Origin: Acidipropionibacterium acidipropionici
Lineage (GTDB): Bacteria; Actinomycetota; Actinomycetes; Propionibacteriales; Propionibacteriaceae
Reading direction: 5' to 3'
Length of the DNA: 64,000 nt
NCBI RefSeq assembly: GCF_001441165.1
Contig: NZ_CP013126.1
Coordinates: 3,191,551 to 3,255,550 of the forward strand
The notes beneath the pieces were generated by a model. The model was not told the DNA's origin, searched no databases, and saw only the letters and a program-made list of their open reading frames with translations. Of the stretch, positions 1 to 64,000 are shown one piece after another (positions within the stretch are counted from its first letter, which is position 1; every line of letters begins with the position of its first letter). Both the position numbers and the translations under genes were made by a program.

Positions 1-585
1 GTGAGCGAACACGAGACGGCCCCCGGCCGGCCCCAGGACCCCGCCATCGATCACGCGATCCTGCGGGCGACCCAGGACCTCCTCATCGAGCGCGGGGTCG
101 CCGCAACCACGGTCGACGCCGTCGCCCGGGCCGCAGGATCTGGCAAGGCGGCGGTCTACCGACGTTGGCGGAGCAAGAACGCCCTGGTCGTGGCGGCGGT
201 CCGGGACCTCTACGATCCGCCGGAGATCCCGGACACCGGATCACTGCGCGACGATCTCATCGCCTGCGCACGCCACTACGCCAACGAGGACCATCGCGCC
301 CTGCTGATCCTGGGCAGCGTGCTGAGCGAGCTCGGCAACGACGACGAGCTGGCGAGGGCCGCCTATGAGGCGATCGGCTCCCCTCCGGCCAGGATGCTCG
401 AGGCGGTCCTCGAGAGGTGGACGTCGGCCGGCGTCATCCCCCCTACTGCGCCGACAGGGCTGGTGGCGTCCGTACTGCCGTCGATCGCCTTCACCAATGT
501 GGTGCTGCGTCGCGAGACCTTCGACGCCGCGACGGCCCTGGACCTGGTCGACCGGGTCATGCTTCCCGCACTGCTGGGGAGCTGA
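1..585 (+). CDS. TetR/AcrR family transcriptional regulator
   Basis: This is a 194-residue repressor-type regulator. The N-terminal helix-turn-helix spans about residues 20-66, with the recognition part reading TTVDAVARAAGSGKAAVYRRW, typical of the TetR family. The C-terminal part is all-helical and resembles the ligand/dimerisation domain. A GTG codon sits at the first base of the window, so the true start could lie upstream and cannot be judged. The next gene is convergent, and no divergent target gene is visible inside the window, so neither the regulated gene nor the ligand can be inferred. Confidence 0.85.
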   Translation: MSEHETAPGRPQDPAIDHAILRATQDLLIERGVAATTVDAVARAAGSGKAAVYRRWRSKNALVVAAVRDLYDPPEIPDTGSLRDDLIACARHYANEDHRALLILGSVLSELGNDDELARAAYEAIGSPPARMLEAVLERWTSAGVIPPTAPTGLVASVLPSIAFTNVVLRRETFDAATALDLVDRVMLPALLGS

Positions 586-596
586 CCGCCCGGCCC

Positions 597-1961
597 TCAG
601 ACATTGCGGATCACGGCACGGGCCACCACCGCCACGGAGGGATCGTCGTCGCGAGGGGGCCATCCCGAGGTGCGCGACCAGCCGCTGAGATCCCTCAGAA
701 CGTCGAGAGTGGGGTTCTGCCCGGACGGCGGCGAGAACCTGTCCCGGCCGTCCCTCCACCCCAGATCCGCCAGGAAGCCGCTGACAAGGCCGGGGCAGTC
801 ATGGAGCGTCACTCCCCCGGCCACCAGAGCCAGGGTGAGCCAGCCGGCCTCCTGCTCATGCCGACGCCGCCCCACCGGGAGATGCCCCAGAACGTGACCC
901 AGCAACTCCTGGGCATCGCCCCGGGCCCTCCTCGCGGCAGCCGTCGGCGAGAGCCGGCCCTTCCGGATACTCACGAGTCCCAGACCCTGGGCATTCTCGC
1001 GAATCCTCAGGACCGGGATAGTGCGGTCCTCCCGATCGGCCTTGCCGACCCACCAGGACGTGACGCCGCAGCGCTCGGCGACCTGTTCCACCACCGTGGG
1101 CGGAAGGTAGCCGGCACCGGTGAGATCCACGCCGTCCCCGATGACGTCCAGGAAGACCGAGAACACCTCGGTGAGTCTGCGGGCCTCCTCCTCGGTCACC
1201 GTCGTGGCGCCGTGGGCGGCATCGGAGCCCAGGATCTCGCGCAGCGTCCGCGGCCCCTGCCGCTCGATCCGTTCGGCCAGCGCCGCCAGCTCCTCGCGCA
1301 CCTCGACAGGCGCGGCCAACGCGGCATCGAGCGCGTCGTTGACCCGGTCAGGGTCGAACCGGTCGGGATCCCAGCCGTCCGGCAGCCAGGCCCGGACATC
1401 CTCGGCGTCCTCGAAATTGGTCGGCAGCTGGGACTCGTCATATCCGCTGCGCACCCAGGCGGACAGTTCGGCAAATCCGTAGATCCCTCCGCTGTCCTCG
1501 GGAGGGCAGGCCATCCGTCCACCGGTGCAGCGAACAGTCTCCGGCACCTCATCGAGGACCTTCTCCACTCTCAGCAGGTGGTGCCAGGAATCACCGAAGT
1601 CGTACTCGTAGCACAGCGCATCGCCCTTCTTCGCGACGACCTGGTCGAGGCGCACCTCACCCTCGGGTATTCCGTCGTCGCCCTCGGACAGATCGAACTC
1701 GGTCCTGAAATACGGCGCCCAGCGTGAGGCTCCCGCGCTGAACCGGTGGAGGTGGCAGTCCTGCCAGCCCATCGCGATCTGGAGGATGTAATGCAGGTCG
1801 AGCAGTGTGAGATCCCCGCGCAGCTCGAGCCGCCGCCACACCGGAGGCCGGACGTCGCGCAGGTCGAGACGCACGACGAATCCCCGCAGGTGCTCCGGGA
1901 CGGGACGTAGGTCCGGATCAGGTTCCGGGCGGTAGGCCTCGAAGGCGTCGGGGATCCTCAT
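597..1961 (-). CDS. plasmid pRiA4b ORF-3-like family protein
   Basis: The 454-residue protein has the N-terminal fold known from plasmid pRiA4b ORF-3 and from the accessory protein of IS1096. The region RPPVWRRLELRGDLTL (about residues 38-53) is followed by an LHYILQIAMGW segment and the motif YDFGDSWHH (about 122-130). The remaining roughly 270 residues have no recognised domain. The family is of unknown function and is often carried on mobile or accessory DNA. No transposase or inverted repeats flank it here, so it should not be called a transposon gene. It converges on the TetR gene with an 11-base gap. Confidence 0.75.
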   Translation of the reverse strand: MRIPDAFEAYRPEPDPDLRPVPEHLRGFVVRLDLRDVRPPVWRRLELRGDLTLLDLHYILQIAMGWQDCHLHRFSAGASRWAPYFRTEFDLSEGDDGIPEGEVRLDQVVAKKGDALCYEYDFGDSWHHLLRVEKVLDEVPETVRCTGGRMACPPEDSGGIYGFAELSAWVRSGYDESQLPTNFEDAEDVRAWLPDGWDPDRFDPDRVNDALDAALAAPVEVREELAALAERIERQGPRTLREILGSDAAHGATTVTEEEARRLTEVFSVFLDVIGDGVDLTGAGYLPPTVVEQVAERCGVTSWWVGKADREDRTIPVLRIRENAQGLGLVSIRKGRLSPTAAARRARGDAQELLGHVLGHLPVGRRRHEQEAGWLTLALVAGGVTLHDCPGLVSGFLADLGWRDGRDRFSPPSGQNPTLDVLRDLSGWSRTSGWPPRDDDPSVAVVARAVIRNV

Positions 1962-2024
1962 GCACCCAGCACATCAGCACCCGGCACGTCTGTCCACAAC
2001 GTCGGACCGCATCGCACGAGGGTC

Positions 2025-2060
2025 TTGCACGAATCCAATTACTCATCTAGAGTATTTGAC
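2025..2060 (+). promoter_or_regulatory. candidate sigma70-type promoter giving a leaderless transcript
   Basis: TTGCAC at 2025-2030 and TAGAGT at 2048-2053 are separated by exactly 17 bases. The expected transcription start falls at about 2060-2061, which is the ATG of the downstream gene. No Shine-Dalgarno sequence lies before that ATG, so the mRNA would be leaderless, a common arrangement in actinobacteria. A small inverted repeat (TACTC, 5-base gap, GAGTA; 2040-2054) overlaps the -10 box and could be an operator. Confidence 0.5.
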
Positions 2061-2969
2061 ATGAAGACGATGACCCCCGCAGCCGCGATCGACCGGATCG
2101 GCAGCGCCACCAGTGCCCGGGACCTGTTCGAGGGCAGCCCGGCCGACCCGGCCGCCGCACGACGCGCCAGGCGTACCTACCGGATGCTCATCGCCCTCAT
2201 CCACCCCGACACCTCGGCCGCCCACGGGATCCCCGCCGACGCCGCCGGGAGGGCGGCCGCCAGGCTCAACCGTCTTCACCAGGAATGGCTTGACGCCGGC
2301 GCCGCGCCCCGCCGGACGACCACTTCTGCGTACGTCACCGGAACCCGTGGCACATACCTGCTCGGAGCCAGGCTGCGGCGCGGCCGACTCATCAGCGAGT
2401 ACACCACCGCCGAGCGGCACCTGCGGGTCGCGATCTGCCGCACCCCGGCGCCCTCGACCGACGCCCTCGAGGCGGCGGCCGAGCACCTGGGCCGTCGTGG
2501 GATGGCGGCCTTCGGCCCCCGCATCGTCGACCGCGGCACCGCTCAGGGCCGGGCATGGGTGGCCTACCGGCTCCCGAACGGGCTGCACACCCTCGCGGGG
2601 GTGCGCTCGGCCTACCCGCTCGGCCTCGACGGGCGCGACTGGGCCTGGATGGCCCGCCGGATCCTCATCGCCATGGACAGCGCCGGCGATCCGGCCCTCC
2701 CCGGCCTGGGCCTCGACACGGTGCTCATCGAGCCCGAGCACCACGGCGTCGTCCTCACCGGTTTCGGTGACGACGGCCCGACCCTCGGAGACCTCTTCGA
2801 CGCCATGCTCGACGCCGACGACGACGCCCGTCGTCAGCGGGACTGGGCACGGGCCGCCGACTCAACCCACCTGAGCGCCTCGGCAGCGCTCCACGAGTAC
2901 GACCTCCTGCTGACCCGTCTCTACGGGGCCCGCAGATATCGCCGATTCTCCATCCCGGAGACGGCCTGA
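2061..2969 (+). CDS. J-domain protein with C-terminal degenerate kinase-like domain
   Basis: The 302-residue protein opens with a J-like domain (about residues 15-80). It has the helix pattern AARRARRTYRMLIALIHPDT, with the invariant HPD at residues 48-50, which in DnaJ proteins stimulates Hsp70 ATPase. Residues about 105-270 have the shape of a protein-kinase fold: a YLLGARLRRG glycine-rich start, and VLIEPEHHGVVLTGFG where kinases have the NxLl...DFG segment. The catalytic HRD and the DFG aspartate are absent, so it looks like a pseudokinase; this part is inference. I chose ATG 2061 over the in-frame GTG at 2025 because the promoter elements overlap the longer reading. It is the first gene of the four-gene operon ending at 5982. 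Confidence 0.7.
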   Translation: MKTMTPAAAIDRIGSATSARDLFEGSPADPAAARRARRTYRMLIALIHPDTSAAHGIPADAAGRAAARLNRLHQEWLDAGAAPRRTTTSAYVTGTRGTYLLGARLRRGRLISEYTTAERHLRVAICRTPAPSTDALEAAAEHLGRRGMAAFGPRIVDRGTAQGRAWVAYRLPNGLHTLAGVRSAYPLGLDGRDWAWMARRILIAMDSAGDPALPGLGLDTVLIEPEHHGVVLTGFGDDGPTLGDLFDAMLDADDDARRQRDWARAADSTHLSASAALHEYDLLLTRLYGARRYRRFSIPETA

Positions 2970-3021
2970 AGCACCATGGCGGCCCTCGCCCGAGAGCCGC
3001 CCCCGATGAAAGGAGCCCGTC

Positions 3022-3987
3022 ATGGGCGGAGGAATCTGGGACACCAGCGCATACATCCACGCGGCGCACGCCCGCCGAGCGGCCGGTCAGGACGACTTCG
3101 GCTACACCTCGACGATCCGACACACCCCGCGGAACACCTGGCGGGCGGCGCCCTCCCTGGACGCCTACGGCGCCAGGGTCAGGGAGGCCAGGGATTCCGA
3201 GGAGCACCCTGCCAGCACCCCCATCGCCGTCCTCTTCGACGTCACCGGATCCATGGGATCGGTGCCCGTCACCCTCCAGAAGCGGCTGCCCGACCTGCTC
3301 GGCCTGCTCACCCGCGGCGGCTACGCCCAGGACCCGCAGATCCTGGTCGGCGCGATCGGCGACGACCAGTACGACACTGTTCCCCTGCAGGTCGGCCAGT
3401 TCGAGTCCGACAACCGGATCGATGACCAGCTGCGCGACATCTTCCTGGAGGGCGGTGGCGGTGGCGACCAGCGCGAGGGATACGCCCTGGCAGCGCACTT
3501 CCTGGCCACCCGGGCACGCCTCGACAGTCTGGAGAAGCGCGGCAGGAAGGGCTACCTCTTCCTCATCGGCGACGAGGCCAACAAGAAGCGGCTATTCGCC
3601 CGCTCGGTGCGCCGCTACATCGGCGACTCCCAGACCCGCGACCTCGACGTCGCCGACGTCTATCGCAGGCTCGAGGAGAAGTTCCACATCTGGTTCATCG
3701 TGCCGAATCTCACCTCCTACTACGACGAGCCCTGGCTGGAGGAGCACTGGCGCGCGATCGTCGGGGAGCACTTCCTCAAGCTCGAGGACCCCGAGGCGGT
3801 CTGCGATCTCATCGCCCTGACCGTCGGCATCATGGAGGACGCGATCACCCTGGACGAGGGCCTGTCCGATCTCGCCGATCTCGGGTCCACCGGCGGCGCG
3901 GCTGTCGGGAAGGCGCTCGCCAGGACCGCGGGACGAGGCGCCGGCCGGCAGGTGGCGACCGGCGGGATCCTGCCCGCCGACCTGTGA
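3022..3987 (+). CDS. von Willebrand factor type A domain protein
   Basis: The 321-residue cytoplasmic protein (no signal peptide or membrane segment) carries a vWA domain. The metal-binding MIDAS motif is present as D73-V-T75-G-S77, inside a typical beta strand (IAVLFDVTGSM). Further MIDAS-type contacts may come from the loop EGGGGGDQREG and from FLIGDEAN. Such domains bind Mg2+ and scaffold protein complexes. The ATG at 3022 follows an AAAGGAG ribosome site (3009-3015). It lies 52 bases after the J-domain gene and 10 bases before the adenylosuccinate-synthetase paralog, so the genes are probably co-transcribed. The partner is unknown; the neighbouring J-domain/pseudokinase protein is the obvious candidate. 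Confidence 0.85.
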   Translation: MGGGIWDTSAYIHAAHARRAAGQDDFGYTSTIRHTPRNTWRAAPSLDAYGARVREARDSEEHPASTPIAVLFDVTGSMGSVPVTLQKRLPDLLGLLTRGGYAQDPQILVGAIGDDQYDTVPLQVGQFESDNRIDDQLRDIFLEGGGGGDQREGYALAAHFLATRARLDSLEKRGRKGYLFLIGDEANKKRLFARSVRRYIGDSQTRDLDVADVYRRLEEKFHIWFIVPNLTSYYDEPWLEEHWRAIVGEHFLKLEDPEAVCDLIALTVGIMEDAITLDEGLSDLADLGSTGGAAVGKALARTAGRGAGRQVATGGILPADL

Positions 3988-3997
3988 GGAGTCCGCG

Positions 3998-5434
3998 ATG
4001 AGACCACTGGGCACCGGCCCCGGGCAGGCGATCATCGTCGTCGGCCTGGGGTTCGGGGACGAGGCCAAGGGCGCCACCGTCGACCATCTGGCATGGCGGA
4101 TACCCGACACGACGGCGGTCGTCCGCTGGTCCGGGGGCGTCCAGGCGGCGCACAACGTCGTCCATGGGCCGCGCCACCACACCTTCCGCCAGTTCGGCTC
4201 GGCCACCCTGCTGGGTGTGCCGACCCTGCTGCGGGCCCCGATGATGGTCGATCCTCTGGGACTCTCCGTGGAGGCCGAGGAGCTGCGCGGTCTCGGTGTG
4301 GCTGCGCCACTCAATCTGATCACCGCGGACCCGCGATGCCTGGTCACCACCCCGTTCCATGCCGCGATGAATCGGGCCAGGGAGGAGTCTCGTGGAACGG
4401 GCGTCCATGGGTCATGCGGGATGGGGGTCGGGGAGACGGTGGCCTTCGCCCTGGCCGCGGCCGGCCTGGACGCCGGGAATCTGCCGTTGGCCGGCGTCGG
4501 CCCCGGCGCCCCGGTACTGAGGGTCGGCGACCTGCGCGACCGGGCCGCGACGATCCGCGGTCTCGACGCCCTGGCCCGCGCCGCCGCGACCCTGACCGAG
4601 GATCTTCCCGCAGTCGGGGCCGTGGCGGAGGCGATGTGCGACCTCGCCGGTGATCTGAGGATCGCTGACGACATGGATGCCGTCCTGGCCCGCCGTCTGG
4701 AGGCCGGGACCGTCATCTTCGAGGGATCCCAGGGGGTGCTCCTCGACGAGTTCGCGGGCTTCCACCCGCACACCACCTGGGCGACGCTGAATCCGCGGGC
4801 ACGGGCGAATGCGTCCGGCGGCGCCGCGGACTCCCAAGATGTCACTGGCCTGCCCCGCCCTCACCTCGGTCTGGCGGACCAGCTGGAACGCGCCGGCCAC
4901 CGGCCCTACGTGCTCGGCCTCACCCGGTCCTACAGCACCCGGCACGGCGCGGGTCCGCTGCCCACCGAGGACCCGGCTCAGCGATTCCCCGAGCCTCATA
5001 ACGGCGTCACCTACCAGGGGGCGTGGCGACAGGGACCGCTGGACCTCGACCTGCTGCGCTACGCGGCACGAGCCGTCGGCGTGGACGGCGTGGGCGTCAG
5101 TCACCTCGACGCCCCGGTCCGCGTTGTCTCCCCCAGCTGGTCGGGCCCCGAGAGCCGGCTGCGCGACGTGCAGTCCCTGTCCGGCCAGGATCTGGAGATC
5201 GTCCGCGACGCCAATGCCGCTGCGGCGACACGCGCACATCCCGAATACGATCGGGTGCAGGGCCGTGACGACGTCATCTCCCGGATCGAGGAGGCGACGG
5301 GCGCCCCGGTGGTGCTGGTCGCCGACGGCCCGACCCGCATGGACAGGAGCATCAGGTGGTCGCCGAGAGCATCTTCAGCGTCGTCTCCATCGACGTCCTG
5401 GCCTGCCGCTACGACCGCGACTCACGCACGGTGA
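3998..5434 (+). CDS. adenylosuccinate synthetase-like (PurA paralog)
   Basis: The 478-residue protein aligns with PurA, which joins IMP and aspartate using GTP. The P-loop motif reads GDEAKG (residues 20-25) in place of GDEGKG, keeping the catalytic aspartate. GGVQAAHNV keeps the catalytic histidine (H52) where PurA has GGNNAGHTV. EGSQGVLLDEF (from about residue 246) and TRHGAGPLPTE match the IMP/aspartate-loop regions. The segment HPHTTWATLN replaces the usual YPYVTSSN, so the substrate pocket is altered. The last 26 or so residues overlap the next gene by 79 bases and look non-native, so a frameshift near the 3' end is possible. The setting, away from purine genes, argues against a housekeeping role. 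Confidence 0.8.
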   Translation: MRPLGTGPGQAIIVVGLGFGDEAKGATVDHLAWRIPDTTAVVRWSGGVQAAHNVVHGPRHHTFRQFGSATLLGVPTLLRAPMMVDPLGLSVEAEELRGLGVAAPLNLITADPRCLVTTPFHAAMNRAREESRGTGVHGSCGMGVGETVAFALAAAGLDAGNLPLAGVGPGAPVLRVGDLRDRAATIRGLDALARAAATLTEDLPAVGAVAEAMCDLAGDLRIADDMDAVLARRLEAGTVIFEGSQGVLLDEFAGFHPHTTWATLNPRARANASGGAADSQDVTGLPRPHLGLADQLERAGHRPYVLGLTRSYSTRHGAGPLPTEDPAQRFPEPHNGVTYQGAWRQGPLDLDLLRYAARAVGVDGVGVSHLDAPVRVVSPSWSGPESRLRDVQSLSGQDLEIVRDANAAAATRAHPEYDRVQGRDDVISRIEEATGAPVVLVADGPTRMDRSIRWSPRASSASSPSTSWPAATTATHAR

Positions 5435-5982
5435 TGGTGGCGGCGTACGACCGGGACACCGAGCCCTTCGTCGGAGTCCCCGCCCTACCAGGGGTGGTGG
5501 TGCGCAGCGGCGAGCGGATCTTCGAGGCCGCGGCTCGGGCGATCGGCAAGATCGGTGCGCAGCTGCCGGCCGACCGCGGCCAGCTGCGGACCTTCGACGA
5601 GCCCTCCCGCGATCCACGGGGCCCGTCCCTGTCCATCGCAGTCTGGGCGATACTCGGCCCCACTGACCCGGCCGAGGCCGCGATCTGGCGCCCCGTCGAC
5701 GCCCCCGGGCACCTGGCCTTCGACCATGCCCGGATCGTCGCGGACTGTCGGCCACTGCTGGCAGATCACCTGTGGCGAGATGCGGCGTTCACCCGTGCGC
5801 TCACCCGGCCGGAGTTCACCGGCACCGACGCAGTGGCCATCGCCGAACAACTGACCGGCGGGCCGGTTCACCGGGCCAACCTCAACCGGGAGCTCGCGAG
5901 GATCCCGGGCCTGGCCGACGCCGGCACCGGCGTCGGCCTGGGTCCCCGACCCCCGAAACTCTGGCGCTGGGAACAGGGGTGA
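5356..5982 (+). CDS. Nudix-like/winged-helix protein, NrtR-like
   Basis: The 208-residue protein has an N-terminal Nudix-like fold (about residues 5-140). The Nudix box is degenerate: GERIFEAAARAIGKIGAQ has RAIGKI where hydrolases have REUxEE, so both catalytic glutamates are missing. The C-terminus (about 150-206) resembles the winged helix of NrtR regulators: FTGTDAVAIAEQL, then PVHRANLNRELAR and a closing GPRPPKLWRW. NrtR proteins sense ADP-ribose-type nucleotides and repress NAD genes. Here it may sense a nucleotide made or consumed by the PurA paralog, which is inference. GTG 5356 follows an AGGAG at 5345-5349. Its reading frame overlaps the PurA paralog by 79 bases. Confidence 0.65.
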   Translation: MVAESIFSVVSIDVLACRYDRDSRTVMVAAYDRDTEPFVGVPALPGVVVRSGERIFEAAARAIGKIGAQLPADRGQLRTFDEPSRDPRGPSLSIAVWAILGPTDPAEAAIWRPVDAPGHLAFDHARIVADCRPLLADHLWRDAAFTRALTRPEFTGTDAVAIAEQLTGGPVHRANLNRELARIPGLADAGTGVGLGPRPPKLWRWEQG

Positions 5983-6007
5983 GACCGGGCAGCACAGCGA
6001 CACCCGG

Positions 6008-6457
6008 CTACTTGGACTTGAGCGTCCCCTTCGTCTGCGTGAGCTTGATCGTGTATCCGGTGTCCTTGTAGTCGACGTCCATGAGGAGGATCTTCCCCTC
6101 CTCGCTGGACTTCGTCGCCAGCTGGGCCTTGCCCGGGATCTGCTCGAGGTTGAAATCGACCGTAGGGGTCCACCCGTTCTTCGCCAGGTTCTTGAGCAGG
6201 TAGGACGCCAGATCCTGGGTCACGGTCCCGCTCTCGTAGGTGTACTGCTTGTACGTCGCCCCGTTGCTCTTCCCCGTCGAGACCCCGCTGACCTTGCGGG
6301 TGCCGACGACCGAGTTCACCGAGGCGACGCTGTCATTGCCGATCTCATAGGCCTCCAGTTTCGCCGCGCTCGAACAGCCCGCGAGCAGGAGTGCTCCACA
6401 TGCCATGATGAGGGCGAGCACGGCCGATGCCGGTCTGCGCAACTCACGCGATCTCAC
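6008..6457 (-). CDS. putative lipoprotein, unknown function
   Basis: The 149-residue product begins with a basic n-region, a hydrophobic stretch and a lipobox LLAGC, followed by CSSAAKLEAY, so it should be exported and lipid-anchored. The mature part, about 120 residues, has no motif I recognise. I prefer GTG 6457, preceded by GGAAGGACAGGATT, over ATG 6487, which lacks a ribosome site. The DNA is visibly more A+T-rich than the flanking genes. It follows the 6517-6972 gene closely on the same strand and probably shares its transcript. Confidence 0.65.
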   Translation of the reverse strand: MRSRELRRPASAVLALIMACGALLLAGCSSAAKLEAYEIGNDSVASVNSVVGTRKVSGVSTGKSNGATYKQYTYESGTVTQDLASYLLKNLAKNGWTPTVDFNLEQIPGKAQLATKSSEEGKILLMDVDYKDTGYTIKLTQTKGTLKSK

Positions 6458-6516
6458 AATCCTGTCCTTCCATCGAGACTGCACCATTCTTGATTGTTAT
6501 CCGGAACTGCCACTGC

Positions 6517-6972
6517 TCACCCGAACAGCCTGGCCTTCTTCCACCCTCGCGCCGTCAGGTAGTCACGCACCGGCTGCTTGACCGCCGATGTGTCGAAGTT
6601 GAATCCCACGACTCCTGTCTCACCGGTCTCCCGATTCTTCCCGACGCCGAATTCGACGGACTTCCCGAACTTCTTCCCCTTGAAGCTGCTCGTTGATGTT
6701 CCGAAGCTCAGCTTGCCGCCTTCAAGCCGGGCACTCGAACTCTTCTCCTTGGTGGTGTCCGATTCCTTCCACGTTCCCTTGTCGGTCAACGTGGCCGTGA
6801 AGATGTACTCGCGGACTTCATCATTGACCTGTTGGGGGGAAAAGAATCGGGCATCCATCCATTTCCACCGAGCCAGGATGGAGTCACCCTGCACCTTCAC
6901 CTCCCATGGTCTGTCAGGGCTGTTGAGAGCGGCGGCGGCCCCGGCCAGTACAGCCTGTTTGTCATCGCGCAT
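6517..6972 (-). CDS. hypothetical protein
   Basis: The 151-residue protein is not recognised. It has no signal peptide or membrane segment. It contains a WEVKVQGDSILARWKWMDARFF stretch, a beta-rich middle rich in K, S and T, and a C-terminal KQPVRDYLTARGWKKARLFG helix. A GGAG lies 10 bases before the ATG, supporting the start. It sits between a short possible gene remnant upstream and the lipoprotein downstream, all in lower-GC DNA, which suggests recent acquisition as a block. A secreted-partner or immunity-like role is conceivable, but nothing in the sequence shows it. Confidence 0.6.
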   Translation of the reverse strand: MRDDKQAVLAGAAAALNSPDRPWEVKVQGDSILARWKWMDARFFSPQQVNDEVREYIFTATLTDKGTWKESDTTKEKSSSARLEGGKLSFGTSTSSFKGKKFGKSVEFGVGKNRETGETGVVGFNFDTSAVKQPVRDYLTARGWKKARLFG

Positions 6973-6985
6973 GCGTCTGAGCTCC

Positions 6986-7129
6986 CTAGATCGTCAGCAG
7001 TTCCATCGATTCTCCCAGTCGGGGGCGCACCCCGAACTCGGTCGGGAGTCCGTATCCGACCATGTTCAGTGCGTATACGACCATGCCGGCCTTGTCGCGG
7101 ATCAGTCGCTTCGCACCCGCGTCACTCAT
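6986..7129 (-). pseudogene. short coding remnant or very small gene
   Basis: A 47-residue reading frame beginning MSDAGAKRLIRDKAG and ending RLGESMELLTI stops 13 bases before the next gene on this strand. The frame continues upstream for 40 more codons into the AraC-type gene on the other strand, where it cannot all be real. No ribosome site precedes the ATG at 7129. The peptide looks like the C-terminal end of a longer protein whose front half was lost when the AraC-type gene arrived. I cannot assign a family. Confidence 0.3.
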
Positions 7130-7149
7130 CGAGATGACAGGGTGGCCGC

Positions 7150-7965
7150 ATGACGCCCCCTTCCAGAGGACCCGATGCGCGGGAGCCTGGCCCCGGAACC
7201 GCCCCGACAACTTCTGGATCCTCCGCCTCCGCATCGGATCGGGACGCACTGCTGGTCCGAGCGGTCGAGCAGTTCCCCCTGATGATCACCATCTTCGACC
7301 GTGACGGGACGCTCGTATACGTCAATGACGCCGTCCGCTCGCAGTACGGAACCACCGGGGATCACATCGGTGATGTCGCCATCGGCGGGTACAACGTGCT
7401 CGACGATCCGTCCGTCCGCGCGCTGAGAGCGATGGTCGACCTCCCTCGCGCATTCAACGGGGAGACGGTGCGCCGCACCGATGCCAGCATTCCTGATGAG
7501 ATGCTGACCCGTCGGCGCGATGCCCGCGACCGTGACGCCGAGACCGTCCATCACGACGTCATGAATTTCCCGCTCATTGATGCTGACGGTCGTGTCGCCT
7601 ACGTTGTCAGTATTCAGGCCGTCAGGACGGTTTATCGAGGACGACTTGAGATCGAACAGGCGAAGCACTATCTCGATGAGCATTGGAGGGATGCTTTCGA
7701 TCTGGCCGGCATCGCGAAGTCCTCGGGTTTCAGCCGGAGCCACTTCGCTCGGCTGTTCAAGAAACACACCGGGCGAACTCCGCACCAGTATTACGTCGAC
7801 GTCAGGATCGGGCACATCAAGGAGAAGCTCGCCGATCCGAATCTCTCGATCTATCAGGTCTTCTCCGCATGCGGAGTGCAGTACCACGGCCGCGCTGCAG
7901 GGGTCTTCAAGGAGAGAACTGGCCTGACGCCGTCCGAGTACCGCAGATCCCTGGGCCTGCCGTGA
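7150..7965 (+). CDS. PAS domain-containing AraC family transcriptional regulator
   Basis: The 271-residue regulator has a disordered N-terminus of about 30 residues and a PAS-like sensor (about 33-165; FPLMITIFDRDGTLVYVNDAV is the classic PAS start). The C-terminal AraC/XylS double helix-turn-helix (about 170-268) includes DLAGIAKSSGFSRSHFARLFKKHTG and closes GLTPSEYRRSLG. PAS domains usually bind a small ligand or cofactor; none can be predicted. It is divergent from the A+T-rich cassette at 6008-7129 and could control it. The ATG at 7150 has only a weak GGGTGG ribosome site. Confidence 0.85.
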   Translation: MTPPSRGPDAREPGPGTAPTTSGSSASASDRDALLVRAVEQFPLMITIFDRDGTLVYVNDAVRSQYGTTGDHIGDVAIGGYNVLDDPSVRALRAMVDLPRAFNGETVRRTDASIPDEMLTRRRDARDRDAETVHHDVMNFPLIDADGRVAYVVSIQAVRTVYRGRLEIEQAKHYLDEHWRDAFDLAGIAKSSGFSRSHFARLFKKHTGRTPHQYYVDVRIGHIKEKLADPNLSIYQVFSACGVQYHGRAAGVFKERTGLTPSEYRRSLGLP

Positions 7966-8063
7966 CGGTCCATGCTATCGCTTTGCGACTCTATGGAGGT
8001 ACGCCGAAGTCGACCCTTGCATCTCCCCACTTCATATCGTGATTCTGCCCGACGGAGGCAGAG

Positions 8064-8330
8064 ATGGGATTCTCTCTATTCGATGTCGAGTTGGAGTTCA
8101 TCTTTGACCCGTGTGTCGCGGGCAAGATGCTGATCATCAATCCGCAGGGCTCTCCGGGGTGCATCGTCCCCGGAGGGACACACTCTCCCGAGGACGTCGA
8201 GGATCGGGAGGACTCCGTGTTGTGGGTCGACAACGCGGAGGAGCTTTCGGAGGTGCTCGCGTCGAGCTCCAGTCGATTCCGCGAGTTCCGCAACCTCGTA
8301 CTCGGACGGTCTCAAGGAGAACAGGAGTAG
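8064..8330 (+). CDS. small hypothetical protein
   Basis: The 88-residue acidic protein starts MGFSLFDVELEFIFDP and ends with a helical, charged half (about residues 50-80). A strong GGAGG at 8054-8058 sits 5 bases before the ATG, which is the main reason to accept it as real. There is no signal peptide and no cysteine pair. I do not recognise the family. Its size, acidity and position in a patchwork of accessory genes would fit a small immunity or antitoxin-like protein, but there is no sequence evidence beyond that. Confidence 0.55.
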   Translation: MGFSLFDVELEFIFDPCVAGKMLIINPQGSPGCIVPGGTHSPEDVEDREDSVLWVDNAEELSEVLASSSSRFREFRNLVLGRSQGEQE

Positions 8331-8430
8331 CGGGAACCCCTCGGCTCCGACGTTGCCAGGATCACTCTCACCCGTCCCTGGCCCGCCCGTCGGACACTGC
8401 CCGATGGAGTGCCGAGGATAGAGTGCCAGC

Positions 8431-9012
8431 GTGAGTTCGTTCCTCTCCCACCTCGCCCGCGGACTGCTCAGCGCCCTGACCAGCAGCACGCCGCCGAAGC
8501 AGCAGGTCCCGCGGCCGCGATCGGAGGATCCGGGGTCGGCACATCCGAGGTCCGGCCCGGCAAAACCTGCCCGACAGGAGCCGACCGCCGGCCGTGAGGC
8601 CGGTTCGCAGACGATCCGCATCTCCCCGGACAGCATCCATGACCTGCGGGTGACCTACGCCCCGCAGCGCGACGGCGATCCAGACGCCGGCGAGGTCGTC
8701 TGGACCTGGGTGCCCTATGAGGAGGGCGACGGCCGGGGCAAGGACCGTCCGGTTCTTGTGATCGGGCGGCAGTCCGCGAACCGGGTCTACGCGGTGCGGA
8801 TGACGAGCAAGGCCCACGCCGGGGACCGCGACTTCCTGCCGATCGGATCAGGGGCCTGGGACGGTCAGGGGCGCGATTCCTGGGTCGACATCGAACAGCT
8901 CTACAGCGTCCATGCCAAGGGCATGCGCCGGGAGGCCGCCGTCCTGGACCGCAGCCGGTACGACCGCGTGGCCAAGGCCCTCATCGACCGCTACGGGTGG
9001 GCCCGGGCCTGA
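8431..9012 (+). CDS. PemK/MazF-like family protein
   Basis: The 193-residue protein has a proline- and arginine-rich N-terminal extension of about 65 residues. A PemK/MazF-type barrel follows: GEVVWTWVPYEEGDGRGKDRPVLVIG is the hallmark first strand and loop (about 88-113), then VYAVRMTSK and the C-terminal helix RVAKALIDRYG. MazF relatives are mRNA interferases. Actinobacteria also carry solitary members with unproven activity, and no antitoxin gene sits next to this one. GTG 8431 is the only reasonable start, but its ribosome site is poor. Domain assignment is good; the toxin role is unproven. Confidence 0.75.
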   Translation: MSSFLSHLARGLLSALTSSTPPKQQVPRPRSEDPGSAHPRSGPAKPARQEPTAGREAGSQTIRISPDSIHDLRVTYAPQRDGDPDAGEVVWTWVPYEEGDGRGKDRPVLVIGRQSANRVYAVRMTSKAHAGDRDFLPIGSGAWDGQGRDSWVDIEQLYSVHAKGMRREAAVLDRSRYDRVAKALIDRYGWARA

Positions 9013-9024
9013 CCTGACGTCGCG

Positions 9025-10149
9025 TCACCCCTGTCCGGAGAGGTGGTTCTCCGCCCACTCCGCGATGCGTGCGTTCCGCGCCGCCACGAACTGCAGGACT
9101 CCGTGTGCGTACGACTCATACTCAGCGACGGTCTCCGGGAGTGGCGACCTTTGAAAATCGTCGAACGGCAGGTGGAAGACAACACCTCCATATGGGCCGA
9201 GTAGGTCTTGAAGTAGGAAGAAATCGACGTATCCGCCGAAGTCTCCGAACAGTTCGAAGAAGTCGCCGTACCGGTCGAGGACGTCAGTCAACGGGCTGGA
9301 ACCACCGTCATAGTGGCGTCGGATGCACTCGAGGGTCAGGTCGAAGCGATCGGCGATGCGCCAGTTCATGCCTCGCGCACCGTTGATCGTCGGTTTTCGA
9401 TCCCTCACCGTTCCCGGGAACAGGATGAACCCGCCGATGGTGCTGCCCTCCTTGAAGACTCTCGACACCAGGTCGGGATCCACCTGCGCGATCACGTCAC
9501 CGATGCGATTGGTGTACGAGGCCCTGTACGAGTGCACGATCGCGTCGCTGGCCAAGGAGAGGATTCGGTCGAGGCCTTTGTACCTCAGGTACGTTCCCTG
9601 GCCCTGGGTGTCCAGCCTGAACGGCGTCCCATCGGGAAGCCGCTTGCTCCACAGGATCTGGTGGTAGCGCCGCAGAGTCGGACTGTACTTGTCAGGATCT
9701 CTACCTCCGGCGTCGGACTCGACGTCGAACGTGATGTCGATCGATGTCCCGGCAGAAGCCTCGTTCAAGACTCTCTCGCCGCCTGAACTCCGACTCCCGC
9801 GACAGGCCGCGTGCCTGACATCCATGGCGGCGTCGACGGCTCGGCGCACAGAGTCGCTGACCGGTTCATCCTCCCGGTATGGCAGATCGATCTGAATGCC
9901 ATCCGCCGAGCGAATGATCATCTGCTGGAAGCGCGACGTGTCGAGAGCCTCTTTGAGCCGAATGTATCCGGGGGTCCGGTTCGAGAAGGACATTCGCAAT
10001 GGGCTGTTCGTCGTCCCGAGGCGACTCGGAATGAACTCGAGGGCGGCGAAGCTTCCCCCTGGGCGGATCCAGGCAGATCCATCGATGCCCTCCTCCGTCC
10101 TAGCCCCTTTGCCGCGGTGGTAGGCGCTCATTGCCGAGACGCATCGCAA
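9025..10149 (-). CDS. DUF6994-like protein, start uncertain
   Basis: The C-terminal 240 residues resemble the DUF6994 family, of unknown function. Features are SPTLRRYHQILWSKRLPDG, FDLTLECIRRHY and FELFGDFGGYVDFFLLQDL. The family normally begins shortly before the TFDVESDAGGRDPDKYSP stretch. The preceding roughly 125 residues are therefore either an unusual extension or the in-frame remnant of another gene. Possible starts include 10149 (as listed), ATG 10131 and a TTG at about 9768. The DNA is A+T-rich relative to its surroundings, which is consistent with transfer. It is a soluble protein with no obvious catalytic motif. Confidence 0.55.
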   Translation of the reverse strand: MRCVSAMSAYHRGKGARTEEGIDGSAWIRPGGSFAALEFIPSRLGTTNSPLRMSFSNRTPGYIRLKEALDTSRFQQMIIRSADGIQIDLPYREDEPVSDSVRRAVDAAMDVRHAACRGSRSSGGERVLNEASAGTSIDITFDVESDAGGRDPDKYSPTLRRYHQILWSKRLPDGTPFRLDTQGQGTYLRYKGLDRILSLASDAIVHSYRASYTNRIGDVIAQVDPDLVSRVFKEGSTIGGFILFPGTVRDRKPTINGARGMNWRIADRFDLTLECIRRHYDGGSSPLTDVLDRYGDFFELFGDFGGYVDFFLLQDLLGPYGGVVFHLPFDDFQRSPLPETVAEYESYAHGVLQFVAARNARIAEWAENHLSGQG

Positions 10150-10280
10150 CAGCCCGCGTTACGCCGTCCCAGACCTCAATGAGACGTGCCGGATCGCCCG
10201 AACAACCATTCACGCCGATGTGCACGGGTCTGATCCTAGGCGGACGGGAACGTCCTGACCGGGACACGTGTTGACGGGGT

Positions 10281-10709
10281 ATGGAACAGAATGTCAGCTT
10301 CGTGACCCTCGCCACGGTCGACCTCCATGCAACGCGCGCCTTCTACAGCGCGCTCGGCTGGACCCCGCTGGCCGACGTCGAGGGGGAGATCATCTTCTAC
10401 CAGGCCGCCCCCGGTCTCGTCCTCGGATTCTTCGACGCCGAGAAGTTCAACCAGGACCTCGGCATCTCCGGGCGAGGACGGCTCGACGGGGTGACTCTCG
10501 CGCAGAACGTCGAGAGCCCCGAGGAGGTCACCGCGACCGTCTCGGCGATGGCGTCGGCCGGCGGAACGGTGCTCACCTCACCGCAGGCCGGGGCCTTCGG
10601 CGGCGTCTTCCATGCCCACGTCGCCGACCCCAACGGCGTCATCTGGGAGATCGCGCACAACCCCGGCTGGAGCGTCGACGCCGACGGGAAGGTCCTCCTC
10701 GACGGGTGA
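10281..10709 (+). CDS. VOC (glyoxalase/bleomycin resistance) family protein
   Basis: The 142-residue protein has the paired beta-alpha-beta-beta-beta modules of the vicinal oxygen chelate superfamily. It starts [26 protein letters not shown] and ends [18 protein letters not shown], where the glutamate is a usual metal ligand. The family includes glyoxalases, dioxygenases and drug-binding proteins, so a substrate cannot be assigned. It lies 53 bases before the ABC-F leader peptide, but that gene has its own regulated leader. The two may or may not share a promoter. Confidence 0.8.
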
Positions 10710-10762
10710 GGCCGCTGGTAGCCTTGGGGAATCCCGGGTCTTCGACATGGAGGACAGTCGTC

Positions 10763-10804
10763 ATGCTGATCGCCGATCGTCTGAGCGCGTCCATCACGCG
10801 CTGA
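10763..10804 (+). CDS. ABC-F leader peptide (13 residues)
   Basis: A short open frame MLIADRLSASITR begins at ATG 10763, with a perfect GGAGG at 10749-10753 (9-base spacing), and ends 63 bases before the ABC-F start codon. Its last codons and stop are embedded in a hairpin (10784-10802). Leader peptides of this kind precede antibiotic-resistance ABC-F and erm genes, where drug-stalled ribosomes switch the mRNA fold. The strong ribosome site, the hairpin overlap and the downstream alternative pairing together make chance unlikely. Confidence 0.7.
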   Translation: MLIADRLSASITR

Positions 10805-10867
10805 CGTCGTCGCCAGCCCCGTCGGGCTCCTTCGTCAGTGCGTCCACTGACCACACGGGAGCCCCAC
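10784..10867 (+). promoter_or_regulatory. translational attenuator before ABC-F gene
   Basis: Hairpin 1 pairs AGCGCGT (10784-10790) with ACGCGCT (10796-10802) at the end of the leader peptide. Hairpin 2 pairs GTCAGTG (10834-10840) with CACTGAC (10845-10851). It is extended by an outer helix of GGGCTCC (10824-10830) with GGAGCCC (10858-10864), burying the GGAG ribosome site of the ABC-F gene. The alternative fold pairs CGCGCTGACG (10797-10806) with CGTCAGTGCG (10833-10842), 10 pairs with one G-U, which excludes both hairpins. A ribosome stalled on the leader would favour the alternative fold and expose the ribosome site. Confidence 0.65.
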
Positions 10868-12463
10868 ATGTCCTTCACCACGACGCCGGCCGTGACGCTG
10901 GCCGATCTCTCCTTCTCATGGCCCGACGGCTCACCCGTCCTCGAGGGCCTCACCGCCACATTCACCGTTGGTCGGACGGGCCTGATCGGGAACAACGGCA
11001 CCGGCAAGAGCACCCTGCTGCGCCTGATCGCCGGCCAACTGACCCCGACGTCGGGCTCGGTCTCGGTCACCGGTGAGGTCGGGTGTCTCCCTCAACACCT
11101 CACGCTGCGCACCGATGCCGCCGTCGCCGACCTGCTCGGCGTCTCAGGACGCCTGGGAGCGCTGCGGGCCATCGAGTCCGGGGACGCCGACCCGCGTCAC
11201 TTCGAGACCCTGGCCGATGACTGGGAGGTGGAGGCGCGCAGCCTCGCGGCACTGGACCGCATCGGGCTCGCGGACATCGAGCTCGACCGTCCGGTCGGCA
11301 CCCTGTCGGGCGGCCAGACCGTGCTGGCGGCACTGGTCGGCCTCCAACTGGCCGCAGACGACGTCGTCCTGCTCGACGAGCCCACCAACGATCTCGACCG
11401 CGACTCCCGGCGACTCCTGTACCAGGCCATCGAGTCGTGGCGGGGCTCACTGATCATCGTGAGCCACGACGTCGAACTGCTGAATCTCATGGACGCCACC
11501 GCCGAGCTGCGCGACGGGGAGCTGACGGTCTTCGGAGGGTCGTATGACGCGTACCAGGAGCACCTCGCCACCGAACAGGCGGCCGCAGAGCAGGCGCTGC
11601 GCTCAGCGGAGCAACGCCTGCGGATCGAACGCCAGCAGAGCATCGAGGCCCAGACCAAGCTGGCGCGACGCCGCCGTTACGCCCGCACCGACTACGCCAA
11701 CAAGCGCAAACCCAAGATGATCATGAACAACCGGAAACAGGAGGCCCAGGTCTCCGCCGGGAAGTTGCAGGGCCGCCACGACGCCTCCGTCGACGCCGCC
11801 CAGCGGGCCGTCGCAGAGCGGGAGTCCCGGCTTCGCCGCGACGACACGATCTCGATCACCCTGCCCGATCCCGACGTCCCTGCCGGGCGCCGGCTGGCAG
11901 AGTTGCGCGATTCCCGCGGCCACGGCGTCATCCTGTCGGGACCCGAACGCCTCGCCCTGACCGGGCCGAACGGGATCGGAAAGACCCGGCTCCTGGAGGG
12001 CCTCGTCCACCCGGGGACGATCGACCGGCAGATCCGCACCGGGAAGCTCTTCACCGAGCGGGTCGGGTACCTCCCCCAGCGTCTCGACCACCTCGACGAC
12101 GCCATGACTCTGCTGGATGCCGTACGGGCAGGTGCTCCTCACAGGTCAGACGGCGACCTGCGGGCCGGGCTCGCGCGATTCCTGTTCCGCGGCGAGGTCG
12201 TCAACCGGCACATCGGAGACCTGTCGGGAGGCGAACGGTTCCGCATCGCGCTGGCGATCCTGCTGCTGGCCGATCCGCCCCACCAGCTGCTCATCCTCGA
12301 CGAGCCCACGAACAATCTCGACCTGCACAGCGTCGACGAACTCGTGGACGCCCTGGCGGCCTACCGCGGAGGGCTGATCGTCGTCAGCCACGACGATCAC
12401 TTCCTGCACCGCCTGGGCATCGACCTCCGGATCACCATGACCGGCGACGGCCTGGTGGTGTGA
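10868..12463 (+). CDS. ABC-F family ATP-binding protein, probable ribosome-protection type
   Basis: The 531-residue soluble protein has two ABC ATPase domains and no membrane span. The first has Walker A GNNGTGKST (residues 41-49), signature LSGGQ, and LLDEPTNDLD. A charged linker (about 225-345, RRRRYARTDYANKRKPKM) follows. The second domain has GPNGIGKTRL, LSGGERFR, and LILDEPTNNLD. ABC-F proteins enter the ribosomal E site and can displace macrolide-, lincosamide- or pleuromutilin-type drugs. The leader peptide and attenuator upstream support an inducible resistance role. The ATG at 10868 is chosen because GGGAG precedes it by 7 bases and the first residues match the domain start. It converges on DUF2200 with 6 bases between stops. 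Confidence 0.9.
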   Translation: MSFTTTPAVTLADLSFSWPDGSPVLEGLTATFTVGRTGLIGNNGTGKSTLLRLIAGQLTPTSGSVSVTGEVGCLPQHLTLRTDAAVADLLGVSGRLGALRAIESGDADPRHFETLADDWEVEARSLAALDRIGLADIELDRPVGTLSGGQTVLAALVGLQLAADDVVLLDEPTNDLDRDSRRLLYQAIESWRGSLIIVSHDVELLNLMDATAELRDGELTVFGGSYDAYQEHLATEQAAAEQALRSAEQRLRIERQQSIEAQTKLARRRRYARTDYANKRKPKMIMNNRKQEAQVSAGKLQGRHDASVDAAQRAVAERESRLRRDDTISITLPDPDVPAGRRLAELRDSRGHGVILSGPERLALTGPNGIGKTRLLEGLVHPGTIDRQIRTGKLFTERVGYLPQRLDHLDDAMTLLDAVRAGAPHRSDGDLRAGLARFLFRGEVVNRHIGDLSGGERFRIALAILLLADPPHQLLILDEPTNNLDLHSVDELVDALAAYRGGLIVVSHDDHFLHRLGIDLRITMTGDGLVV

Positions 12464-12469
12464 GCAGGC

Positions 12470-12832
12470 TCAGGAGCGCAGGATCTTCTCCATCTTCCTG
12501 CCCTTCGCCAGCTCGTCGACCAGCTTGTCGAGGTAGCGGACCTTCTGCATGAGTGGATCCTCGATCTCCTCGACCCGCACCCCGCAGACGACGCCCGTGA
12601 TGAGCGGGGCGTTGGGATTCAAGCTCGCCGCGGCGAAGAACTCCTCATAGGTGGTCTCGTCGCGTACCTGCCGGCCGATCTCGTCCTCGTTGAAACCGGT
12701 GAGCCAGGTGATGACCTCATCGAGCTCCGCCCTGGTGCGGCCCTTGCGCTCCACCTTGTTGACCAGCAGCGGATACACGGTGGAGAGCTTCATCGCGGCG
12801 ACGCGCTTCAGCGTCCTCTCATCGGTCTTCAT
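12470..12832 (-). CDS. DUF2200 family protein
   Basis: The 120-residue protein is the full length of DUF2200, a family of unknown function found across bacteria. Diagnostic segments are KLSTVYPLLVNKVERKGRT, VITWLTGFNEDEI, NPNAPLITGVVCGVRVE and the lysine-rich end DKLVDELAKGRKMEKILR. It is soluble and mainly helical. Its ATG overlaps the end of the preceding frame by 14 bases, implying translational coupling with 12819-13331 and the TfoX-like gene. Confidence 0.85.
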   Translation of the reverse strand: MKTDERTLKRVAAMKLSTVYPLLVNKVERKGRTRAELDEVITWLTGFNEDEIGRQVRDETTYEEFFAAASLNPNAPLITGVVCGVRVEEIEDPLMQKVRYLDKLVDELAKGRKMEKILRS

Positions 12833-13331
12833 GGCCCGATCCTACGTTCGGGTCGGCACTCGGAGCCGCGGCCGCGGCGGTCCAGATATGGCCGAGCAGC
12901 TCCAGTAGCGGCCGCAGCGGTTCCAGATCCCGAAGGTCTCCGCGCTGTACCGCCTGGATCACCTGCCCGTGGGTGACGGTGCGCGACCCGATGATCGCGG
13001 CCGGGGTCTGCGACCAGATACGGCTCCCGCCTCCGACCGGGCCGTCGGCGCCGGCGCCGACGGCCCGGTCGGAGGCGGGAGCCGCGTCCTCGCACAGCAC
13101 CAGCCCGATGCGGATCGCCGAGAGCGCGCTGATCAGCCGGCCGGCGGTCCCCATGGCCGGCAGTGGCATTCGATTGCCGGTCTGCAGACCCTTCTGTAGA
13201 AGCGCCTCGGCCGCCGCGATCGACCGGCGGTCGAGTTCTGAGACCGTCATGTGGTCATCGGCGACGGCCACGTCTGCCTCCGGAACCGTTCGGGCCGCGG
13301 CGTCGAGAAGGTACGGGACCGCGAGACTCAT
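12819..13331 (-). CDS. truncated AMP-ligase-like (acyl-CoA synthetase N-terminal) protein
   Basis: Residues 1-75 of this 170-residue frame resemble the start of AMP-dependent acyl-CoA synthetases: VPEADVAVADDHMTVSELDRR, then AAEALLQKGLQTGNRMPLP and ALSAIRIGLVLCED. None of the AMP-binding catalytic motifs are present, so it cannot be a complete ligase. The middle (about residues 83-103) is encoded by a perfect 64-bp palindrome. Its start overlaps the TfoX stop by 4 bases (ATGA), and its end overlaps the DUF2200 start, which argues for continued translation. It may be a degenerate gene or a repurposed N-terminal domain. Confidence 0.5.
   Translation of the reverse strand: MSLAVPYLLDAAARTVPEADVAVADDHMTVSELDRRSIAAAEALLQKGLQTGNRMPLPAMGTAGRLISALSAIRIGLVLCEDAAPASDRAVGAGADGPVGGGSRIWSQTPAAIIGSRTVTHGQVIQAVQRGDLRDLEPLRPLLELLGHIWTAAAAAPSADPNVGSGHEDR
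13021..13084. repeat. perfect 64-bp palindrome without spacer
   Basis: Bases 13021-13052 are the exact reverse complement of 13053-13084. The centre is GGCGCC|GGCGCC and the outer ends read CGGCTCCCGC and GCGGGAGCCG. The symmetry stops sharply at 13020/13085. It lies inside an apparent coding frame. Perfect spacerless palindromes of this length are normally unstable in cells that have SbcCD-like nucleases, so it is either a recent event, a functional cruciform or hairpin, or an assembly fold-back artefact. Confidence 0.95.
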
Positions 13332-13684
13332 GATCGTCCTCCGGTGAGACGGCGGTTGTACGCCATCGCGATGCCGACCCAGTCGGAGAGCTGCTCATCG
13401 TCCTGGACGACGTCAGCAGCGACCCGGATCCATCCCGGCCCCATGTCACGGCCCTCGCCCATCTGCGCCTGAGTGGCACCCGGCCGGCCGAGAAGCTCCT
13501 CGTGCACTGCGGCGTCGACGCGGACGAGAAGCCCGCCGTCCTTCAGGACGCTGACGATCATCTTCTCGTTGACCATGACGGATCTGCCTCCGAACATCGA
13601 CACCTCGCGCACTGCGGATTGATCGGCGATCAGGGCGCGTACACGGTCGAGAAGCGCAGTCTGTTCCGGTGTCATGGCGTCCAT
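13328..13684 (-). CDS. TfoX/Sxy N-terminal domain protein
   Basis: The 118-residue protein is a stand-alone TfoX N-terminal domain: LLDRVRALIADQSAVREVSMFGGRSVMVNEKM, with the core SMFGG motif, then LLVRVD and PGWIRVAADVVQDDEQLSDWVGIA. TfoX/Sxy controls competence in gammaproteobacteria, whereas single-domain actinobacterial relatives have no established role. ATG 13684 (the first of MDAM) is chosen because the family homology starts there; the frame stays open farther upstream but loses similarity. It heads a three-gene overlapping set with 12819-13331 and DUF2200. Confidence 0.8.
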   Translation of the reverse strand: MDAMTPEQTALLDRVRALIADQSAVREVSMFGGRSVMVNEKMIVSVLKDGGLLVRVDAAVHEELLGRPGATQAQMGEGRDMGPGWIRVAADVVQDDEQLSDWVGIAMAYNRRLTGGRS

Positions 13685-13883
13685 GATCCCGCCGCCTGGG
13701 CCGCTCTGCCAGAGCATGGAAACGCAGCTGGTCCAAGGCCGGTCGACCAGGGCGCCGAACGACGTCCGCCGTGCAGGAGTTTGAGGGCGCCGATTCATTG
13801 TCCGCCGCGGCGCGTTGACGGCTCAGACGCGAAGGCCAGGAATGCCGCTTGGCAAGTTATCCTGTGACAAGTAACCTTGTGAA

Positions 13884-14117
13884 GTGGGACTGGAACCGAT
13901 CATCCTGAACAGTGCCCACCGGCACGGTGTGGCCGATGGGGCCATGCTGCAGGCGCTCCGTTTCCCCGTCCGCCACTTCGTGCAAGACGACTCGATGACG
14001 ATGTTCATCGGCCCCGATGAAACCGGCACTCTCATCGAGGTCGGCGTGATCGAGTGGCACGGCGTCATTGCCATCGCCCATGCCATACGTCCGGCCCGAT
14101 CCAAGTATCTGAGGTGA
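13884..14117 (+). CDS. candidate type II toxin (RelE/BrnT-like)
   Basis: The 77-residue protein starts at a GTG. Its order of a variable helix (SAHRHGVADGAMLQALRF) and strands (MFIGPDETGTLIEVGVIEW) is followed by a basic C-terminal AIAHAIRPARSKYLR. That layout, with the arginines near the end, resembles small RelE/BrnT ribonuclease toxins. The next gene, 6 bases downstream, encodes a small helix-turn-helix protein, matching a toxin-first operon as in BrnTA and HigBA. The upstream sequence has imperfect symmetry (CAAGTTA ... TAACCTTG, 13852-13879) that could be an autoregulatory operator. Toxin activity is inferred, not shown. Confidence 0.55.
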   Translation: MGLEPIILNSAHRHGVADGAMLQALRFPVRHFVQDDSMTMFIGPDETGTLIEVGVIEWHGVIAIAHAIRPARSKYLR

Positions 14118-14123
14118 ATCATC

Positions 14124-14393
14124 ATGACTCGACGCTCCATTGAAGACATCAAGGCTCGTGCAGACGAGTTCGCTGACGCTTTCGAGAACTATGACCCGAA
14201 GTCCGGCAATCAAGACGCGCCCCTTCCGCCGGTCATGGCCGTCAAGCTCGCCGCCTGGCGGCGCGACACCGCCGAGCGCGAACTTGCGGAGGCGGTGCAT
14301 GCGGCCCGAGAACAGCGGCTCTCCTGGCGCGAGGTCGGCGAGGCGATCGGCACGAGCGGCGAAGCCGCACGCCAGCGCTACGCCAGTGCATGA
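14124..14393 (+). CDS. small HTH protein, candidate antitoxin
   Basis: The 89-residue protein has a charged N-terminal half (IKARADEFADAFENYDP) and a C-terminal helix-turn-helix LSWREVGEAIGTSGEAARQRY (about residues 67-87). This is the form seen in actinobacterial antitoxins and small sigma-factor-like regulators. It follows the candidate toxin by 6 bases, so the pair is co-translated. The first half would bind and mask the toxin, and the second half would bind the promoter, if this is a toxin-antitoxin module. Confidence 0.6.
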   Translation: MTRRSIEDIKARADEFADAFENYDPKSGNQDAPLPPVMAVKLAAWRRDTAERELAEAVHAAREQRLSWREVGEAIGTSGEAARQRYASA

Positions 14394-14400
14394 CCGACTG

Positions 14401-14687
14401 ATGGATTCACAACACCGACCAGTCAAGTCTCATGGGGTGGTGTTCTCAGTGCTCGCCGACATGCAGCGCCACCGCGATGCCATCGAGTCCGGCCGGTGAC
14501 TGTGTCAACCAACGAGACCACGAAAACACCTGCTGGCCATGACGCCGGGTTCCCGCGGGCGGCGCTACCGGCGCTGGCCGCGGCCGGTTTCGTCGCGATC
14601 TTCACCGAGACCATCCCCGCCGGCCAGTTCGTCACTCTCGACTCGTTCGGGTCGGTACTCGCCGCAATGCCGCCCGTCTGTTCGTGA
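14401..14687 (+). pseudogene. MFS transporter 5' remnant and adjoining fragments
   Basis: A 63-residue frame from GTG 14496 contains ALPALAAAGFVAIFTETIPAG, the typical first membrane helix of a drug-efflux MFS transporter, and then breaks off (QFVTLDSFGSVLAAMPPVCS, stop). The next bases to about 14750 keep no reading frame with transporter character. Upstream, 14401-14499 reads as a 32-residue frame (MDSQHRPVKSHGVVFSVLADM ...) that overlaps the start and is probably another fragment. A full transporter has about 400 residues, so this is a dead 5' end. Confidence 0.5.
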
Positions 14688-14769
14688 CCGTGTTCAACAC
14701 CGCTCTCGTCTGCCGCACCGCCAGAGCAGGTGCACTCAGCTGATAGGGGGCGAGCGATAACACCACGGA

Positions 14770-15228
14770 TCACAGATTCACGGGGTACGCCCTGTCGATG
14801 ACGACGTTCTTCATCACCAGGGTCGAGGTGAGCCGCTGCACACCGGGCATGGCTGCGAGGACGTCGTCCTCGAGCCGCGCGTAGGCGTCGAGGTCCGCGG
14901 TGCACACCCGCAGCAGATAGTCCGGATCACCGAAGAGACGCTGTGCCTGGACGACGTTCGGGATCTGTGCGAGGGCCTCCTCGAAGCCGAGCAGGGTCGC
15001 CCGGTCCTCCTGCTTCATGGTGACGAAGACCAGCGCCTCGAATCCCAGGCCGAGTGATCTGGGATCCACCATCGCCCGATACCCGGTGATGACACGGGCC
15101 GATTCCAGGTCACGGACCCGGCGATGAGCCGGGGAGACAGTGAGTCCCACCCGGCCGGCCAGCTCGGTGAGACTCTGCCGACCGTCCAGCTGAAGCTCCG
15201 CAATAATCTGTCTGTCAAGCGCATCCAC
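14770..15228 (-). CDS. Lrp/AsnC family transcriptional regulator
   Basis: The 152-residue regulator begins LDRQIIAELQLDGRQSLTELAGRVGLTVSPAHRRVRDLE, the Lrp/AsnC helix-turn-helix (residues 1-55). It continues into the RAM (ligand-binding alpha/beta) domain, for example GDPDYLLRVCTADLDAY. Lrp-type proteins sense amino acids and often control a divergent LysE exporter, exactly the arrangement here. The intergenic region of 99 bases carries a direct repeat that could be its binding site. Confidence 0.9.
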   Translation of the reverse strand: MDALDRQIIAELQLDGRQSLTELAGRVGLTVSPAHRRVRDLESARVITGYRAMVDPRSLGLGFEALVFVTMKQEDRATLLGFEEALAQIPNVVQAQRLFGDPDYLLRVCTADLDAYARLEDDVLAAMPGVQRLTSTLVMKNVVIDRAYPVNL

Positions 15229-15245
15229 AGCTCAGATCTTTCCAC

Positions 15246-15272
15246 ATATACGCCGTTATCGAGCAATATACG
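15246..15272. promoter_or_regulatory. direct repeat, candidate Lrp operator
   Basis: ATATACG occurs at 15246-15252 and again at 15266-15272. The copies are 20 bases apart, about two helical turns, so both face the same side of the DNA. The pair sits between the divergent Lrp/AsnC and LysE genes in locally A+T-rich DNA, where Lrp-family dimers usually bind. No further copies were seen. Confidence 0.4.
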
Positions 15273-15327
15273 GGAATGCTTTCTGAGCACTTTTCGCTAC
15301 TCTTCCCTCAGGAAGAGAGGCAGAGCC

Positions 15328-15963
15328 ATGAACCTTGCAGACGCCCTCGGATTCGCCGCTGTCGCGGTCACCCTCATCGCGGTACCGGGCCCGGACTGGG
15401 CCTACATCCTCGCGGCAGGGGCACGGGACCGTGTGGTGTGGCCCGCCGTGGCCGGCCTGATGCTGGGCTACAGCCTCATCACGGTCGTCATCGCCGTCGG
15501 GCTCGGGCCGATCACCACGAAGCTGCCGTTGCTTCTCATCGCGCTCACGTTCGCATGCGCGGGATACCTCGTCCATCTCGGCGTCCGGACTCTCCGCAGC
15601 ACCGCGACGATCGCCCGGGCGGGCGGCCCGGAGCGGCTGGCCCACACCACACGCGGCTACATCGGCCGTGTTGTCGCCGTCAGCGGGCTCAATCCCAAAG
15701 GTGTCCTGCTGTTCCTGTCGATCCTTCCCCAGTTCGCCCGTGCCTCGGCACCGTGGCCGCTGCCGGTTCAGCTCGGGGTGCTCGGCATGGAGTTCGTCCT
15801 CATCTGCGGCGCCTTCTACGTCGCTCTCGGGTTCTGTGCCCACCGTGTCCTCGGATCCCGGCCGGCCCTCGCCCGCCTCACCTCCCGGATCGCGGGTTCG
15901 GCGATGATCCTCCTCGGTCTCGGACTGATTGTGGAACGGGTCCTCGAGACCGCACACGGGTAA
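15328..15963 (+). CDS. LysE/RhtB family amino-acid exporter
   Basis: The 211-residue inner-membrane protein has about six hydrophobic segments. It begins LADALGFAAVAVTLIAVPGPDWAYILAAG, containing the family's PGP motif, and it carries SGLNPKGVLLFLSILPQF, the conserved NPK segment. LysE/RhtB proteins export basic or neutral amino acids. ATG 15328, preceded by GGAAGAGAGG, is used because homology begins there. The divergent Lrp-type gene is the probable regulator, so export is likely induced by the amino acid exported; which one is not evident. Confidence 0.85.
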   Translation: MNLADALGFAAVAVTLIAVPGPDWAYILAAGARDRVVWPAVAGLMLGYSLITVVIAVGLGPITTKLPLLLIALTFACAGYLVHLGVRTLRSTATIARAGGPERLAHTTRGYIGRVVAVSGLNPKGVLLFLSILPQFARASAPWPLPVQLGVLGMEFVLICGAFYVALGFCAHRVLGSRPALARLTSRIAGSAMILLGLGLIVERVLETAHG

Positions 15964-15990
15964 CACCGACCCACCCTCCATCGTCGGCCG

Positions 15991-16254
15991 TCACCTTCCG
16001 ACGCGCGTTCCAATGGACTCTTGGCGGGTGACCCGGTCGCCGATGCGGCGGATGAGCTCCGCGAACTCGGCCGGTTTCTCGAAGTGGAACCCGTGGCCCG
16101 TGTCGACGCGCCCCAGGTCGCAGTCCGCCATCAGGCCGCGTGCCAGTTCGGCGTCGTCATCAGTCATCTCGCCCTCAAGGATGCCGTCGCGCCCACCGCC
16201 GAAGTATCCGATCCAGCCGTTGTGCTCGATGTACCACAGGGCGAAGTCGTTCAC
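15991..16254 (-). pseudogene. possible C-terminal remnant of an alpha/beta-hydrolase-like protein
   Basis: An 87-residue frame contains RVDTGHGFHFEKPAEFAELIRRIG, which resembles the end of alpha/beta hydrolases, where the catalytic histidine sits in a GHxxxxE(K)P context. The N-terminal sequence NDFALWYIEHNGWIGYFGGGRDG has no catalytic nucleophile elbow. No upstream frame joins it, so the rest of the gene is missing. It could alternatively be a small free-standing protein. It is convergent with LysE. Confidence 0.35.
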
Positions 16255-16868
16255 CGCATCCTGCTGGAGATTATTCGTGCGCCGGGCGCGCGAGATCGAC
16301 GTAGTTGAATTGCTGATCCATGCGGTCAGGGTCGGTGGAGAAGAAGGGCGGGTCCTCGAGCACTACGCCTCGCACCTGGTCGCTTGTCGCGGCGACCACC
16401 CGGCATGTGTGCACGACAGCCTGCCGACTCACGGTGCCAGTCCCTGGCCGCGGAGGCCGTAGTACCGGATGAACCCGCCGGGTGATGCGCGCCCGTCGTC
16501 GTTCCTCTCTGCCGAGGCCCTCTCGGGTGCACAGGGACCGGGATCCACCGGGCCGGCCTGGGGTGGCTCTTCGCCCGGGACGAGGTCGCGACCCTCGAGG
16601 GAGGCGACCGTGTAGACCAGCTTTCCGTCCGCCCCGCCGGAGAACTCGAACGCCTGACCGGTGGTACTGTTCTGCACCTCGTAGACGATGCCCTGCGGCA
16701 GCCCCGTGGTCTTCGTGCGATAGCTCTGCTCGTCGAGCACCTCATGCTCGGCCGACGGCCGGAATCCGGGTCGCCATCTTCTCGGCCTCGTACTGCGCCC
16801 GATGGTGGATATTCGGCAACTCGTCCGGAGGGCCGTACTGGGCCCAGGCGATCGCCTCATCGCCGGTC
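16255..16868 (-). other. decayed region with fragment of unknown protein
   Basis: No intact gene is visible here. One frame, 16429 to about 16770, reads like real protein C-terminus (QSYRTKTTGLPQGIVYEVQN, then EFSGGADGKLVYTVASLEG), but it has no start, and its upstream end runs into the GNAT remnant out of frame. The rest, 16255-16428, shows no coding pattern on either strand that I trust. The stretch looks like the debris of at least two genes. Confidence 0.4.
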
Positions 16869-17094
16869 ATCACCAGTGCAGCATGCGTTCGCCCGTCCTC
16901 GACCAATCGCCTCTTGATCTCGCGGCCGCCCTGCGCGATCGCGTCCGGGTGGTGCATCTGGGATGGAAGTGAGTGCTCCAGCACCCTCCGAAGATCCCGT
17001 TGTGACGCTCCACGAGATCGGCGAAGGCGTCCCAGGTCGTGGGACTGAGCGGTTCCACCCGGTGATCGTCAAGGACGAGCGTCTCGACCTTCAT
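16742..17094 (-). pseudogene. GNAT N-acetyltransferase pseudogene (frameshift, 3' truncated)
   Basis: Two overlapping frames together read as one GNAT protein. MKVETLVLDDHRVEPL to GIFGGCWSTHFHP comes from 17094 downward. After a frameshift near 16975 it continues as QMHHPDAIAQGGREIKRRL and ALVMTGDEAIAWAQYGPPDELPNIHHRAQYEAE. The family normally continues with the acetyl-CoA binding segment, which is absent here: the frame ends KMATRIPAVGRA. The gene is therefore broken twice. It lies beside the tRNA-Ala pair at the edge of the accessory region. Confidence 0.65.
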
Positions 17095-17181
17095 GGCCGG
17101 ATCCTAGAACCGCAGGGGTCAACGGTGAGGCGGATGCGAGTTCGCCGGCTGGAGCAGCACGGGTTGGAAAGACGCTACTTC

Positions 17182-17257
17182 TGGTGGAGCATAGGGGATT
17201 CGAACCCCTGACCTCTTCCATGCCATGGAAGCGCGCTACCAACTGCGCCAATGCCCC
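17182..17257 (-). tRNA. tRNA-Ala (GGC), CCA encoded
   Basis: The reverse complement folds as a complete cloverleaf. Acceptor GGGGCAT pairs with ATGCTCC and includes the G3-U70 wobble that identifies alanine tRNAs. The D arm is GCGC/GCGC, and the anticodon stem CTTCC/GGAAG has loop ATGGCAT (anticodon GGC). The T arm is AGGGG-TTCGAAT-CCCCT, followed by discriminator A and an encoded CCA (17182-17184). It is identical over 73 bases to the second copy upstream in its transcript. Confidence 0.95.
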
Positions 17258-17300
17258 AGAATTCGGCCTTTCAGCCGTTTCTGGCACTTCTTTGTCAGAG

Positions 17301-17373
17301 TGGAGCATAGGGGATTCGAACCCCTGACCTCTTCCATGCCATGGAAGCGCGCTACCAACTGCGCCAATGCCCC
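17301..17373 (-). tRNA. tRNA-Ala (GGC), CCA not encoded
   Basis: This copy is identical over all 73 bases to the tRNA at 17185-17257, with the same anticodon GGC and G3-U70 pair. The three bases after the discriminator are CTC rather than CCA, so this copy needs CCA-adding enzyme. The spacer between the copies is 43 bases. Both are probably transcribed together, this copy first. Confidence 0.95.
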
Positions 17374-17474
17374 GCAAACCGCCATTCCTGGCCGTCTGCG
17401 CGCCCCCGGAACGCGTCCGGCGACTCGATGAACTATAGAGGATCGGCTGCCTCGACGACAAATCGGGGAGACCG

Positions 17475-18176
17475 TCACACCCCGACGATCGGAGCCTGCC
17501 CCTCCCCCTCACCTCCGGCCGGCCCCTGAGGCTTGGCGGGGACGGTGCAGTTGTAGGCGCGGAGCCGCCAGCGACGGTCCAGCCCGCGGCGGGCCATCTC
17601 GGCATCCCCGAACCGGTCCATGAGGCTCCAGGAGCAGTTCGACAGGCCGCCCCAGGCCCTCGACGCGGTGTAGTCCCCGCCCAGCAGCCGGCACATCCCG
17701 GTGCGCAGCGCGAATCCGTGGCTCACCACCACCACACGCTCCCCCTCGTGCTCGGTGGCGATGGCGTCGATCGCGCCGGCGATGCGATCCATCACCTCGG
17801 TGCCCGTCTCCCCTCCCGGTCGCCGGAAGTCGGAGTCGCTGACCATGCCGGCCTCATATCGCGGATCGTCGCGGAACAGATCCTCGGCACGCAGCCCGCT
17901 CCACTCGCCGACGTCGATCTCCTTGAGCCGGGCATCGTCGACGGGTTCGACGCCGCAGGCCCGGCCGATCGCGGCCGCGGTCTGGTGGGCCCGGCTCAGC
18001 GGGGAGCACACGATCGCCTGGGGCCGCAGCCAAGAGATCACCGGCGCCACCCTGTCCGCCTGGGCCACGCCCTCGGCGGACAGCGGGACGTCGAGCTGGC
18101 CCTGGAGCCGGTTCTCGGCGTTGAACTCGGTGCGGCCGTGGCGCACCAGGATGAGCTGGGTCACGCCCGCACTCAC
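17475..18176 (-). CDS. histidine phosphatase family protein, GpgP-like by position
   Basis: The 233-residue phosphatase begins TQLILVRHGRTEFNAENRLQGQLDVPLS, with the catalytic RHG, and has EIDVGEWSG and the second catalytic histidine in VVVVSHGFALR. In mycobacteria the gene after nadD-rsfS is the glucosyl-3-phosphoglycerate phosphatase GpgP. The identical order here suggests the same, but the substrate is not provable from sequence. The GTG at 18176 overlaps the rsfS stop (GTGA), so the two are translationally coupled. Confidence 0.85.
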   Translation of the reverse strand: MSAGVTQLILVRHGRTEFNAENRLQGQLDVPLSAEGVAQADRVAPVISWLRPQAIVCSPLSRAHQTAAAIGRACGVEPVDDARLKEIDVGEWSGLRAEDLFRDDPRYEAGMVSDSDFRRPGGETGTEVMDRIAGAIDAIATEHEGERVVVVSHGFALRTGMCRLLGGDYTASRAWGGLSNCSWSLMDRFGDAEMARRGLDRRWRLRAYNCTVPAKPQGPAGGEGEGQAPIVGV

Positions 18177-18574
18177 TCGGCGCGCTCCTGTCCGTCGGCC
18201 TGCTGGTCCGGGGTCGCGGGCAGCTCCAGGTCGATCCGCGGGCAGTCCCCCCACAGCCTCTCCAGCGAGTACAGCTCGCGCGCCTCGACGTGCTGAACGT
18301 GCACCACCAGATCGAGGTAGTCCAGCAGCACCCACCGGTTCTCCTGCTCCCCCTCGCGTCGTGTCCGCTTCGTCCCGGCCTTGATGAGAGCCTCGTCGAC
18401 GGCGTCGACCACCGCTGAGACCTGGCGCTCATTGACCGCGGAGATGACGAGGAAGATGTCGGTGATGGCGAGTTTCTCGGACACGTCGAGTGCCACGATG
18501 TCGGTCCCCGACTTCCCCGCCGCGGCCCGCGCCGCGATTCGGGACAGTTCTGTCGCGTGTTCGGTCGCGCTCAA
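18173..18574 (-). CDS. rsfS: ribosome silencing factor RsfS
   Basis: The 133-residue protein matches RsfS/DUF143, which binds ribosomal protein L14 and blocks subunit joining during starvation. Conserved segments are [43 protein letters not shown] and [18 protein letters not shown]. An acidic tail of about 15 residues follows. Its ATG overlaps the end of nadD by 4 bases and its stop overlaps the phosphatase start. Production is thus tied to NAD and cell-growth genes of the same operon. Confidence 0.95.
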
Positions 18575-19221
18575 TGGTCCTCCGAATAATCGGGCTCGGA
18601 GTAGAGCCCGCGCTTGTTGATGTACTGCACTATGCCGTCGGGCACCAGATACCAGATGGGCATGCCGTGGTGGACGCGCCGACGGCAGTCGGTCGAGGAG
18701 ATCGCCATCGCGGGCACCTCGAGCAGTGTCACCTTACCGGCCGGCAGATGCGAGATGTCCTTCGCCCCGAGCGGCACCCCGGGACGCGAGACCCCGATGA
18801 AGTGGGCCAGGTCGAACAGCTCCTCGGCCCCCCGCCAGGTGAGAATCTGGGTGAGGGCGTCGGCACCGGTGATGAAGAACAGGTCGACGTCGTTGCCGCG
18901 CTCGCGGCGCAGGTCCTTGAGGGTGTCGACGGTGTAGGTGTCGCCGGCCCGGTCGATATCGACCCGGGAGACCGAGAAGGAGGGGTTGGACGCCGTGGCG
19001 ATGACGGTCATGAGGTACCTGTCCTCCGCCTGGGAGACGTGCCGGCCCTTCTTCTGCCACGGCACCCCGGTGGGTACGAAGACCACCTCGTCGAGGCCGA
19101 AGCGGGCCGCCACCTCCGATGCGGCCACCAGGTGGCCGTGGTGGATCGGGTCGAAGGTTCCGCCCATCACTCCCAGGCGATAGCGACGCCCGCCGTGGGC
19201 GCGAGCCAGTCCGAGTTCCAC
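18571..19221 (-). CDS. nadD: nicotinate-nucleotide adenylyltransferase
   Basis: NadD (216 residues) adenylates nicotinate mononucleotide to give deamido-NAD. The nucleotidyltransferase motif [12 protein letters not shown] (residues 20-31) and the C-terminal [10 protein letters not shown] (the ISSTxIR-type motif, with Cys for Ile) are present. [12 protein letters not shown] and the [17 protein letters not shown] segment are also typical. An 18-residue N-terminal lead precedes the first strand, so an internal start near the VMGGTFD segment is possible. It lies in the obgE-proBA-nadD-rsfS operon. Confidence 0.95.
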
Positions 19222-19300
19222 TGTGTCTGTTCCAAACTGCGTGATGTGTCCGAATGCCGTCCACGCCGGGACGCGCCGCAGCGACGCCCCGTGCGGGTCG

Positions 19301-19423
19301 TCAGCTGTGCGGCCTGCCGCCGCCGATACCGCGGACGACGACCAGGGCGCCCAACAGGATCACCAGCACGACGACGGCGACGACCCAGGTGGGCAGGCCT
19401 GCCAGGAGTGGGAGCATGCTCAT
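19301..19423 (-). CDS. 40-residue single-span membrane peptide
   Basis: The frame reads [17 protein letters not shown], then [19 protein letters not shown] and RPHS: one uninterrupted hydrophobic helix of about 20 residues followed by a short basic tail, giving an N-out topology. It begins 9 bases after the proA stop and ends 79 bases before nadD, on the same strand, so it is inside the operon. The ribosome site is weak. The length, perfect hydrophobic span and operon position favour a real small membrane protein; its role is unknown. Confidence 0.55.
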
Positions 19424-19432
19424 GGACACAGA

Positions 19433-20677
19433 TTAGCCGAGACGCACCTGGCCGGTACCCACCAGCCGATAGCTGGTCGACGTCATCTCCGTCAGCCCCA
19501 TCGGCCCCCGGGCGTGCATCTTCTGGGTGGAGATGCCGATCTCGGCGCCGAATCCGAACTCGCCGCCGTCGACGAATCGGCTGGAGCAGTTCACCAGCAC
19601 GGCGGCCGCATCCACGCTCTCCTGGAAGGTGCGCGCCGCCTCCAGGCTGCCGGTGACGATCGTCTCCGAATGCCCGGAACTGTGCTCTGCGATGTGCTCC
19701 AGCGCCGCCGGCAGGTCGTCGACCACCTTCATCGCCAGATCCATCGACAGGTACTCGGCGTCGTACTCGCCGGGCCCGGCGGGCACCACCGCGGCGTCCA
19801 GTGCGACGCTGCGCTCGTCCCCGTGGACGGTCACCCCGGCATCGGTGAGCGCGCCGACCAGCCGCGGCACCGCCGACTCGGCGACGTCCCGCAGGACCAG
19901 CACGGTCTCCAGCGCGTTGCAGACGCTGGGACGCTGCGTCTTCGCGTTGAGCACAATGGCCTCGGCCATGTCCAGATCCGCGGAGGAGTCGACCACCAGG
20001 TGGCAGTTGCCGGTGCCGGTCTCGATCACCGGGACGCTGGAGCCGCTGACCACCGCGTTGATGAGCCCCGCCCCGCCGCGGGGAATGAGGAGATCCACCA
20101 GTCCGCGGGCGCCCATCATCTCCTGGGTGGCCTCGTGGCCCCCCTCGACGAGGTTGACGGCGTCGGCGGGCTGCCCGGCGTCGACCAGCCCGCTGCGCAG
20201 CGCACGGATGACCGCCCGGTTGGACTCCAGCGCCGAGGACGAGCCGCGCAACAGCGACGCGTTCCCGGACTTGAGGCAGATTCCGGCGGCATCGGCGGTG
20301 ACATTGGGCCGGGCCTCGTAAATGATCCCGATCACCCCCAGCGGGACCCGCACCTGTTCGATCCGGACCCCCTGGTCGGTGTTCCAGCCCCGCACCACCT
20401 CGCCGATCGGGTCGCCCAGCGCGGCCAGCGACTCCAGCCCGGCGGCCATGCCCTCGACACGCTCGGCGGTCAGGCGCAGCCTGTCCTGGAGCCCCTCGGT
20501 CATCCCGGAAGCCCTCCCCCGCTCAAGGTCGGCGGCATTGGCGGCCAACACCTCTCCGGTGCTCTCGCGCAGCCGCACGGCCATCGCCGCCAAGGCGGCG
20601 TCCTTGCCGGCCCGGTCGAGCCGGCGCAGGACGGTCGAGGCGGCCTTCGCGGCCCGTGCCTGTTCCTGGAAAGTCAT
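19433..20677 (-). CDS. proA: glutamate-5-semialdehyde dehydrogenase
   Basis: ProA (414 residues) reduces gamma-glutamyl phosphate with NADPH in proline synthesis. It has the aldehyde-dehydrogenase fold. GVIGIIYEARPNVTADAAGICLKSGNA is the cofactor-binding region, ETGTGNCHLVVD and NAKTQRPSVCNALETVL contain the catalytic cysteine, and HARGPMGLTEMTS closes the protein. ATG 20677 is used, since sequence upstream of it is the reverse side of proB. Only 4 bases separate it from proB, which makes the ProB product. Confidence 0.97.
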   Translation of the reverse strand: MTFQEQARAAKAASTVLRRLDRAGKDAALAAMAVRLRESTGEVLAANAADLERGRASGMTEGLQDRLRLTAERVEGMAAGLESLAALGDPIGEVVRGWNTDQGVRIEQVRVPLGVIGIIYEARPNVTADAAGICLKSGNASLLRGSSSALESNRAVIRALRSGLVDAGQPADAVNLVEGGHEATQEMMGARGLVDLLIPRGGAGLINAVVSGSSVPVIETGTGNCHLVVDSSADLDMAEAIVLNAKTQRPSVCNALETVLVLRDVAESAVPRLVGALTDAGVTVHGDERSVALDAAVVPAGPGEYDAEYLSMDLAMKVVDDLPAALEHIAEHSSGHSETIVTGSLEAARTFQESVDAAAVLVNCSSRFVDGGEFGFGAEIGISTQKMHARGPMGLTEMTSTSYRLVGTGQVRLG

Positions 20678-20681
20678 GGCG

Positions 20682-21848
20682 TCATCGTACGTGCCCGGTC
20701 CGGCGCCTGCGGACCAGTACCAGGGCGTCGCGATGGATGACCTCCCGGGACGCCCCCTCCCCCATCTCCCGGGCCAGCCAGGCGCTGGAGCGCCCCCGCA
20801 TCTCGCGCACCTCGTCATGGGAGTAGGAGACGATTCCGCGGCCCTCGGTGCGCCCGTCAGGGCCGATCACCAGGACCGGATCCCCGGCCTGGAAGTCGCC
20901 GTGCACCTCGGTGACGCCGACCGCCAGCAGGGAGGCCTTGCGGTCCCGCAGGGCGCTGACCGCGCCGGCGTCGATGTGGATCTCGCCCTGCGGGGAGGCG
21001 GCGTGGGCCAACCACAGCAGTTTGCGCGGACGCCGCCGGGTGCCCGGTGCGAAATAGGTGCCGACGTCGTCGCCGCCGATGGCCGCGATCGCGTCGCCCG
21101 CCTCGGCCAGGACCACCGGGATCCCCGACGCGGTGGCTATCCGGGCAGCCTCAAGCTTGGTGACCATCCCGCCGGTGCCGACCCCCGACCCCGACCGGGA
21201 GGTGTCGACCGACAGTGCCTCGACGTCGTCGACCCAGGAGATCCGACGGGCCCCGGGATCGGAGGGATGGGCGGTGTAGAGGGAGTCGACGTCCGACAGC
21301 AGCACCAGCGCCTGGGCGCGGATGAGCTCGGCCACCAGGGCGGCCAGCCGGTCATTGTCGCCGAAGTGGATCTCGCCGGTGGCGACCGTGTCATTCTCAT
21401 TGACCACCGGCACCACCCCCAGAGCGAGCAGCTTGCCCAGCGTCGACCAGGCGTTGCGGTAGCTCTTGGGGCGCACCAGATCCTCGACGGTCAGCAGCAC
21501 CTGTCCGGTCGTGACGTGGTGCCGGGCGAAGTCCTCCTCGTAGCGGTGCAGCAGGATTCCCTGGCCCACCGATGCGGCCGCCTGCCGGCCTGCCAGATCG
21601 CGCGGGGGGCGGGTCATCCCCAGCGCCGGGAAGCCGGCGGCGATCGCCCCGGAGCTCACCAGCACCACCTGACGCCCTCCGGTGCGCGCCGCCGCCAGGG
21701 CCTCCACCAGGGCGTCGACCTTGGTGACGTCGATGCCACCGCCGGGCTGGGTGAGGGAGGAGGATCCCACCTTGACCACGATCCGGTCGGCCCCGGCGAT
21801 ATCGGCCCGCCGGACCGCCTCCCGCTCTCCGAGCCGATCAGTACTCAT
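20682..21848 (-). CDS. proB: glutamate 5-kinase
   Basis: ProB (388 residues) phosphorylates glutamate. The amino-acid-kinase domain starts [12 protein letters not shown] and includes [34 protein letters not shown], and a [12 protein letters not shown] stretch that binds ATP. The last 80 or so residues are a PUA domain ([11 protein letters not shown]...[23 protein letters not shown]). Start ATG 21848 overlaps the obgE stop by 11 bases; ATG 21854 is also possible. It is probably feedback-inhibited by proline, as is usual for the family. Confidence 0.97.
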
Positions 21849-23361
21849 CGTCATCGGAGGAGTCCCGCTCCTCGGCGAGCCGGGCCCGCCAGGACCGCCC
21901 CTCGGGGTCGCGGCCGACCACCCCGAACTCGTCGCGGGCCTCGTGGTACTCCTTGTCCTCCTGGCGGCGACGGGTCGCCGAGGGCCGCTCCCCCTCCAGA
22001 CGCTGGTCCTCGCCGCGACGCGACAGGATCTCGGCGCCCGACTCCACCTGGGGCGCGAAGTCGAAGATGACGGCGTCATCCCCGCCGACCGCCACCGCGT
22101 CACCGGCCTGTGCGCCGAGGGTGAGCAGTTCCTCCTCGATTCCCAGCCCGTTGAGCCTGTCGGACAGGTATCCCACGGCCTCCGGGTTGGAGAAGTTCGT
22201 CTGGGCGACCCACCTCTCGGGCTTGGCGCCGCTGACCTTCCACAGGAAGCCGCCCTCGCCGTCGCCCTGCTTGCGGATGGTGAACTCCTTGCCGCCGCCC
22301 ACCGGGGTGGGCCGCAGCACGATCCGGGCGGCCGGGGCCTCGGGTTCGCGTTCTCGGGTGTCGGCCACGATCCCGGCCATCGCGAAGCGGAGCTCGTTGA
22401 GCCCCTGCCCGGATTTCGTGGAGACCTCGAAGACCTTCAGCCCCCGCGCCTCGATGTCGGGCCGCACCATCTCGGCCAGTTCTGCGGCGTCGGGCACGTC
22501 GACCTTGTTGAGCACCACCAGCCGGGGCCTGTCCTCCAGGCCGCCGTGGGCCTCCAGTTCCCCCTCGATGACGTCCAGGTCGGTGACCGGGTCGCGTCCC
22601 GGCTCGTAGGTGGCGCAGTCGATGACGTGGACCAGCGCCCGGCAGCGTTCGATATGGCGCAGGAAGTCGAAGCCCAGGCCCTTGCCCTGGCTGGCCCCCG
22701 GGATGAGGCCCGGAACGTCGGCCACGGTGTAGGTCGTCTCGCCTGCCACCACGACCCCCAGGTTCGGCACCAGTGTGGTGAACGGGTAGTCGGCGATCTT
22801 CGGCCGGGCGCGCGAGATCGATGCGATGAGACTCGATTTGCCGGCCGAGGGGAAGCCGACCAGCCCGATATCGGCAACCACCTTGAGCTCGAGGGTGACC
22901 TTGCGCTCCTCCCCCTCCTCGCCGAGCAGGGCGAATCCCGGGGCCCTCCGCGCCTTGGTGGCCAGCGCCGCATTGCCCAGCCCCCCGCGCCCCCCGGCGG
23001 CCACGACGAGCTCGGCGCCCGCGCCGGTGAGGTCGGCGAGGATCTCGCCGGTCTGCGCGTCGGAGACGACCGTGCCGTCGGGCACCGCGAGGATCACATC
23101 CTCGCCATTGGAGCCGTTCTGGTCATCACCGCGGCCCGCCTCGCCGCGGCTCGCCTTGCGCACCGACAGACGGTGATAGTCGACCAGCGTCGTGAGCTGG
23201 GGGTCGACCCTCAGCACCACCGATCCGCCCCTTCCCCCGTTGCCGCCGTCGGGGCCGCCCAGGGGCTTGAACTTCTCTCTGCGCACCGAGGCGCAGCCGT
23301 CGCCCCCCTTGCCGGCTACGGCGAGCAGGCTCGCTCGGTCGACGAACGACGGGATGGCCAT
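21838..23361 (-). CDS. obgE: GTPase ObgE/CgtA
   Basis: The 507-residue GTPase has the glycine-rich Obg fold (residues 1-160: [30 protein letters not shown]). A G domain follows with P-loop [11 protein letters not shown]3 DVPGL and G4 NKVD, then the C-terminal OCT domain (about 340-430) and a charged 75-residue tail. Obg proteins bind the 50S subunit and link growth and stringent response to assembly. As usual, it follows rplU-rpmA, here separated by a membrane-protein gene. Confidence 0.97.
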
Positions 23362-23491
23362 CCGGATCCTCCTGGTAGTCGAGCGGGGACGCCCCCGAGT
23401 CTGAGGACAACACTACTTGCCCGCGCGGCCTCCGAGGGCAGGCCGCGATCACGATCGGGAACGGCCCCCGATCTCCACGAACAGCTCGGCG

Positions 23492-24337
23492 TCAGCGGAC
23501 CGCCGCCTGCCAGGCCGCCTTGAGGTAGGGCCACGCCTGATCCCACATCTCCCGGATCTGATAACCGGAGCTGGTGATGTTCACCAACTGCTGGGACAGG
23601 GAGCCGCCGACCTCCTTGCTGAGGATGATCGCCCCGATCACTCCGGTGAAGATGGTCAGCAGCAGCCCGATACCCGCGGTCCGGGCCCAGATGCCGCGCT
23701 GCTTGCCGCGATCGGCCTGCCGGCGGCCCTTGGAGAACAGCTTGACGAAGACAGCGCCGGCGATCGCGATGACGATGCTGGTCATGGCGCTGCCGAAGAC
23801 GGTTCCGCCGACCCCGAGACCGGAGGTGACGCCGGTGGCCAGCGCCGAGGCGCAGGCGCCGGCGATGAGTTCCGAGCCGTGCAGGCCCAGGCCCCTGGAC
23901 TTCTCCTTGGCGGCGTCGGCGGCCTTCCTGGCCACCCGGGCCCCGGACCGCTCGGTGTCATGGTCGTCCGGTGCGGCCCCGGCCGAGGGCGCTGTCGCCG
24001 TCTGAACGGCCGGCAAGGAGGGCGAGGCGGGCGACGCCGAGGAGACACGGTGCTGAGCCGGCCCGGGGCGGTCGGCGGTGCGACGCCGGTCGATCGACGG
24101 GACGGCGGTGGCCCGGTGCGTCGGACGGTAGATGCCCAGCGGGTCGTCGTCGTGGGTCAGGGGCCTGATCGTGGTGGCCTCGGGATCGGCCTGCGCGGCG
24201 GGCCTGCCCGAACCTCGGTACTGGGCGCCCCATCCCGCGGGCACTGTGATGTGCCCACCGGAGTGAGCGCTGTTGATCTGCCTGCCCGAGCCTCCACCGG
24301 AGGTCTCGTCGGGCGCCTGCCTGGTCACCTGAGCCAT
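23492..24337 (-). CDS. membrane protein with disordered N-terminus
   Basis: The 281-residue protein has a long low-complexity N-terminal half (about residues 1-140, rich in A, P, S, T, R). Two hydrophobic segments follow (around 150-195, ITSIVIAIAGAVF-type sequence; and around 210-240, TAGIGLLLTIFTGVIGAIIL), then a tryptophan-containing tail MWDQAWPYLKAAWQAA. It has no enzyme motif. It sits between rpmA and obgE, an insertion into a normally tight ribosome-assembly cluster. Its function is unknown. Confidence 0.7.
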   Translation of the reverse strand: MAQVTRQAPDETSGGGSGRQINSAHSGGHITVPAGWGAQYRGSGRPAAQADPEATTIRPLTHDDDPLGIYRPTHRATAVPSIDRRRTADRPGPAQHRVSSASPASPSLPAVQTATAPSAGAAPDDHDTERSGARVARKAADAAKEKSRGLGLHGSELIAGACASALATGVTSGLGVGGTVFGSAMTSIVIAIAGAVFVKLFSKGRRQADRGKQRGIWARTAGIGLLLTIFTGVIGAIILSKEVGGSLSQQLVNITSSGYQIREMWDQAWPYLKAAWQAAVR

Positions 24338-24473
24338 CAGTTCAGCCGCTCCTGTTCACACAAAGTTGTCATGTCAAACCCACCTTGACGCTAGGCGGGA
24401 AGGGTCCCCATCTCAACTCGAGGGACCGATCCGATACCTGGGGCACAGCTCCGCCTGCCACCGGGGTCGCAGC

Positions 24474-24504
24474 GAGGGCCCCGTCCACAGTGGACGGGGC
24501 CCTC
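24474..24504 (-). terminator. hairpin terminator after rpmA
   Basis: GAGGGCCCCGTCCA pairs perfectly with TGGACGGGGCCCTC around a 3-base loop, 27 bases beyond the rpmA stop. There is no T-run after it, as is common in high-GC actinobacteria. Confidence 0.6.
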
Positions 24505-24531
24505 GGCGCTGTGCGGGATCGTTCCGATCGC

Positions 24532-24801
24532 TCAGACCTCGACGGTCTCCTCGGCGGGAACGATGTCGATGACGCGGCGGCCACGACGGCTGCCGAACTT
24601 GACGTTGCCGGCGCGAAGCGCGAACAGCGTGTCGTCCTTGCCGCGGCCGACTCCCTTCCCGGGATGGAAGTGGGTGCCGCGCTGCCGGACGATGATCTCA
24701 CCGGCGTTGACGAGCTGACCGCCGAAGCGCTTGACGCCCAGACGCTGAGCGTTCGAGTCGCGGCCGTTGCGGGACGAGGATGCGCCCTTCTTGTGTGCCA
24801 T
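24532..24801 (-). CDS. rpmA: 50S ribosomal protein L27
   Basis: L27 (89 residues) lies near the peptidyl-transferase centre. It starts [28 protein letters not shown] and continues [19 protein letters not shown], all family hallmarks. There is no Firmicutes-type N-terminal cleavage extension. It follows rplU by 12 bases. Confidence 0.98.
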
Positions 24802-24813
24802 GTCTAGCTACCT

Positions 24814-25122
24814 TCAGCCTTTGATTCCGGTGACCTTCACCTGGGTGTACTTCTGACGGTGCCCCTGGCGCTTACGGTATCCGGTCTTGTTCTTGAATTT
24901 GAGGATGTGAATCTTCGGACCCTTGGCCTCGCCCAGCACCTCGGCGGTCACCGAGACCTTGGCGAGCGCATCCTTCTGGGAGGTGACAGACTCGCCGTCC
25001 ACCAGCAGAAGGGGAGTCAGCTCGATGCTGCTGCCCACCTCGTCGGTGACCTTGTCGATCTCGACGACGTCACCCACTGCCACCTTGTGCTGGCGGCCGC
25101 CACTACGCACAATCGCGTACAC
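24814..25122 (-). CDS. rplU: 50S ribosomal protein L21
   Basis: L21 (102 residues) starts [24 protein letters not shown] and ends [28 protein letters not shown], the rRNA-binding signature. It leads the rplU-rpmA pair. A 158-base gap separates it from the upstream RNase gene and holds a terminator hairpin, so rplU probably has its own promoter. Confidence 0.98.
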
Positions 25123-25243
25123 GCCTGACCTACTCTCGTTCGATGTCTTCTCACAGGACCGGGGTCACGGGGACTCCGGGCGAAGTTGACCGACGCTGGG
25201 GCGGGAACGCACCGTACAGGTCGGACCGGCCGCCAACTTTACC

Positions 25244-25275
25244 TCCGGCCCGATTCTCGGTCAAACCGGGCCGGA
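25244..25275 (-). terminator. hairpin between RNase E/G gene and rplU
   Basis: TCCGGCCCG (25244-25252) pairs with CGGGCCGGA (25267-25275) around a 14-base loop just after the RNase stop. It has no T-run. Confidence 0.4.
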
Positions 25276-25280
25276 AGTCG

Positions 25281-27986
25281 TCAATTCTTCTTGGAATTGT
25301 GGTTCGAATGCTTGCCTGAATGGGAACGGTTCGCCCGTCCTTTGTGGGACCTCTCCCCGCCGTCCGCGGGGGCCTGGGAGTCCACCGGTTCGGTGTGCCG
25401 GTGATATCCGCGGCCGCCGCACTCCTGGCACTCCTCGGTGAAGGCCTCCGCCAGCCCGGTGCCGATCTTCTTGCGGGTCATCTGCACCAGGCCCAGGGAG
25501 GTCACCTCGGAGACCTGGTGACGGGTACGGTCCCGGCCCAGGCACTCCACGAGACGCCGCACCAGCAGCTCCCGGTTGGCCGGCAGCACCATGTCGATGA
25601 AGTCGACGACGATGATCCCGCCGATATCGCGCAGCCGCAGCTGACGGACGATCTCCTCGGCCGCCTCCAGGTTGTTGGCGGCGACCGTGGCCTCCAGGTT
25701 GCCGGCGGTTCCGGTGAACTTCCCGGTGTTGACGTCGATGACGGTCATCGCCTCGGTCCGGTCGATCACGAGGGAGCCGCCCGAGGGCAGGAACACCTTG
25801 CGCTCCAGCGCCTTGGCGATCGCCTCGTCGACCCGGTACTTCGCGAACGGGTCCCCCTGGGTCTCGGTGTCCCAGCGGGTCAGCCGGTCGCCGAGATCGG
25901 GTGCGACGTGATCGATGTAGTCCTTGATGGTGTCGTAGGCATCATCGGGGCCGCCGTTGCCCGCCACCACGAGCTCGGTGAAGTCGGCGGTGAACAGGTC
26001 GCGGATGATCCGCACCGTCAGATCCGGCTCCGAGTACAGCAGCACCGGCGCGTGCGCCGAGGCGGCCTTGCGCTCGATGACCTGCCACTGGGACTTCAGC
26101 CGCTCGATGTCGCGGACCAGGTCCTCCTCCGAGGCACCCTCCGCCGCGGTGCGCACGATGACCGATGCGTCCGACGGGATGTTCTCGTCGATGATCTTCT
26201 TCAGGCGCTTGCGCTCGGTGTCGGCGAGCTTGCGGGAGATCCCCGACAGGTGGCCGCCCGGCGAGTAGACGATGTAGCGTCCCGGGATCGAGATGTGGCT
26301 CGTCAGACGGGCTCCCTTGGCGCCGACCGGGTCCTTGGAGACCTGGACCAGCACCTGGTCGCCGGACTTGAGCACCTGCTCGATGCGCTTGTGCTCGCCC
26401 TCCTTGCCGAAGTGGTTCCAGTCCACCTCGCCGGCGTAGAGGACGGCGTTGCGTCCGCGCCCGATGTCGATGAAGGCGGCCTCCATCGAGGGCAGCACGT
26501 TCTGCACCTTGCCGAGGTACACGTTGCCGATCGACGACGCGGCCGAACTGCGGTCCACGTAGTGCTCGACCAGCACGCCGTCCTCGAGGACGGCCAGCTG
26601 GGAGTACTCCTCGGCCTGGCGCACCACCATGCGGCGCTCCACCGACTCCCTGCGGGCCAGGAACTCGGCCTCGGTGAGCACGGCGCTGCGCCGGCGACCG
26701 GCGGCACGGCCCTCGCGGCGGCGCTGCTTCTTCGCCTCCATCCGGGTGGAGCCCTCGATCCCGGTCACCTCATCGGTCACCGAGTGGCGGGGGCGGGGTT
26801 CGCGCACCTTGACCACCACGTCGCTGGGATCGTCCTCGGCGCCCGAGGTGTCCTCCCCGCGGCGGCGACGACGGCGACGACGACGCCGGGTCACACCCGA
26901 CTCCTCCTGGGCCTCGCCGTCGCCGTTCTGACCGGCCGAGCCCTTGTCATCGGCATTGGCGTCCTGGGAGCCCTTGTCCTGGGAGCCCTTCTGACCGGAA
27001 CCCCGGGTACCGGAATCCTTCTCGGCCCCGGCCGGCTCCTCGGAGCCCTCGGCCTCCTGGCCGCCCTCCTCCGAGTCGCTGCGACGGCGACGACGCCCGC
27101 CACGACGACGACGCCGGCGGGCTCCGTGGGAGTCCTCGTCGGAGTCCGCCGAGTCATCGGCCTCGTCCTCGGCGGCCCGGTCGAGCGTCTCCTCCGGCTC
27201 CTCGTCCTGGTCCTCCCGGGCCGCTCCATGGCCGGAGTCGTCCTGCTCCTGCGCAGCAGCGGAAGCCGGTACCTCGCGCTCCGCCGACGCGGATGTGCGA
27301 CGGCGGCGCCGCTTCACCGGCGCCTCCTCGCCACCGATCTCAGCGGCCAGCGAGTCGAGAATGTCACCGGTGGACCGTGCGCCGGCGTCCCCGAACGGGT
27401 TGGCCAGGGTGCCCTCGACACCGCGTCCCTTCTCGGCAGCCTCCCTGGCGGCCCTCTCCAGGGCGGCGTCGATGGCTTCCGCATCGGAGAATGTCGGGGA
27501 TCCGCCGTCGGCGGCCTCCTCCGGCTTCGCCCGGCCCCGACCACCCGTGCGCCGCGCAGAGGTGGTCGACGAGCCGCGGGCGGTGCGGCGCCTGGAGGTG
27601 CGAGGCGCCTCCTCGGTCTCCGGCGCGGTCTTCTCGGTCCTGTCGGCCTTCTCAGCCTTAGGGGTCGAGGGTTCCTCGGTCTTCGGGGCCGCTGGCTGCT
27701 TCGCCGCGGCCGTCTTCTTCGCAGCCGCCGGGGAGGCGGCCGTACGGGTCGACCTGCGGCGCCCGACAGGCGGCCGGGGAAGATCGGAGGTGTCGGTGTC
27801 CGCGGTGATGACGCTGCCGCCCGATCCGGCCGCGGCTGTGACCACCCCCGTCGTCAGGGTCGTCGTCGCGGTGGCCGCAGGGGCCCCCGCCGGACGGGAG
27901 GCGGCCCGATGGCGCCTCCTTGTCGGCTCCTGGGGCTGTGTCACCTCGTCACCGGAGATGGAGTTCTCGGACGTGTCCTGGACCAT
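25281..27986 (-). CDS. rne: ribonuclease E/G family protein
   Basis: The 901-residue protein has a long disordered, charged N-terminal extension (about 1-420), with repeated acidic blocks and arginine runs (RRRRRRGG type). The RNase E/G core follows. The S1 domain includes NVYLGKVQNVLPSMEAAFIDIGRGRNAVL, and catalytic aspartates lie in MTVIDVNTGKFTG and GGIIVVDFIDM. CQECGGRGYH corresponds to the zinc-link, and a basic, histidine-rich tail ends the protein. Actinobacterial RNase E proteins carry such flanking regions to recruit partners. It handles mRNA decay and rRNA processing and sits upstream of rplU. Confidence 0.93.
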   Translation of the reverse strand: MVQDTSENSISGDEVTQPQEPTRRRHRAASRPAGAPAATATTTLTTGVVTAAAGSGGSVITADTDTSDLPRPPVGRRRSTRTAASPAAAKKTAAAKQPAAPKTEEPSTPKAEKADRTEKTAPETEEAPRTSRRRTARGSSTTSARRTGGRGRAKPEEAADGGSPTFSDAEAIDAALERAAREAAEKGRGVEGTLANPFGDAGARSTGDILDSLAAEIGGEEAPVKRRRRRTSASAEREVPASAAAQEQDDSGHGAAREDQDEEPEETLDRAAEDEADDSADSDEDSHGARRRRRRGGRRRRRSDSEEGGQEAEGSEEPAGAEKDSGTRGSGQKGSQDKGSQDANADDKGSAGQNGDGEAQEESGVTRRRRRRRRRRGEDTSGAEDDPSDVVVKVREPRPRHSVTDEVTGIEGSTRMEAKKQRRREGRAAGRRRSAVLTEAEFLARRESVERRMVVRQAEEYSQLAVLEDGVLVEHYVDRSSAASSIGNVYLGKVQNVLPSMEAAFIDIGRGRNAVLYAGEVDWNHFGKEGEHKRIEQVLKSGDQVLVQVSKDPVGAKGARLTSHISIPGRYIVYSPGGHLSGISRKLADTERKRLKKIIDENIPSDASVIVRTAAEGASEEDLVRDIERLKSQWQVIERKAASAHAPVLLYSEPDLTVRIIRDLFTADFTELVVAGNGGPDDAYDTIKDYIDHVAPDLGDRLTRWDTETQGDPFAKYRVDEAIAKALERKVFLPSGGSLVIDRTEAMTVIDVNTGKFTGTAGNLEATVAANNLEAAEEIVRQLRLRDIGGIIVVDFIDMVLPANRELLVRRLVECLGRDRTRHQVSEVTSLGLVQMTRKKIGTGLAEAFTEECQECGGRGYHRHTEPVDSQAPADGGERSHKGRANRSHSGKHSNHNSKKN

Positions 27987-28174
27987 ATCGGTCTCCTAGG
28001 CCTTTCGGCACAATCAGATGCCCGCGGCCGTCCGAAGTTCCGCGCCTGTCCGGCGCGGCTCCCTTCGTCGGGGGCGAGACAAAAGCTGGCGGTGAGCTCC
28101 CAGGCCCTGATCCCCCGCGGTCGCCGTGGCGTCGCGGTACGGATCTGGACTCCGGAGATCGGGGCGGTGCCCCA

Positions 28175-28963
28175 TCACCTATGGCCGATTATGCCACAGT
28201 CATTGCCGAAGGCGGTCGAAGCGTCCCTCCAGACGCGCCTCGGCTCACCGTCGAAGGGATCCAGAAGATCGGTGAACACCCCGTCGTCCGGGTCGACGGG
28301 GCGCCCCTGGGCCAGCCTCGTGCAGCGGCAGTCGGCCGGGTCCAGGCCCGCCGCGCTGCGCGCCAACGCGGTCAGGATGTCGTCGGGGCGCACCAGCGGT
28401 GTGAGATGCCGCAGCATCAGGCGGACCGCCCCCTCATGGACGTCCATCCCGATCACCGCGGAACGGACGTCGAACTCACGCGGACCCGACTTCGTCATCC
28501 GCGTCACAAGGTGGGACGCCGAGGTCATCAGGTCCTCGACCGCCGGCCCCAGGTCGGTCTCCGGGCCGGGCTCGATCAACCATGCGGAGGCCGTCAGCAG
28601 CTCGGTGAAGGCCGTCCTGTCGGTCTCGGCCACCCTCAGCACCACCATCCCGGTCGGCAGCGACTCCCCCAACCCGTCCGCGACCCGCGCCGGATCGCAC
28701 CGGGCCGACAGTCCGATCTCCAGGTACTCGGCCTCGCTGGCGGCGCCGGTGGCCGATGCGCTGGCGTAGGAGATCCGCGGATGGGGATGGAAGCCCGATG
28801 AGTAGGACATCGGTATCCGCGCCCGGTTCAGTGCCCTTTCGAAAGCCCGGGCGAAATCCCTGTGGCTGGTGAACCTCGCCGATCCGCGCTTGGCGTAATG
28901 CACCCTCAGCCGCTGTACCGGGGGTGCCTGCTGCTCGGGCTGGTCCGCTGTCCGTCTCGCCAC
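28175..28963 (-). CDS. TIGR03936 family radical SAM-associated protein
   Basis: The 262-residue protein matches the TIGR03936/DUF2344 family: VQRLRVHYAKRGSARFTSHRDFARAFERALNRARIPMSYSSGFHPHPRISYASA. It is normally found beside, or fused to, the TIGR03960 radical SAM protein, suggesting joint modification of an RNA or protein. Here a GH3 gene lies between the two. GTG 28963 is chosen; the frame upstream is the reverse side of the GH3 gene. The next gene downstream is the RNase E/G. Confidence 0.9.
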   Translation of the reverse strand: MARRTADQPEQQAPPVQRLRVHYAKRGSARFTSHRDFARAFERALNRARIPMSYSSGFHPHPRISYASASATGAASEAEYLEIGLSARCDPARVADGLGESLPTGMVVLRVAETDRTAFTELLTASAWLIEPGPETDLGPAVEDLMTSASHLVTRMTKSGPREFDVRSAVIGMDVHEGAVRLMLRHLTPLVRPDDILTALARSAAGLDPADCRCTRLAQGRPVDPDDGVFTDLLDPFDGEPRRVWRDASTAFGNDCGIIGHR

Positions 28964-28974
28964 AGCCCGAAAGG

Positions 28975-30627
28975 CTATCGGATCCCGACCGGCATGACTC
29001 CGGAGGCCCGCAGGTCCCCGGTCAGCAGCCGGGCGATCGCACCTGCCACCGGGGCGGCCGAGGAGTAGGCGGCGAACTGCGTCACCGTGGCGGGCAGATG
29101 CGCGACGTCGTAGGGCACCCCGACCGAGACCACCACTGTCGGCGTCCCCGATGCGGCCAGCCGGCCCACCAGATCCGCCTGGGCCGAAGACGCGGTGACA
29201 TCGTGGGTGAGGCAGACCACCAGGTCCTGGTCGCTGGCGGCCGCCGCCAGCGACTCCCGCATCCCGGCCGAGGGTTCCTGGCCGCTCTGCGCGCCGGTCG
29301 CCACCGCACCGAGCCCCCGCAGAAGGTCGGCCAGCAGGTCGACCAGGTCGGCGTTCTCGGCCTCTCCCCACCCGCACACCAGCACCCTCCGGCCGGCGGT
29401 CCGGACCGGGAGCGGCGCGGCCCCTTCCCGGAGGAGCGTGACGGCGGCCCCGGTGATCTCATCGGCCAGCGCGCGATGCGCCGCCGAACCGACCACCGAC
29501 AGATCCGGACGTGCGGGAGACGACGGCCCGCCGAGCAATCCGCGCCGGGCCTTGAGACGCAGCACCCGCAGCACCTTGGCGTCCAGCACCTCGGACGCCA
29601 GCCGGCCGCCGGTGACCGCCGCCACCACGGCGTCCCGGGCCGCGACGGGATCGGGGGGCATGAGGATCATGTCCGCGCCGGCCTCCAGGGCGCGCACCGC
29701 GACCTCGGCGTCGTCATGGTCCTGCCGCACCCCGCTCATCTGGAGAGAGTCGGTGATGATGACCCCGTCGAAGCCCAGCTCGGTGCGCAGCAGGTCTGTG
29801 AGCACCCGACGGCTCAGCGTCGCCGGATGCCCGTCGGGCTCCAGCCCCGGGAACCGGATATGGGCGGTCATCACGAGATCGACCCCGGCCTCGATCGCGG
29901 CGAGGAAGGGCGGTGCATCGACCTGCTCCCAACGGCGTCGGCTGTGGCCGATCACCGGCAGGCCGGTGTGGGAGTCGGTCGAGGTGTCGCCGTGTCCCGG
30001 GAAGTGCTTTGCGCACGCGCTGATGCCGGCATCCTCCTGGTAGCCGGCCACCTGGGCGGCCACCATCCGGGCCACCTGGCCCGGGTCGGAGCCGAAGGAG
30101 CGCACCCCGATGACAGGATTGCCGGGGTTGATGTTGACGTCGGCGTCGGGGGCGAAATCCACGTTGATACCGACCGCCGCCAGTTCCTCCCCGGTGGCCG
30201 CCGCGGCACCCCTCGCCAGGCCGGTGCTACCCACCGCGCCTAGGGCCATCGCCCCAGGGAACTGGGTGGCCGGCGGCCCGAAGCGGCTGGACGGGCCCTG
30301 CTCCTGGTCGGTGGCGATGAGCATCCCCGTCCCGCAGTCCTGGCGGGCGATCTCCTGGAGCCGGACGGACAGCCCCGCCAGGGCCTGGGGGCCGTCGGCG
30401 AAGGAGTCGGTCCATCGGAAGTAGATCGCCGAGCCCAGGTGCAGTAGCCGTACCGCCTCCGCCGCGGTGTCCACCCCGAAGCGGCGCCGATTGCCCTCAT
30501 GGGCCCGGTCCGGATCGGTGCCGTAGACCTCGCACATCATCACCTGGCCGACCTTCTCGGCCAGGCTCATCCGTCCCAGCATCTCCTCGGGGGTCGCCGT
30601 CTCATCGGAGGCCGTCGAGGCGCTCAT
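28975..30627 (-). CDS. glycoside hydrolase family 3, NagZ-like
   Basis: The 550-residue protein has the GH3 barrel (about 15-340). KHFPGHGDTSTDSH carries the NagZ-type histidine acid/base and aspartate loop, and VIITDSLQM carries the nucleophile aspartate. A C-terminal alpha/beta sandwich (about 360-550) resembles the longer Gram-positive NagZ forms. There is no signal peptide, so it acts in the cytoplasm, probably removing N-acetylglucosamine from cell-wall fragments. Its start overlaps the TIGR03960 stop by 4 bases (ATGA). This placement between two radical-SAM partner genes is unusual. Confidence 0.9.
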   Translation of the reverse strand: MSASTASDETATPEEMLGRMSLAEKVGQVMMCEVYGTDPDRAHEGNRRRFGVDTAAEAVRLLHLGSAIYFRWTDSFADGPQALAGLSVRLQEIARQDCGTGMLIATDQEQGPSSRFGPPATQFPGAMALGAVGSTGLARGAAAATGEELAAVGINVDFAPDADVNINPGNPVIGVRSFGSDPGQVARMVAAQVAGYQEDAGISACAKHFPGHGDTSTDSHTGLPVIGHSRRRWEQVDAPPFLAAIEAGVDLVMTAHIRFPGLEPDGHPATLSRRVLTDLLRTELGFDGVIITDSLQMSGVRQDHDDAEVAVRALEAGADMILMPPDPVAARDAVVAAVTGGRLASEVLDAKVLRVLRLKARRGLLGGPSSPARPDLSVVGSAAHRALADEITGAAVTLLREGAAPLPVRTAGRRVLVCGWGEAENADLVDLLADLLRGLGAVATGAQSGQEPSAGMRESLAAAASDQDLVVCLTHDVTASSAQADLVGRLAASGTPTVVVSVGVPYDVAHLPATVTQFAAYSSAAPVAGAIARLLTGDLRASGVMPVGIR

Positions 30628-32594
30628 GACGCCACGCCGTCCCCGCGCACCGGGCTCACCTGGAGCGGGATCAGCGCCCGTCCCGACGGCCCGATCTGGG
30701 TCTCGGTGCCCATCTGCGGGCAGACGCCGCAGTCATAGCACGGATTCCAGCGGCAGTCGTCGACCGGTTCCCCGGTGAGGGAGTCCTGCCAGTCGTCCCA
30801 CAGCCAGTCGCGATCCAGGCCCGCATCCAGATGGTCCCAGGGCAGCACCTCGGAGTAGTCGCGCTCCCGGGTGGTGTACCAGTCCAGGCTCACCCCCAGG
30901 GGCTCCAGCTCCCTCTCGCAGCAGTCGACCCAGCGCTCGTAGGAGAAGTGCTCGTTCCACCCGTCGAGGACTCCCCCGTCGCGCCACACCGCCTCGATCA
31001 CCCTGCCGACCCGCCGGTCGCCGCGAGACAGCAGCCCCTCGATGATGCCGGGGCGCCCGTCGTGGTAGCGCATGCCGATGGACCGCCCGAACCTCCGATC
31101 AGCCCGGATGGCGTCCCGCAGCTTCTTCAGCCGGCTGTCGATCGTCTCGGCGGAGGCCTGGCCCGCCCACTGGAAAGGGGTGTGCGGCTTGGGCACGAAT
31201 CCGCCGATCGAAATGGTGCAGCGGACATCCCGGCGCCCTGCGGCCGCCCGCCCGGCCTCGATGACGTGGGCCGCCATGTCGTGGATGCCCAGCACGTCCT
31301 CGTCGGTCTCGGTGGGAAGACCGCACATGAAGTACAGCTTGACCTGACGCCACCCGTGTCCGAAGGCCGCCGCGACGGTCGAGATGAGATCCTCCTCGGT
31401 CACCTGCTTGTTGATGACCCTGCGCATCCGCTCCGAGCCGCCCTCCGGGGCGAAGGTGAGGCCCGACCGCCGGCCGTTGCGCGACAGCTCGTTGGCGAGG
31501 TCGATGTTGAAGGCGTCGACCCGGGTGCTCGGCAGCGACAGAGAGGTGTTCGTGCCCTCGTAGCGGTCGGCGAGCTGGCGGGTGATCTCGCCGATCTCGG
31601 AATGGTCGGCGCTGGACAGGGACAGCAGGCCCACCTCCTCGAGGCCGGTGGCGTCCAGACCCTTGTCGACCATCTCCCCGATGGTGTCGATGGACCGCTC
31701 TCGCACCGGCCGGGTGATCATGCCGGCCTGACAGAACCGGCAGCCCCTGGTGCAGCCGCGGAAGATCTCCACCGAGTACCGCTCGTGGACGGTCTCGGCG
31801 ATCGGCACCACCGGGCGCGCCGGGTAGGGCCACTCGTCGAGATCCATGACGGTGTGCTTGGCGACCGTGAAGGGCGCCCGAGAACGATTCGGGGCCACCT
31901 GCCGGATCTGCCCGTCGGGCAGGTAGTCGACGTCGTAGAAGGAGGGCACGTACACCCCGCCGGTCTGCGCCAGGCGCTCCAGCAGCTCCTCGCGTCCGCC
32001 GGGGCCGCCCTCCCCCTTCCACCCGTCGAGGATCCTGCTCACGTCGAGCACCGCCTCCTCGCCGTCCCCCAGGATGGCGGCGTCGATGAAGTCGGCGATC
32101 GGCTCCGGGTTGAAGGAGGCGTGCCCGCCGACGATGACCAGCGGGTCGCTATCTGACCGGTCCTCCTGATGGAGCGGCACCCCGGCCAGGTCGAGGGCCT
32201 CCAGAAGATTCGTGTAGCCGAGTTCGGTGGACAGGGACACCCCGATGACGTCGAAGGCTCTGAGGGGACGGTGCCCGTCGAGGGTGAACTGGGGCACTCC
32301 CGCCTTCCGCATCAGCTTCGCCATGTCCGGCCACACCGAGTAGGTGCGCTCCGCCAGGATCCAGTCCTGTTCGTTGAGCACCTCGTAGAGGATCGCGACT
32401 CCCTGATTGGGCTGGCCGACCTCATAGGCGTCGGGATACATCAGCGCCCACCGGACCCGCGCGGAGTCCCACTGCTTGACGACGCTGTTGACCTCCCCGC
32501 CCACGTACTGGATGGGTTTACTCACCCGGTTGAGCAGGGGCTCCAGGCGCGGGAACAGGTCCTCGACCTCAGGTTCGGCGTTCACGAGCGTCAT
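30624..32594 (-). CDS. TIGR03960 family B12-binding radical SAM protein
   Basis: The 656-residue protein has an N-terminal cobalamin-binding-like domain (about 1-210). The radical SAM core follows, with CTRGCRFC giving the CxxxCxxC ligand set for the 4Fe-4S cluster. A C-terminal region contains WNPCYDCGVCPQMG, another possible metal site. TIGR03960 proteins work with TIGR03936. Their target is not established. I use ATG 32594 (MTLVNAEPEV); ATG 32615 adds 7 residues. Upstream lies ndk, whose terminator falls just at this start region. Confidence 0.9.
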   Translation of the reverse strand: MTLVNAEPEVEDLFPRLEPLLNRVSKPIQYVGGEVNSVVKQWDSARVRWALMYPDAYEVGQPNQGVAILYEVLNEQDWILAERTYSVWPDMAKLMRKAGVPQFTLDGHRPLRAFDVIGVSLSTELGYTNLLEALDLAGVPLHQEDRSDSDPLVIVGGHASFNPEPIADFIDAAILGDGEEAVLDVSRILDGWKGEGGPGGREELLERLAQTGGVYVPSFYDVDYLPDGQIRQVAPNRSRAPFTVAKHTVMDLDEWPYPARPVVPIAETVHERYSVEIFRGCTRGCRFCQAGMITRPVRERSIDTIGEMVDKGLDATGLEEVGLLSLSSADHSEIGEITRQLADRYEGTNTSLSLPSTRVDAFNIDLANELSRNGRRSGLTFAPEGGSERMRRVINKQVTEEDLISTVAAAFGHGWRQVKLYFMCGLPTETDEDVLGIHDMAAHVIEAGRAAAGRRDVRCTISIGGFVPKPHTPFQWAGQASAETIDSRLKKLRDAIRADRRFGRSIGMRYHDGRPGIIEGLLSRGDRRVGRVIEAVWRDGGVLDGWNEHFSYERWVDCCERELEPLGVSLDWYTTRERDYSEVLPWDHLDAGLDRDWLWDDWQDSLTGEPVDDCRWNPCYDCGVCPQMGTETQIGPSGRALIPLQVSPVRGDGVAS

Positions 32595-32625
32595 GCTATG
32601 AGCATCGTGGCCCATACCGCGAAAA

Positions 32626-32657
32626 ACCGGCGCCCGGCATCATTGCCGGGCGCCGGT
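32626..32657 (-). terminator. intrinsic terminator of ndk
   Basis: ACCGGCGCCCGGCA pairs perfectly with TGCCGGGCGCCGGT around a TCAT loop (14-bp stem). On the minus strand it is followed directly by TTTTTC, making this the best classical intrinsic terminator in the window. Confidence 0.85.
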
Positions 32658-32681
32658 CGGGAGGGCACGTGTCTGCGGGGG

Positions 32682-33119
32682 TCAGGCGGCTTCCGCCTCC
32701 TGCTCGAGGAGATCGGGGAACCACAGCCCGATCTCACGGGCCGCCGACTCCGGGGAGTCGGAGGCGTGCACCAGGTTGCGGCGCTTCTGGGTGCCGAAAT
32801 CGCCGCGGATCGTGCCGGGTTCGGCGTCGGCGCAATCGGTCTTGCCGTTGGTGGCGCGCACCACCTGGATCGCCTTCCGGCCCTCCAGCACCATGGCCAC
32901 CAGAGGTCCCGAGGTGATGAAGTCCTCCAGATCCTGGTAGTACTCCCGGCCCACGTGCTCGGCGTAGTGCGCCCTGGCCAGATCGGTGTCAATGGTGCGC
33001 ATCTGGATCGCACGCACCTTCAGTCCCCGTGACTCGTACCTGCCGATGATCTCTCCGATGAGATGACGCTTCACTGCGTCCGGCTTGAGAAGCACGAGGG
33101 TTCGTTGCTTGTCAGTCAT
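32682..33119 (-). CDS. ndk: nucleoside-diphosphate kinase
   Basis: Ndk (145 residues) transfers gamma-phosphate between NTPs and NDPs. TLVLLKPDAVKRHLIGEIIGRYE begins the protein. The active-site histidine lies in RNLVHASDSPESAAREI, and the P-region is VVRATNGKTDCADAEPGTIRGDF. ATG 33119 is the family start; the open frame farther upstream is not homologous. It is 74 bases beyond the DUF4233 stop, in the actinobacterial folC-DUF4233-ndk order. Confidence 0.97.
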   Translation of the reverse strand: MTDKQRTLVLLKPDAVKRHLIGEIIGRYESRGLKVRAIQMRTIDTDLARAHYAEHVGREYYQDLEDFITSGPLVAMVLEGRKAIQVVRATNGKTDCADAEPGTIRGDFGTQKRRNLVHASDSPESAAREIGLWFPDLLEQEAEAA

Positions 33120-33193
33120 GGCCCGACCATATCGCACCCGCCGACATCCCGAAGCCCCAGGTCGGCGCCGTCCGCGGGACGCCGCGCTCCTTG

Positions 33194-33550
33194 TCAGGAG
33201 GGGTCCGCTGGCCGCCTGCCCTCCAGACGCCGGCCCAGCACGAAGGAGGAGCTCCAGATCACCGCGAAGATCCCGCCGACCAGGTACATCATCGGCGTCA
33301 GGAGGCCCGAGAGCACCGCCACGACCTGGGTGAGCCATCCGAGCGGATAGCCCCAGCCGCGGCGCAGCCCCGCGGCCGCGGCCAGGGACATCACGATCCC
33401 CAGGCCTCCGGCGGCCACGGACATGGCGAGGGACACATCGGAGATGACGATCATCCCGGGCACTGCCAGCACGAAGACCACCGCCTCGAAGACCAGCGTC
33501 GCGGCCAGCGCGCTGACCATCGGGTTGTCGCGGTTCAGGCCCGGGCGCAT
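33194..33550 (-). CDS. DUF4233 family membrane protein
   Basis: The 118-residue protein has four predicted hydrophobic segments (ALAATLVFEAVVFVLAVPGMIVI, a SLAMSVAAGGLGIVMSL region, YPLGWLTQVVAVLSGLL, and MMYLVGGIFAVIWSSSFV) and a basic C-terminus RRLEGRRP. This matches DUF4233, known only by its fixed position between folC and ndk in actinobacteria. Its function is unknown. ATG 33550 starts 4 bases after the folC stop. Confidence 0.85.
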   Translation of the reverse strand: MRPGLNRDNPMVSALAATLVFEAVVFVLAVPGMIVISDVSLAMSVAAGGLGIVMSLAAAAGLRRGWGYPLGWLTQVVAVLSGLLTPMMYLVGGIFAVIWSSSFVLGRRLEGRRPADPS

Positions 33551-33554
33551 CGTC

Positions 33555-35033
33555 TCACCAGTCCTCGTGGTCGGCGGGGTCCGGATCGTCGTCGACCGCC
33601 TCGAGCCGCTGACCCTCCATCGCCGTGATCTCCTCATCCGACAGGTCGGGGGTCTCCACGACGGCCTGAGGCACCGAGATCGCATGGTTGACGCCGTCGG
33701 GCAGCAGGATCGCCCGGGCCTGACCGGCCAGGATCACCGATCCGGCGATGAGGATCCCGGCCCCCGGCCCGCTCGCGTCGGCGATCCGGATGGCCTGCTC
33801 GACGGCCCCCGCGACACTCGACTCGACGTCGCGGTGGTCGGCGTCCCAGTGGGTCGACGCCTTCCCCTCCAGCTCGTCGACGGGCAGCGCCCGCGGCAGT
33901 TCCGGCATGGTGGTGAGGACCACCCGGTCCACGTCCTCGGCCATCTCCGACATCACTCCGTCGATGTCCTTGTCCCGCATCGCCGCGACGACCGCGATGA
34001 GCGGATGCAGGTCGAAGGACTCCCTCAGACCGTCCATCGCCGAATGCGCGCCGTGCGGATTGTGGAAGGTGTCGAGGATGATCGTCGGGGACCGTCGCAC
34101 CACCTCGAGCCTCGCCTCGGCACGAACCTGGGAGAGCCCCTGCTCGATGATCTCGGGGTTGAGGGGCTTACCGCCGAGGAAGGCCTCCACGGCCGCCACC
34201 GCCTGCGCGGCGTTGTGCGCCATGTGCTCGCCGAACAACGGCAGATACAGCTCCCCGAGTGGCCCACCGGCCTCCTCGATCCTGATCACCTGGCCGCCGA
34301 GGGCCGGGCGGCGCTCCAGCAGGGCGTAATCGGGCCCCTCGAGCACGGGCTGGACGCCCACGTCGGTGCACTGGGCCAGCAGCACGGCCGCGGCCTCCGG
34401 CTTCTGGCCGGAGATGACGGCGGAGCATCCCGGCTTGATGATCCCGGCCTTCTCCGCGGCGATCTTGTCGAGGGTGTCGCCGAGGATGTGCATGTGGTCC
34501 ATCGCCACGGGGGTGACGACAGCCACCTGGGCGTCTGCCACGTTCGTGGCGTCCCAACGCCCGCCCAGGCCCACCTCGACAACCGCGACATCGACCGGGG
34601 CGTCCGCGAAGGTGGCGAAGGCCATCGCCGTGATGACCTCGAAGAAGGTCATCTCGATGCCGTCGATCCGCTGCTCGTCGACCATCGCCACCATCGGCGA
34701 GATCTGCTCCCAGACGGCGTCGAAGGTCTCCGCGCTGATCGGGGAGCCGTCGACGCAGATGCGCTCGCGCACATCGACCAGATGGGGGGACGAGTACCGT
34801 CCCACCCGCAGACCGGCCGCCCGCAGCAGGGACTCGATCATGATGGCCGTCGAACCCTTGCCGTTGGTGCCGGCGATCTGGATCACCGGATAGGCCCGTT
34901 CGGGGCTGCCCAACAGGTCCAGGAGCGCCTTCTCGCGGCCCAGTCCCGGACCGATCCGGTTCTCGGGCCAACGGGCCTGCAGCGCGGAGACCAGCCGGTC
35001 GTGGGCGGAGCGCTCCGACTCGTGGCGGCTCAA
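33555..35033 (-). CDS. folC: bifunctional folylpolyglutamate/dihydrofolate synthase
   Basis: FolC (492 residues) adds glutamate to folates. The ATP-binding loop is IQIAGTNGKGSTAIMIES. YSSPHLVDVRERICVDG and TFFEVITAMAF are family motifs, and VVEVGLGGRWDATN, DHMHILGDTLDKIAAEKAGIIKPG and the C-terminal ligase domain ILDTFHNPHGAHS follow. The start is a TTG at 35033 that overlaps the rbpA stop (TTGA). The frame stays open upstream but there it is antisense to rbpA. Translational coupling to rbpA is likely. Confidence 0.93.
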   Translation of the reverse strand: MSRHESERSAHDRLVSALQARWPENRIGPGLGREKALLDLLGSPERAYPVIQIAGTNGKGSTAIMIESLLRAAGLRVGRYSSPHLVDVRERICVDGSPISAETFDAVWEQISPMVAMVDEQRIDGIEMTFFEVITAMAFATFADAPVDVAVVEVGLGGRWDATNVADAQVAVVTPVAMDHMHILGDTLDKIAAEKAGIIKPGCSAVISGQKPEAAAVLLAQCTDVGVQPVLEGPDYALLERRPALGGQVIRIEEAGGPLGELYLPLFGEHMAHNAAQAVAAVEAFLGGKPLNPEIIEQGLSQVRAEARLEVVRRSPTIILDTFHNPHGAHSAMDGLRESFDLHPLIAVVAAMRDKDIDGVMSEMAEDVDRVVLTTMPELPRALPVDELEGKASTHWDADHRDVESSVAGAVEQAIRIADASGPGAGILIAGSVILAGQARAILLPDGVNHAISVPQAVVETPDLSDEEITAMEGQRLEAVDDDPDPADHEDW

Positions 35034-35386
35034 TAGATGACCTCTCCGTTGCGCCGGCGCTCGCGCAGGCTCTCCAGGGCCTCCGCGAGAATCGCGGCCG
35101 CCTCCTCGTCGCTGCGACGCTCCTTCACATAGGCCAGGTGGGTCTTGTACGGAGTGATCTTCGGCGGGGGCGGCGGATTCTTCGAGTCCCGGTTCGCCCG
35201 GTACCCGCACTTGGGGCAGTCCCAGGTGTCGGGAATCTGCGCGTCGACCGAGAACACCGGCCGGATCACGTGATGATTCGCGCAGTAGTAGGTCACGACC
35301 TCCCGGGGCGCAGCCTCCCCGCGCTCGGCCTCTCCCATCGGGCCGGCACCGACCCGACTCCCTCGAATGGCGTTGCCACCAGCCAC
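35030..35386 (-). CDS. rbpA: RNA polymerase-binding protein RbpA
   Basis: RbpA (118 residues) binds the primary sigma factor and RNA polymerase and stabilises the open complex in actinobacteria. It shows the basic N-terminal tail AIRGSRVGAGPMGEAERGEAAPR. A zinc-ribbon-like core has C and H residues (YYCANHHVIRPVF, DTWDCPKCGYRA), followed by the sigma-interaction helix RSDEEAAAILAEALESLRERR. Its stop overlaps the folC start, an unusual partner. Confidence 0.93.
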   Translation of the reverse strand: MAGGNAIRGSRVGAGPMGEAERGEAAPREVVTYYCANHHVIRPVFSVDAQIPDTWDCPKCGYRANRDSKNPPPPPKITPYKTHLAYVKERRSDEEAAAILAEALESLRERRRNGEVIY

Positions 35387-35418
35387 TTTCTGGTCACTCT
35401 CCTCGTCATGGAATGAAC

Positions 35419-35439
35419 GGCGGCCGAAACTCGGCCGCC
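35419..35439 (-). terminator. hairpin after secG
   Basis: GGCGGCCGA pairs with TCGGCCGCC around an AAC loop, between the secG stop and the rbpA start. There is no T-run on the minus strand. The remaining bases to 35515 are G+C-rich with no gene visible. Confidence 0.45.
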
Positions 35440-35515
35440 CGATCGGCGTCCCGGCGGGCTGTCAACGCCCCGGGCCCGCCACTGCGGACGCCTTGCTCAG
35501 GCCTCCGCAGGCAAT

Positions 35516-35788
35516 TCACGCGCCGTAGCGGTACACCGCCAGCAGAGCGACGATGCAGGCCAGCCACAACACCCCCACGACCACCGTGAGGCGATCGAGA
35601 TTGCGTTCGGCCACTGAGTGACCACCCATCGATGTGGACACCCCGCCACCGAACAGGTCGGACAGGCCGCCGCCCTTGCTCTTGTGGAGGAGCACGAAGA
35701 GAGTGAGGATCACACTGATCACACACAGGATGATCGACAGGGTCATCACAGGCCATGTCATGAGCGGCGCGGAAATCACGAGGTACAC
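35516..35788 (-). CDS. secG: preprotein translocase subunit SecG
   Basis: SecG (up to 90 residues) has two hydrophobic spans (MTLSIILCVISVILTLFVLL and LTVVVGVLWLACIVALLAVY) with the conserved HKSKGGGLSDLFGGG loop between them. It completes the SecYEG channel. The start is uncertain: GTG 35788 as listed, preceded by TTAGG, or ATG 35761 (MTWPVMTLSI). The position after tpiA is standard for actinobacteria. Confidence 0.93.
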   Translation of the reverse strand: MYLVISAPLMTWPVMTLSIILCVISVILTLFVLLHKSKGGGLSDLFGGGVSTSMGGHSVAERNLDRLTVVVGVLWLACIVALLAVYRYGA

Positions 35789-35807
35789 CCTAACTCAGAT
35801 CTATAAA

Positions 35808-35860
35808 GGGAAGGGACGACCCCTCCCCGCTCGCGCAGGCGCTCGCTCCTCCCCGAGCGG
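35808..35860 (-). repeat. REP-like intergenic repeat, copy 1
   Basis: The element contains GACGACCCCTCCCCGCTCGC (35815-35834), exactly as at 53301-53320, followed by a palindromic core CGCTCGCGCAGGCGCTCGC whose reverse complement recurs at 60901-60919. It lies between secG and tpiA. Confidence 0.7.
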
Positions 35861-35946
35861 TAACTCGGCCTCCTGAAGAGTCTGCATCGCCGGCCCTCGC
35901 AGCCGATCCGGTTCGCGACCGCGCCCACGATCCCGGCTCGGGACGC

Positions 35947-35982
35947 ACGGATGCCCCGGGCCTGGTGGCCCGGGGCATCCGT
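35947..35982 (-). terminator. strong hairpin after tpiA
   Basis: A 16-bp perfect stem (ACGGATGCCCCGGGCC with GGCCCGGGGCATCCGT) closes on a TGGT loop, 22 bases after the tpiA stop. No T-run follows. Confidence 0.7.
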
Positions 35983-36004
35983 CGATCAGGATCTCAGAGG
36001 TCGA

Positions 36005-36784
36005 TCACTTCTTGTAGAAGGTGAGGATCTCGGCGAAGTCCCCGGCCTTGAGCGAGGCGCCACCGACGAGCGCTCCGTCGATGTCGGGCTTGCTCATGAT
36101 CTCGACGACATTGCCGGCCTTGACCGAGCCGCCGTACTGGATCCGCACGGCCTCGGCGGTCGGGGCGTCGTACAGCTCCTCGACGGCCTTGCGGATCGCC
36201 CCGCAGACCTCCTGGGCATCGTCGGCGGTGGCGGTCTCGCCGGTGCCGATGGCCCAGATGGGCTCGTAGGCGATGACGAGCTTGGCGACATCGGCGGCGT
36301 CGATCCCGGCCAGGTCGGCCTTGATCTGGCCGACGGTGTGCTCGACGTGCTTGCCGGCCTTGCGGACCTCAAGGGCCTCGCCGCAGCAGATGATCGGGGT
36401 CATCCCGTGCTCGATGGCCTTCTTCGCCTTCGCGTTGACCAGCTCGTCGGACTCGGCGTGGTACTCACGGCGCTCGGAGTGACCGACCACCACATAGGAG
36501 CAGCCCAACTTGGCGAGCATCGAGCCCGACACCTCACCGGTGTAGGCCCCGTCCTCGTTCGCCGAGATGTCCTGGGCGCCCCAGGCCAGCGGAAGCTTGT
36601 CGCCCTCCACCAGCACCTGGACAGAGCGGATATCGGTGAACGGGGGGATCACGACGGCCTCGGAGGAGGCCTTGTCGTAGTCCTTGTCCGCCAGCGCCGA
36701 GCCGAGGTCCTGGACGAGCTGGACCGCCGCGAGGTGGTCCAGGTTCATCTTCCAGTTCCCGGCCATGATCGGGGTGCGCGACAT
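36005..36784 (-). CDS. tpiA: triosephosphate isomerase
   Basis: TpiA (259 residues) interconverts dihydroxyacetone phosphate and glyceraldehyde 3-phosphate. [12 protein letters not shown] holds the catalytic lysine, VVGHSERR the catalytic histidine, and [13 protein letters not shown] the catalytic glutamate and flexible loop. [12 protein letters not shown] and [10 protein letters not shown] bind phosphate. Its ATG overlaps the pgk stop by one base (ATGA-type junction). Confidence 0.98.
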
Positions 36785-37992
36785 CAGTTGTTCTCCTTCA
36801 GGACAGCGATTCCGGGCAGTTCCTTGCCCTCCATGAGCTCCAGGGAGGCGCCGCCGCCCGTGGAGATGTGGCCGAACTGGTCATCGGCGAAGCCCAGCGA
36901 GCGGACCGCGGAGGCGGAGTCCCCGCCACCGACCACCGACAGGCCCTTGACCTCGGTGAGGGCCTGCGCGACGGCGCGGGTGCCCTCCTCCAGGCCCTTG
37001 ATCTCGAAGACGCCCATCGGGCCGTTCCAGAAGACGCTCGCGGCGCCCCTGATGGCCTCGGCGTACAGCTTCTCGGTCTCGGGGCCGATGTCAGCGCCGA
37101 GCTTGCCGGCGGGCATCTCATCGGCGGACACGACGTCGACCTGGCCGACGGTGTGAGCGCCGAAGTCCACGGAGTCGGAGACGCGCACGTCGACCGGCAG
37201 CAGGATCTTCTTGCCGGCCGCCTCGGCCTGGGCCAGGTAGCCCTTGACGGCCTCGATGGAGTCGTCGTCGACCAGCGAGGTGCCGACCTCGTGGCCCTGG
37301 GCCTTGATGAAGGTGAAGGCCATGCCACCGCCGATCACCAGGGTGTCGGCGATCTTCAGCAGGTTGTCGATCACGGCCAGCTTGTCGGCGACCTTCGCGC
37401 CGCCCAGCACCACGACGAAGGGACGCTTCGGGTCGGCGGTGAGGCCTTCGAGGACCTCGACCTCCTTGGCCACCAGGGATCCGGCGGCGTTCGGCAGCAG
37501 CTTGGCCAGGTCGTAGACCGAGGCCTGCTTGCGGTGCACGACGCCGAAGCCGTTCGACACGAAGTAGTCGCCGAAGGCGGCGTACTTGGCGGCCAGCTCG
37601 GCGCGCTCGGCGTCATCCTTGGAGGTCTCGGCCTTCTCGAACCGGACATTCTCGACCAGGGCGACGTCGCCGTCCCCCAGCGAGGCGGAGGTCTCCTGGG
37701 CCGAGGGGCCCACGACGTCGGTCGCCAGCTTGACGTCGACGCCGAGCAGCTCGCCCAGCCGCTTGGCCACGGGGGCCAGCGAGAACTTGGGGTTCACCTC
37801 TCCCTTCGGCCGGCCGAGGTGGGCCAGGACGGTAGTGCGGGCACCCGCGTCGTGCAGCTGCTTGAGGGTGGGCAGGGCGGCCTTGATGCGACCGTCATCG
37901 GTGATGGTCTCGCCATCCAGCGGGACGTTGAAGTCGCAGCGGATGACAACCCGCTTGCCCGACAGATCTCCGAGGTCCTCGACGGACTTCAT
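36784..37992 (-). CDS. pgk: phosphoglycerate kinase
   Basis: Pgk (402 residues) makes ATP from 1,3-bisphosphoglycerate. [14 protein letters not shown] begins the protein, with [51 protein letters not shown] and [12 protein letters not shown]. One segment, [21 protein letters not shown], is typical (VHRxxAS). ATG 37992 has AGAAAGGAT just before it. The gap to gap is 135 bases and includes a terminator, so pgk-tpiA-secG may be transcribed separately from gap. Confidence 0.98.
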
Positions 37993-38060
37993 GGGCGATC
38001 CTTTCTGTGGAGGTTCTGAGATGGCCGGCACGAGGTTCCCGCACCGGCCGGGGAATGAGC

Positions 38061-38096
38061 GACGGCCCCGTGCCCCGCAGGGGGCACGGGGCCGTC
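38061..38096 (-). terminator. strong hairpin after gap
   Basis: GACGGCCCCGTGCCCC pairs perfectly with GGGGCACGGGGCCGTC around GCAG (16-bp stem), 31 bases after the gap stop and before the pgk start. No T-run follows. Confidence 0.75.
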
Positions 38097-38127
38097 GGTT
38101 CAGATCACGCCTGGTTGTTCAGCAAGC

Positions 38128-39273
<1,146 letters not shown>

Positions 39274-39308
39274 TCAGGGCGCGACGGGGCGGCACATCGT
39301 GCACCCGC

Positions 39309-40295
39309 TCAGCCCTGGTCCTCGCGCGCCTCAGGGGGAAGGGCCTCAACGGTGGTTGGGATGCCGCGGGCGTCGGCGGCCTTGTCGGCCATGGCGAGCA
39401 GCCGTCGGATCCGTCCCGCGATGGCGTCCTTCGTCAACGGGGGCTGGTGCAGCCTGCCGAGCTCCTCCAGGCTGGCGTTGCGATGCTCCAGGCGCAGCTT
39501 CCCCGCGGCGAGCAGGTGGTCGGGGATGTCCGGCCCCAGGATCTCCAGGGCGCGCCCCACCCGGGCGCTGGCGGTGACCGCGGCCCGCGCGGACCGCCGG
39601 AGGTTCGCGTCGTCGAAATTCGCCAGCCGGTTGGCAGAGGCCCGCACCTCTCGTCTGATCCGGCGGTCCTCCCAGGCCAGCAGGGATTCGTGGGCGCCCA
39701 TCTGGGTGAGCATCGCGGCGATCGCGTCTCCATCGCGGATGACCACCCGGTTCAGCTGACGCGACTGCCTCGACTTCGCCGAGATGTCGAGTCTGCGGGC
39801 CGCGCCGACCAGCGCCAGGGCGGCCTCGGCCCCGGGAGCGGTCACCTCCATCGCCATCGACCTCCCGGGCTCGGTGAGGGAGCCCCGGGCCAGGAAGGCC
39901 CCCCGCCAGGCCGCGGCCTGGCAGCACTGGCCGCCTCCGACCACCGGAACCGGCAGGCCGCGCACCGGCATCCCCCGGCGGTCCACCAGCCCGGTGAGCC
40001 GCGCGAGATCCCCTCCCCCACGCACCAGGCGCAGCACATACCGCGTGTTGCGGTGCAGACCGGAGCCGTGGACGACGACGACGTCGGCGTCCAGGTTGTA
40101 GATCTCCGAGATGGCCTGACGCAGTCGCCGGGCCGCGCCGCCGGTGTCGAGCTCCGCCTCGATGACGACGTGGCCGCGCACCAGATGGATCCCTCCGGCG
40201 AACCGCAGTGTCGTCGCGATCTCCGAACGCCGGCAGCACAGCTTCGGTGCCAGGACGGTGGAGAGCTCCGACTTCACTCGGGTGGTGAGAGCCAT
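39309..40295 (-). CDS. whiA: DNA-binding protein WhiA
   Basis: WhiA (328 residues) controls cell division and sporulation genes in actinobacteria. It has an N-terminal LAGLIDADG-like domain (about 1-220: [38 protein letters not shown]) and a C-terminal helix-turn-helix ([29 protein letters not shown]). It follows yvcK and rapZ in the invariant order rapZ-yvcK-whiA. The gap to gap on the same strand is 173 bases. Confidence 0.96.
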
Positions 40296-40346
40296 CTGGT
40301 GTCTACCTCTTTCAGTTGCTGTGGTGCCGGTGGTCAGGACCGTCGC

Positions 40347-41381
40347 TCAGTGTGGCACCGTTCCCATGATCTCGGCATAGGCGGAGGCCAACCGTAGTGT
40401 GTCATGGCGCGCCGAGCCGTCCCTGGCGGCAAGATCGGCCTCCACCAGCTCGGCGCCGAGATTACGGGCGTAGGAGGCCAGATGGGTGTCGTCGCCGGCG
40501 AAGACCCTGTCGGCCAGGATCGTGTCGAACCGGATCCTGGGCTCATGATCGGCCAGCACCTCGATGTGGCGGGCCGGGCTGAAGCCGTCGGTCTCGTCGG
40601 CCGGGGCGATGTTGAGGGTGAGGATCTTGTGGGCGCGCGACTCGATGATCGCGTCCGCGATCTCGGGCACCAGCAGATGGGGTATCACCGAGGTGAACCA
40701 CGATCCGGGACCCAGGATGAGGTAGTCGGCGTCCCTGATCGCCTCGACCGCCTGCGGGCAGGCCGGCGGGTTCTCCGGCTCCAGGTGGATGGTGAGCACC
40801 TCCGCCCGGGTCTTCGCCACGGTGGACTGCCCGGTCAGGGTGTAGGTTTCGTCGGGCCGCAGCGGATCCAGTCCGATGACCTCGGCCGAGATGTCCAGCG
40901 GGACCAGGCACATGGGCAGCACCCGGCCGCGGGTGCCCAGCAGCTCCCCCACCATGTCGAGCCCGGCGACCGGATCGCCGAGCTCCTGCCAGAGTCCGGC
41001 GATGAGCAGATTGCCGATCGCATGACCGGCCAGCTCTCCCTCCCCGCCGAACCGCGCCTGCAGCACCTCGGCCCAGGTGCGTCCCACCCGGTCGTCGGCG
41101 CACAGCGCGGCCAGGGCCCGTCGTAGATCGCCGGGCGGCAGACAGGAGAACTCGTCGCGCAGCCTCCCCGACGACCCGCCGTTGTCGGCGACCGTCACGA
41201 TCGCGCTGATCCGGGAGGTGACCCGTCGGAGGGCCCGCAGTGACGCGGCCAGGCCGTGGCCTCCGCCGAAGGCCGTCACGATCGGTCCGCCCGTGTAGTC
41301 GTGGCCGTCGCCCGGGTGTGCGACCGGATGCTCCCCGGTCACCGGCTGCCCGGACGGTCCGATGATCCCTGACACGCTCAT
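40347..41381 (-). CDS. yvcK: YvcK/CofD family UDP-GlcNAc-binding protein
   Basis: The 344-residue protein begins IVTAFGGGHGLAASLRALRRV and shows ADNGGSSGRLRDEFSCLPPGDLRRAL, the CofD-like nucleotide-sugar site, and ILGPGSWFTSVIPHLLV. YvcK proteins bind UDP-GlcNAc and are needed for cell-wall growth on gluconeogenic carbon. A 33-residue variable lead precedes the domain. The start overlaps the rapZ stop by 4 bases. Confidence 0.95.
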   Translation of the reverse strand: MSVSGIIGPSGQPVTGEHPVAHPGDGHDYTGGPIVTAFGGGHGLAASLRALRRVTSRISAIVTVADNGGSSGRLRDEFSCLPPGDLRRALAALCADDRVGRTWAEVLQARFGGEGELAGHAIGNLLIAGLWQELGDPVAGLDMVGELLGTRGRVLPMCLVPLDISAEVIGLDPLRPDETYTLTGQSTVAKTRAEVLTIHLEPENPPACPQAVEAIRDADYLILGPGSWFTSVIPHLLVPEIADAIIESRAHKILTLNIAPADETDGFSPARHIEVLADHEPRIRFDTILADRVFAGDDTHLASYARNLGAELVEADLAARDGSARHDTLRLASAYAEIMGTVPH

Positions 41382-42253
41382 TCCCTCCCCAGATCACGGT
41401 GCAGGACGGTCGTCCGGCGGCCCCGGGACCGCAGCCGTCGCGCCAGTTCCTCGGCCGTGGCCGTGCTCCGATGCTTGCCCCCGGTGCAGCCGACGGCGAC
41501 CGTGACCTGCTTCTTCCCCTCCCGAAGGTATCCCGACTCCATACCTTCCAGCAGCTCGTCGACCCGGTCGATGAACTCCCGGGCCCCCGGCTGGGCCAGC
41601 ACATAGGAGGAGACGTCGGCAGACAGCCCCGTCTTCGGCCGCAGTTCCGGCACCCAGTACGGGTTCGGCAGGAAGCGGACGTCGAAGACCAGGTCGGCGT
41701 CGATCGGCACGCCGCGCTTGAACCCGAAGGACATCAGCTGGAAGGTGAGGCCCGTCTCCCCGTCCCCGTAGGCGTGGTCGATCCGCTGCGCGAGCTGGCG
41801 GGTGGTGATGCCGGTGGTGTCGATCACCAGGTCCGCGGCGGCGCGCAGCACCGACAGCATCCTCCGCTCCAGCGCGACCGCCTCCAGCAGATGGCCGCCG
41901 TGCTGCAGCGGCAGCGGCCGCCGGCTCGACTCCTGGCGCTTGACGATGGTCTCGTCGGAGGCCTCCAGGAAGACGGTCTCCGGGGTGATGCCGCGCAGTG
42001 CGACGTCGCGCAGGGACTTGCCCAGCTGCTCGAACATCCCCCTGGTGCGCACATCCAGCACCACGGCCAACCGGTCGATGCCGTTGGCCGAGACCTCGTC
42101 GATGAGCAGCCCGAGCATCGCCGGGGGCAGATTGTCGACGACATACCAGCCAAGGTCCTCCATCGCATGGGCCGCGGTCCGCCGACCGGCGCCGGAGACC
42201 CCGGTGATGATGACCACGCGCGGCGGGACGGGTGCGGTGTCTTGACTGCTCAC
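41378..42253 (-). CDS. rapZ: RNase adapter/nucleotide-binding protein RapZ (YvcJ)
   Basis: RapZ (291 residues) has a P-loop, [32 protein letters not shown]. The usual lysine is replaced by arginine, as far as I recall a frequent actinobacterial form. The C-terminal domain includes [27 protein letters not shown] and [12 protein letters not shown]. In E. coli it directs RNase E to GlmZ. The actinobacterial role is unclear, but its place with yvcK points to cell-wall precursor sensing. The start overlaps the uvrC stop by 4 bases. Confidence 0.94.
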
Positions 42254-44277
42254 GGCTCCATCGTATGGCCGTCGGAGGGGTCATCATCGAGGATCTCCCC
42301 GGTGGCTGTGTTGACGGCCGGCTCCGGTTTCCGCGCCGACAGCGCATCCACCACCGCGCCAGCGAGCACCGGCCCGAAGCCGGGCACCCGGGCGATCTCC
42401 TCGGCGTCGGCGCGGCGCAGCGCCCGCAGCGACCCGAAATGCGCCAGCAGTGTCTTGCGCCTCGTCTCCCCCAGACCCGGCACATCGTCCAGGAGGGACT
42501 CCACCATCGCCTTCGACCGCCTTGACCGGTGGAAGGTGATGGCGAACCGGTGCGCCTCGTCGCGAAGCCTCTGCAGCAGGTACAGGCCCTCCGAGGTGCG
42601 GGGCAGGATCACCGGCCACTCCTCGTCGGGAAGCCACACCTCCTCCAGCCGCTTCGCCAGCCCGCACAGCGCGATCTCGTCGCTCAGCCCGTACTCCTCG
42701 AGCACCTCCTGGGCCGCATGGACCTGCGGGGCGCCGCCATCGACGACGATGAGATGGGGGGCGTAGGCGAATTTGCGGGGAGCCCCGGTGGTCGGATCGA
42801 CCAGGGACCCGGTCTCCCCGTCACCGACCTCCTCGGCCATCGCCTCGCGGTCCTCCACCAGGCGCCTCAGCCGCCGCGACAGCACCTCGTGCATGGCCGC
42901 GAAGTCGTCGGAGCCGTCGAAACTCTTGATGATGAACCGCCGGTACTCCGACTTGCGCGGCATGCCGTCCTCGAAGACCACCATCGAGCCGACCACCTGT
43001 CGGCCCTGGATGTGGGAGATGTCGTAGGACTCCATCCGCAGCGGGGCACGGTCCAGGCCGAGCACCTCCTGGATCTCCTCCAGCGCCCGGGTGCGGGTCG
43101 CCAGGTCGGAGGCCCGCTTGAGCTTGTGCTGGGCCAGGGTCTCCTCGGCATTGCGGGTGACGGTGTCCATCAGGGTGCGCTTGTCCCCCCGACGCGGCAC
43201 ACGGATCTCCACGCGGGACCCGCGCGCCTCGCTGAGCAGCCCCGCCAGAGCCTCCAGCGACGCCGGCTCGTGGGAGACCAGGACCAGCCTCGGCAGCGCC
43301 GGCCCCTCCCCCGACTCGCGGACCTCCCCCTGCGTCACGTCCCCGGCGCCGTACAGCTGGAGGAGGAAGTGTTCCATCAGATCGGCGTCGTCGGCCGCAT
43401 CGGCACGGTCGGCCACCCAGCCCCGCTCCCCACGGACCCGTCCTCCCCTCACGTGGAAGATCTTGACGGCCACCTCGAGGGGGTCCAGAGCCAGGGCGAT
43501 GACGTCGGCGTCGGTGCCGTCCCCCAGCACGATGGCGTTGCGCTCGGTGGCCTTGGTGAGGGCCTCCAGGGAGTCGCGCAGCACCGCCGCCTTCTCGAAC
43601 TCGAGATTCTCGGAGGCCTGCTCCATCTCCCCCTCGATCCGGCGCACCAACCCGGTGGAGCGCCCTGCCATGAAGGAGCAGAAATCCTCGGCGATCTCGC
43701 GGTGCGCCTCGGGGGTGATGCGGCCCACGCAGGGCGCCGAGCACTTGCCGATGTAGCCCAGCAGGCACGGCCGGCCCTGGGACCTCGCCCGGTTGAACAC
43801 CCCCGTCGAGCAGGAGCGCATCGGGAAGACCCGCAGCAGGGTCTCCATGGTGTCGCGGATCGCCCAGGCCTGGCCGAAGGGCCCGAAGTAGCGCCAGCCC
43901 CTGCGGTGCGCCCCGCGTCCCACGAAGACCCGGGGGATCTCGTCGGACCAGGTGACGCACAGCCACGGATAGGTCTTGTCGTCGCGGTACATCACGTTGA
44001 ACCGCGGGTCGTACTCCTTGATCCAGGTGTACTCGAGCTGCAGGGACTCCAGCTCGTTCTGCACCACCGTCCACTGCACATGAGCGGCGGTGGTGACCAT
44101 CCGCTGGGTGCGCGGGTGCAGGGCCGAGATGTCCTGGAAGTAGGAGTTGAGCCGGTTGCGCAGATTCTTCGCCTTGCCGACGTAGATCACCTGGCCGTGC
44201 TCGTCGCTGAACCGGTAGACCCCCGGCTCGGTGGGGATGGTGCCCGGCGCCGGGCGGTAGGTGGACGGATCGGCCAT
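42250..44277 (-). CDS. uvrC: excinuclease ABC subunit C
   Basis: UvrC (675 residues) makes both incisions in nucleotide excision repair. It contains an N-terminal GIY-YIG nuclease ([30 protein letters not shown]) and a UvrB-interacting UVR motif (about 200-240). The RNase H-like nuclease has [24 protein letters not shown] and IVVDGGAPQ, and a C-terminal helix-hairpin-helix pair is present ([30 protein letters not shown]). ATG 44277 is used rather than the longer in-frame ATG 44316. Confidence 0.97.
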
Positions 44278-44296
44278 GGGAGCAAGTTTATTAGGA

Positions 44297-44360
44297 GGAT
44301 CAGACGACGCCTCCACGCTCGCCGGGGCTCGCCGACCCCTCCAACGGGTCGGGTCTGTGG
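44297..44360 (-). repeat. REP-like repeat, degenerate copy
   Basis: Between uvrC and the next gene, GACGACGCCTCCACGCTCGC differs at two positions from the GACGACCCCTCCCCGCTCGC word of the other copies. It is followed by GGGTCGGGTCTG, also found just after copy 2 at 53346-53355. Confidence 0.5.
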
Positions 44361-44411
44361 GCGCCGCTCACGCTCATCCCTGGACGCCGGTCATCCCGAT
44401 ACGCTGGCGGG

Positions 44412-45170
44412 GTGCATCTGCTGCTGATCCGTCACGCCCAGTCCGCCAACAACGCGCTGGTCACCGAGACCGCCGAGAATCCCGAGGGCTACCTCAGCAC
44501 GAGAGTCGCGGACCCGTCCATCACGGCCCTTGGGGTTGAGCAGGCCGAGGCCCTGGGTGCCTGGATCGGGGGCGTCGACCCGCGTCCGACCCGTCTCTAC
44601 TGCTCGCCGATGAGGCGCACCATCGAGACCGCGGCACCGATCGCCGAGGCCCTCGACCTGCCTCTGGTCGTCGAGGACTTCCTCTACGAGCGCCCCGGCC
44701 CCACCGACTGGAACGGGCACGGCTTCAGCGCCGTGCCCGGCACTCCCCGCAGCGAGCTCGCAGCCATCACCGGTCGGGTGAGATTCCCCGAGACCGTCAC
44801 CGAGCGGGGCTGGTACTTCCAGGACGTCGAGACGACCCGGCAGGCCGCCGCCCGGGCGGCCCGCATCCGCGACTGGGTGCTCGAGGCCCACGATCCTGAC
44901 GACGTCGTGGCGATCGTGGCGCACGGGGCGATCGGGGCGCTCCTGCTCTCGGCGATCCTGGCTCCCCAGCGACAGGAGAGCCTCGGCGGGTACGCCGCGG
45001 GCACTGAGCCGTGGTGGTTCAACCTCGCCAACACCTCCACCTCGATGATCGAGATGGGGCCGGCGGGGGCCACCGAGGTCCACTGGATCAACCGCGTCGA
45101 CCACCTGGTCGTCGCCGGGCTGGTCACCGGCGCCAGCGCCCACGCCACGGGCAATCCCGGCACCCGTTGA
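44412..45170 (+). CDS. histidine phosphatase family protein
   Basis: The 252-residue phosphatase starts MHLLLIRHAQSANNAL, with the catalytic RHA, and continues YCSPMRRTIETAAPIAEAL. It has the second catalytic histidine in VVAIVAHGAIGALLLSAIL. The insert between them (about 80-140) is longer than in cofactor-independent mutases and lacks the EIxxGxWxG loop, so the substrate is not evident. GTG 44412 is close to the repeat at 44297-44360. It is followed by a Rieske lipoprotein gene. Confidence 0.85.
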   Translation: MHLLLIRHAQSANNALVTETAENPEGYLSTRVADPSITALGVEQAEALGAWIGGVDPRPTRLYCSPMRRTIETAAPIAEALDLPLVVEDFLYERPGPTDWNGHGFSAVPGTPRSELAAITGRVRFPETVTERGWYFQDVETTRQAAARAARIRDWVLEAHDPDDVVAIVAHGAIGALLLSAILAPQRQESLGGYAAGTEPWWFNLANTSTSMIEMGPAGATEVHWINRVDHLVVAGLVTGASAHATGNPGTR

Positions 45171-45228
45171 CCCCTCGGGTCCATGATGGGACTCGTCCGA
45201 ACCGGCCGGCACTGAACGGGGCCCCTCC

Positions 45229-45639
45229 ATGTCACCCACCAGACGCGAGTTGATCAGAACCACCCTCGGCCTGGCCGCACTGGCCACCGGGGCAGGCCTG
45301 ACCGCATGTTCCGGCGACGGGAAGGGGCAGGGCGTCTCATCGTCCTCCGGCCCCGCCTCCATCGCCGCCTCGAAGGTCCCGGTCGGCGGAGGCGCCGTCC
45401 TGGAGGGCAAGGGATACGTCGTCACCCAGCCGACGAAGTGGGCGTACAAGGCGTTCAGCACCGTGTGCCCGCACGCCGGATGCAACGTCTCGGCGGTGCG
45501 CGACGGCGTCATCATCTGCCCCTGTCACGACTCCCACTTCAAGATCGCCGACGGATCGGTCGCCCAGGGGCCGGCCACCACCGGTCTCACCGCAGCGACT
45601 GTGACGGTCGACGGCTCGAACCTGAAGGTCAGCGCCTGA
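45229..45639 (+). CDS. Rieske (2Fe-2S) lipoprotein
   Basis: The 136-residue protein has a twin-arginine-like start SPTRRELIRTTLGLAALATGAGLTAC, combining a possible Tat signal and a lipobox (LTAC). The mature domain holds Rieske ligands in STVCPHAGCNVS (C and H) and ICPCHDSHF (C and H). No other electron-transfer subunits are next to it. Small Rieske lipoproteins of this sort are frequent in actinobacteria and may pass electrons at the outer face of the membrane. It overlaps the convergent 45629-45991 gene by 11 bases. Confidence 0.9.
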   Translation: MSPTRRELIRTTLGLAALATGAGLTACSGDGKGQGVSSSSGPASIAASKVPVGGGAVLEGKGYVVTQPTKWAYKAFSTVCPHAGCNVSAVRDGVIICPCHDSHFKIADGSVAQGPATTGLTAATVTVDGSNLKVSA

Positions 45640-45991
45640 ACCCCAGCACCATGTTGATGGCCACCAGGCCGATCCACACGATGAGGGACCCGAAGATCCC
45701 GCCGCCGGTTCCCATCATGATGGCGGTCAGCGGGATCGCCACACCGGCGGAGACGATCGCCACCGCGACCCGCTGATTCGCCGAGACCGACCCCTTGTCC
45801 GGGGCGGGGGGCCGGGACTTCTCGGCACGCTCCAGAGCCATCTGCCGGTTGATCTCGGAGGTCACCCGGGCGGCGAAGGAGTCGACGACGGCCGGCTCCA
45901 TCTCCTCGCCGAGCTCCGCCCTGGCTCCCAGCACAGCCTCCATCTCGGAACGATTGATCTCGGGGTTCTTCGGGACGGATGAGCTGGCCAT
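45629..45991 (-). CDS. small membrane protein, unknown
   Basis: The 120-residue protein has an acidic, helical N-terminal half (NRSEMEAVLGARAELGEEMEPAVVDSFAARVTSEI). It ends with two hydrophobic segments (VAVAIVSAGVAIPLTAIMMG and IFGSLIVWIGLVAINMVLGF). The N-terminal block resembles the DUF1707-like helical region of actinobacterial membrane proteins, but the match is weak. It is convergent with the Rieske gene and follows uvrA. Confidence 0.7.
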   Translation of the reverse strand: MASSSVPKNPEINRSEMEAVLGARAELGEEMEPAVVDSFAARVTSEINRQMALERAEKSRPPAPDKGSVSANQRVAVAIVSAGVAIPLTAIMMGTGGGIFGSLIVWIGLVAINMVLGFRR

Positions 45992-46049
45992 CGTGTCTCA
46001 CTCCGCGCAGTCCGGTGAGCCGCCGCACGTGTTCCGGGGCTCGCTTCCG

Positions 46050-46103
46050 CCCCATTCTGGCGCCTGCGGTGCCGCCGGCGGAGCCACCGGGGCGGGAATG
46101 GGG
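46050..46103 (-). terminator. stem-loop after uvrA
   Basis: CCCCATTC (46050-46057) pairs with GAATGGGG (46096-46103), enclosing a GC-rich region with an inner CCGCCGGCGG palindrome, directly beyond the uvrA stop. No T-run follows. Confidence 0.4.
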
Positions 46104-46109
46104 GTCAAA

Positions 46110-49109
<3,000 letters not shown>

Positions 49110-49218
49110 CGTAGGGGCACCCTCCGACACTTCCGGGAGGGGTCCGCGAGTGGCGAACCTCACAGAATCATGGACCCCGAATGTCTGCTTCTCAGCTTCG
49201 CCCACTACCTTGGACCTC

Positions 49219-49959
49219 ATGACTTCACTGACGCGGGCCGACTCGCTGGTCATCAGCGGCGAGATGGCCGAGGTCCGCGCCGTCAAACTCGAGGCCACCC
49301 AGCGTCTTCTCGGCTCGACGATGGGGATCTCCGACGAGCAGTGGCAGTCGGCCAGCCGGTTGCCCGGCTGGACGCGGGCCCACGTCGCCACCCATCTGGC
49401 CAGGAACGCCGATGCGATGACAACCCTGGTCGAGGCCCTCGCCCGGGGGGAGCGCCCGCCGCTTTACCCCTCGATCTCCGATCGCGACCGCGAGATCGAG
49501 CGCGGGTCCGAGCGTGACGGCCTCGCCCTTCAGATCGACCTGGACACCAGCGCCGGACGCCTGCACGAGGCCTTCGACCGGCTGGTCTCGTTCACTGATC
49601 CTGTCCCGGTGGAGCTCGCCGCGGGAGTGGTCGTCGACGCGACCCAGCTTCCGGCGGTACGGCTGGCCGAGGTGCTGCTGCATCATGTCGACCTCGACGT
49701 CGGCTACGAGATCCGCGACATCCCCGACCAGGCGGCGCGCTGGCTCCTCGAATGGGTCTGCTTCCGCCTGCAGCACCGCCCCGGAACCCCTGCCATGCGG
49801 GTGGTGAGCGCTTCCGGGCTGTCGGAGCGGATCGGGGGCTCGGGCTTCGCCACCACCATCCGCGGCGAGGACGCCGCCCTGGCCGGCTGGCTGTCGGGAC
49901 GGGGCAGCGCCGACGGCCTGTCGGGGACCGACAGCATCGCCCTTCCCCTGCTGGGCTGA
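49219..49959 (+). CDS. mycothiol-dependent maleylpyruvate isomerase family protein
   Basis: The 246-residue protein has the DinB-like helical domain of the MDMPI family, with [21 protein letters not shown] (metal-binding histidine) and [16 protein letters not shown] (second histidine pair). A C-terminal SCP2-like domain follows. The family uses mycothiol, the actinobacterial thiol. No gentisate-pathway genes are nearby, so the substrate is unclear. It begins at ATG 49219, divergent from uvrA, and converges on the TerC gene. Confidence 0.88.
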
Positions 49960-49977
49960 GATCCGGGCGCCCGAACC

Positions 49978-50970
49978 TCAGTGCTGCGCGGCGTCGGCCG
50001 CGGAGTCGGTCCGCCGTGAACGGATGATGCTCGCCACGGCCGTGACGACCAGGGTGCCCACGATGACGGCCAGTGACACCTCCACCGAGATCTCGGTGTG
50101 GATCCCGAACCACTTCTGATCCAGTCCGTAGTGGTTGAGGGCGTGGAGGATGAGCTTGACCGAGATGAAGCCGAGGATCACCGACAGCCCCAACGGCAGG
50201 TAGACCAGCTTGTGCAGCAGGTTCCCCAGCAGGAAGTAGAGCTGGCGCAGGCCCATCAGGGCGAAGACGTTCGCGGTGAAGATGAGGTAGGACTCCCCGG
50301 TCAGCCCGTAGCTCGCCGGGATCGAGTCCAGGGCGAAGAGCAGGTCGGCGGTGCTCAGCGCCAGCACGACCGTGAACAGCGAGGTCGCCAGGATCTTGCC
50401 GTTGTCGCGGACGAACATCGAGGTGCCCCGGTAGTCACCGGTGGTCGGCAGATGGTCCCGGACCCATCTCATCACGATGTTGTCGCCGGCGTCCTCATCC
50501 TCCGGGGTCTTGCGCACGTAGTCGCGCACCAGCCCGAAGGCGGAGTACAGCAGGAAGGCCCCGAAGATGAAGAAGACCCACGCCCAGGCGTTGAGAACGG
50601 CCTGACCCAGTCCGATGAAGACGCCGCGGAACACCAGGGCCACCATGATCCCTACCAGCAAGGTGAACTGCTGCAGGTAGCCGGGCACCTTGAACTTCGT
50701 CATGAGGATGATGAAGATGAACAGGTTGTCCAGAGACAGGCTGTACTCGGTCAACCAGACCGCGAAGAACTGCTTGCCGAATCCCCCTCCGGAGACACCG
50801 GTCACCCCGAGCCCGAAGGCCACTGCCAGCACGACGTAGAGGCCGATGAAGAAGACGCACTCCTTCAGCGTCGGCATATGCGGGCGCCGGCCAAGAATGA
50901 GTGCATCGGCCAGCAGCAGCGCCAGCATGATGACGATCGTGATGATCCAGATATAGGGGTGGACGTGCAC
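49978..50970 (-). CDS. TerC family integral membrane protein
   Basis: The 330-residue protein has about seven to nine membrane segments and the TerC signature LTEYSLSLDNLFIFIILMTKFKVP, with its acidic membrane residues. A second acidic site is ADLLFALDSIPASYGLT. TerC/Alx proteins export Mn2+ and help metal loading of secreted proteins. The GTG at 50970 has GGAGG nearby. The 5' leader looks like a manganese-sensing yybP-ykoY riboswitch, which supports a Mn2+ role. Confidence 0.93.
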   Translation of the reverse strand: MHVHPYIWIITIVIMLALLLADALILGRRPHMPTLKECVFFIGLYVVLAVAFGLGVTGVSGGGFGKQFFAVWLTEYSLSLDNLFIFIILMTKFKVPGYLQQFTLLVGIMVALVFRGVFIGLGQAVLNAWAWVFFIFGAFLLYSAFGLVRDYVRKTPEDEDAGDNIVMRWVRDHLPTTGDYRGTSMFVRDNGKILATSLFTVVLALSTADLLFALDSIPASYGLTGESYLIFTANVFALMGLRQLYFLLGNLLHKLVYLPLGLSVILGFISVKLILHALNHYGLDQKWFGIHTEISVEVSLAVIVGTLVVTAVASIIRSRRTDSAADAAQH

Positions 50971-50989
50971 CGGGCCTCCAGGGTGGACA

Positions 50990-51115
50990 AAGGTCCGGAG
51001 GTCTCGTCCGCCCCGACGACCGGACCGGCCGGTCTACCGGGACTGTGTGGCCGGGGCGCGATGGCGCGACCGTGGTGACGACCACAGCGTTCTCAGGAGT
51101 ACTCCCCTCCAAGAG
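50990..51115 (-). promoter_or_regulatory. probable yybP-ykoY (Mn2+) riboswitch upstream of TerC gene
   Basis: Read on the minus strand, the leader has GGAGGGGAGTACTCC at its 5' side and GGGGCGGACGAGACCTCC at its 3' side. GGAGG pairs with CCTCC to close the element. GGGGAGTA and GACGAGACC are the conserved loops of the yybP-ykoY manganese riboswitch. Between them lies a hairpin GTGGTCGTCACCAC. It ends about 25 bases before the TerC ribosome site. Identification is by remembered consensus, not by a covariance model. Confidence 0.6.
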
Positions 51116-51190
51116 GCACAGTCTGGCACTCGCCGGCCGATTCGGGAAACCAGGACCCGCGGTCCCCGACGGCCGACGTCGCCCCTCCGG

Positions 51191-53275
51191 TCACTTCGCG
51201 GCCTCCACCATCTGCCGCAGCTCCTGCTTGAGATCGGCGATCTCGTCGCGCAGCCGCGCCGCCACCTCGAATTTGAGGTCGCCGGCCGCCTCGCGCATCT
51301 CGGCGCTCAGCTCGACGATGAGATCGCCCAGCTGGGAGGCCGCCATCTTCGAGGTGTCCAGGTTGCGACGCCCCTCCATGCCGGCGGCGTCGGACGACGA
51401 CCTGCCTCCGGTCACCGAGGACACCAGGGCACTCGTGTCGGCCTCCTCCCGGGCCAGCATCTCGGTGATGTCACCGATCTTCTTGCGCAGCGGCTGCGGA
51501 TCGATGCCGTGCTCGGTGTTGTAGGCCATCTGGATCTCACGACGCCGGTTCGTCTCGTCGATCGCCACCCGCATCGAGTCGGTGATCTCGTCGGCGTACA
51601 TATGGACCTGACCGTTGACGTTACGGGCCGCCCGGCCGACGGTCTGGATGAGGGACCGCTCAGACCTCAGGAATCCCTCCTTGTCGGCGTCCAGAATTGC
51701 GACCAGGGAGACCTCGGGAAGGTCGAGGCCCTCGCGCAGCAGGTTGATGCCGACCAGTACGTCGAACTCCCCCATCCTCAGCTGCTTGAGCAGTTCGATG
51801 CGCTTGAGGGTGTCGATCTCGGAGTGCAGGTAGCGGGTCCTGATCCCGTGCTCCATGAGGTAGTCGGTGAGATCCTCGGCCATCTTCTTGGTCAGCGTCG
51901 TCACCAGGACGCGCTCCTGCTTGTCCACCCGGGTGCGGATCTCGCCCATCAGGTCGTCGATCTGGCCCTTGGTGGACTTGACGATGATCTCCGGGTCGAC
52001 CAGCCCGGTCGGCCGGATGATCTGCTCGACGACGCCGTCGGACCGCTCCTGCTCGTAGGACCCCGGGGTCGCTGAGAGGTAGACGGTCTGGCCGATCCGG
52101 CGCACGAACTCATCGAACTTGAGCGGCCGGTTGTCCATCGCGCTCGGCAGCCGGAAGCCGTGCTCCACCAGGGTGCGCTTGCGGCTCATGTCGCCCTCGT
52201 ACATCCCGCCGATCTGCGGGATCGTCACGTGGGACTCGTCGACGACCAGCAGGAAGTCCTCGGGGAAGTAGTCCAGCAGGCAGTTCGGGGCCGATCCGGG
52301 TTCGCGCCCGTCGATGTGCCGGGAGTAGTTCTCGATTCCGGAGCAGCTGCCCACCTGCCTCATCATCTCGACGTCGTAGTTGGTGCGCATCTTGAGCCGC
52401 TGGGCCTCCAGCAGCTTGCCGTCCCGCTCGAGCACCGCCAGACGGTCGGTCAGCTCGGCCTCGATACCGGTGATGGCGCGCTCCATCCGCTCCGGACCGG
52501 CGACGTAGTGGGTGGCCGGGAAGACATACACCTCCTGGTCCTCGCTGATCACCTCGCCGGTGAGCGGGTGGAGGGTGGTGAGGGCCTCGATCTCGTCGCC
52601 GAAGAACTCCACCCGCAGGGCGTTCTCCTCGTACATCGGGAAGATCTCAAGGGTGTCGCCGCGCACCCGGAAGGTCCCTCGCTCCCCCGCCAGGTCGTTG
52701 CGGACATACTGCTCGGTCACCAGGGAGCGCAGCAGCTCGTTGCGGTCCCACTCCTGCCCGACCCTCAGGGTGACCATCCGGTCGACGTACTCCTGCGGGG
52801 TGCCCAGACCATAAATGGCCGAGACGGTCGCCACGACGATGACGTCGCGGCGGGTGAGCAGCGAATTGGTGGCCGAGTGACGCAGCCTCTCGACCTCCTC
52901 GTTGAGACTGGAGTCCTTCTCGATGTAGGTGTCGCTCTGGGGGATGTACGCCTCGGGCTGGTAGTAGTCGTAGTAGGAGACGAAGTACTCGACGGCGTTG
53001 TCGGGGAAGAAGGTCCGCAGCTCCTGGGCGAACTGGGCGGCCAGGGTCTTGTTGGGCTGCATCACCAGCATGGGCCGCTGCACCCGTTCGGCCAGCCAGG
53101 CCACTGTGGCGGTCTTTCCGGTGCCGGTGGCGCCGAGCAGCACGACATCCTGCTCCCCGTTCTTCAGACGCTTCTCCAGCTCATCGATGGCCTTCGGCTG
53201 GTCGCCGGAGGGTTCGAAATCGCTGACGACGTGGAAGGGCGCGACGCGACGAGTGAGATCAGTGACCGGACGCAT
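51191..53275 (-). CDS. uvrB: excinuclease ABC subunit B
   Basis: UvrB (694 residues) is the damage-verifying helicase. It has Walker [12 protein letters not shown] and the beta-hairpin segment [21 protein letters not shown]. The helicase motifs are [22 protein letters not shown] and [17 protein letters not shown] with QTVGRAARN, and a C-terminal UVR domain is [32 protein letters not shown] 53275 is used. A REP-like repeat sits just upstream (53292-53342). Confidence 0.98.
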
Positions 53276-53291
53276 GAATGCAACATTAGTC

Positions 53292-53342
53292 AAGGGAGGG
53301 GACGACCCCTCCCCGCTCGCCAAGGCTCGCTTCCTCCCCGAA
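53292..53342 (-). repeat. REP-like intergenic repeat, copy 2
   Basis: The element shares the exact 20-base word GACGACCCCTCCCCGCTCGC with copy 1 and has the same GGGAGGGGAC/GTCCCCTCCC-type hairpin at one end. It lies in the uvrB 5' region, between uvrB and the divergent lipoprotein gene. Confidence 0.7.
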
Positions 53343-53402
53343 CAGGTCGGGTCTGCGACCGCGTCGGACCAACTCCCCCTCGCTCGCGGTGGCGCTCGTT
53401 CC

Positions 53403-53425
53403 GCGGACAGCGCACAAGTGTCCGC
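53403..53425. promoter_or_regulatory. inverted repeat upstream of lipoprotein gene
   Basis: GCGGACA (53403-53409) and TGTCCGC (53419-53425) form a 7-base inverted repeat with a 9-base gap, 22 bases before the lipoprotein ATG. The spacing suits a dimeric regulator. It does not match the actinobacterial LexA box. Confidence 0.35.
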
Positions 53426-53446
53426 CCGCGGCAATACTCTCAGACC

Positions 53447-54535
53447 ATGCACAAGTCCCTGGTGGCGATGACACTGGCTTCCCTCATCATCCTGACGGCG
53501 GCCTGCGGACCGTCCGAGGCAGGCTCGGCACCCGCGGCCTCCGCCTCGCCGAGCGCATCGACCGGCACCGCCTCACCCTCGCGGAGGCCGACCCCGCACT
53601 TCTCCTCGACCCCGTCGGCGACCCCACGGGCCGCGGACACCACCCTCGCAGATGTCAGGGCCCTCATCCTTCCCCAGGTGTGCGGCTATGCAGCCGGCAC
53701 CCGGCTGTCTGGCGGGTCGTACACGAAATACAGCGGATCGGACATCGTCGAGAACGCTGAGGCGACTCTCAAGGATCCGGCCCCCGTGTTCACCGACATC
53801 AACGGCGACGGCGCCAAGGAGGCGCTGGTCTTCCTGCAGTGCAACCACGGAAAGAGGATTCCCGGTGATCTGCTCCTCGCGGTGGGGTCCGGCGGAAACG
53901 TGATCTCGACCGCGAACCTCGACCCGGTCTTCCACGCATCCCAGGTCCGGGGCACCGCCATGACGGTCGGCAAGGGCGGCGTCGACCTCACGGTCACAGC
54001 GGGGCCGGGAGATCTCCATGGCAGGGCCGCTTTCGCCGACGGCAGGCTCGTCGTGACGCAGACCACGAGTTCCGGAGACGAGGCCTCCTCGATCTCCCTG
54101 GACGGCGCGACCTTCACCTCTGCCGGATTCGGACCACTGAAGCTCGGCGCGCCCGCCTCCGACTATCCGGGATACATCAATGCCGACGCCACCAATGACG
54201 ACGATGTCGACGGCCCGAAGATGCCCGATGGTCTTCACGCCTACATCGGATCAGCCGGTACTGTGACGGCGGTCTGGACCGAGTCGAGCCGGTTCAGCAG
54301 CCGGAGTGGGGCCAGGGTCGGCATGTCGGTGTCACAGCTGAGAAAGCTGTACCCGGGCTCAGCGCTCGAGGAGGCGACGATCGGCACCCAGAGCCCAGAA
54401 CAGGCGCTCGCCCTGATCGACAGCTCCGGCCACGGCCTCTATTTCGTCGTCGACTGGAACACCAGGTCCAAGGTCACAGCGATGTACGCGGCCGCCACCT
54501 CCAAGGACGGTCACATCGATCACCTCGCGACCTGA
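53447..54535 (+). CDS. secreted lipoprotein, unknown function
   Basis: The 362-residue protein begins with a signal peptide and lipobox ([15 protein letters not shown]). A serine/proline/threonine-rich linker spans about residues 25-65. The mature region holds [23 protein letters not shown], an EF-hand-like calcium loop (DINGDGxKE) also common in FG-GAP and related surface proteins. A second half has [18 protein letters not shown] do not recognise a family. Divergent from uvrB, convergent with coaE (16-base overlap). Confidence 0.75.
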
Positions 54536-55146
54536 ACCAGCCTCTCCCACACCTCGTCGACGATGCCGTCCAGCACGCTCAACGGCCCCGAGGTGTCGAT
54601 GACGATATCGGCCACCGCGAGCCTCTGCTCCCGGGTGGCCTGGGCCGCGAGCCTGGCCCTGGCCTGCGACTCGCTCATCCCGTCGCGGGCCACGGCGCGG
54701 CGGACCTGCTCCTCCGGGTCGATGTCGGTGACGAGAACGACGTCGAAATCTCCCACCAGATCGGCCTCGATGAGCAGCGGCACGTCGTGGACGACGATCT
54801 GCGTCCCGGGCGCCGCGGACTCCCGGCGGTCGGCCTCCGCGAGCACCAGGGGATGGATGATCCCCTCCAGGCGCTCGCGCCCCGCCGGGTCGGCGAAGAC
54901 GAGACCGGCCAGGGCCGCACGATCCAGCCCGCCGTCATCGGACAGCACCTCGGACCCGAATGCCCGGGCGACCTGCTGCAGACCCTCCGTTCCCCTCTCG
55001 ACCACGTCGTGGGAGAGCAGGTCGTAGTCGATGAGCAGGGCGCCGTGACCGGCCAACAGCCTCCCGACGGTCGACTTGCCGCTGGCGATGCCCCCGGTGA
55101 GGGCGACCCTGCGCCGCACCCGCCCTGGTGCTCTGTCTGGACTCAC
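54520..55146 (-). CDS. coaE: dephospho-CoA kinase
   Basis: CoaE (208 residues) phosphorylates dephospho-CoA, the last step of coenzyme A synthesis. The P-loop is ALTGGIASGKSTVGRLLA. IDYDLLSHDVVERG, HPLVLAEAD, and VHDVPLLIEADLVGDFDVVLVTDIDPEEQVRR are family motifs. GTG 55146 is chosen from the family length. It lies downstream of rpsA with a terminator between them, as in many actinobacteria. Confidence 0.95.
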   Translation of the reverse strand: MSPDRAPGRVRRRVALTGGIASGKSTVGRLLAGHGALLIDYDLLSHDVVERGTEGLQQVARAFGSEVLSDDGGLDRAALAGLVFADPAGRERLEGIIHPLVLAEADRRESAAPGTQIVVHDVPLLIEADLVGDFDVVLVTDIDPEEQVRRAVARDGMSESQARARLAAQATREQRLAVADIVIDTSGPLSVLDGIVDEVWERLVQVAR

Positions 55147-55168
55147 GGGTACTTCCTCCTGAGGACAG

Positions 55169-55207
55169 GTGTGGGCCCCGCCCGGAATCCCGGACGGGGC
55201 CCACACC
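55169..55207 (-). terminator. hairpin after rpsA
   Basis: GGTGTGGGCCCCG (55169-55181) pairs with CGGGGCCCACACC (55195-55207) between the rpsA stop and the coaE start, with further CCCGG/CCGGG pairing in the loop. No T-run follows. Confidence 0.65.
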
Positions 55208-55230
55208 GATGCGGCTGTCTCAGCGACCGA

Positions 55231-56742
55231 TCAGTTGCCGGTCAGCTTGTCGCGCAGAGCCTGCAGGGCCTCGTCGGAGGCCAGTGAGCCCTCGCCCTCG
55301 GCCGGCTGCGAGGCGTAGCTCGGCGAGGAGCTGCTGGTTCCCGAGACACTGGCGTCCCGCTCGGCCTCCTCGGCCGCGAGCACCTGCCTCTTGTGAGCCT
55401 CCCAACGGGCCTGGGCCTCGGCGTACTGCTGCTCCCAGGCGATCCGCTGCTCGTCGTATCCCGGCTTCCACTCGTTGGTCTCCGGATCGAAGTCCTCGGG
55501 GTAGATGTAGTTGCCGTCCTCGTCGTAGGAGGCGGTCATGCCGTACAGCGACGGATCGAACTCGTCGGAGTCGACGTCGATGCCCTCGTTGGCCTGCTTG
55601 AGGGACAGCGAGATGCGGCGACGGTCGAGGTCGATGTCGATGATCTTGACCATGACCTCCTGGCCGACCGAGACGATCTGCTCGGGCAGGTCGACGTGGC
55701 GCTCAGCCAGCTCGGAGACGTGCACGAGGCCCTCGATGCCGTCCTCGACACGCACGAAGGCGCCGAACGGAACGAGCTTGGTGACCTTGCCGGGCACGAT
55801 CTGACCGATCTGGTGCAGACGCGCGAAGGCCTGCCAGGGATCCTCCTGGGTGGCCTTGAGGGACAGCGAGACGCGCTCGCGGTCCATGTCGACGTCCAGC
55901 ACCTCGACGGTGACCGGCTGGCCGACCTCGACGACCTCGCTCGGGTGGTCGATGTGCTTCCAGGACAGCTCGGAGACGTGCACCAGGCCGTCCACCCCGC
56001 CCAGATCGACGAAGGCGCCGAAGTTGACGATGGAGGAGACGACACCCTTGCGGATCTGGCCCTTCTGCAGCTGCTGCAGGAAGTTGTGCCGGACCTCGGA
56101 CTGGGTCTGCTCCAGCCAGGCGCGACGCGACAGGACCACATTGTTGCGGTTCTTGTCGAGCTCGATGATCTTGGCCTCGATCTCCTGGCCCACGTAGGGC
56201 TGGAGGTCGCGGACGCGACGCATCTCGACCAGGGAGGCCGGCAGGAAGCCGCGCAGGCCGATGTCGACGATCAGGCCGCCCTTGACGACCTCGATGACGG
56301 TGCCGTTGACGACGCCGTCCTCGTCCTTGATCTTCTCGATCGTGCCCCAGGCGCGCTCGTACTGGGCGCGCTTCTTGGACAGGATCAGGCGACCCTCCTT
56401 GTCCTCCTTCTGCTGGACGAGAGCCTCGATCTCATCGCCGACCTGTACGACCTCGAAGGGGTCGACGTCGTGCTTGATGGAGAGTTCCTTGGAGGGGATG
56501 ACGCCCTCGGTCTTGTAACCGATGTCGAGGAGGACCTCGTCCCGGTCGACCTTGACGACGGTACCGGTGACGATGTCGCCGTCGTTGAAGTACTTGATGG
56601 TGGCGTCCACCGCGGCCATGAAGGCCTCAGGGCTGCCCAGGTCGTCAACGGTGACCGAGTCTTGTCCGGTCGCGGTGGCGGCAGTCTGCTGGTCGCTGGC
56701 GGCGACCGTGTTCGAGGTGGAGGCCTCAGTGGAGGAGGTCAT
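55231..56742 (-). CDS. rpsA: 30S ribosomal protein S1
   Basis: S1 (503 residues) delivers mRNA to the ribosome. It has four S1 RNA-binding repeats, for example GDIVTGTVVKVDRDEVLLDIGYKTEG, GTVIEVVKGGLIVDIGLRGFLPASLVE, GVVSSIVNFGAFVDLGGVDGLVHVSELSW, and GKVTKLVPFGAFVRVEDGIEGLVHVSEL. A glycine-poor, acidic tail containing YDEDGNYIYPEDFDPETNEWKPGYDEQ is typical of actinobacteria. A serine- and threonine-rich N-terminus of about 30 residues is extra. Confidence 0.97.
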   Translation of the reverse strand: MTSSTEASTSNTVAASDQQTAATATGQDSVTVDDLGSPEAFMAAVDATIKYFNDGDIVTGTVVKVDRDEVLLDIGYKTEGVIPSKELSIKHDVDPFEVVQVGDEIEALVQQKEDKEGRLILSKKRAQYERAWGTIEKIKDEDGVVNGTVIEVVKGGLIVDIGLRGFLPASLVEMRRVRDLQPYVGQEIEAKIIELDKNRNNVVLSRRAWLEQTQSEVRHNFLQQLQKGQIRKGVVSSIVNFGAFVDLGGVDGLVHVSELSWKHIDHPSEVVEVGQPVTVEVLDVDMDRERVSLSLKATQEDPWQAFARLHQIGQIVPGKVTKLVPFGAFVRVEDGIEGLVHVSELAERHVDLPEQIVSVGQEVMVKIIDIDLDRRRISLSLKQANEGIDVDSDEFDPSLYGMTASYDEDGNYIYPEDFDPETNEWKPGYDEQRIAWEQQYAEAQARWEAHKRQVLAAEEAERDASVSGTSSSSPSYASQPAEGEGSLASDEALQALRDKLTGN

Positions 56743-57060
56743 GTAGTAGGGCTCCGATTGGTGTGTGGTGTGCAAGCTCCGCATCATGACCCCCACCGGT
56801 CCACGGCGACCGGACTGGCAGCCCGACGTACGGATCAGCGAACGTGACCTGCTCCGTCCGAAGCCACGCAGGCCATAATGCATGGCCCACACTACCCCGG
56901 TGCGCAACTGACCGGCAAACCGCGCCCCGTCACCTGTTGTCCACCCGGGCGCCACCTTGTTGCCCTACTGTGTGACCGCGTGCCGGGCCCCGGCACCGCA
57001 CCCGCGCAGCACCGCGCACCAGCACCGGGGGATCCGGTCGACGATCGGAGGACCACCCGC
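56743..57060. other. intergenic region between rpsA and sortase gene
   Basis: This 318-base divergent gap must carry the rpsA promoter on one side and the sortase promoter on the other. A small hairpin GGCCAT-AATGC-ATGGCC lies at 56871-56887. The sequence is otherwise G+C-rich, without an open frame that has a ribosome site. A GGAGG at 57049-57053 serves the sortase start. Confidence 0.5.
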
Positions 57061-57786
57061 ATGACCCAGAATCCCAGCAGCGAGAACCGCCCCGGCCATT
57101 CGCGACGAACGCGGTTGATCGGGCTGCTCGTGGCTCTCCTCGTGATCGCGGTGGCGGCGACCATGATCTGGCGTCAGACCCGCGACGTCCCGCAGGCGGC
57201 CACCGGCAGCCCGGCGAGCCTCGCCCCGGCGTCGTCGGCCTCCGCCACGCCGACGCCCACGCCCAGCCCGACCCCCTCGCGCGCCGCCGTGCCCGCCGGA
57301 TGCATGGCCAAGCAGCAGCCCATCACCCCGTCGACCATGAAGATCGACAGGATGAAGGTGTCGAGCCCGGTTCTGTCGCTGGGGCTGGACGCCGACAATG
57401 CGGCGGCCGCTCCCCCCAAGGACGAGCCCACCACCACCGCCTGGTACAACCGCGGCCCCAGGCCGGGCAGCGCGAAGGGCAAGGTCGTGCTGACGATCCA
57501 CACGTACCACAAGGGCGGCGCCCTGGGGAATGAGCTGCGCCAGCCGGGCAGCGGGCTCACCAAGGGGGACCTGATCCGGATGACGGACTCCTCGGGCCGC
57601 CAGGCCTGCTACCGCTACGACCACAACGTCAAGGTGATGGTCAAGGACTATGACCCCGACTCCGACATCATCTACGACGACCACGGCCGCCCGATGCTGG
57701 CCATCGTCATCTGCTGGGACTACGACGCCTCGCGCAATGACTGGGACTCGCGCATCGTCTTCTACGCGACGCCGGTGACCGCCTGA
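57061..57786 (+). CDS. class F sortase
   Basis: The 241-residue protein has an N-terminal membrane anchor (LIGLLVALLVIAVAATMIW, about 20-38) and a proline/serine/threonine-rich linker (about 45-80). The sortase barrel follows. The catalytic histidine lies in VVLTIHTYHKGGALGN, cysteine in LAIVICWDYD and arginine in SRIVFYA. Class F sortases are the housekeeping-like or accessory transpeptidases of actinobacteria and join LPxTG-type proteins to the wall. No LPxTG substrate is encoded in the window. Confidence 0.9.
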   Translation: MTQNPSSENRPGHSRRTRLIGLLVALLVIAVAATMIWRQTRDVPQAATGSPASLAPASSASATPTPTPSPTPSRAAVPAGCMAKQQPITPSTMKIDRMKVSSPVLSLGLDADNAAAAPPKDEPTTTAWYNRGPRPGSAKGKVVLTIHTYHKGGALGNELRQPGSGLTKGDLIRMTDSSGRQACYRYDHNVKVMVKDYDPDSDIIYDDHGRPMLAIVICWDYDASRNDWDSRIVFYATPVTA

Positions 57787-57811
57787 CCCCGATCCTCATC
57801 CCCTCCCCTAG

Positions 57812-57830
57812 TCAGGTGAGGTTTACCTCA
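57812..57830. promoter_or_regulatory. DtxR/IdeR-like iron box
   Basis: TCAGGTGAGGTTTACCTCA agrees at 14 of 19 positions with the DtxR consensus TTAGGTTAGGCTAACCTAA. It is part of a longer palindrome (57812-57835), with arms GTGAGGT and ACCTCAC separated by TT. It lies 72 bases before the D-lactate-dehydrogenase start. That enzyme needs several iron atoms, so iron-dependent control is plausible. A GntR-type lactate operator is the main alternative. Confidence 0.5.
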
Positions 57831-57901
57831 CTTGAGGGGGCGGGACGGTCATTCCCGGCCCACCTCGTCATGGTCGGACCAGAGCGGTCTAGGGTTGGGC
57901 C

Positions 57902-60745
57902 ATGCTTCGCAGTGATCAGTCCACGATTCCGGAGGCCCTCGTCGCAGAGCTGCGGCAGTCGCTCGGCGAGCCCTCAGTCACCCAGGACACCCTCGATCTG
58001 GCGGCGGCCTCGGTCGACGCCTCCCACTACCTGCTGACCCCGGGCGCCCTGGTGCGCGCCAGGTCGGTCTCCGACGTGGCCGCCGCGATGGCCGCCGCGA
58101 AACGCCACAGGGTCTCCCTCAACTTCCGTTCCGGCGGCACCAGCCTGTCGGGTCAGGGCCTCACCCGGGGGCTCATGGTCGACACCCGACGGGCCTTCCG
58201 GGGCATCCAGGTGCTCGACGCCGGCAAGCGGGTGCGCGTCCAGCCCGGCGCCACCGTCCAGGCGGTCAACGCCGTCCTGGCGCGCCTGGGCCGCAAACTC
58301 GGCCCCGACCCGGCGTCCTCCAAGGCCTGCACCCTGGGCGGCGTCATCGCCGACAACTCGTCGGGCATGAGCTGCGGCACGGTGGCCAACACCTACAAGA
58401 CCCTTGAGTCGATGGTCATCGTGCTCACCAGCGGCACCGTCGTCGACACCGGGGACCCCGACTGCGAGGACAAGCTGGCCGCAGCAGAACCCCAGCTCGT
58501 CGAGAGCCTCCTGGCGCTGCGCGACCAGTGCCGCAGGGAGGATCTGGCCGCGGAGATCCGCCATCAGTTCTCCATGAAGAACACCATGGGGTACGGAATC
58601 AACTCCTTCCTCGACCACGACACCCCGGCGCAGATCCTCCAGCACCTCATGATCGGCTCGGAGGGCACCCTGGGGTTCATCGCCTCGGCGGTGCTGAAAA
58701 CCCTGCCGATCATGCCGCAGATCTCCACCGCCCTGCTGCACTTCCCCACCCTCGATGACGCCGCCAAGGCGCTGCCCGATCTGGTCGCCTCCGGCGTCAC
58801 GGTCACCGAGCTGATGGACTCCGCGTCTCTGGAGCTGGGCCGCAACGATCCCCGCGACGGCCATGTCATCCCGCCGAGCCCGGGCGGCTCCGACGCCGCC
58901 CTGCTGGTCGAGTACCACTGCCCCGATGCCGATTCGCGCCGGGAGGCCGAGGAGCGCGGCAACGCCGTGATCTCCGGCCTCGACCTGGTCAACAAGCCCG
59001 TCTTCACCGACGACCCGGCGGTCCGCGGCCCCATCTGGAACATCCGCGACGGCCTCTACGCCAAGGTGGCCGGCACCCGGCCGTCGGGCCAGACCGCACT
59101 GCTGGAGGACATCGCCGTCCCGGTCGAGAGCCTCGCCGGCGTCTGCTCCGACCTCCAGGGTCTGTTCGGGGAGCACGGCTACCCGGAGTCGATCATCTTC
59201 GGCCACGCCAAGGACGGCAACATCCACTTCCTCGTCCTGGAGGACTTCCGCGACACGAAGGGCCTGGACCGCTACGAGACCTTCACCGCCGACATGGTGG
59301 ACCTGGTCCTCGGCTCCCACGGCACCCTCAAGGCCGAGCACGGCACAGGCCGGATCATGGCCCCCTTCGTCGAGAAGCAGTACGGCCCCGAGCTGTACGG
59401 CGTCATGACGAAGGTCAAGCAGACCCTCGATCCCGACGGGATGCTCAACGAGGGCACCATCATCACCGATGATGACAAGCTGCACCTCAAGGACATCAAG
59501 CTCACCCCGACGGTCCAGGAGGAGGTGGACCGCTGCGTGGAGTGCGGCTACTGCGAGCCTGTCTGCCCCAGCCGCGATCTCACTCTCACTCCCCGCCAGC
59601 GGATCGTCGTGCAGCGGGCGATCGCCCAGGCCGAGGCCGACGGCGACGAGAAGCTGGCGGCCGAGCTCCGCGAGAAGCAGGAGTACAAGGTCATCGCGAC
59701 CTGCGCCGTCGACGGCATGTGCGAGACGAACTGCCCGGTCCACATCAACACCGGCGATCTGGTCCGCAGGCTGCGCGCCGAGGAGAATCCGGAGGTCTGG
59801 CAGCTGGGCTGGGACGCCGTCGGCAAGGCGTGGAGCCCCTTCGTCACGGTGGCCTCCGGCGCTATGAGTGCGATCCGGCCGATCCCCGCCAAGGCCACCA
59901 ATGTGGTCACCGGCGCCGCCCGTGCGGTCCTCGGCAAGGACCGCATCCCGATGGTCTCCGACGATCTGCCCGGTGGCGGGAAGCGCCGGGTCCCGGGGCA
60001 TCGCAACGGCCCGGCCGGACGCCCCGAGGTGGTGTACATGCCGGCCTGCGTCAACACGATGTTCGGGTCGGCGGTGCCCCAGGAGGAGACGATGCAGTTC
60101 GCGGTGATCGAGCTGCTCACCGCGGCCGGGATCGGCGTGACCGTCCCGGAGGGGATCAACTCGATCTGCTGCGGCACCCCCTGGAAGTCCAAGGGGATGA
60201 CGAAGGGCTACGCGAATATGCGCAGGCGCGTCGTCGACATCATGCGGGACGCCACCCGCGACGGCGAACTGGTCGTCCTGTCGGACGCCGTGAGCTGTTC
60301 GGAGGGATTCGTCCACGAACTCGAGTACGAGGGAGTCACGAATATCCGCGTCGTCGACGCCGTGCAGTACATCGCCGATGAGCTGCTGCCGGTGCTGCCG
60401 CCGCTGCCCAAGGTGCACTCGGCTGCCCTGCATCCGACCTGCTCGTCGACCCGGATGGGGTGGAACGACGCGATCCGCAGGTGCGCCGAGGCGATCGCCG
60501 ACGAGGTGGTCATCGCCGATGCCTGGGGATGCTGCGGATTCGCCGGCGACCGGGGGATGCTCCACCCGGAGCTGACCGCCTCGGCCACCGCACGGGAGGC
60601 CGCCGAGCTGCAGAGGCGTCACTTCGACCTCTATCTGTCGGCCAACCGCACCTGTGAGATCGGCATGCAGCGGGCCACCGGCAAGCCGTGGCGCCACGTG
60701 CTCAATGTGCTGGCGGAACGGATGGTCGAGTTCGCCCCGGCCTGA
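57902..60745 (+). CDS. FAD/Fe-S oxidoreductase, D-lactate dehydrogenase-like
   Basis: The 947-residue protein fuses a GlcD-like FAD domain to a GlcF-like iron-sulfur domain. The FAD part (about 45-540) includes NFRSGGTSLSGQGLT, DPASSKACTLGGVIADNSSGMSCG, HLMIGSEGTLGFI and FGHAKDGNIHF. The Fe-S part has CVECGYCEPVCP and CAVDGMCETNCPVH, two 4Fe-4S sites, and two CCG motifs (SICCGTPWKSKG, WGCCGFAGDRG). Such enzymes oxidise D-lactate or glycolate and feed menaquinone at the membrane. Propionibacteria live on lactate, so a D-lactate role fits. Substrate is inferred. Confidence 0.92.
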   Translation: MLRSDQSTIPEALVAELRQSLGEPSVTQDTLDLAAASVDASHYLLTPGALVRARSVSDVAAAMAAAKRHRVSLNFRSGGTSLSGQGLTRGLMVDTRRAFRGIQVLDAGKRVRVQPGATVQAVNAVLARLGRKLGPDPASSKACTLGGVIADNSSGMSCGTVANTYKTLESMVIVLTSGTVVDTGDPDCEDKLAAAEPQLVESLLALRDQCRREDLAAEIRHQFSMKNTMGYGINSFLDHDTPAQILQHLMIGSEGTLGFIASAVLKTLPIMPQISTALLHFPTLDDAAKALPDLVASGVTVTELMDSASLELGRNDPRDGHVIPPSPGGSDAALLVEYHCPDADSRREAEERGNAVISGLDLVNKPVFTDDPAVRGPIWNIRDGLYAKVAGTRPSGQTALLEDIAVPVESLAGVCSDLQGLFGEHGYPESIIFGHAKDGNIHFLVLEDFRDTKGLDRYETFTADMVDLVLGSHGTLKAEHGTGRIMAPFVEKQYGPELYGVMTKVKQTLDPDGMLNEGTIITDDDKLHLKDIKLTPTVQEEVDRCVECGYCEPVCPSRDLTLTPRQRIVVQRAIAQAEADGDEKLAAELREKQEYKVIATCAVDGMCETNCPVHINTGDLVRRLRAEENPEVWQLGWDAVGKAWSPFVTVASGAMSAIRPIPAKATNVVTGAARAVLGKDRIPMVSDDLPGGGKRRVPGHRNGPAGRPEVVYMPACVNTMFGSAVPQEETMQFAVIELLTAAGIGVTVPEGINSICCGTPWKSKGMTKGYANMRRRVVDIMRDATRDGELVVLSDAVSCSEGFVHELEYEGVTNIRVVDAVQYIADELLPVLPPLPKVHSAALHPTCSSTRMGWNDAIRRCAEAIADEVVIADAWGCCGFAGDRGMLHPELTASATAREAAELQRRHFDLYLSANRTCEIGMQRATGKPWRHVLNVLAERMVEFAPA

Positions 60746-60756
60746 TCCCCCACATG

Positions 60757-60792
60757 ACATGCCCCCTCGGCCCGGCGGTCGAGGGGGCATGT
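60757..60792 (+). terminator. hairpin after the D-lactate dehydrogenase gene
   Basis: ACATGCCCCCTCG (60757-60769) pairs with CGAGGGGGCATGT (60780-60792) around a 10-base loop, 12 bases past the stop codon. No T-run follows. Confidence 0.7.
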
Positions 60793-60888
60793 GAGCGCCT
60801 GGGCGGTTCCGACCGTCGACCATGGTCACAGACTCGACCCGCAGCGCCCGGCCACCGACGCCCACCGGACATCCTGCAAGGCCGACGG

Positions 60889-60943
60889 CTGAGGGGGTCA
60901 GCGAGCGCCTGCGCGAGCGAAGGGGGAGTCATCTCCCCCTTCT
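60889..60943 (+). repeat. REP-like intergenic repeat, copy 3
   Basis: GCGAGCGCCTGCGCGAGCG (60901-60919) is the exact reverse complement of the core in copy 1, so this copy is inverted relative to it. It is followed by a hairpin, GGGGGAG-TCAT-CTCCCCC. It lies just past the polA stop. Confidence 0.65.
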
Positions 60944-63621
60944 TAATGAGCTGCCGCGAACCAGGAGCGTCCCACCCCGATGGAGACCGTCAGCGGCACC
61001 GACAGGTCCATGGCATGGCCCATCGCCTCGGTGACGACCTCCCGCACCGCGGCCTCCTCGCCGGTGGCCAGTTCCAGGATGAGTTCGTCGTGCACCTGGA
61101 GGAGCACCCGCGAGGACAGGCCCTTGGCCGACAGACCGGCGTCGGTGGCCAGCATCGCGGCCTTGATGAGGTCGGCGGCCGACCCCTGGATGGGCGCATT
61201 GAGGGCGGCGCGCTCGGCCATCTCCCGGCGCTGGCGGTTTGAGGAGTTGAGGTCGGGCAGGTAGCGGCGCCGACCCATCAGGGTGGAGGTGAACCCGTCC
61301 TTGCGGGCCTTGGCAACGACCCCGGTGAGGTAGTCGCGCACCTTGCCGAAGCGGTCGAAGTAGTCGTCCATCAGGGCCCGGGCCTCGGGCACCGGGACCT
61401 TGAGCTGCTGGGACAGTCCGAAGGCGCTCAGTCCGTAGGCCAGCCCGTAGTTCATGGCCTTGATCTTCGACCGCTGGGCCACGCTGACGGCGGCCGGATC
61501 GACCCCGAAGACGTGCGAGGCAGTGACCGTGTGCACGTCCAGACCGGAGCGGAAGGCCTCGATGAGAGACCCGTCGCCCGAGACGTGGGCCATGATCCGC
61601 ATCTCGATCTGCGAGTAGTCGGCGCTCATGAGCGCCTCGTATCCCTTTCCGACGACGAATCCCTCGCGGATCCGACGGCCCTCGTCGGTGCGCATCGGGA
61701 TGTTCTGCAGGTTCGGGTCGGTGCTGGAGAGCCGACCGGTCGCCGCCACCGTCTGCTGGTAGGTCGTGTGGATGCGGCCGTCGTCGGAGACGCTCTTGAG
61801 CAGGCCGTCGACGGTCTGGCGCAGCCGGATGGCGTCACGGTGCTCCAGCAGGTGGGCCAGGAAGGGGTGCTGGGTCTTCTCGAACAGGCCGGACAGGGCG
61901 TCGGCGTCAGTGGTGTAGCCGGATTTCGTGCGCCGGGTCTTCGGCATGTCGAGCTCCTCGAAGAGCACCTTCTGGAGCTGCTTGGGGGATCCGAGATTCA
62001 CCTCATGGCCGATCACCTCCCAGGCCCTGTCCTGGGCGTCGGTGACTCTGGTGTCGAACTCGGAGCGCAGCCCGTCGAGCACGTCGACGTCGATGGCGAT
62101 CCCGGCTCTCTCCATGGCCACCAGGGAGGTCTGGACGGGCACCTCCAGGCGGTGGAGCAGCTCGAGTTCGCCGTGCGTCTTGAGCTCGGCCTCCATGACC
62201 GTGGCCAGCCTGGCGATCGCCACGGCGCGCGCCATGGACTCGGCCGCACCGGCCGAGCCGTCCTCGTCGAAGTCGAGCATCGCCTGGTCGGACTCGTCGG
62301 AAGGCGCTGTCAGCTCCGCATCGAGATGCAGACCGACCAGCTCGTCGAGAGGGTAGGACCGGCGGTCGGGACGCAGCAGGTAGGCGGCCAGTTCCGTGTC
62401 GCAGGTCAGCCCTGAGATCTCCCAGCCGCGGGCGGCGAGCGCCTCGATCGGGCCTTTTGCCGAGTGCATGGCCTTGTCGGCGTCGGAATCTGCGAGCCAG
62501 CCGGCCAGCGATCCGTCGTCGGCGGCGGCCAGCTCGGCCGGGTCGAACCAGAGGGCGGAGCCGTCCTCGGCGCCCAGCGCGACGCCGGTCGCCTCTCCGG
62601 TGCCGGCGGTCCAGGTCCCGGTGACGTCGATGCCGAGTCGGGATCGGCCGTGCTCCTGCAGCCAGGCCTCCAGTTCGCCCTCGACGAGGGTGTGGCCGTC
62701 AACCTGGATGGTCGTCGCCTCAACGGGCTCCTCGTCGGCGGCCTCCAGGGCCTGGACACGATCCCACAGACCACGGAACTCCAGGGCCTCGAAGAGGGTC
62801 CTGGTGCCCTCCCGGTGCCACGGTCGCTGTTCCAGGTCGTCGACGGTGGCGTCGAGGTCGAGGTCTCGCACCAGGGCGTTGAGCCGGCGGTTGCGTTTCA
62901 CGTCGTCGAGGTGGTCGCGGAAGGACTGCCCCGCCTTCCCCTTGACCGAGTCGGCCTGGCGGATGAGATTCTCCAGCCCGTCGTGGGCGGCCAGCCACTT
63001 GGCCGCCGTCTTCGGACCGACGCCGGGCACCCCGGGCAGGTTGTCCGCGCTCTCCCCCACCAGGGCCGCGAGTTCCGGATAGCGGTCGGGGCGCACCAGG
63101 TACTTCTCCTCCACCGCGTCGGGGGTCAGACGCAGCAGGTCGGAGACCCCCTTGCGGGGATAGAGCAGGGTGACGTCGGCGTCGACCAGCTGTATCGCGT
63201 CCCGGTCCCCGGAGACGACGAGGGTGCGCATTCCCTGGCGGGTGGCGCGGGTCGCCATGGTGGCGAGGATGTCGTCCGCCTCGTAGTCGGGCTTCTCGAG
63301 GTGGGCGATGTTGAGGGCGTCCAGCACCTCCTTGATGAGGTCGATCTGGCCCGGGAACTCCGGCGGGATCGCCGCCCGGCCCCCCTTGTAGTCGGAGTAC
63401 TGCTCGGTGCGGAAGGTGCCGCCGGCCAGGTCGAAGGCGACCGCGACGTGGCTGGGCTGCTCATCGCGGATCAGGTTGACCAGCATCGAGACGAATCCGT
63501 AGACGGCGTTGGTGTGCTGGCCGGTGCTGGTGGTGAAGTTCTCCACGGGCAGGGCGAAGAACGCCCGGAAGGCCATCGAGTGACCGTCGAGAATCAACAG
63601 GGTCGGCCGGGAATCGCTCAT
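60943..63621 (-). CDS. polA: DNA polymerase I
   Basis: PolA (892 residues) fills excision gaps and replaces Okazaki primers. It has a 5'-3' exonuclease domain (about 1-290: LLILDGHSMAFRAFFALP, YKGGRAAIPPEF, VVSGDRDAIQLV). The middle exonuclease-like domain begins RLGIDVTGTW, where proofreading enzymes have DxE, so it is probably inactive as in other actinobacteria. The polymerase (about 500-892) has motif A DYSQIEMRIMAH, QGSAADLIKAAM and motif C VHDELILE. With uvrA, uvrB and uvrC it completes excision repair within the window. Confidence 0.97.
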   Translation of the reverse strand: MSDSRPTLLILDGHSMAFRAFFALPVENFTTSTGQHTNAVYGFVSMLVNLIRDEQPSHVAVAFDLAGGTFRTEQYSDYKGGRAAIPPEFPGQIDLIKEVLDALNIAHLEKPDYEADDILATMATRATRQGMRTLVVSGDRDAIQLVDADVTLLYPRKGVSDLLRLTPDAVEEKYLVRPDRYPELAALVGESADNLPGVPGVGPKTAAKWLAAHDGLENLIRQADSVKGKAGQSFRDHLDDVKRNRRLNALVRDLDLDATVDDLEQRPWHREGTRTLFEALEFRGLWDRVQALEAADEEPVEATTIQVDGHTLVEGELEAWLQEHGRSRLGIDVTGTWTAGTGEATGVALGAEDGSALWFDPAELAAADDGSLAGWLADSDADKAMHSAKGPIEALAARGWEISGLTCDTELAAYLLRPDRRSYPLDELVGLHLDAELTAPSDESDQAMLDFDEDGSAGAAESMARAVAIARLATVMEAELKTHGELELLHRLEVPVQTSLVAMERAGIAIDVDVLDGLRSEFDTRVTDAQDRAWEVIGHEVNLGSPKQLQKVLFEELDMPKTRRTKSGYTTDADALSGLFEKTQHPFLAHLLEHRDAIRLRQTVDGLLKSVSDDGRIHTTYQQTVAATGRLSSTDPNLQNIPMRTDEGRRIREGFVVGKGYEALMSADYSQIEMRIMAHVSGDGSLIEAFRSGLDVHTVTASHVFGVDPAAVSVAQRSKIKAMNYGLAYGLSAFGLSQQLKVPVPEARALMDDYFDRFGKVRDYLTGVVAKARKDGFTSTLMGRRRYLPDLNSSNRQRREMAERAALNAPIQGSAADLIKAAMLATDAGLSAKGLSSRVLLQVHDELILELATGEEAAVREVVTEAMGHAMDLSVPLTVSIGVGRSWFAAAH

Positions 63622-63697
63622 GGGTCAGACTCTAGCGGCCGCCCCCGACACCAAGGCCGCTCAATGGCCCGCGACGCAGATCCCGACCGGACGAATG

Positions 63698-63733
63698 CCC
63701 CCGCCAGGGGGTTCAAGGGGGGTTGCCCCCCTT
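63698..63733 (-). terminator. paired hairpins beside polA
   Basis: CCCCC-GCCA-GGGGG (63698-63711) and AAGGGGGG-TTG-CCCCCCTT (63715-63733) are two tight hairpins in the gap between the partial gene and polA on the minus strand. They probably end the partial gene's transcript. No T-run follows. Confidence 0.45.
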
Positions 63734-63741
63734 CCTACAAC

Positions 63742-64000
63742 TCAGCGCCGCCTCAGCAGGTAGGTGTCGAAGATCCAGCCCTTGCGGTGGGCGGCCTCGG
63801 CCCGCACGCGCAGGATCTCCTCGCGCACGCTCTCCAGATCACCGCTGATGAGGATCTCGTCACCCGTGCCCAGGTAGGCCCCCCAGTAGATGTCCAGCCC
63901 GGTGGGGTCGATGTGGGCGAAGGTCTGGTGCCCGTCGAGCATCGCCACGACGTCGTCGGTGCCATCCGGCATCCCGGAGGCCAGGAGGCGGGCGGGTTCG
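63742..64000 (-). CDS. partial CDS, C-terminal part of an unidentified protein
   Basis: The frame is open to the window edge, so only the last 85 residues are visible. It contains HIDPTGLDIYWGAYLGTGDEILISGDLESVREEILRV and ends AHRKGWIFDTYLLRRR. A soluble alpha/beta sequence; I do not recognise the family. The in-frame ATG at 63972 cannot be excluded as a start, but the frame continues upstream (EPARLLASG), suggesting a longer protein. It lies upstream of polA on the same strand, with hairpins between. Confidence 0.55.
   Translation of the reverse strand, partial: EPARLLASGMPDGTDDVVAMLDGHQTFAHIDPTGLDIYWGAYLGTGDEILISGDLESVREEILRVRAEAAHRKGWIFDTYLLRRR

Follow-up and report, generated by a model that had tools for sequence, protein, structure and literature searches.

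A PurA-related synthetase and a vWA protein travel together in a phage and bacterial gene module with a possible link to NAD+ and ADP-ribose

Several described systems resemble parts of the operon studied here. Phages can salvage NAD+ with NadV and NadM, a pathway that we take to be the one called NARP2. Among systems with vWA proteins, excerpts of PMC9503650 predict conflict systems in which a Nudix repressor and a vWA chaperone accompany an ADP-ribosylglycohydrolase, and excerpts of PMC7824862 propose a role in virion assembly for the MoxR-vWA pairs of jumbo phages. For PurA and its phage relatives, passages of PMC8342488 describe an interaction of free aspartate with Arg303 of E. coli PurA and an aspartate contact made by a loop of PurZ, the tip of this loop being identical in S-2L and phiVC8. 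According to a passage of PMC12884076, a serine replaces the catalytic aspartate of PurZ in all 147 phage sequences of its group. The module has PHROG numbers and routine gene names, and the literature that we searched holds no description of it as such. In the main texts, the word adenylosuccinate is absent from the ternary MoxR-vWA paper PMC7159879, and both adenylosuccinate and PurA are absent from PMC7824862 and PMC9503650.

The operon occupies positions 2061-5982 of the window, which is the whole 64,000-nucleotide stretch of Acidipropionibacterium acidipropionici DNA that was analysed (Table 1). A sequence-only reading had placed four genes there, named K, V, P and N in this work, and all four reading frames are found in place with the junctions it described: 52 bases between K and V, 10 bases between V and P, and an overlap of P and N, which measures 79 bases. 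It had also called P a second PurA-type protein. This holds, as an ordinary host purA (600 bits) sits 1.3 Mb from the operon, and the idea that P is the only purA of the genome is rejected.

Table 1. Features of the operon, in positions of the window
Feature	Position	Strand	Description
Predicted operator of N	2037-2057	none	near-palindrome AATTACTC-N5-GAGTATTT directly 5' of the K start codon
K	2061-2969	+	J domain fused to pseudokinase; ATG at 2061, in-frame TTG also at 2025
V	3022-3987	+	vWA/MIDAS protein, conserved N-terminal MG-x-G-x-W; phrog_2971, 1.4e-69
V N-terminal motif codons, M-G-G-G-I-W	3022-3039	+	
V MIDAS motif, D73-V-T75-G-S77	3238-3252	+	
P	3998-5434	+	PurA-type synthetase; phrog_1211, 2.7e-56
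N	5356-5982	+	NrtR/AraR-type regulator: inactive Nudix domain and winged helix

At V loci, P lies within 8 kb of V in 79 of 80 cases from bacteria and in 75 of 80 from viruses, and V is present at 77 of 80 viral P loci; these counts use the best 80 loci per search and lean to closer relatives, above all in bacteria. The six V loci without P have just 129, 2871, 2005, 3290, 114 and 2 bases of sequence downstream of V (the widest V-P gap at the remaining V loci is 3313), and at the three P loci without V, P starts less than 0.9 kb from a contig end. As V and P stand together at 154 of the 160 V loci, a chance association is excluded. Co-occurrence in distant genomes and phages had been proposed as the test of a single system, and it is strongly evident here; the opposite case, homologs that usually live apart, is rejected. 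N is present in 76 of 80 bacterial V loci, and K escapes detection in 27 of 80 V loci from bacteria and in 30 of 80 from viruses. Comparison of the loci thus shows V and P as an almost inseparable pair and K as a frequent third member, with N and a palindrome accompanying them in bacteria. A plasmid locus of Rhodovulum has K, V and N, with P absent from its 16.7 kb. Pairwise distances among V, P and K agree modestly (r of 0.20, 0.37 and 0.21; best of 300 shuffles 0.139, 0.127 and 0.128), so the genes may be swapped. When neighbours were clustered, shadow frames left aside, every further gene family stayed at or below 9 of the 84 non-redundant loci (all such sets were thinned at 75%).

Phage records number 208 for V and 218 for P (totals not matched record by record), with V/P counts by host of 189/189 for Mycobacterium, 10/10 for Rhizobium and 6/6 for Vibrio. 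Among bacteria, one actinobacterial family has V in 109 of its 200 sampled genomes, where it looks like standing physiology, and in a group of Nocardia the module holds one site between apt-like and rel-like genes (names given by eye). The family of the operon itself is different: 3 of 147 Propionibacteriaceae genomes have V, its own genome included, and the four listed genomes from the same genus lack it, a rarity expected of an acquired cassette. A wide sample of the phylum gave 2 of 396 genomes, again with its own, a figure based on five scored candidates that may be an undercount. The module also lies on plasmids (21 records), and in the V tree bacterial rows are interspersed with phage rows. 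Large phages carry very diverse copies of it, and it is probably phage-born; the tree is unrooted (midpoint root) and samples bacteria through the 80 closest relatives.

The patchy presence in its own family, the plasmid records and the mixed tree would fit a defence system, one in which the four proteins would sense phage via N or V, P would make a toxic or signalling nucleotide, and phage copies would act as decoys or counter-copies. The predicted conflict systems of PMC9503650, in the excerpts cited above, point in the same direction. Nevertheless, none of the four proteins has a PADLOC match at E 1, no toxic effector domain is recognised among them, and the frequency of V in one actinobacterial family together with the fixed Nocardia site looks like inherited physiology. 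We consider a defence system unlikely, and the defence role suggested by the sequence-only reading is not borne out, given the PADLOC result and how common V is in that family.

P matches Pfam Adenylsucc_synt (PF00709) with 149.9 bits against a cut-off of 27, and does not reach the PurA equivalog models (NF002223, 109.5 versus 402; TIGR00184, 95.2 versus 395.55). The catalytic core is present in the operon's P (D21, K24, H52, Q245, D371) and, by residue, across 77 non-redundant P sequences with positions referenced to a host PurA fragment: the GDEGKG Asp in 76, the single exception being an alignment gap, the AGH His in 77, the EGAQG Gln in 77 and the guanine-site Asp in 75. The second-substrate side has changed. 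The aspartate-binding TTGRxR loop is missing, and in its place stand, family-wide, N (77/77), Q-G (76/77 and 72/77) and R (75/77). N34 of the host fragment has become Q in 75 of the 77, T124 has become C or V in 75, and the V268 position holds H in all. In the operon's P the new conserved motif consists of H316, N335, Q340-G341 and R344. One Arg of the PurA aspartate loop survives, so an aspartate-like donor is still conceivable. By comparison, then, P retains the PurA residues that activate the 6-oxygen of a purine nucleotide and has had the loop for free aspartate swapped for other conserved residues. A PurA clade whose amine pocket has been rebuilt in this way would likely make a novel purine nucleotide or conjugate.

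Could P be a plain adenylosuccinate synthetase that boosts adenine nucleotides for phage replication, with V and K as chaperones for P or for virions? The intact core would fit, and C1 phages annotate P under this name. However, a family-wide exchange of the aspartate loop for another conserved motif, with altered neighbouring contact residues, is hard to reconcile with it, and the annotations of the neighbourhoods inspected mention no adenylosuccinate lyase. It also leaves unexplained the fixed partner V and the presence of P in a bacterium that already has purA, and we regard it as rather improbable.

The claim that V is a MIDAS-competent vWA protein stands on its fold and its metal site. 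No Pfam model fits the operon's V in a Pfam scan; its AlphaFold model (pLDDT 93.5) matches integrin I domains in Foldseek (E 4e-6), and D73, T75, S77 and D184 of the DxSxS...T...D site are invariant in 63 aligned sequences. The N-terminus is also conserved. Among 168 V sequences, 162 have M-G at the expected place with a usable start codon, and of these 155 have Gly/Ser fourth and 159 have W/Y/F sixth. Three of the other six show the motif by eye, and in 3 of the 168 (L072, L109, L123) the motif does not begin with a normal start codon. Starts were picked by an MG pattern for this count and for the 63-sequence alignment; profile-placed starts, chosen without the pattern, give the same motif. 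A near-universal N-terminus, M-G-x-[GS]-x-[WYF], thus appears nearly fixed across the family.

K had been described as a J domain fused to a dead-looking kinase fold, and we agree. Its HPD motif (residues 48-50) is flanked by helices 30-47 and 59-80 in the AlphaFold model (pLDDT 90.3), whose best fold matches are kinases with TM-scores of about 0.4. In profile searches the family hits a solved J domain (2ys8, 8.5e-5) as well as kinases. Kinase catalytic motifs are absent from K, and the HRD Asp column holds Ala or Gly in 50 and Asp in 2 of 58 sequences; the pseudokinase of the operon's K also lacks residues that most relatives keep. Of the 58 relatives, 47 retain a literal HPD, which makes a link to Hsp70 plausible. 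The module cannot depend on Hsp70 recruitment, though, because K is so often undetected at V loci. With K as the query, viral contigs gave three loci only, K presumably being too divergent for the search method.

The J domain of K, the use of vWA proteins as co-chaperones and the assembly role proposed for jumbo-phage pairs in the cited part of PMC7824862 would suit a chaperone module for large complexes of virion or membrane, with K and V folding clients and P supplying a nucleotide regulator. The most constant partner of V is nevertheless P and not K, the neighbour clustering yields no constant AAA+ partner, and bacterial chromosomes carry the module too, so that we hold this explanation to be quite improbable.

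The reading of P as PurZ-like, serving 2-aminoadenine (Z) DNA, would agree with the PHROGs family name '2-aminooxy adenylosuccinate synthetase' but is rejected as barely credible, since P has the catalytic Asp in 76 of 77 sequences where PurZ has Ser, scores 12.6 against a cut-off of 300 with the NCBIfam PurZ model, and is carried by bacteria.

Phage neighbourhoods were compared at 106 non-redundant loci, obtained by combining V-found and P-found loci (160 loci with V before thinning). At 12 of them we found nadV, 11 times within 1.5 kb of the module and always on the same strand; the other 94 have none in the available sequence, up to 8 kb on each side. The nadV copy of locus L121 matches Pfam NAMPT_N and NAPRTase. 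The gene order N-nadV-V-P-K is seen in L121, L196, L198, L199 and L203 (L196 and L198 being redundant at 75%), and in L257 nadM lies upstream of nadV and V-P. Beside bacterial modules no NAD gene was noticed in passing. Rhizobium phages have HAD and ComF-like PRTase genes upstream of the module. With names given by eye, a DnaE-like gene lies within 1.5 kb in 3 of the 3 phage loci having one and a RecA-like gene in 2 of 4; RtcB, RecA, clamp loader and DnaE-like neighbours, at 3-5 of the 106 loci each, were taken as background. TROVE/Ro60 genes occur at 6 of the 106, all on the module strand and within 3 kb, and are kept as a lead.

A profile of four N sequences matches AraR (3.5e-32), NadQ structures and 3gz5, a Nudix protein structure that we take to be NrtR. 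Alone, the operon's N matches the NCBIfam NrtR model weakly (E 0.0036, score 16.8 versus 400). Pfam NrtR_WHD is above cut-off for the N of L010 and L121, below it for that of L008, and not reported in the Pfam scan of the operon's N. The operon's N has a broken Nudix catalytic box, a feature read by eye in a small number of sequences; a strict Nudix-box pattern matches 0 of 80 non-phage N, a weak test because it also misses phage N plainly keeping RExxEExG. The profile matches and the broken box agree with the earlier description of N as a defective Nudix plus winged-helix protein.

Near the operon start, a 21-bp palindrome scores above the best of 79 control regions in 78 of 79 actinobacterial N loci; it was derived from the loci later scored, and the control regions are the independent part. 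In the operon it reaches 18 of 24, against a control maximum of 17, its 17-bp core at 2039-2055 is the only exact copy in the genome, and at loci without K the palindrome precedes V instead. The palindrome immediately precedes the first gene of the operon, and N is most likely a repressor acting at this predicted operator. The sequence-only reading had N sense the product of P: a regulatory role is likely, but the nadV and nadM neighbours of some phages indicate an NAD or ADP-ribose ligand at least as much. AraR, the best structural match of N, belongs to arabinose use (excerpt of PMC4666351).

The reading that we prefer, with a probability of about 0.42 for its full four-step form, sees the operon as a bacterial copy of a phage and bacterial nucleotide module linked to NAD+/ADP-ribose. 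P would activate a 6-oxopurine nucleotide with GTP and join it to an amine other than free aspartate, so that an N6-modified purine nucleotide or conjugate results. V, its Gly-x-Gly/Ser N-terminus exposed after Met removal, would be the partner or acceptor in this step. K, where present, would use its J domain to tether the complex to host Hsp70, with the pseudokinase as a binding and not a catalytic domain. The module may serve NAD+/ADP-ribose-linked metabolism in phage-host conflict, because some phages place nadV or nadM beside it and bacteria add a Nudix repressor; N would release the bacterial operon as an ADP-ribose-like ligand rises.

A bolder form, which we see as a long shot, would make P a ligase that attaches the O6-activated (GTP) purine nucleotide to the N-terminal glycine of V. 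It would fit because the start of V is near-universal, the pairing with P near-obligate and the loop for free aspartate lost. If true, the V N-terminus would become the substituent on N6 of an adenine nucleotide, perhaps one of NAD or ADP-ribose type, and we know of no other protein-nucleotide linkage of this kind. Large phages and about half of the sampled genomes of one actinobacterial family share the module, apparently without a described function, and the nadV neighbourhood in some phages together with the bacterial Nudix repressor would offer a concrete setting, an arms race over NAD/ADP-ribose.

Among known systems, P is closest to PurA and to the PurZ and PurZ0 of Z-DNA phages, and it has the fold family, the GDEGKG Asp, the AGH His, the EGAQG Gln and the guanine-site Asp of PurA. 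It differs from PurA in the N-x4-Q-G-x2-R (spacing of the operon's P) that replaces the aspartate loop, from host PurA and PurZ in having His for Val, from host PurA in having Gln for Asn, from PurZ in its catalytic Asp, and from both in being tied to V. As in phage NAD+ salvage, nadV, and in L257 also nadM, adjoins V-P in some phages; unlike it, family scans assign V, P and K to no NAD enzyme family, and most phage loci of the module show no nadV nearby. N shares with NrtR, AraR and NadQ a Nudix-like domain joined to a winged helix, and a palindrome where the operon begins. Its palindrome, TTTTAGTC-N5-GACTAAAA, is unlike the site of mycobacterial NrtR, GTTTTCGA-N7-TCGAAAAC, given in an excerpt of PMC6800001, and the K-V-P-N genes, in contrast to such systems, include no known NAD gene. 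The systems predicted in the excerpts of PMC9503650 likewise join a one-component Nudix repressor and a standalone vWA protein in one operon; they centre on ADP-ribosylglycohydrolase, whereas the enzyme here is a PurA relative, and no glycohydrolase was noticed in passing. Finally, the Ter, MoxR-vWA and TerY-kinase-phosphatase sets also have a vWA protein beside a kinase-fold protein and nucleotide enzymes, and the module differs in that no TerD/TerC/TelA, MoxR or PP2C partner was noticed in passing and in K, a pseudokinase with a J domain.

Reading frames and sequence checks agree with the sequence-only reading on the four genes of the operon: K (J domain plus pseudokinase), V (vWA protein with a MIDAS metal site), P (PurA paralog) and N (NrtR-type regulator). 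The genome is a single contig of 3.65 Mb, of which the window covers 3.19-3.26 Mb. Above the curated Pfam cut-offs P alone is recognised among the four proteins. Three of them have a match in PHROGs, a collection of protein families from bacterial and archaeal viruses, which was a first sign of phage relatives for the operon. Of the neighbouring genes listed in the table, a PRiA4-like gene is located elsewhere in two related genomes with V (G039 and G105).

Coordinates of the operon, its neighbours in the window and features of related phage loci
Feature	Coordinates	Placement	Match
K	window 2061-2969		phrog_3043 'kinase', 4.7e-5, 58-residue stretch (PHROGs)
V	window 3022-3987		phrog_2971, unknown function, 1.4e-69 (PHROGs)
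P	window 3998-5434		phrog_1211, 2.7e-56 (PHROGs)
N	window 5356-5982		
PRiA4_ORF3 protein	window 597-1961	upstream of operon, opposite strand	
PemK/MazF-like toxin gene	window 8431-9012	downstream of operon	PF02452 (Pfam)
DUF6994 protein	window 9025-10149	downstream of operon	
HAD hydrolase and ComF-like PRTase	L006:3005-4457 (Rhizobium phage)	upstream of V-P	PF15610 (PRTase)
TROVE/Ro60-type gene	L005:12370-13878 (Vibrio phage)		TROVE (Pfam)
V with intein-like insert	L270:2965-4785 (C1 mycobacteriophage StubbySaigey)	insert in frame, between KGY and CIFIGDE	by eye

The four genes had been proposed to form one system, and a neighbourhood survey supports their co-occurrence. V has at least 543 relatives in bacterial genome contigs and 280 in viral contigs; among the best 80 of each, P lies less than 8 kb from V in 79 bacterial and 75 viral loci, K is present in 53 and 50, and N in 76 and 2, respectively. 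In the six V loci without P, the sequence downstream of V spans at most 3.3 kb. When the search starts from P, V is present in 77/80 viral loci; the remaining three have P beginning less than 0.9 kb from a contig end. On these counts, V-P is the near-invariant core, with K as a usual member and N accompanying the bacterial copies. Across 50,697 phage records, V is found in 208 and P in 218, with equal numbers in Mycobacterium (189/189), Rhizobium (10/10) and Vibrio (6/6) phages. The gene order in one C1 mycobacteriophage is kinase-like, V, small gene, PurA-like; two actinobacterial plasmids carry K-V-P-N, and three from Alphaproteobacteria have N transcribed divergently from K-V-P. One Rhodovulum plasmid (L263) counts against the linkage: K, V and N are present and P was not found in the 16.7 kb examined. 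Two genes further on in this plasmid resemble microvirus proteins by eye, with no Pfam match.

Other genes recur beside the module. Nine viral loci without detected K (L129, L146, L149, L155, L159, L162, L166, L168 and L171) encode a conserved protein, roughly 130 residues long, 200-580 bases before V. A Met-rich protein upstream of V is common to L005, L006 and one viral contig (L153); its L005 copy has no Pfam match. In 6/106 non-redundant phage loci a TROVE/Ro60-type gene lies less than 3 kb from the module and on the same strand. The HAD and PRTase pair of L006 is reminiscent of Ter systems.

The distribution of the module is uneven. V occurs in 3/147 genomes of the window's family and, with few candidates scored per genome, in 2/396 of a broad phylum sample (the window's own genome included in both); it was not found in the four listed same-genus genomes. 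In the actinobacterial family of G350 it occurs in 109/200. K was not detected in 27 bacterial loci, and 15 of these, all in Nocardia (L024, L028, L034, L042, L057, L072, L073 and 8 others), have a gene resembling apt (adenine phosphoribosyltransferase) upstream of V-P-N; many of the 15 have a RelA-like gene after the module (gene names by eye); the position between the two genes appears to be one inherited place. Because V is rare in the window's family, common in that of G350 and fixed in place in Nocardia, the module apparently came to some lineages as an acquired cassette and belongs to the standing equipment of others.

Among the at least 543 bacterial matches, the closest V relatives of the window are Propionibacterium, Tessaracoccus and Isoptericola records. 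A tree of 84 V proteins with a midpoint root (68 from phages, 16 from bacteria) has the bacterial proteins at three positions among those of phages: the 14 from Actinobacteria form one group, the one from an Agrobacterium plasmid sits with a different set of phages, and the one from a Variovorax plasmid is placed separately. The tree has three label changes, at least two of them forced. The phage rows show the greater V variety, from which we infer a probable phage origin, although the bacterial sample is the best 80 of at least 543 matches and so leans to close relatives.

P was examined in an alignment of 77 non-redundant sequences with a host PurA fragment, whose numbering is used for host residues, and one PurZ. 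The catalytic core is kept: the GDEGKG Asp in 76/77, the AGH His and the EGAQG Gln in 77/77, the guanine-site Asp in 75/77. Host N34 is Gln in 75/77, T124 is Cys or Val in 75/77 and V268 is His in 77/77. The TTGRxR loop is replaced by N (77), a few residues, mostly including an aromatic, then Q (76)-G (72)-x2-R (75); the window's P has H316, N335, Q340 and R344. In the available text of PMC8342488, Arg303 of E. coli PurA interacts with free aspartate, and aspartate is contacted by a PurZ loop with the same tip in S-2L and phiVC8; by our reading this is the loop replaced in P. With the core kept and this loop and neighbouring residues changed, we conclude that P would still activate a 6-oxopurine with GTP but would depart from the normal use of free aspartate. 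An acidic donor is possible, since one Arg of the loop remains. That P is itself PurZ, the related enzyme of 2-aminoadenine-DNA phages, is ruled out by the retained catalytic Asp (76/77 P), going by the available text of PMC12884076.

The predicted model of V (pLDDT 93.5) has a vWA fold, with integrin I domains as the closest matches. In 63 sequences the MIDAS residues D73, T75, S77 and D184 are invariant, as are M1, G2, D58, G76, D114, Q123, E128, G146 and E152. In 162/168 V the N-terminus is M-G and a usable start codon stands where expected; of these, 155 have Gly or Ser fourth and 159 an aromatic sixth. Among the remaining six, M-G is visible by eye in L115, L146 and L168, and the Met position holds Ile codons in L072 and L109 and Lys in L123. 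Placing the starts by profile alone leaves this picture unchanged. Methionine aminopeptidase should remove the Met, because residue 2 is Gly. The StubbySaigey insert adjoins the invariant GDE of the metal site; there are also other C1 phages with V in two pieces.

In K, the family profile and predicted model place the J domain before the kinase fold. Of 58 relatives, 47 have a literal HPD. At the position of the catalytic-loop Asp, 50 have Ala or Gly and 2 have Asp, and the beta-3 Lys and the alpha-C Glu are each kept in 40. The window's K has lost these last two as well. By these residues it is a pseudokinase family, for which recruitment of Hsp70 through the J domain is plausible.

The N family profile matches AraR (3.5e-32), 3gz5, which we take to be an NrtR, and NadQ structures. 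A strict Nudix box pattern matches 0/80 non-phage N frames, but since it likewise overlooks phage N in which RExxEExG is kept (L121, L196, L198 and L199), the broken catalytic box, noticed earlier and upheld here, rests on the few sequences inspected by eye, the window's included. A palindrome lies near the start of the first gene of the module. Most Rhodococcus and many Nocardia have it as TTTTAGTC-N5-GACTAAAA, Saccharothrix and its relatives have TTTGAGTC-N5-GACTCAAA, and the window shares ACTC-N5-GAGT with its closest kin. Scored in the 79 N-containing loci (first gene K in 53, V in 26) against 79 control regions inside P, it exceeds the best control in 78, the exception being L065; the window's copy, which matches near kin, is one point above the control maximum. 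In loci without K it precedes V, mostly by less than 70 bases (194 in L030). The window's genome holds the exact 17-bp core once only and one single-mismatch copy, 286 bases past the purA match; a reversed control also gave one. Both module and palindrome emerge from comparison among loci. From its family matches and the palindrome at the operon start, N is best read as a putative repressor of the operon that encodes it. In L056, L071, L087 and other Nocardia loci, another palindrome of different sequence (TTTTTGTC...ACAAAAA) lies upstream of K, about 50 bases before the main one.

The NAD-salvage gene nadV occurs in 12/106 non-redundant phage loci, on the module's strand in 12/12 and less than 1.5 kb away in 11; it was not found in the other 94 within the DNA examined around the module. 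The L121 copy was called by Pfam NAMPT_N and NAPRTase, the others by similarity. Five loci (L121, L196, L198, L199 and L203) share the order N-nadV-V-P-K; in L257, both nadM and nadV lie upstream of V-P. The presence of nadV alone says little because many large phages carry it (22% of those of medium size and 33% of jumbo phages in the available text of PMC9503650); the tight spacing, in contrast, is informative. Two replication genes are also close to the module in the few phage loci carrying them. Close nadV in phages together with an NrtR-type regulator in bacteria points to a tie with NAD+/ADP-ribose metabolism.

For the chemical and physiological steps, we infer that the product of P would be an N6-modified purine nucleotide or conjugate, V being the partner of P in that step, that K may be an Hsp70-linked adaptor, and that N may act as a switch that responds to an ADP-ribose-like ligand by opening the operon. 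The boldest version, in which the amine joined by P is the N-terminal glycine of V, is improbable.

Searches of the open-licence literature found no description of the four-gene set; two genome announcements, in their available text, use the gene name 'PurA-like adenylosuccinate synthetase'. As a whole the system fits none of the known systems tested, and its parts are all of known domain families.
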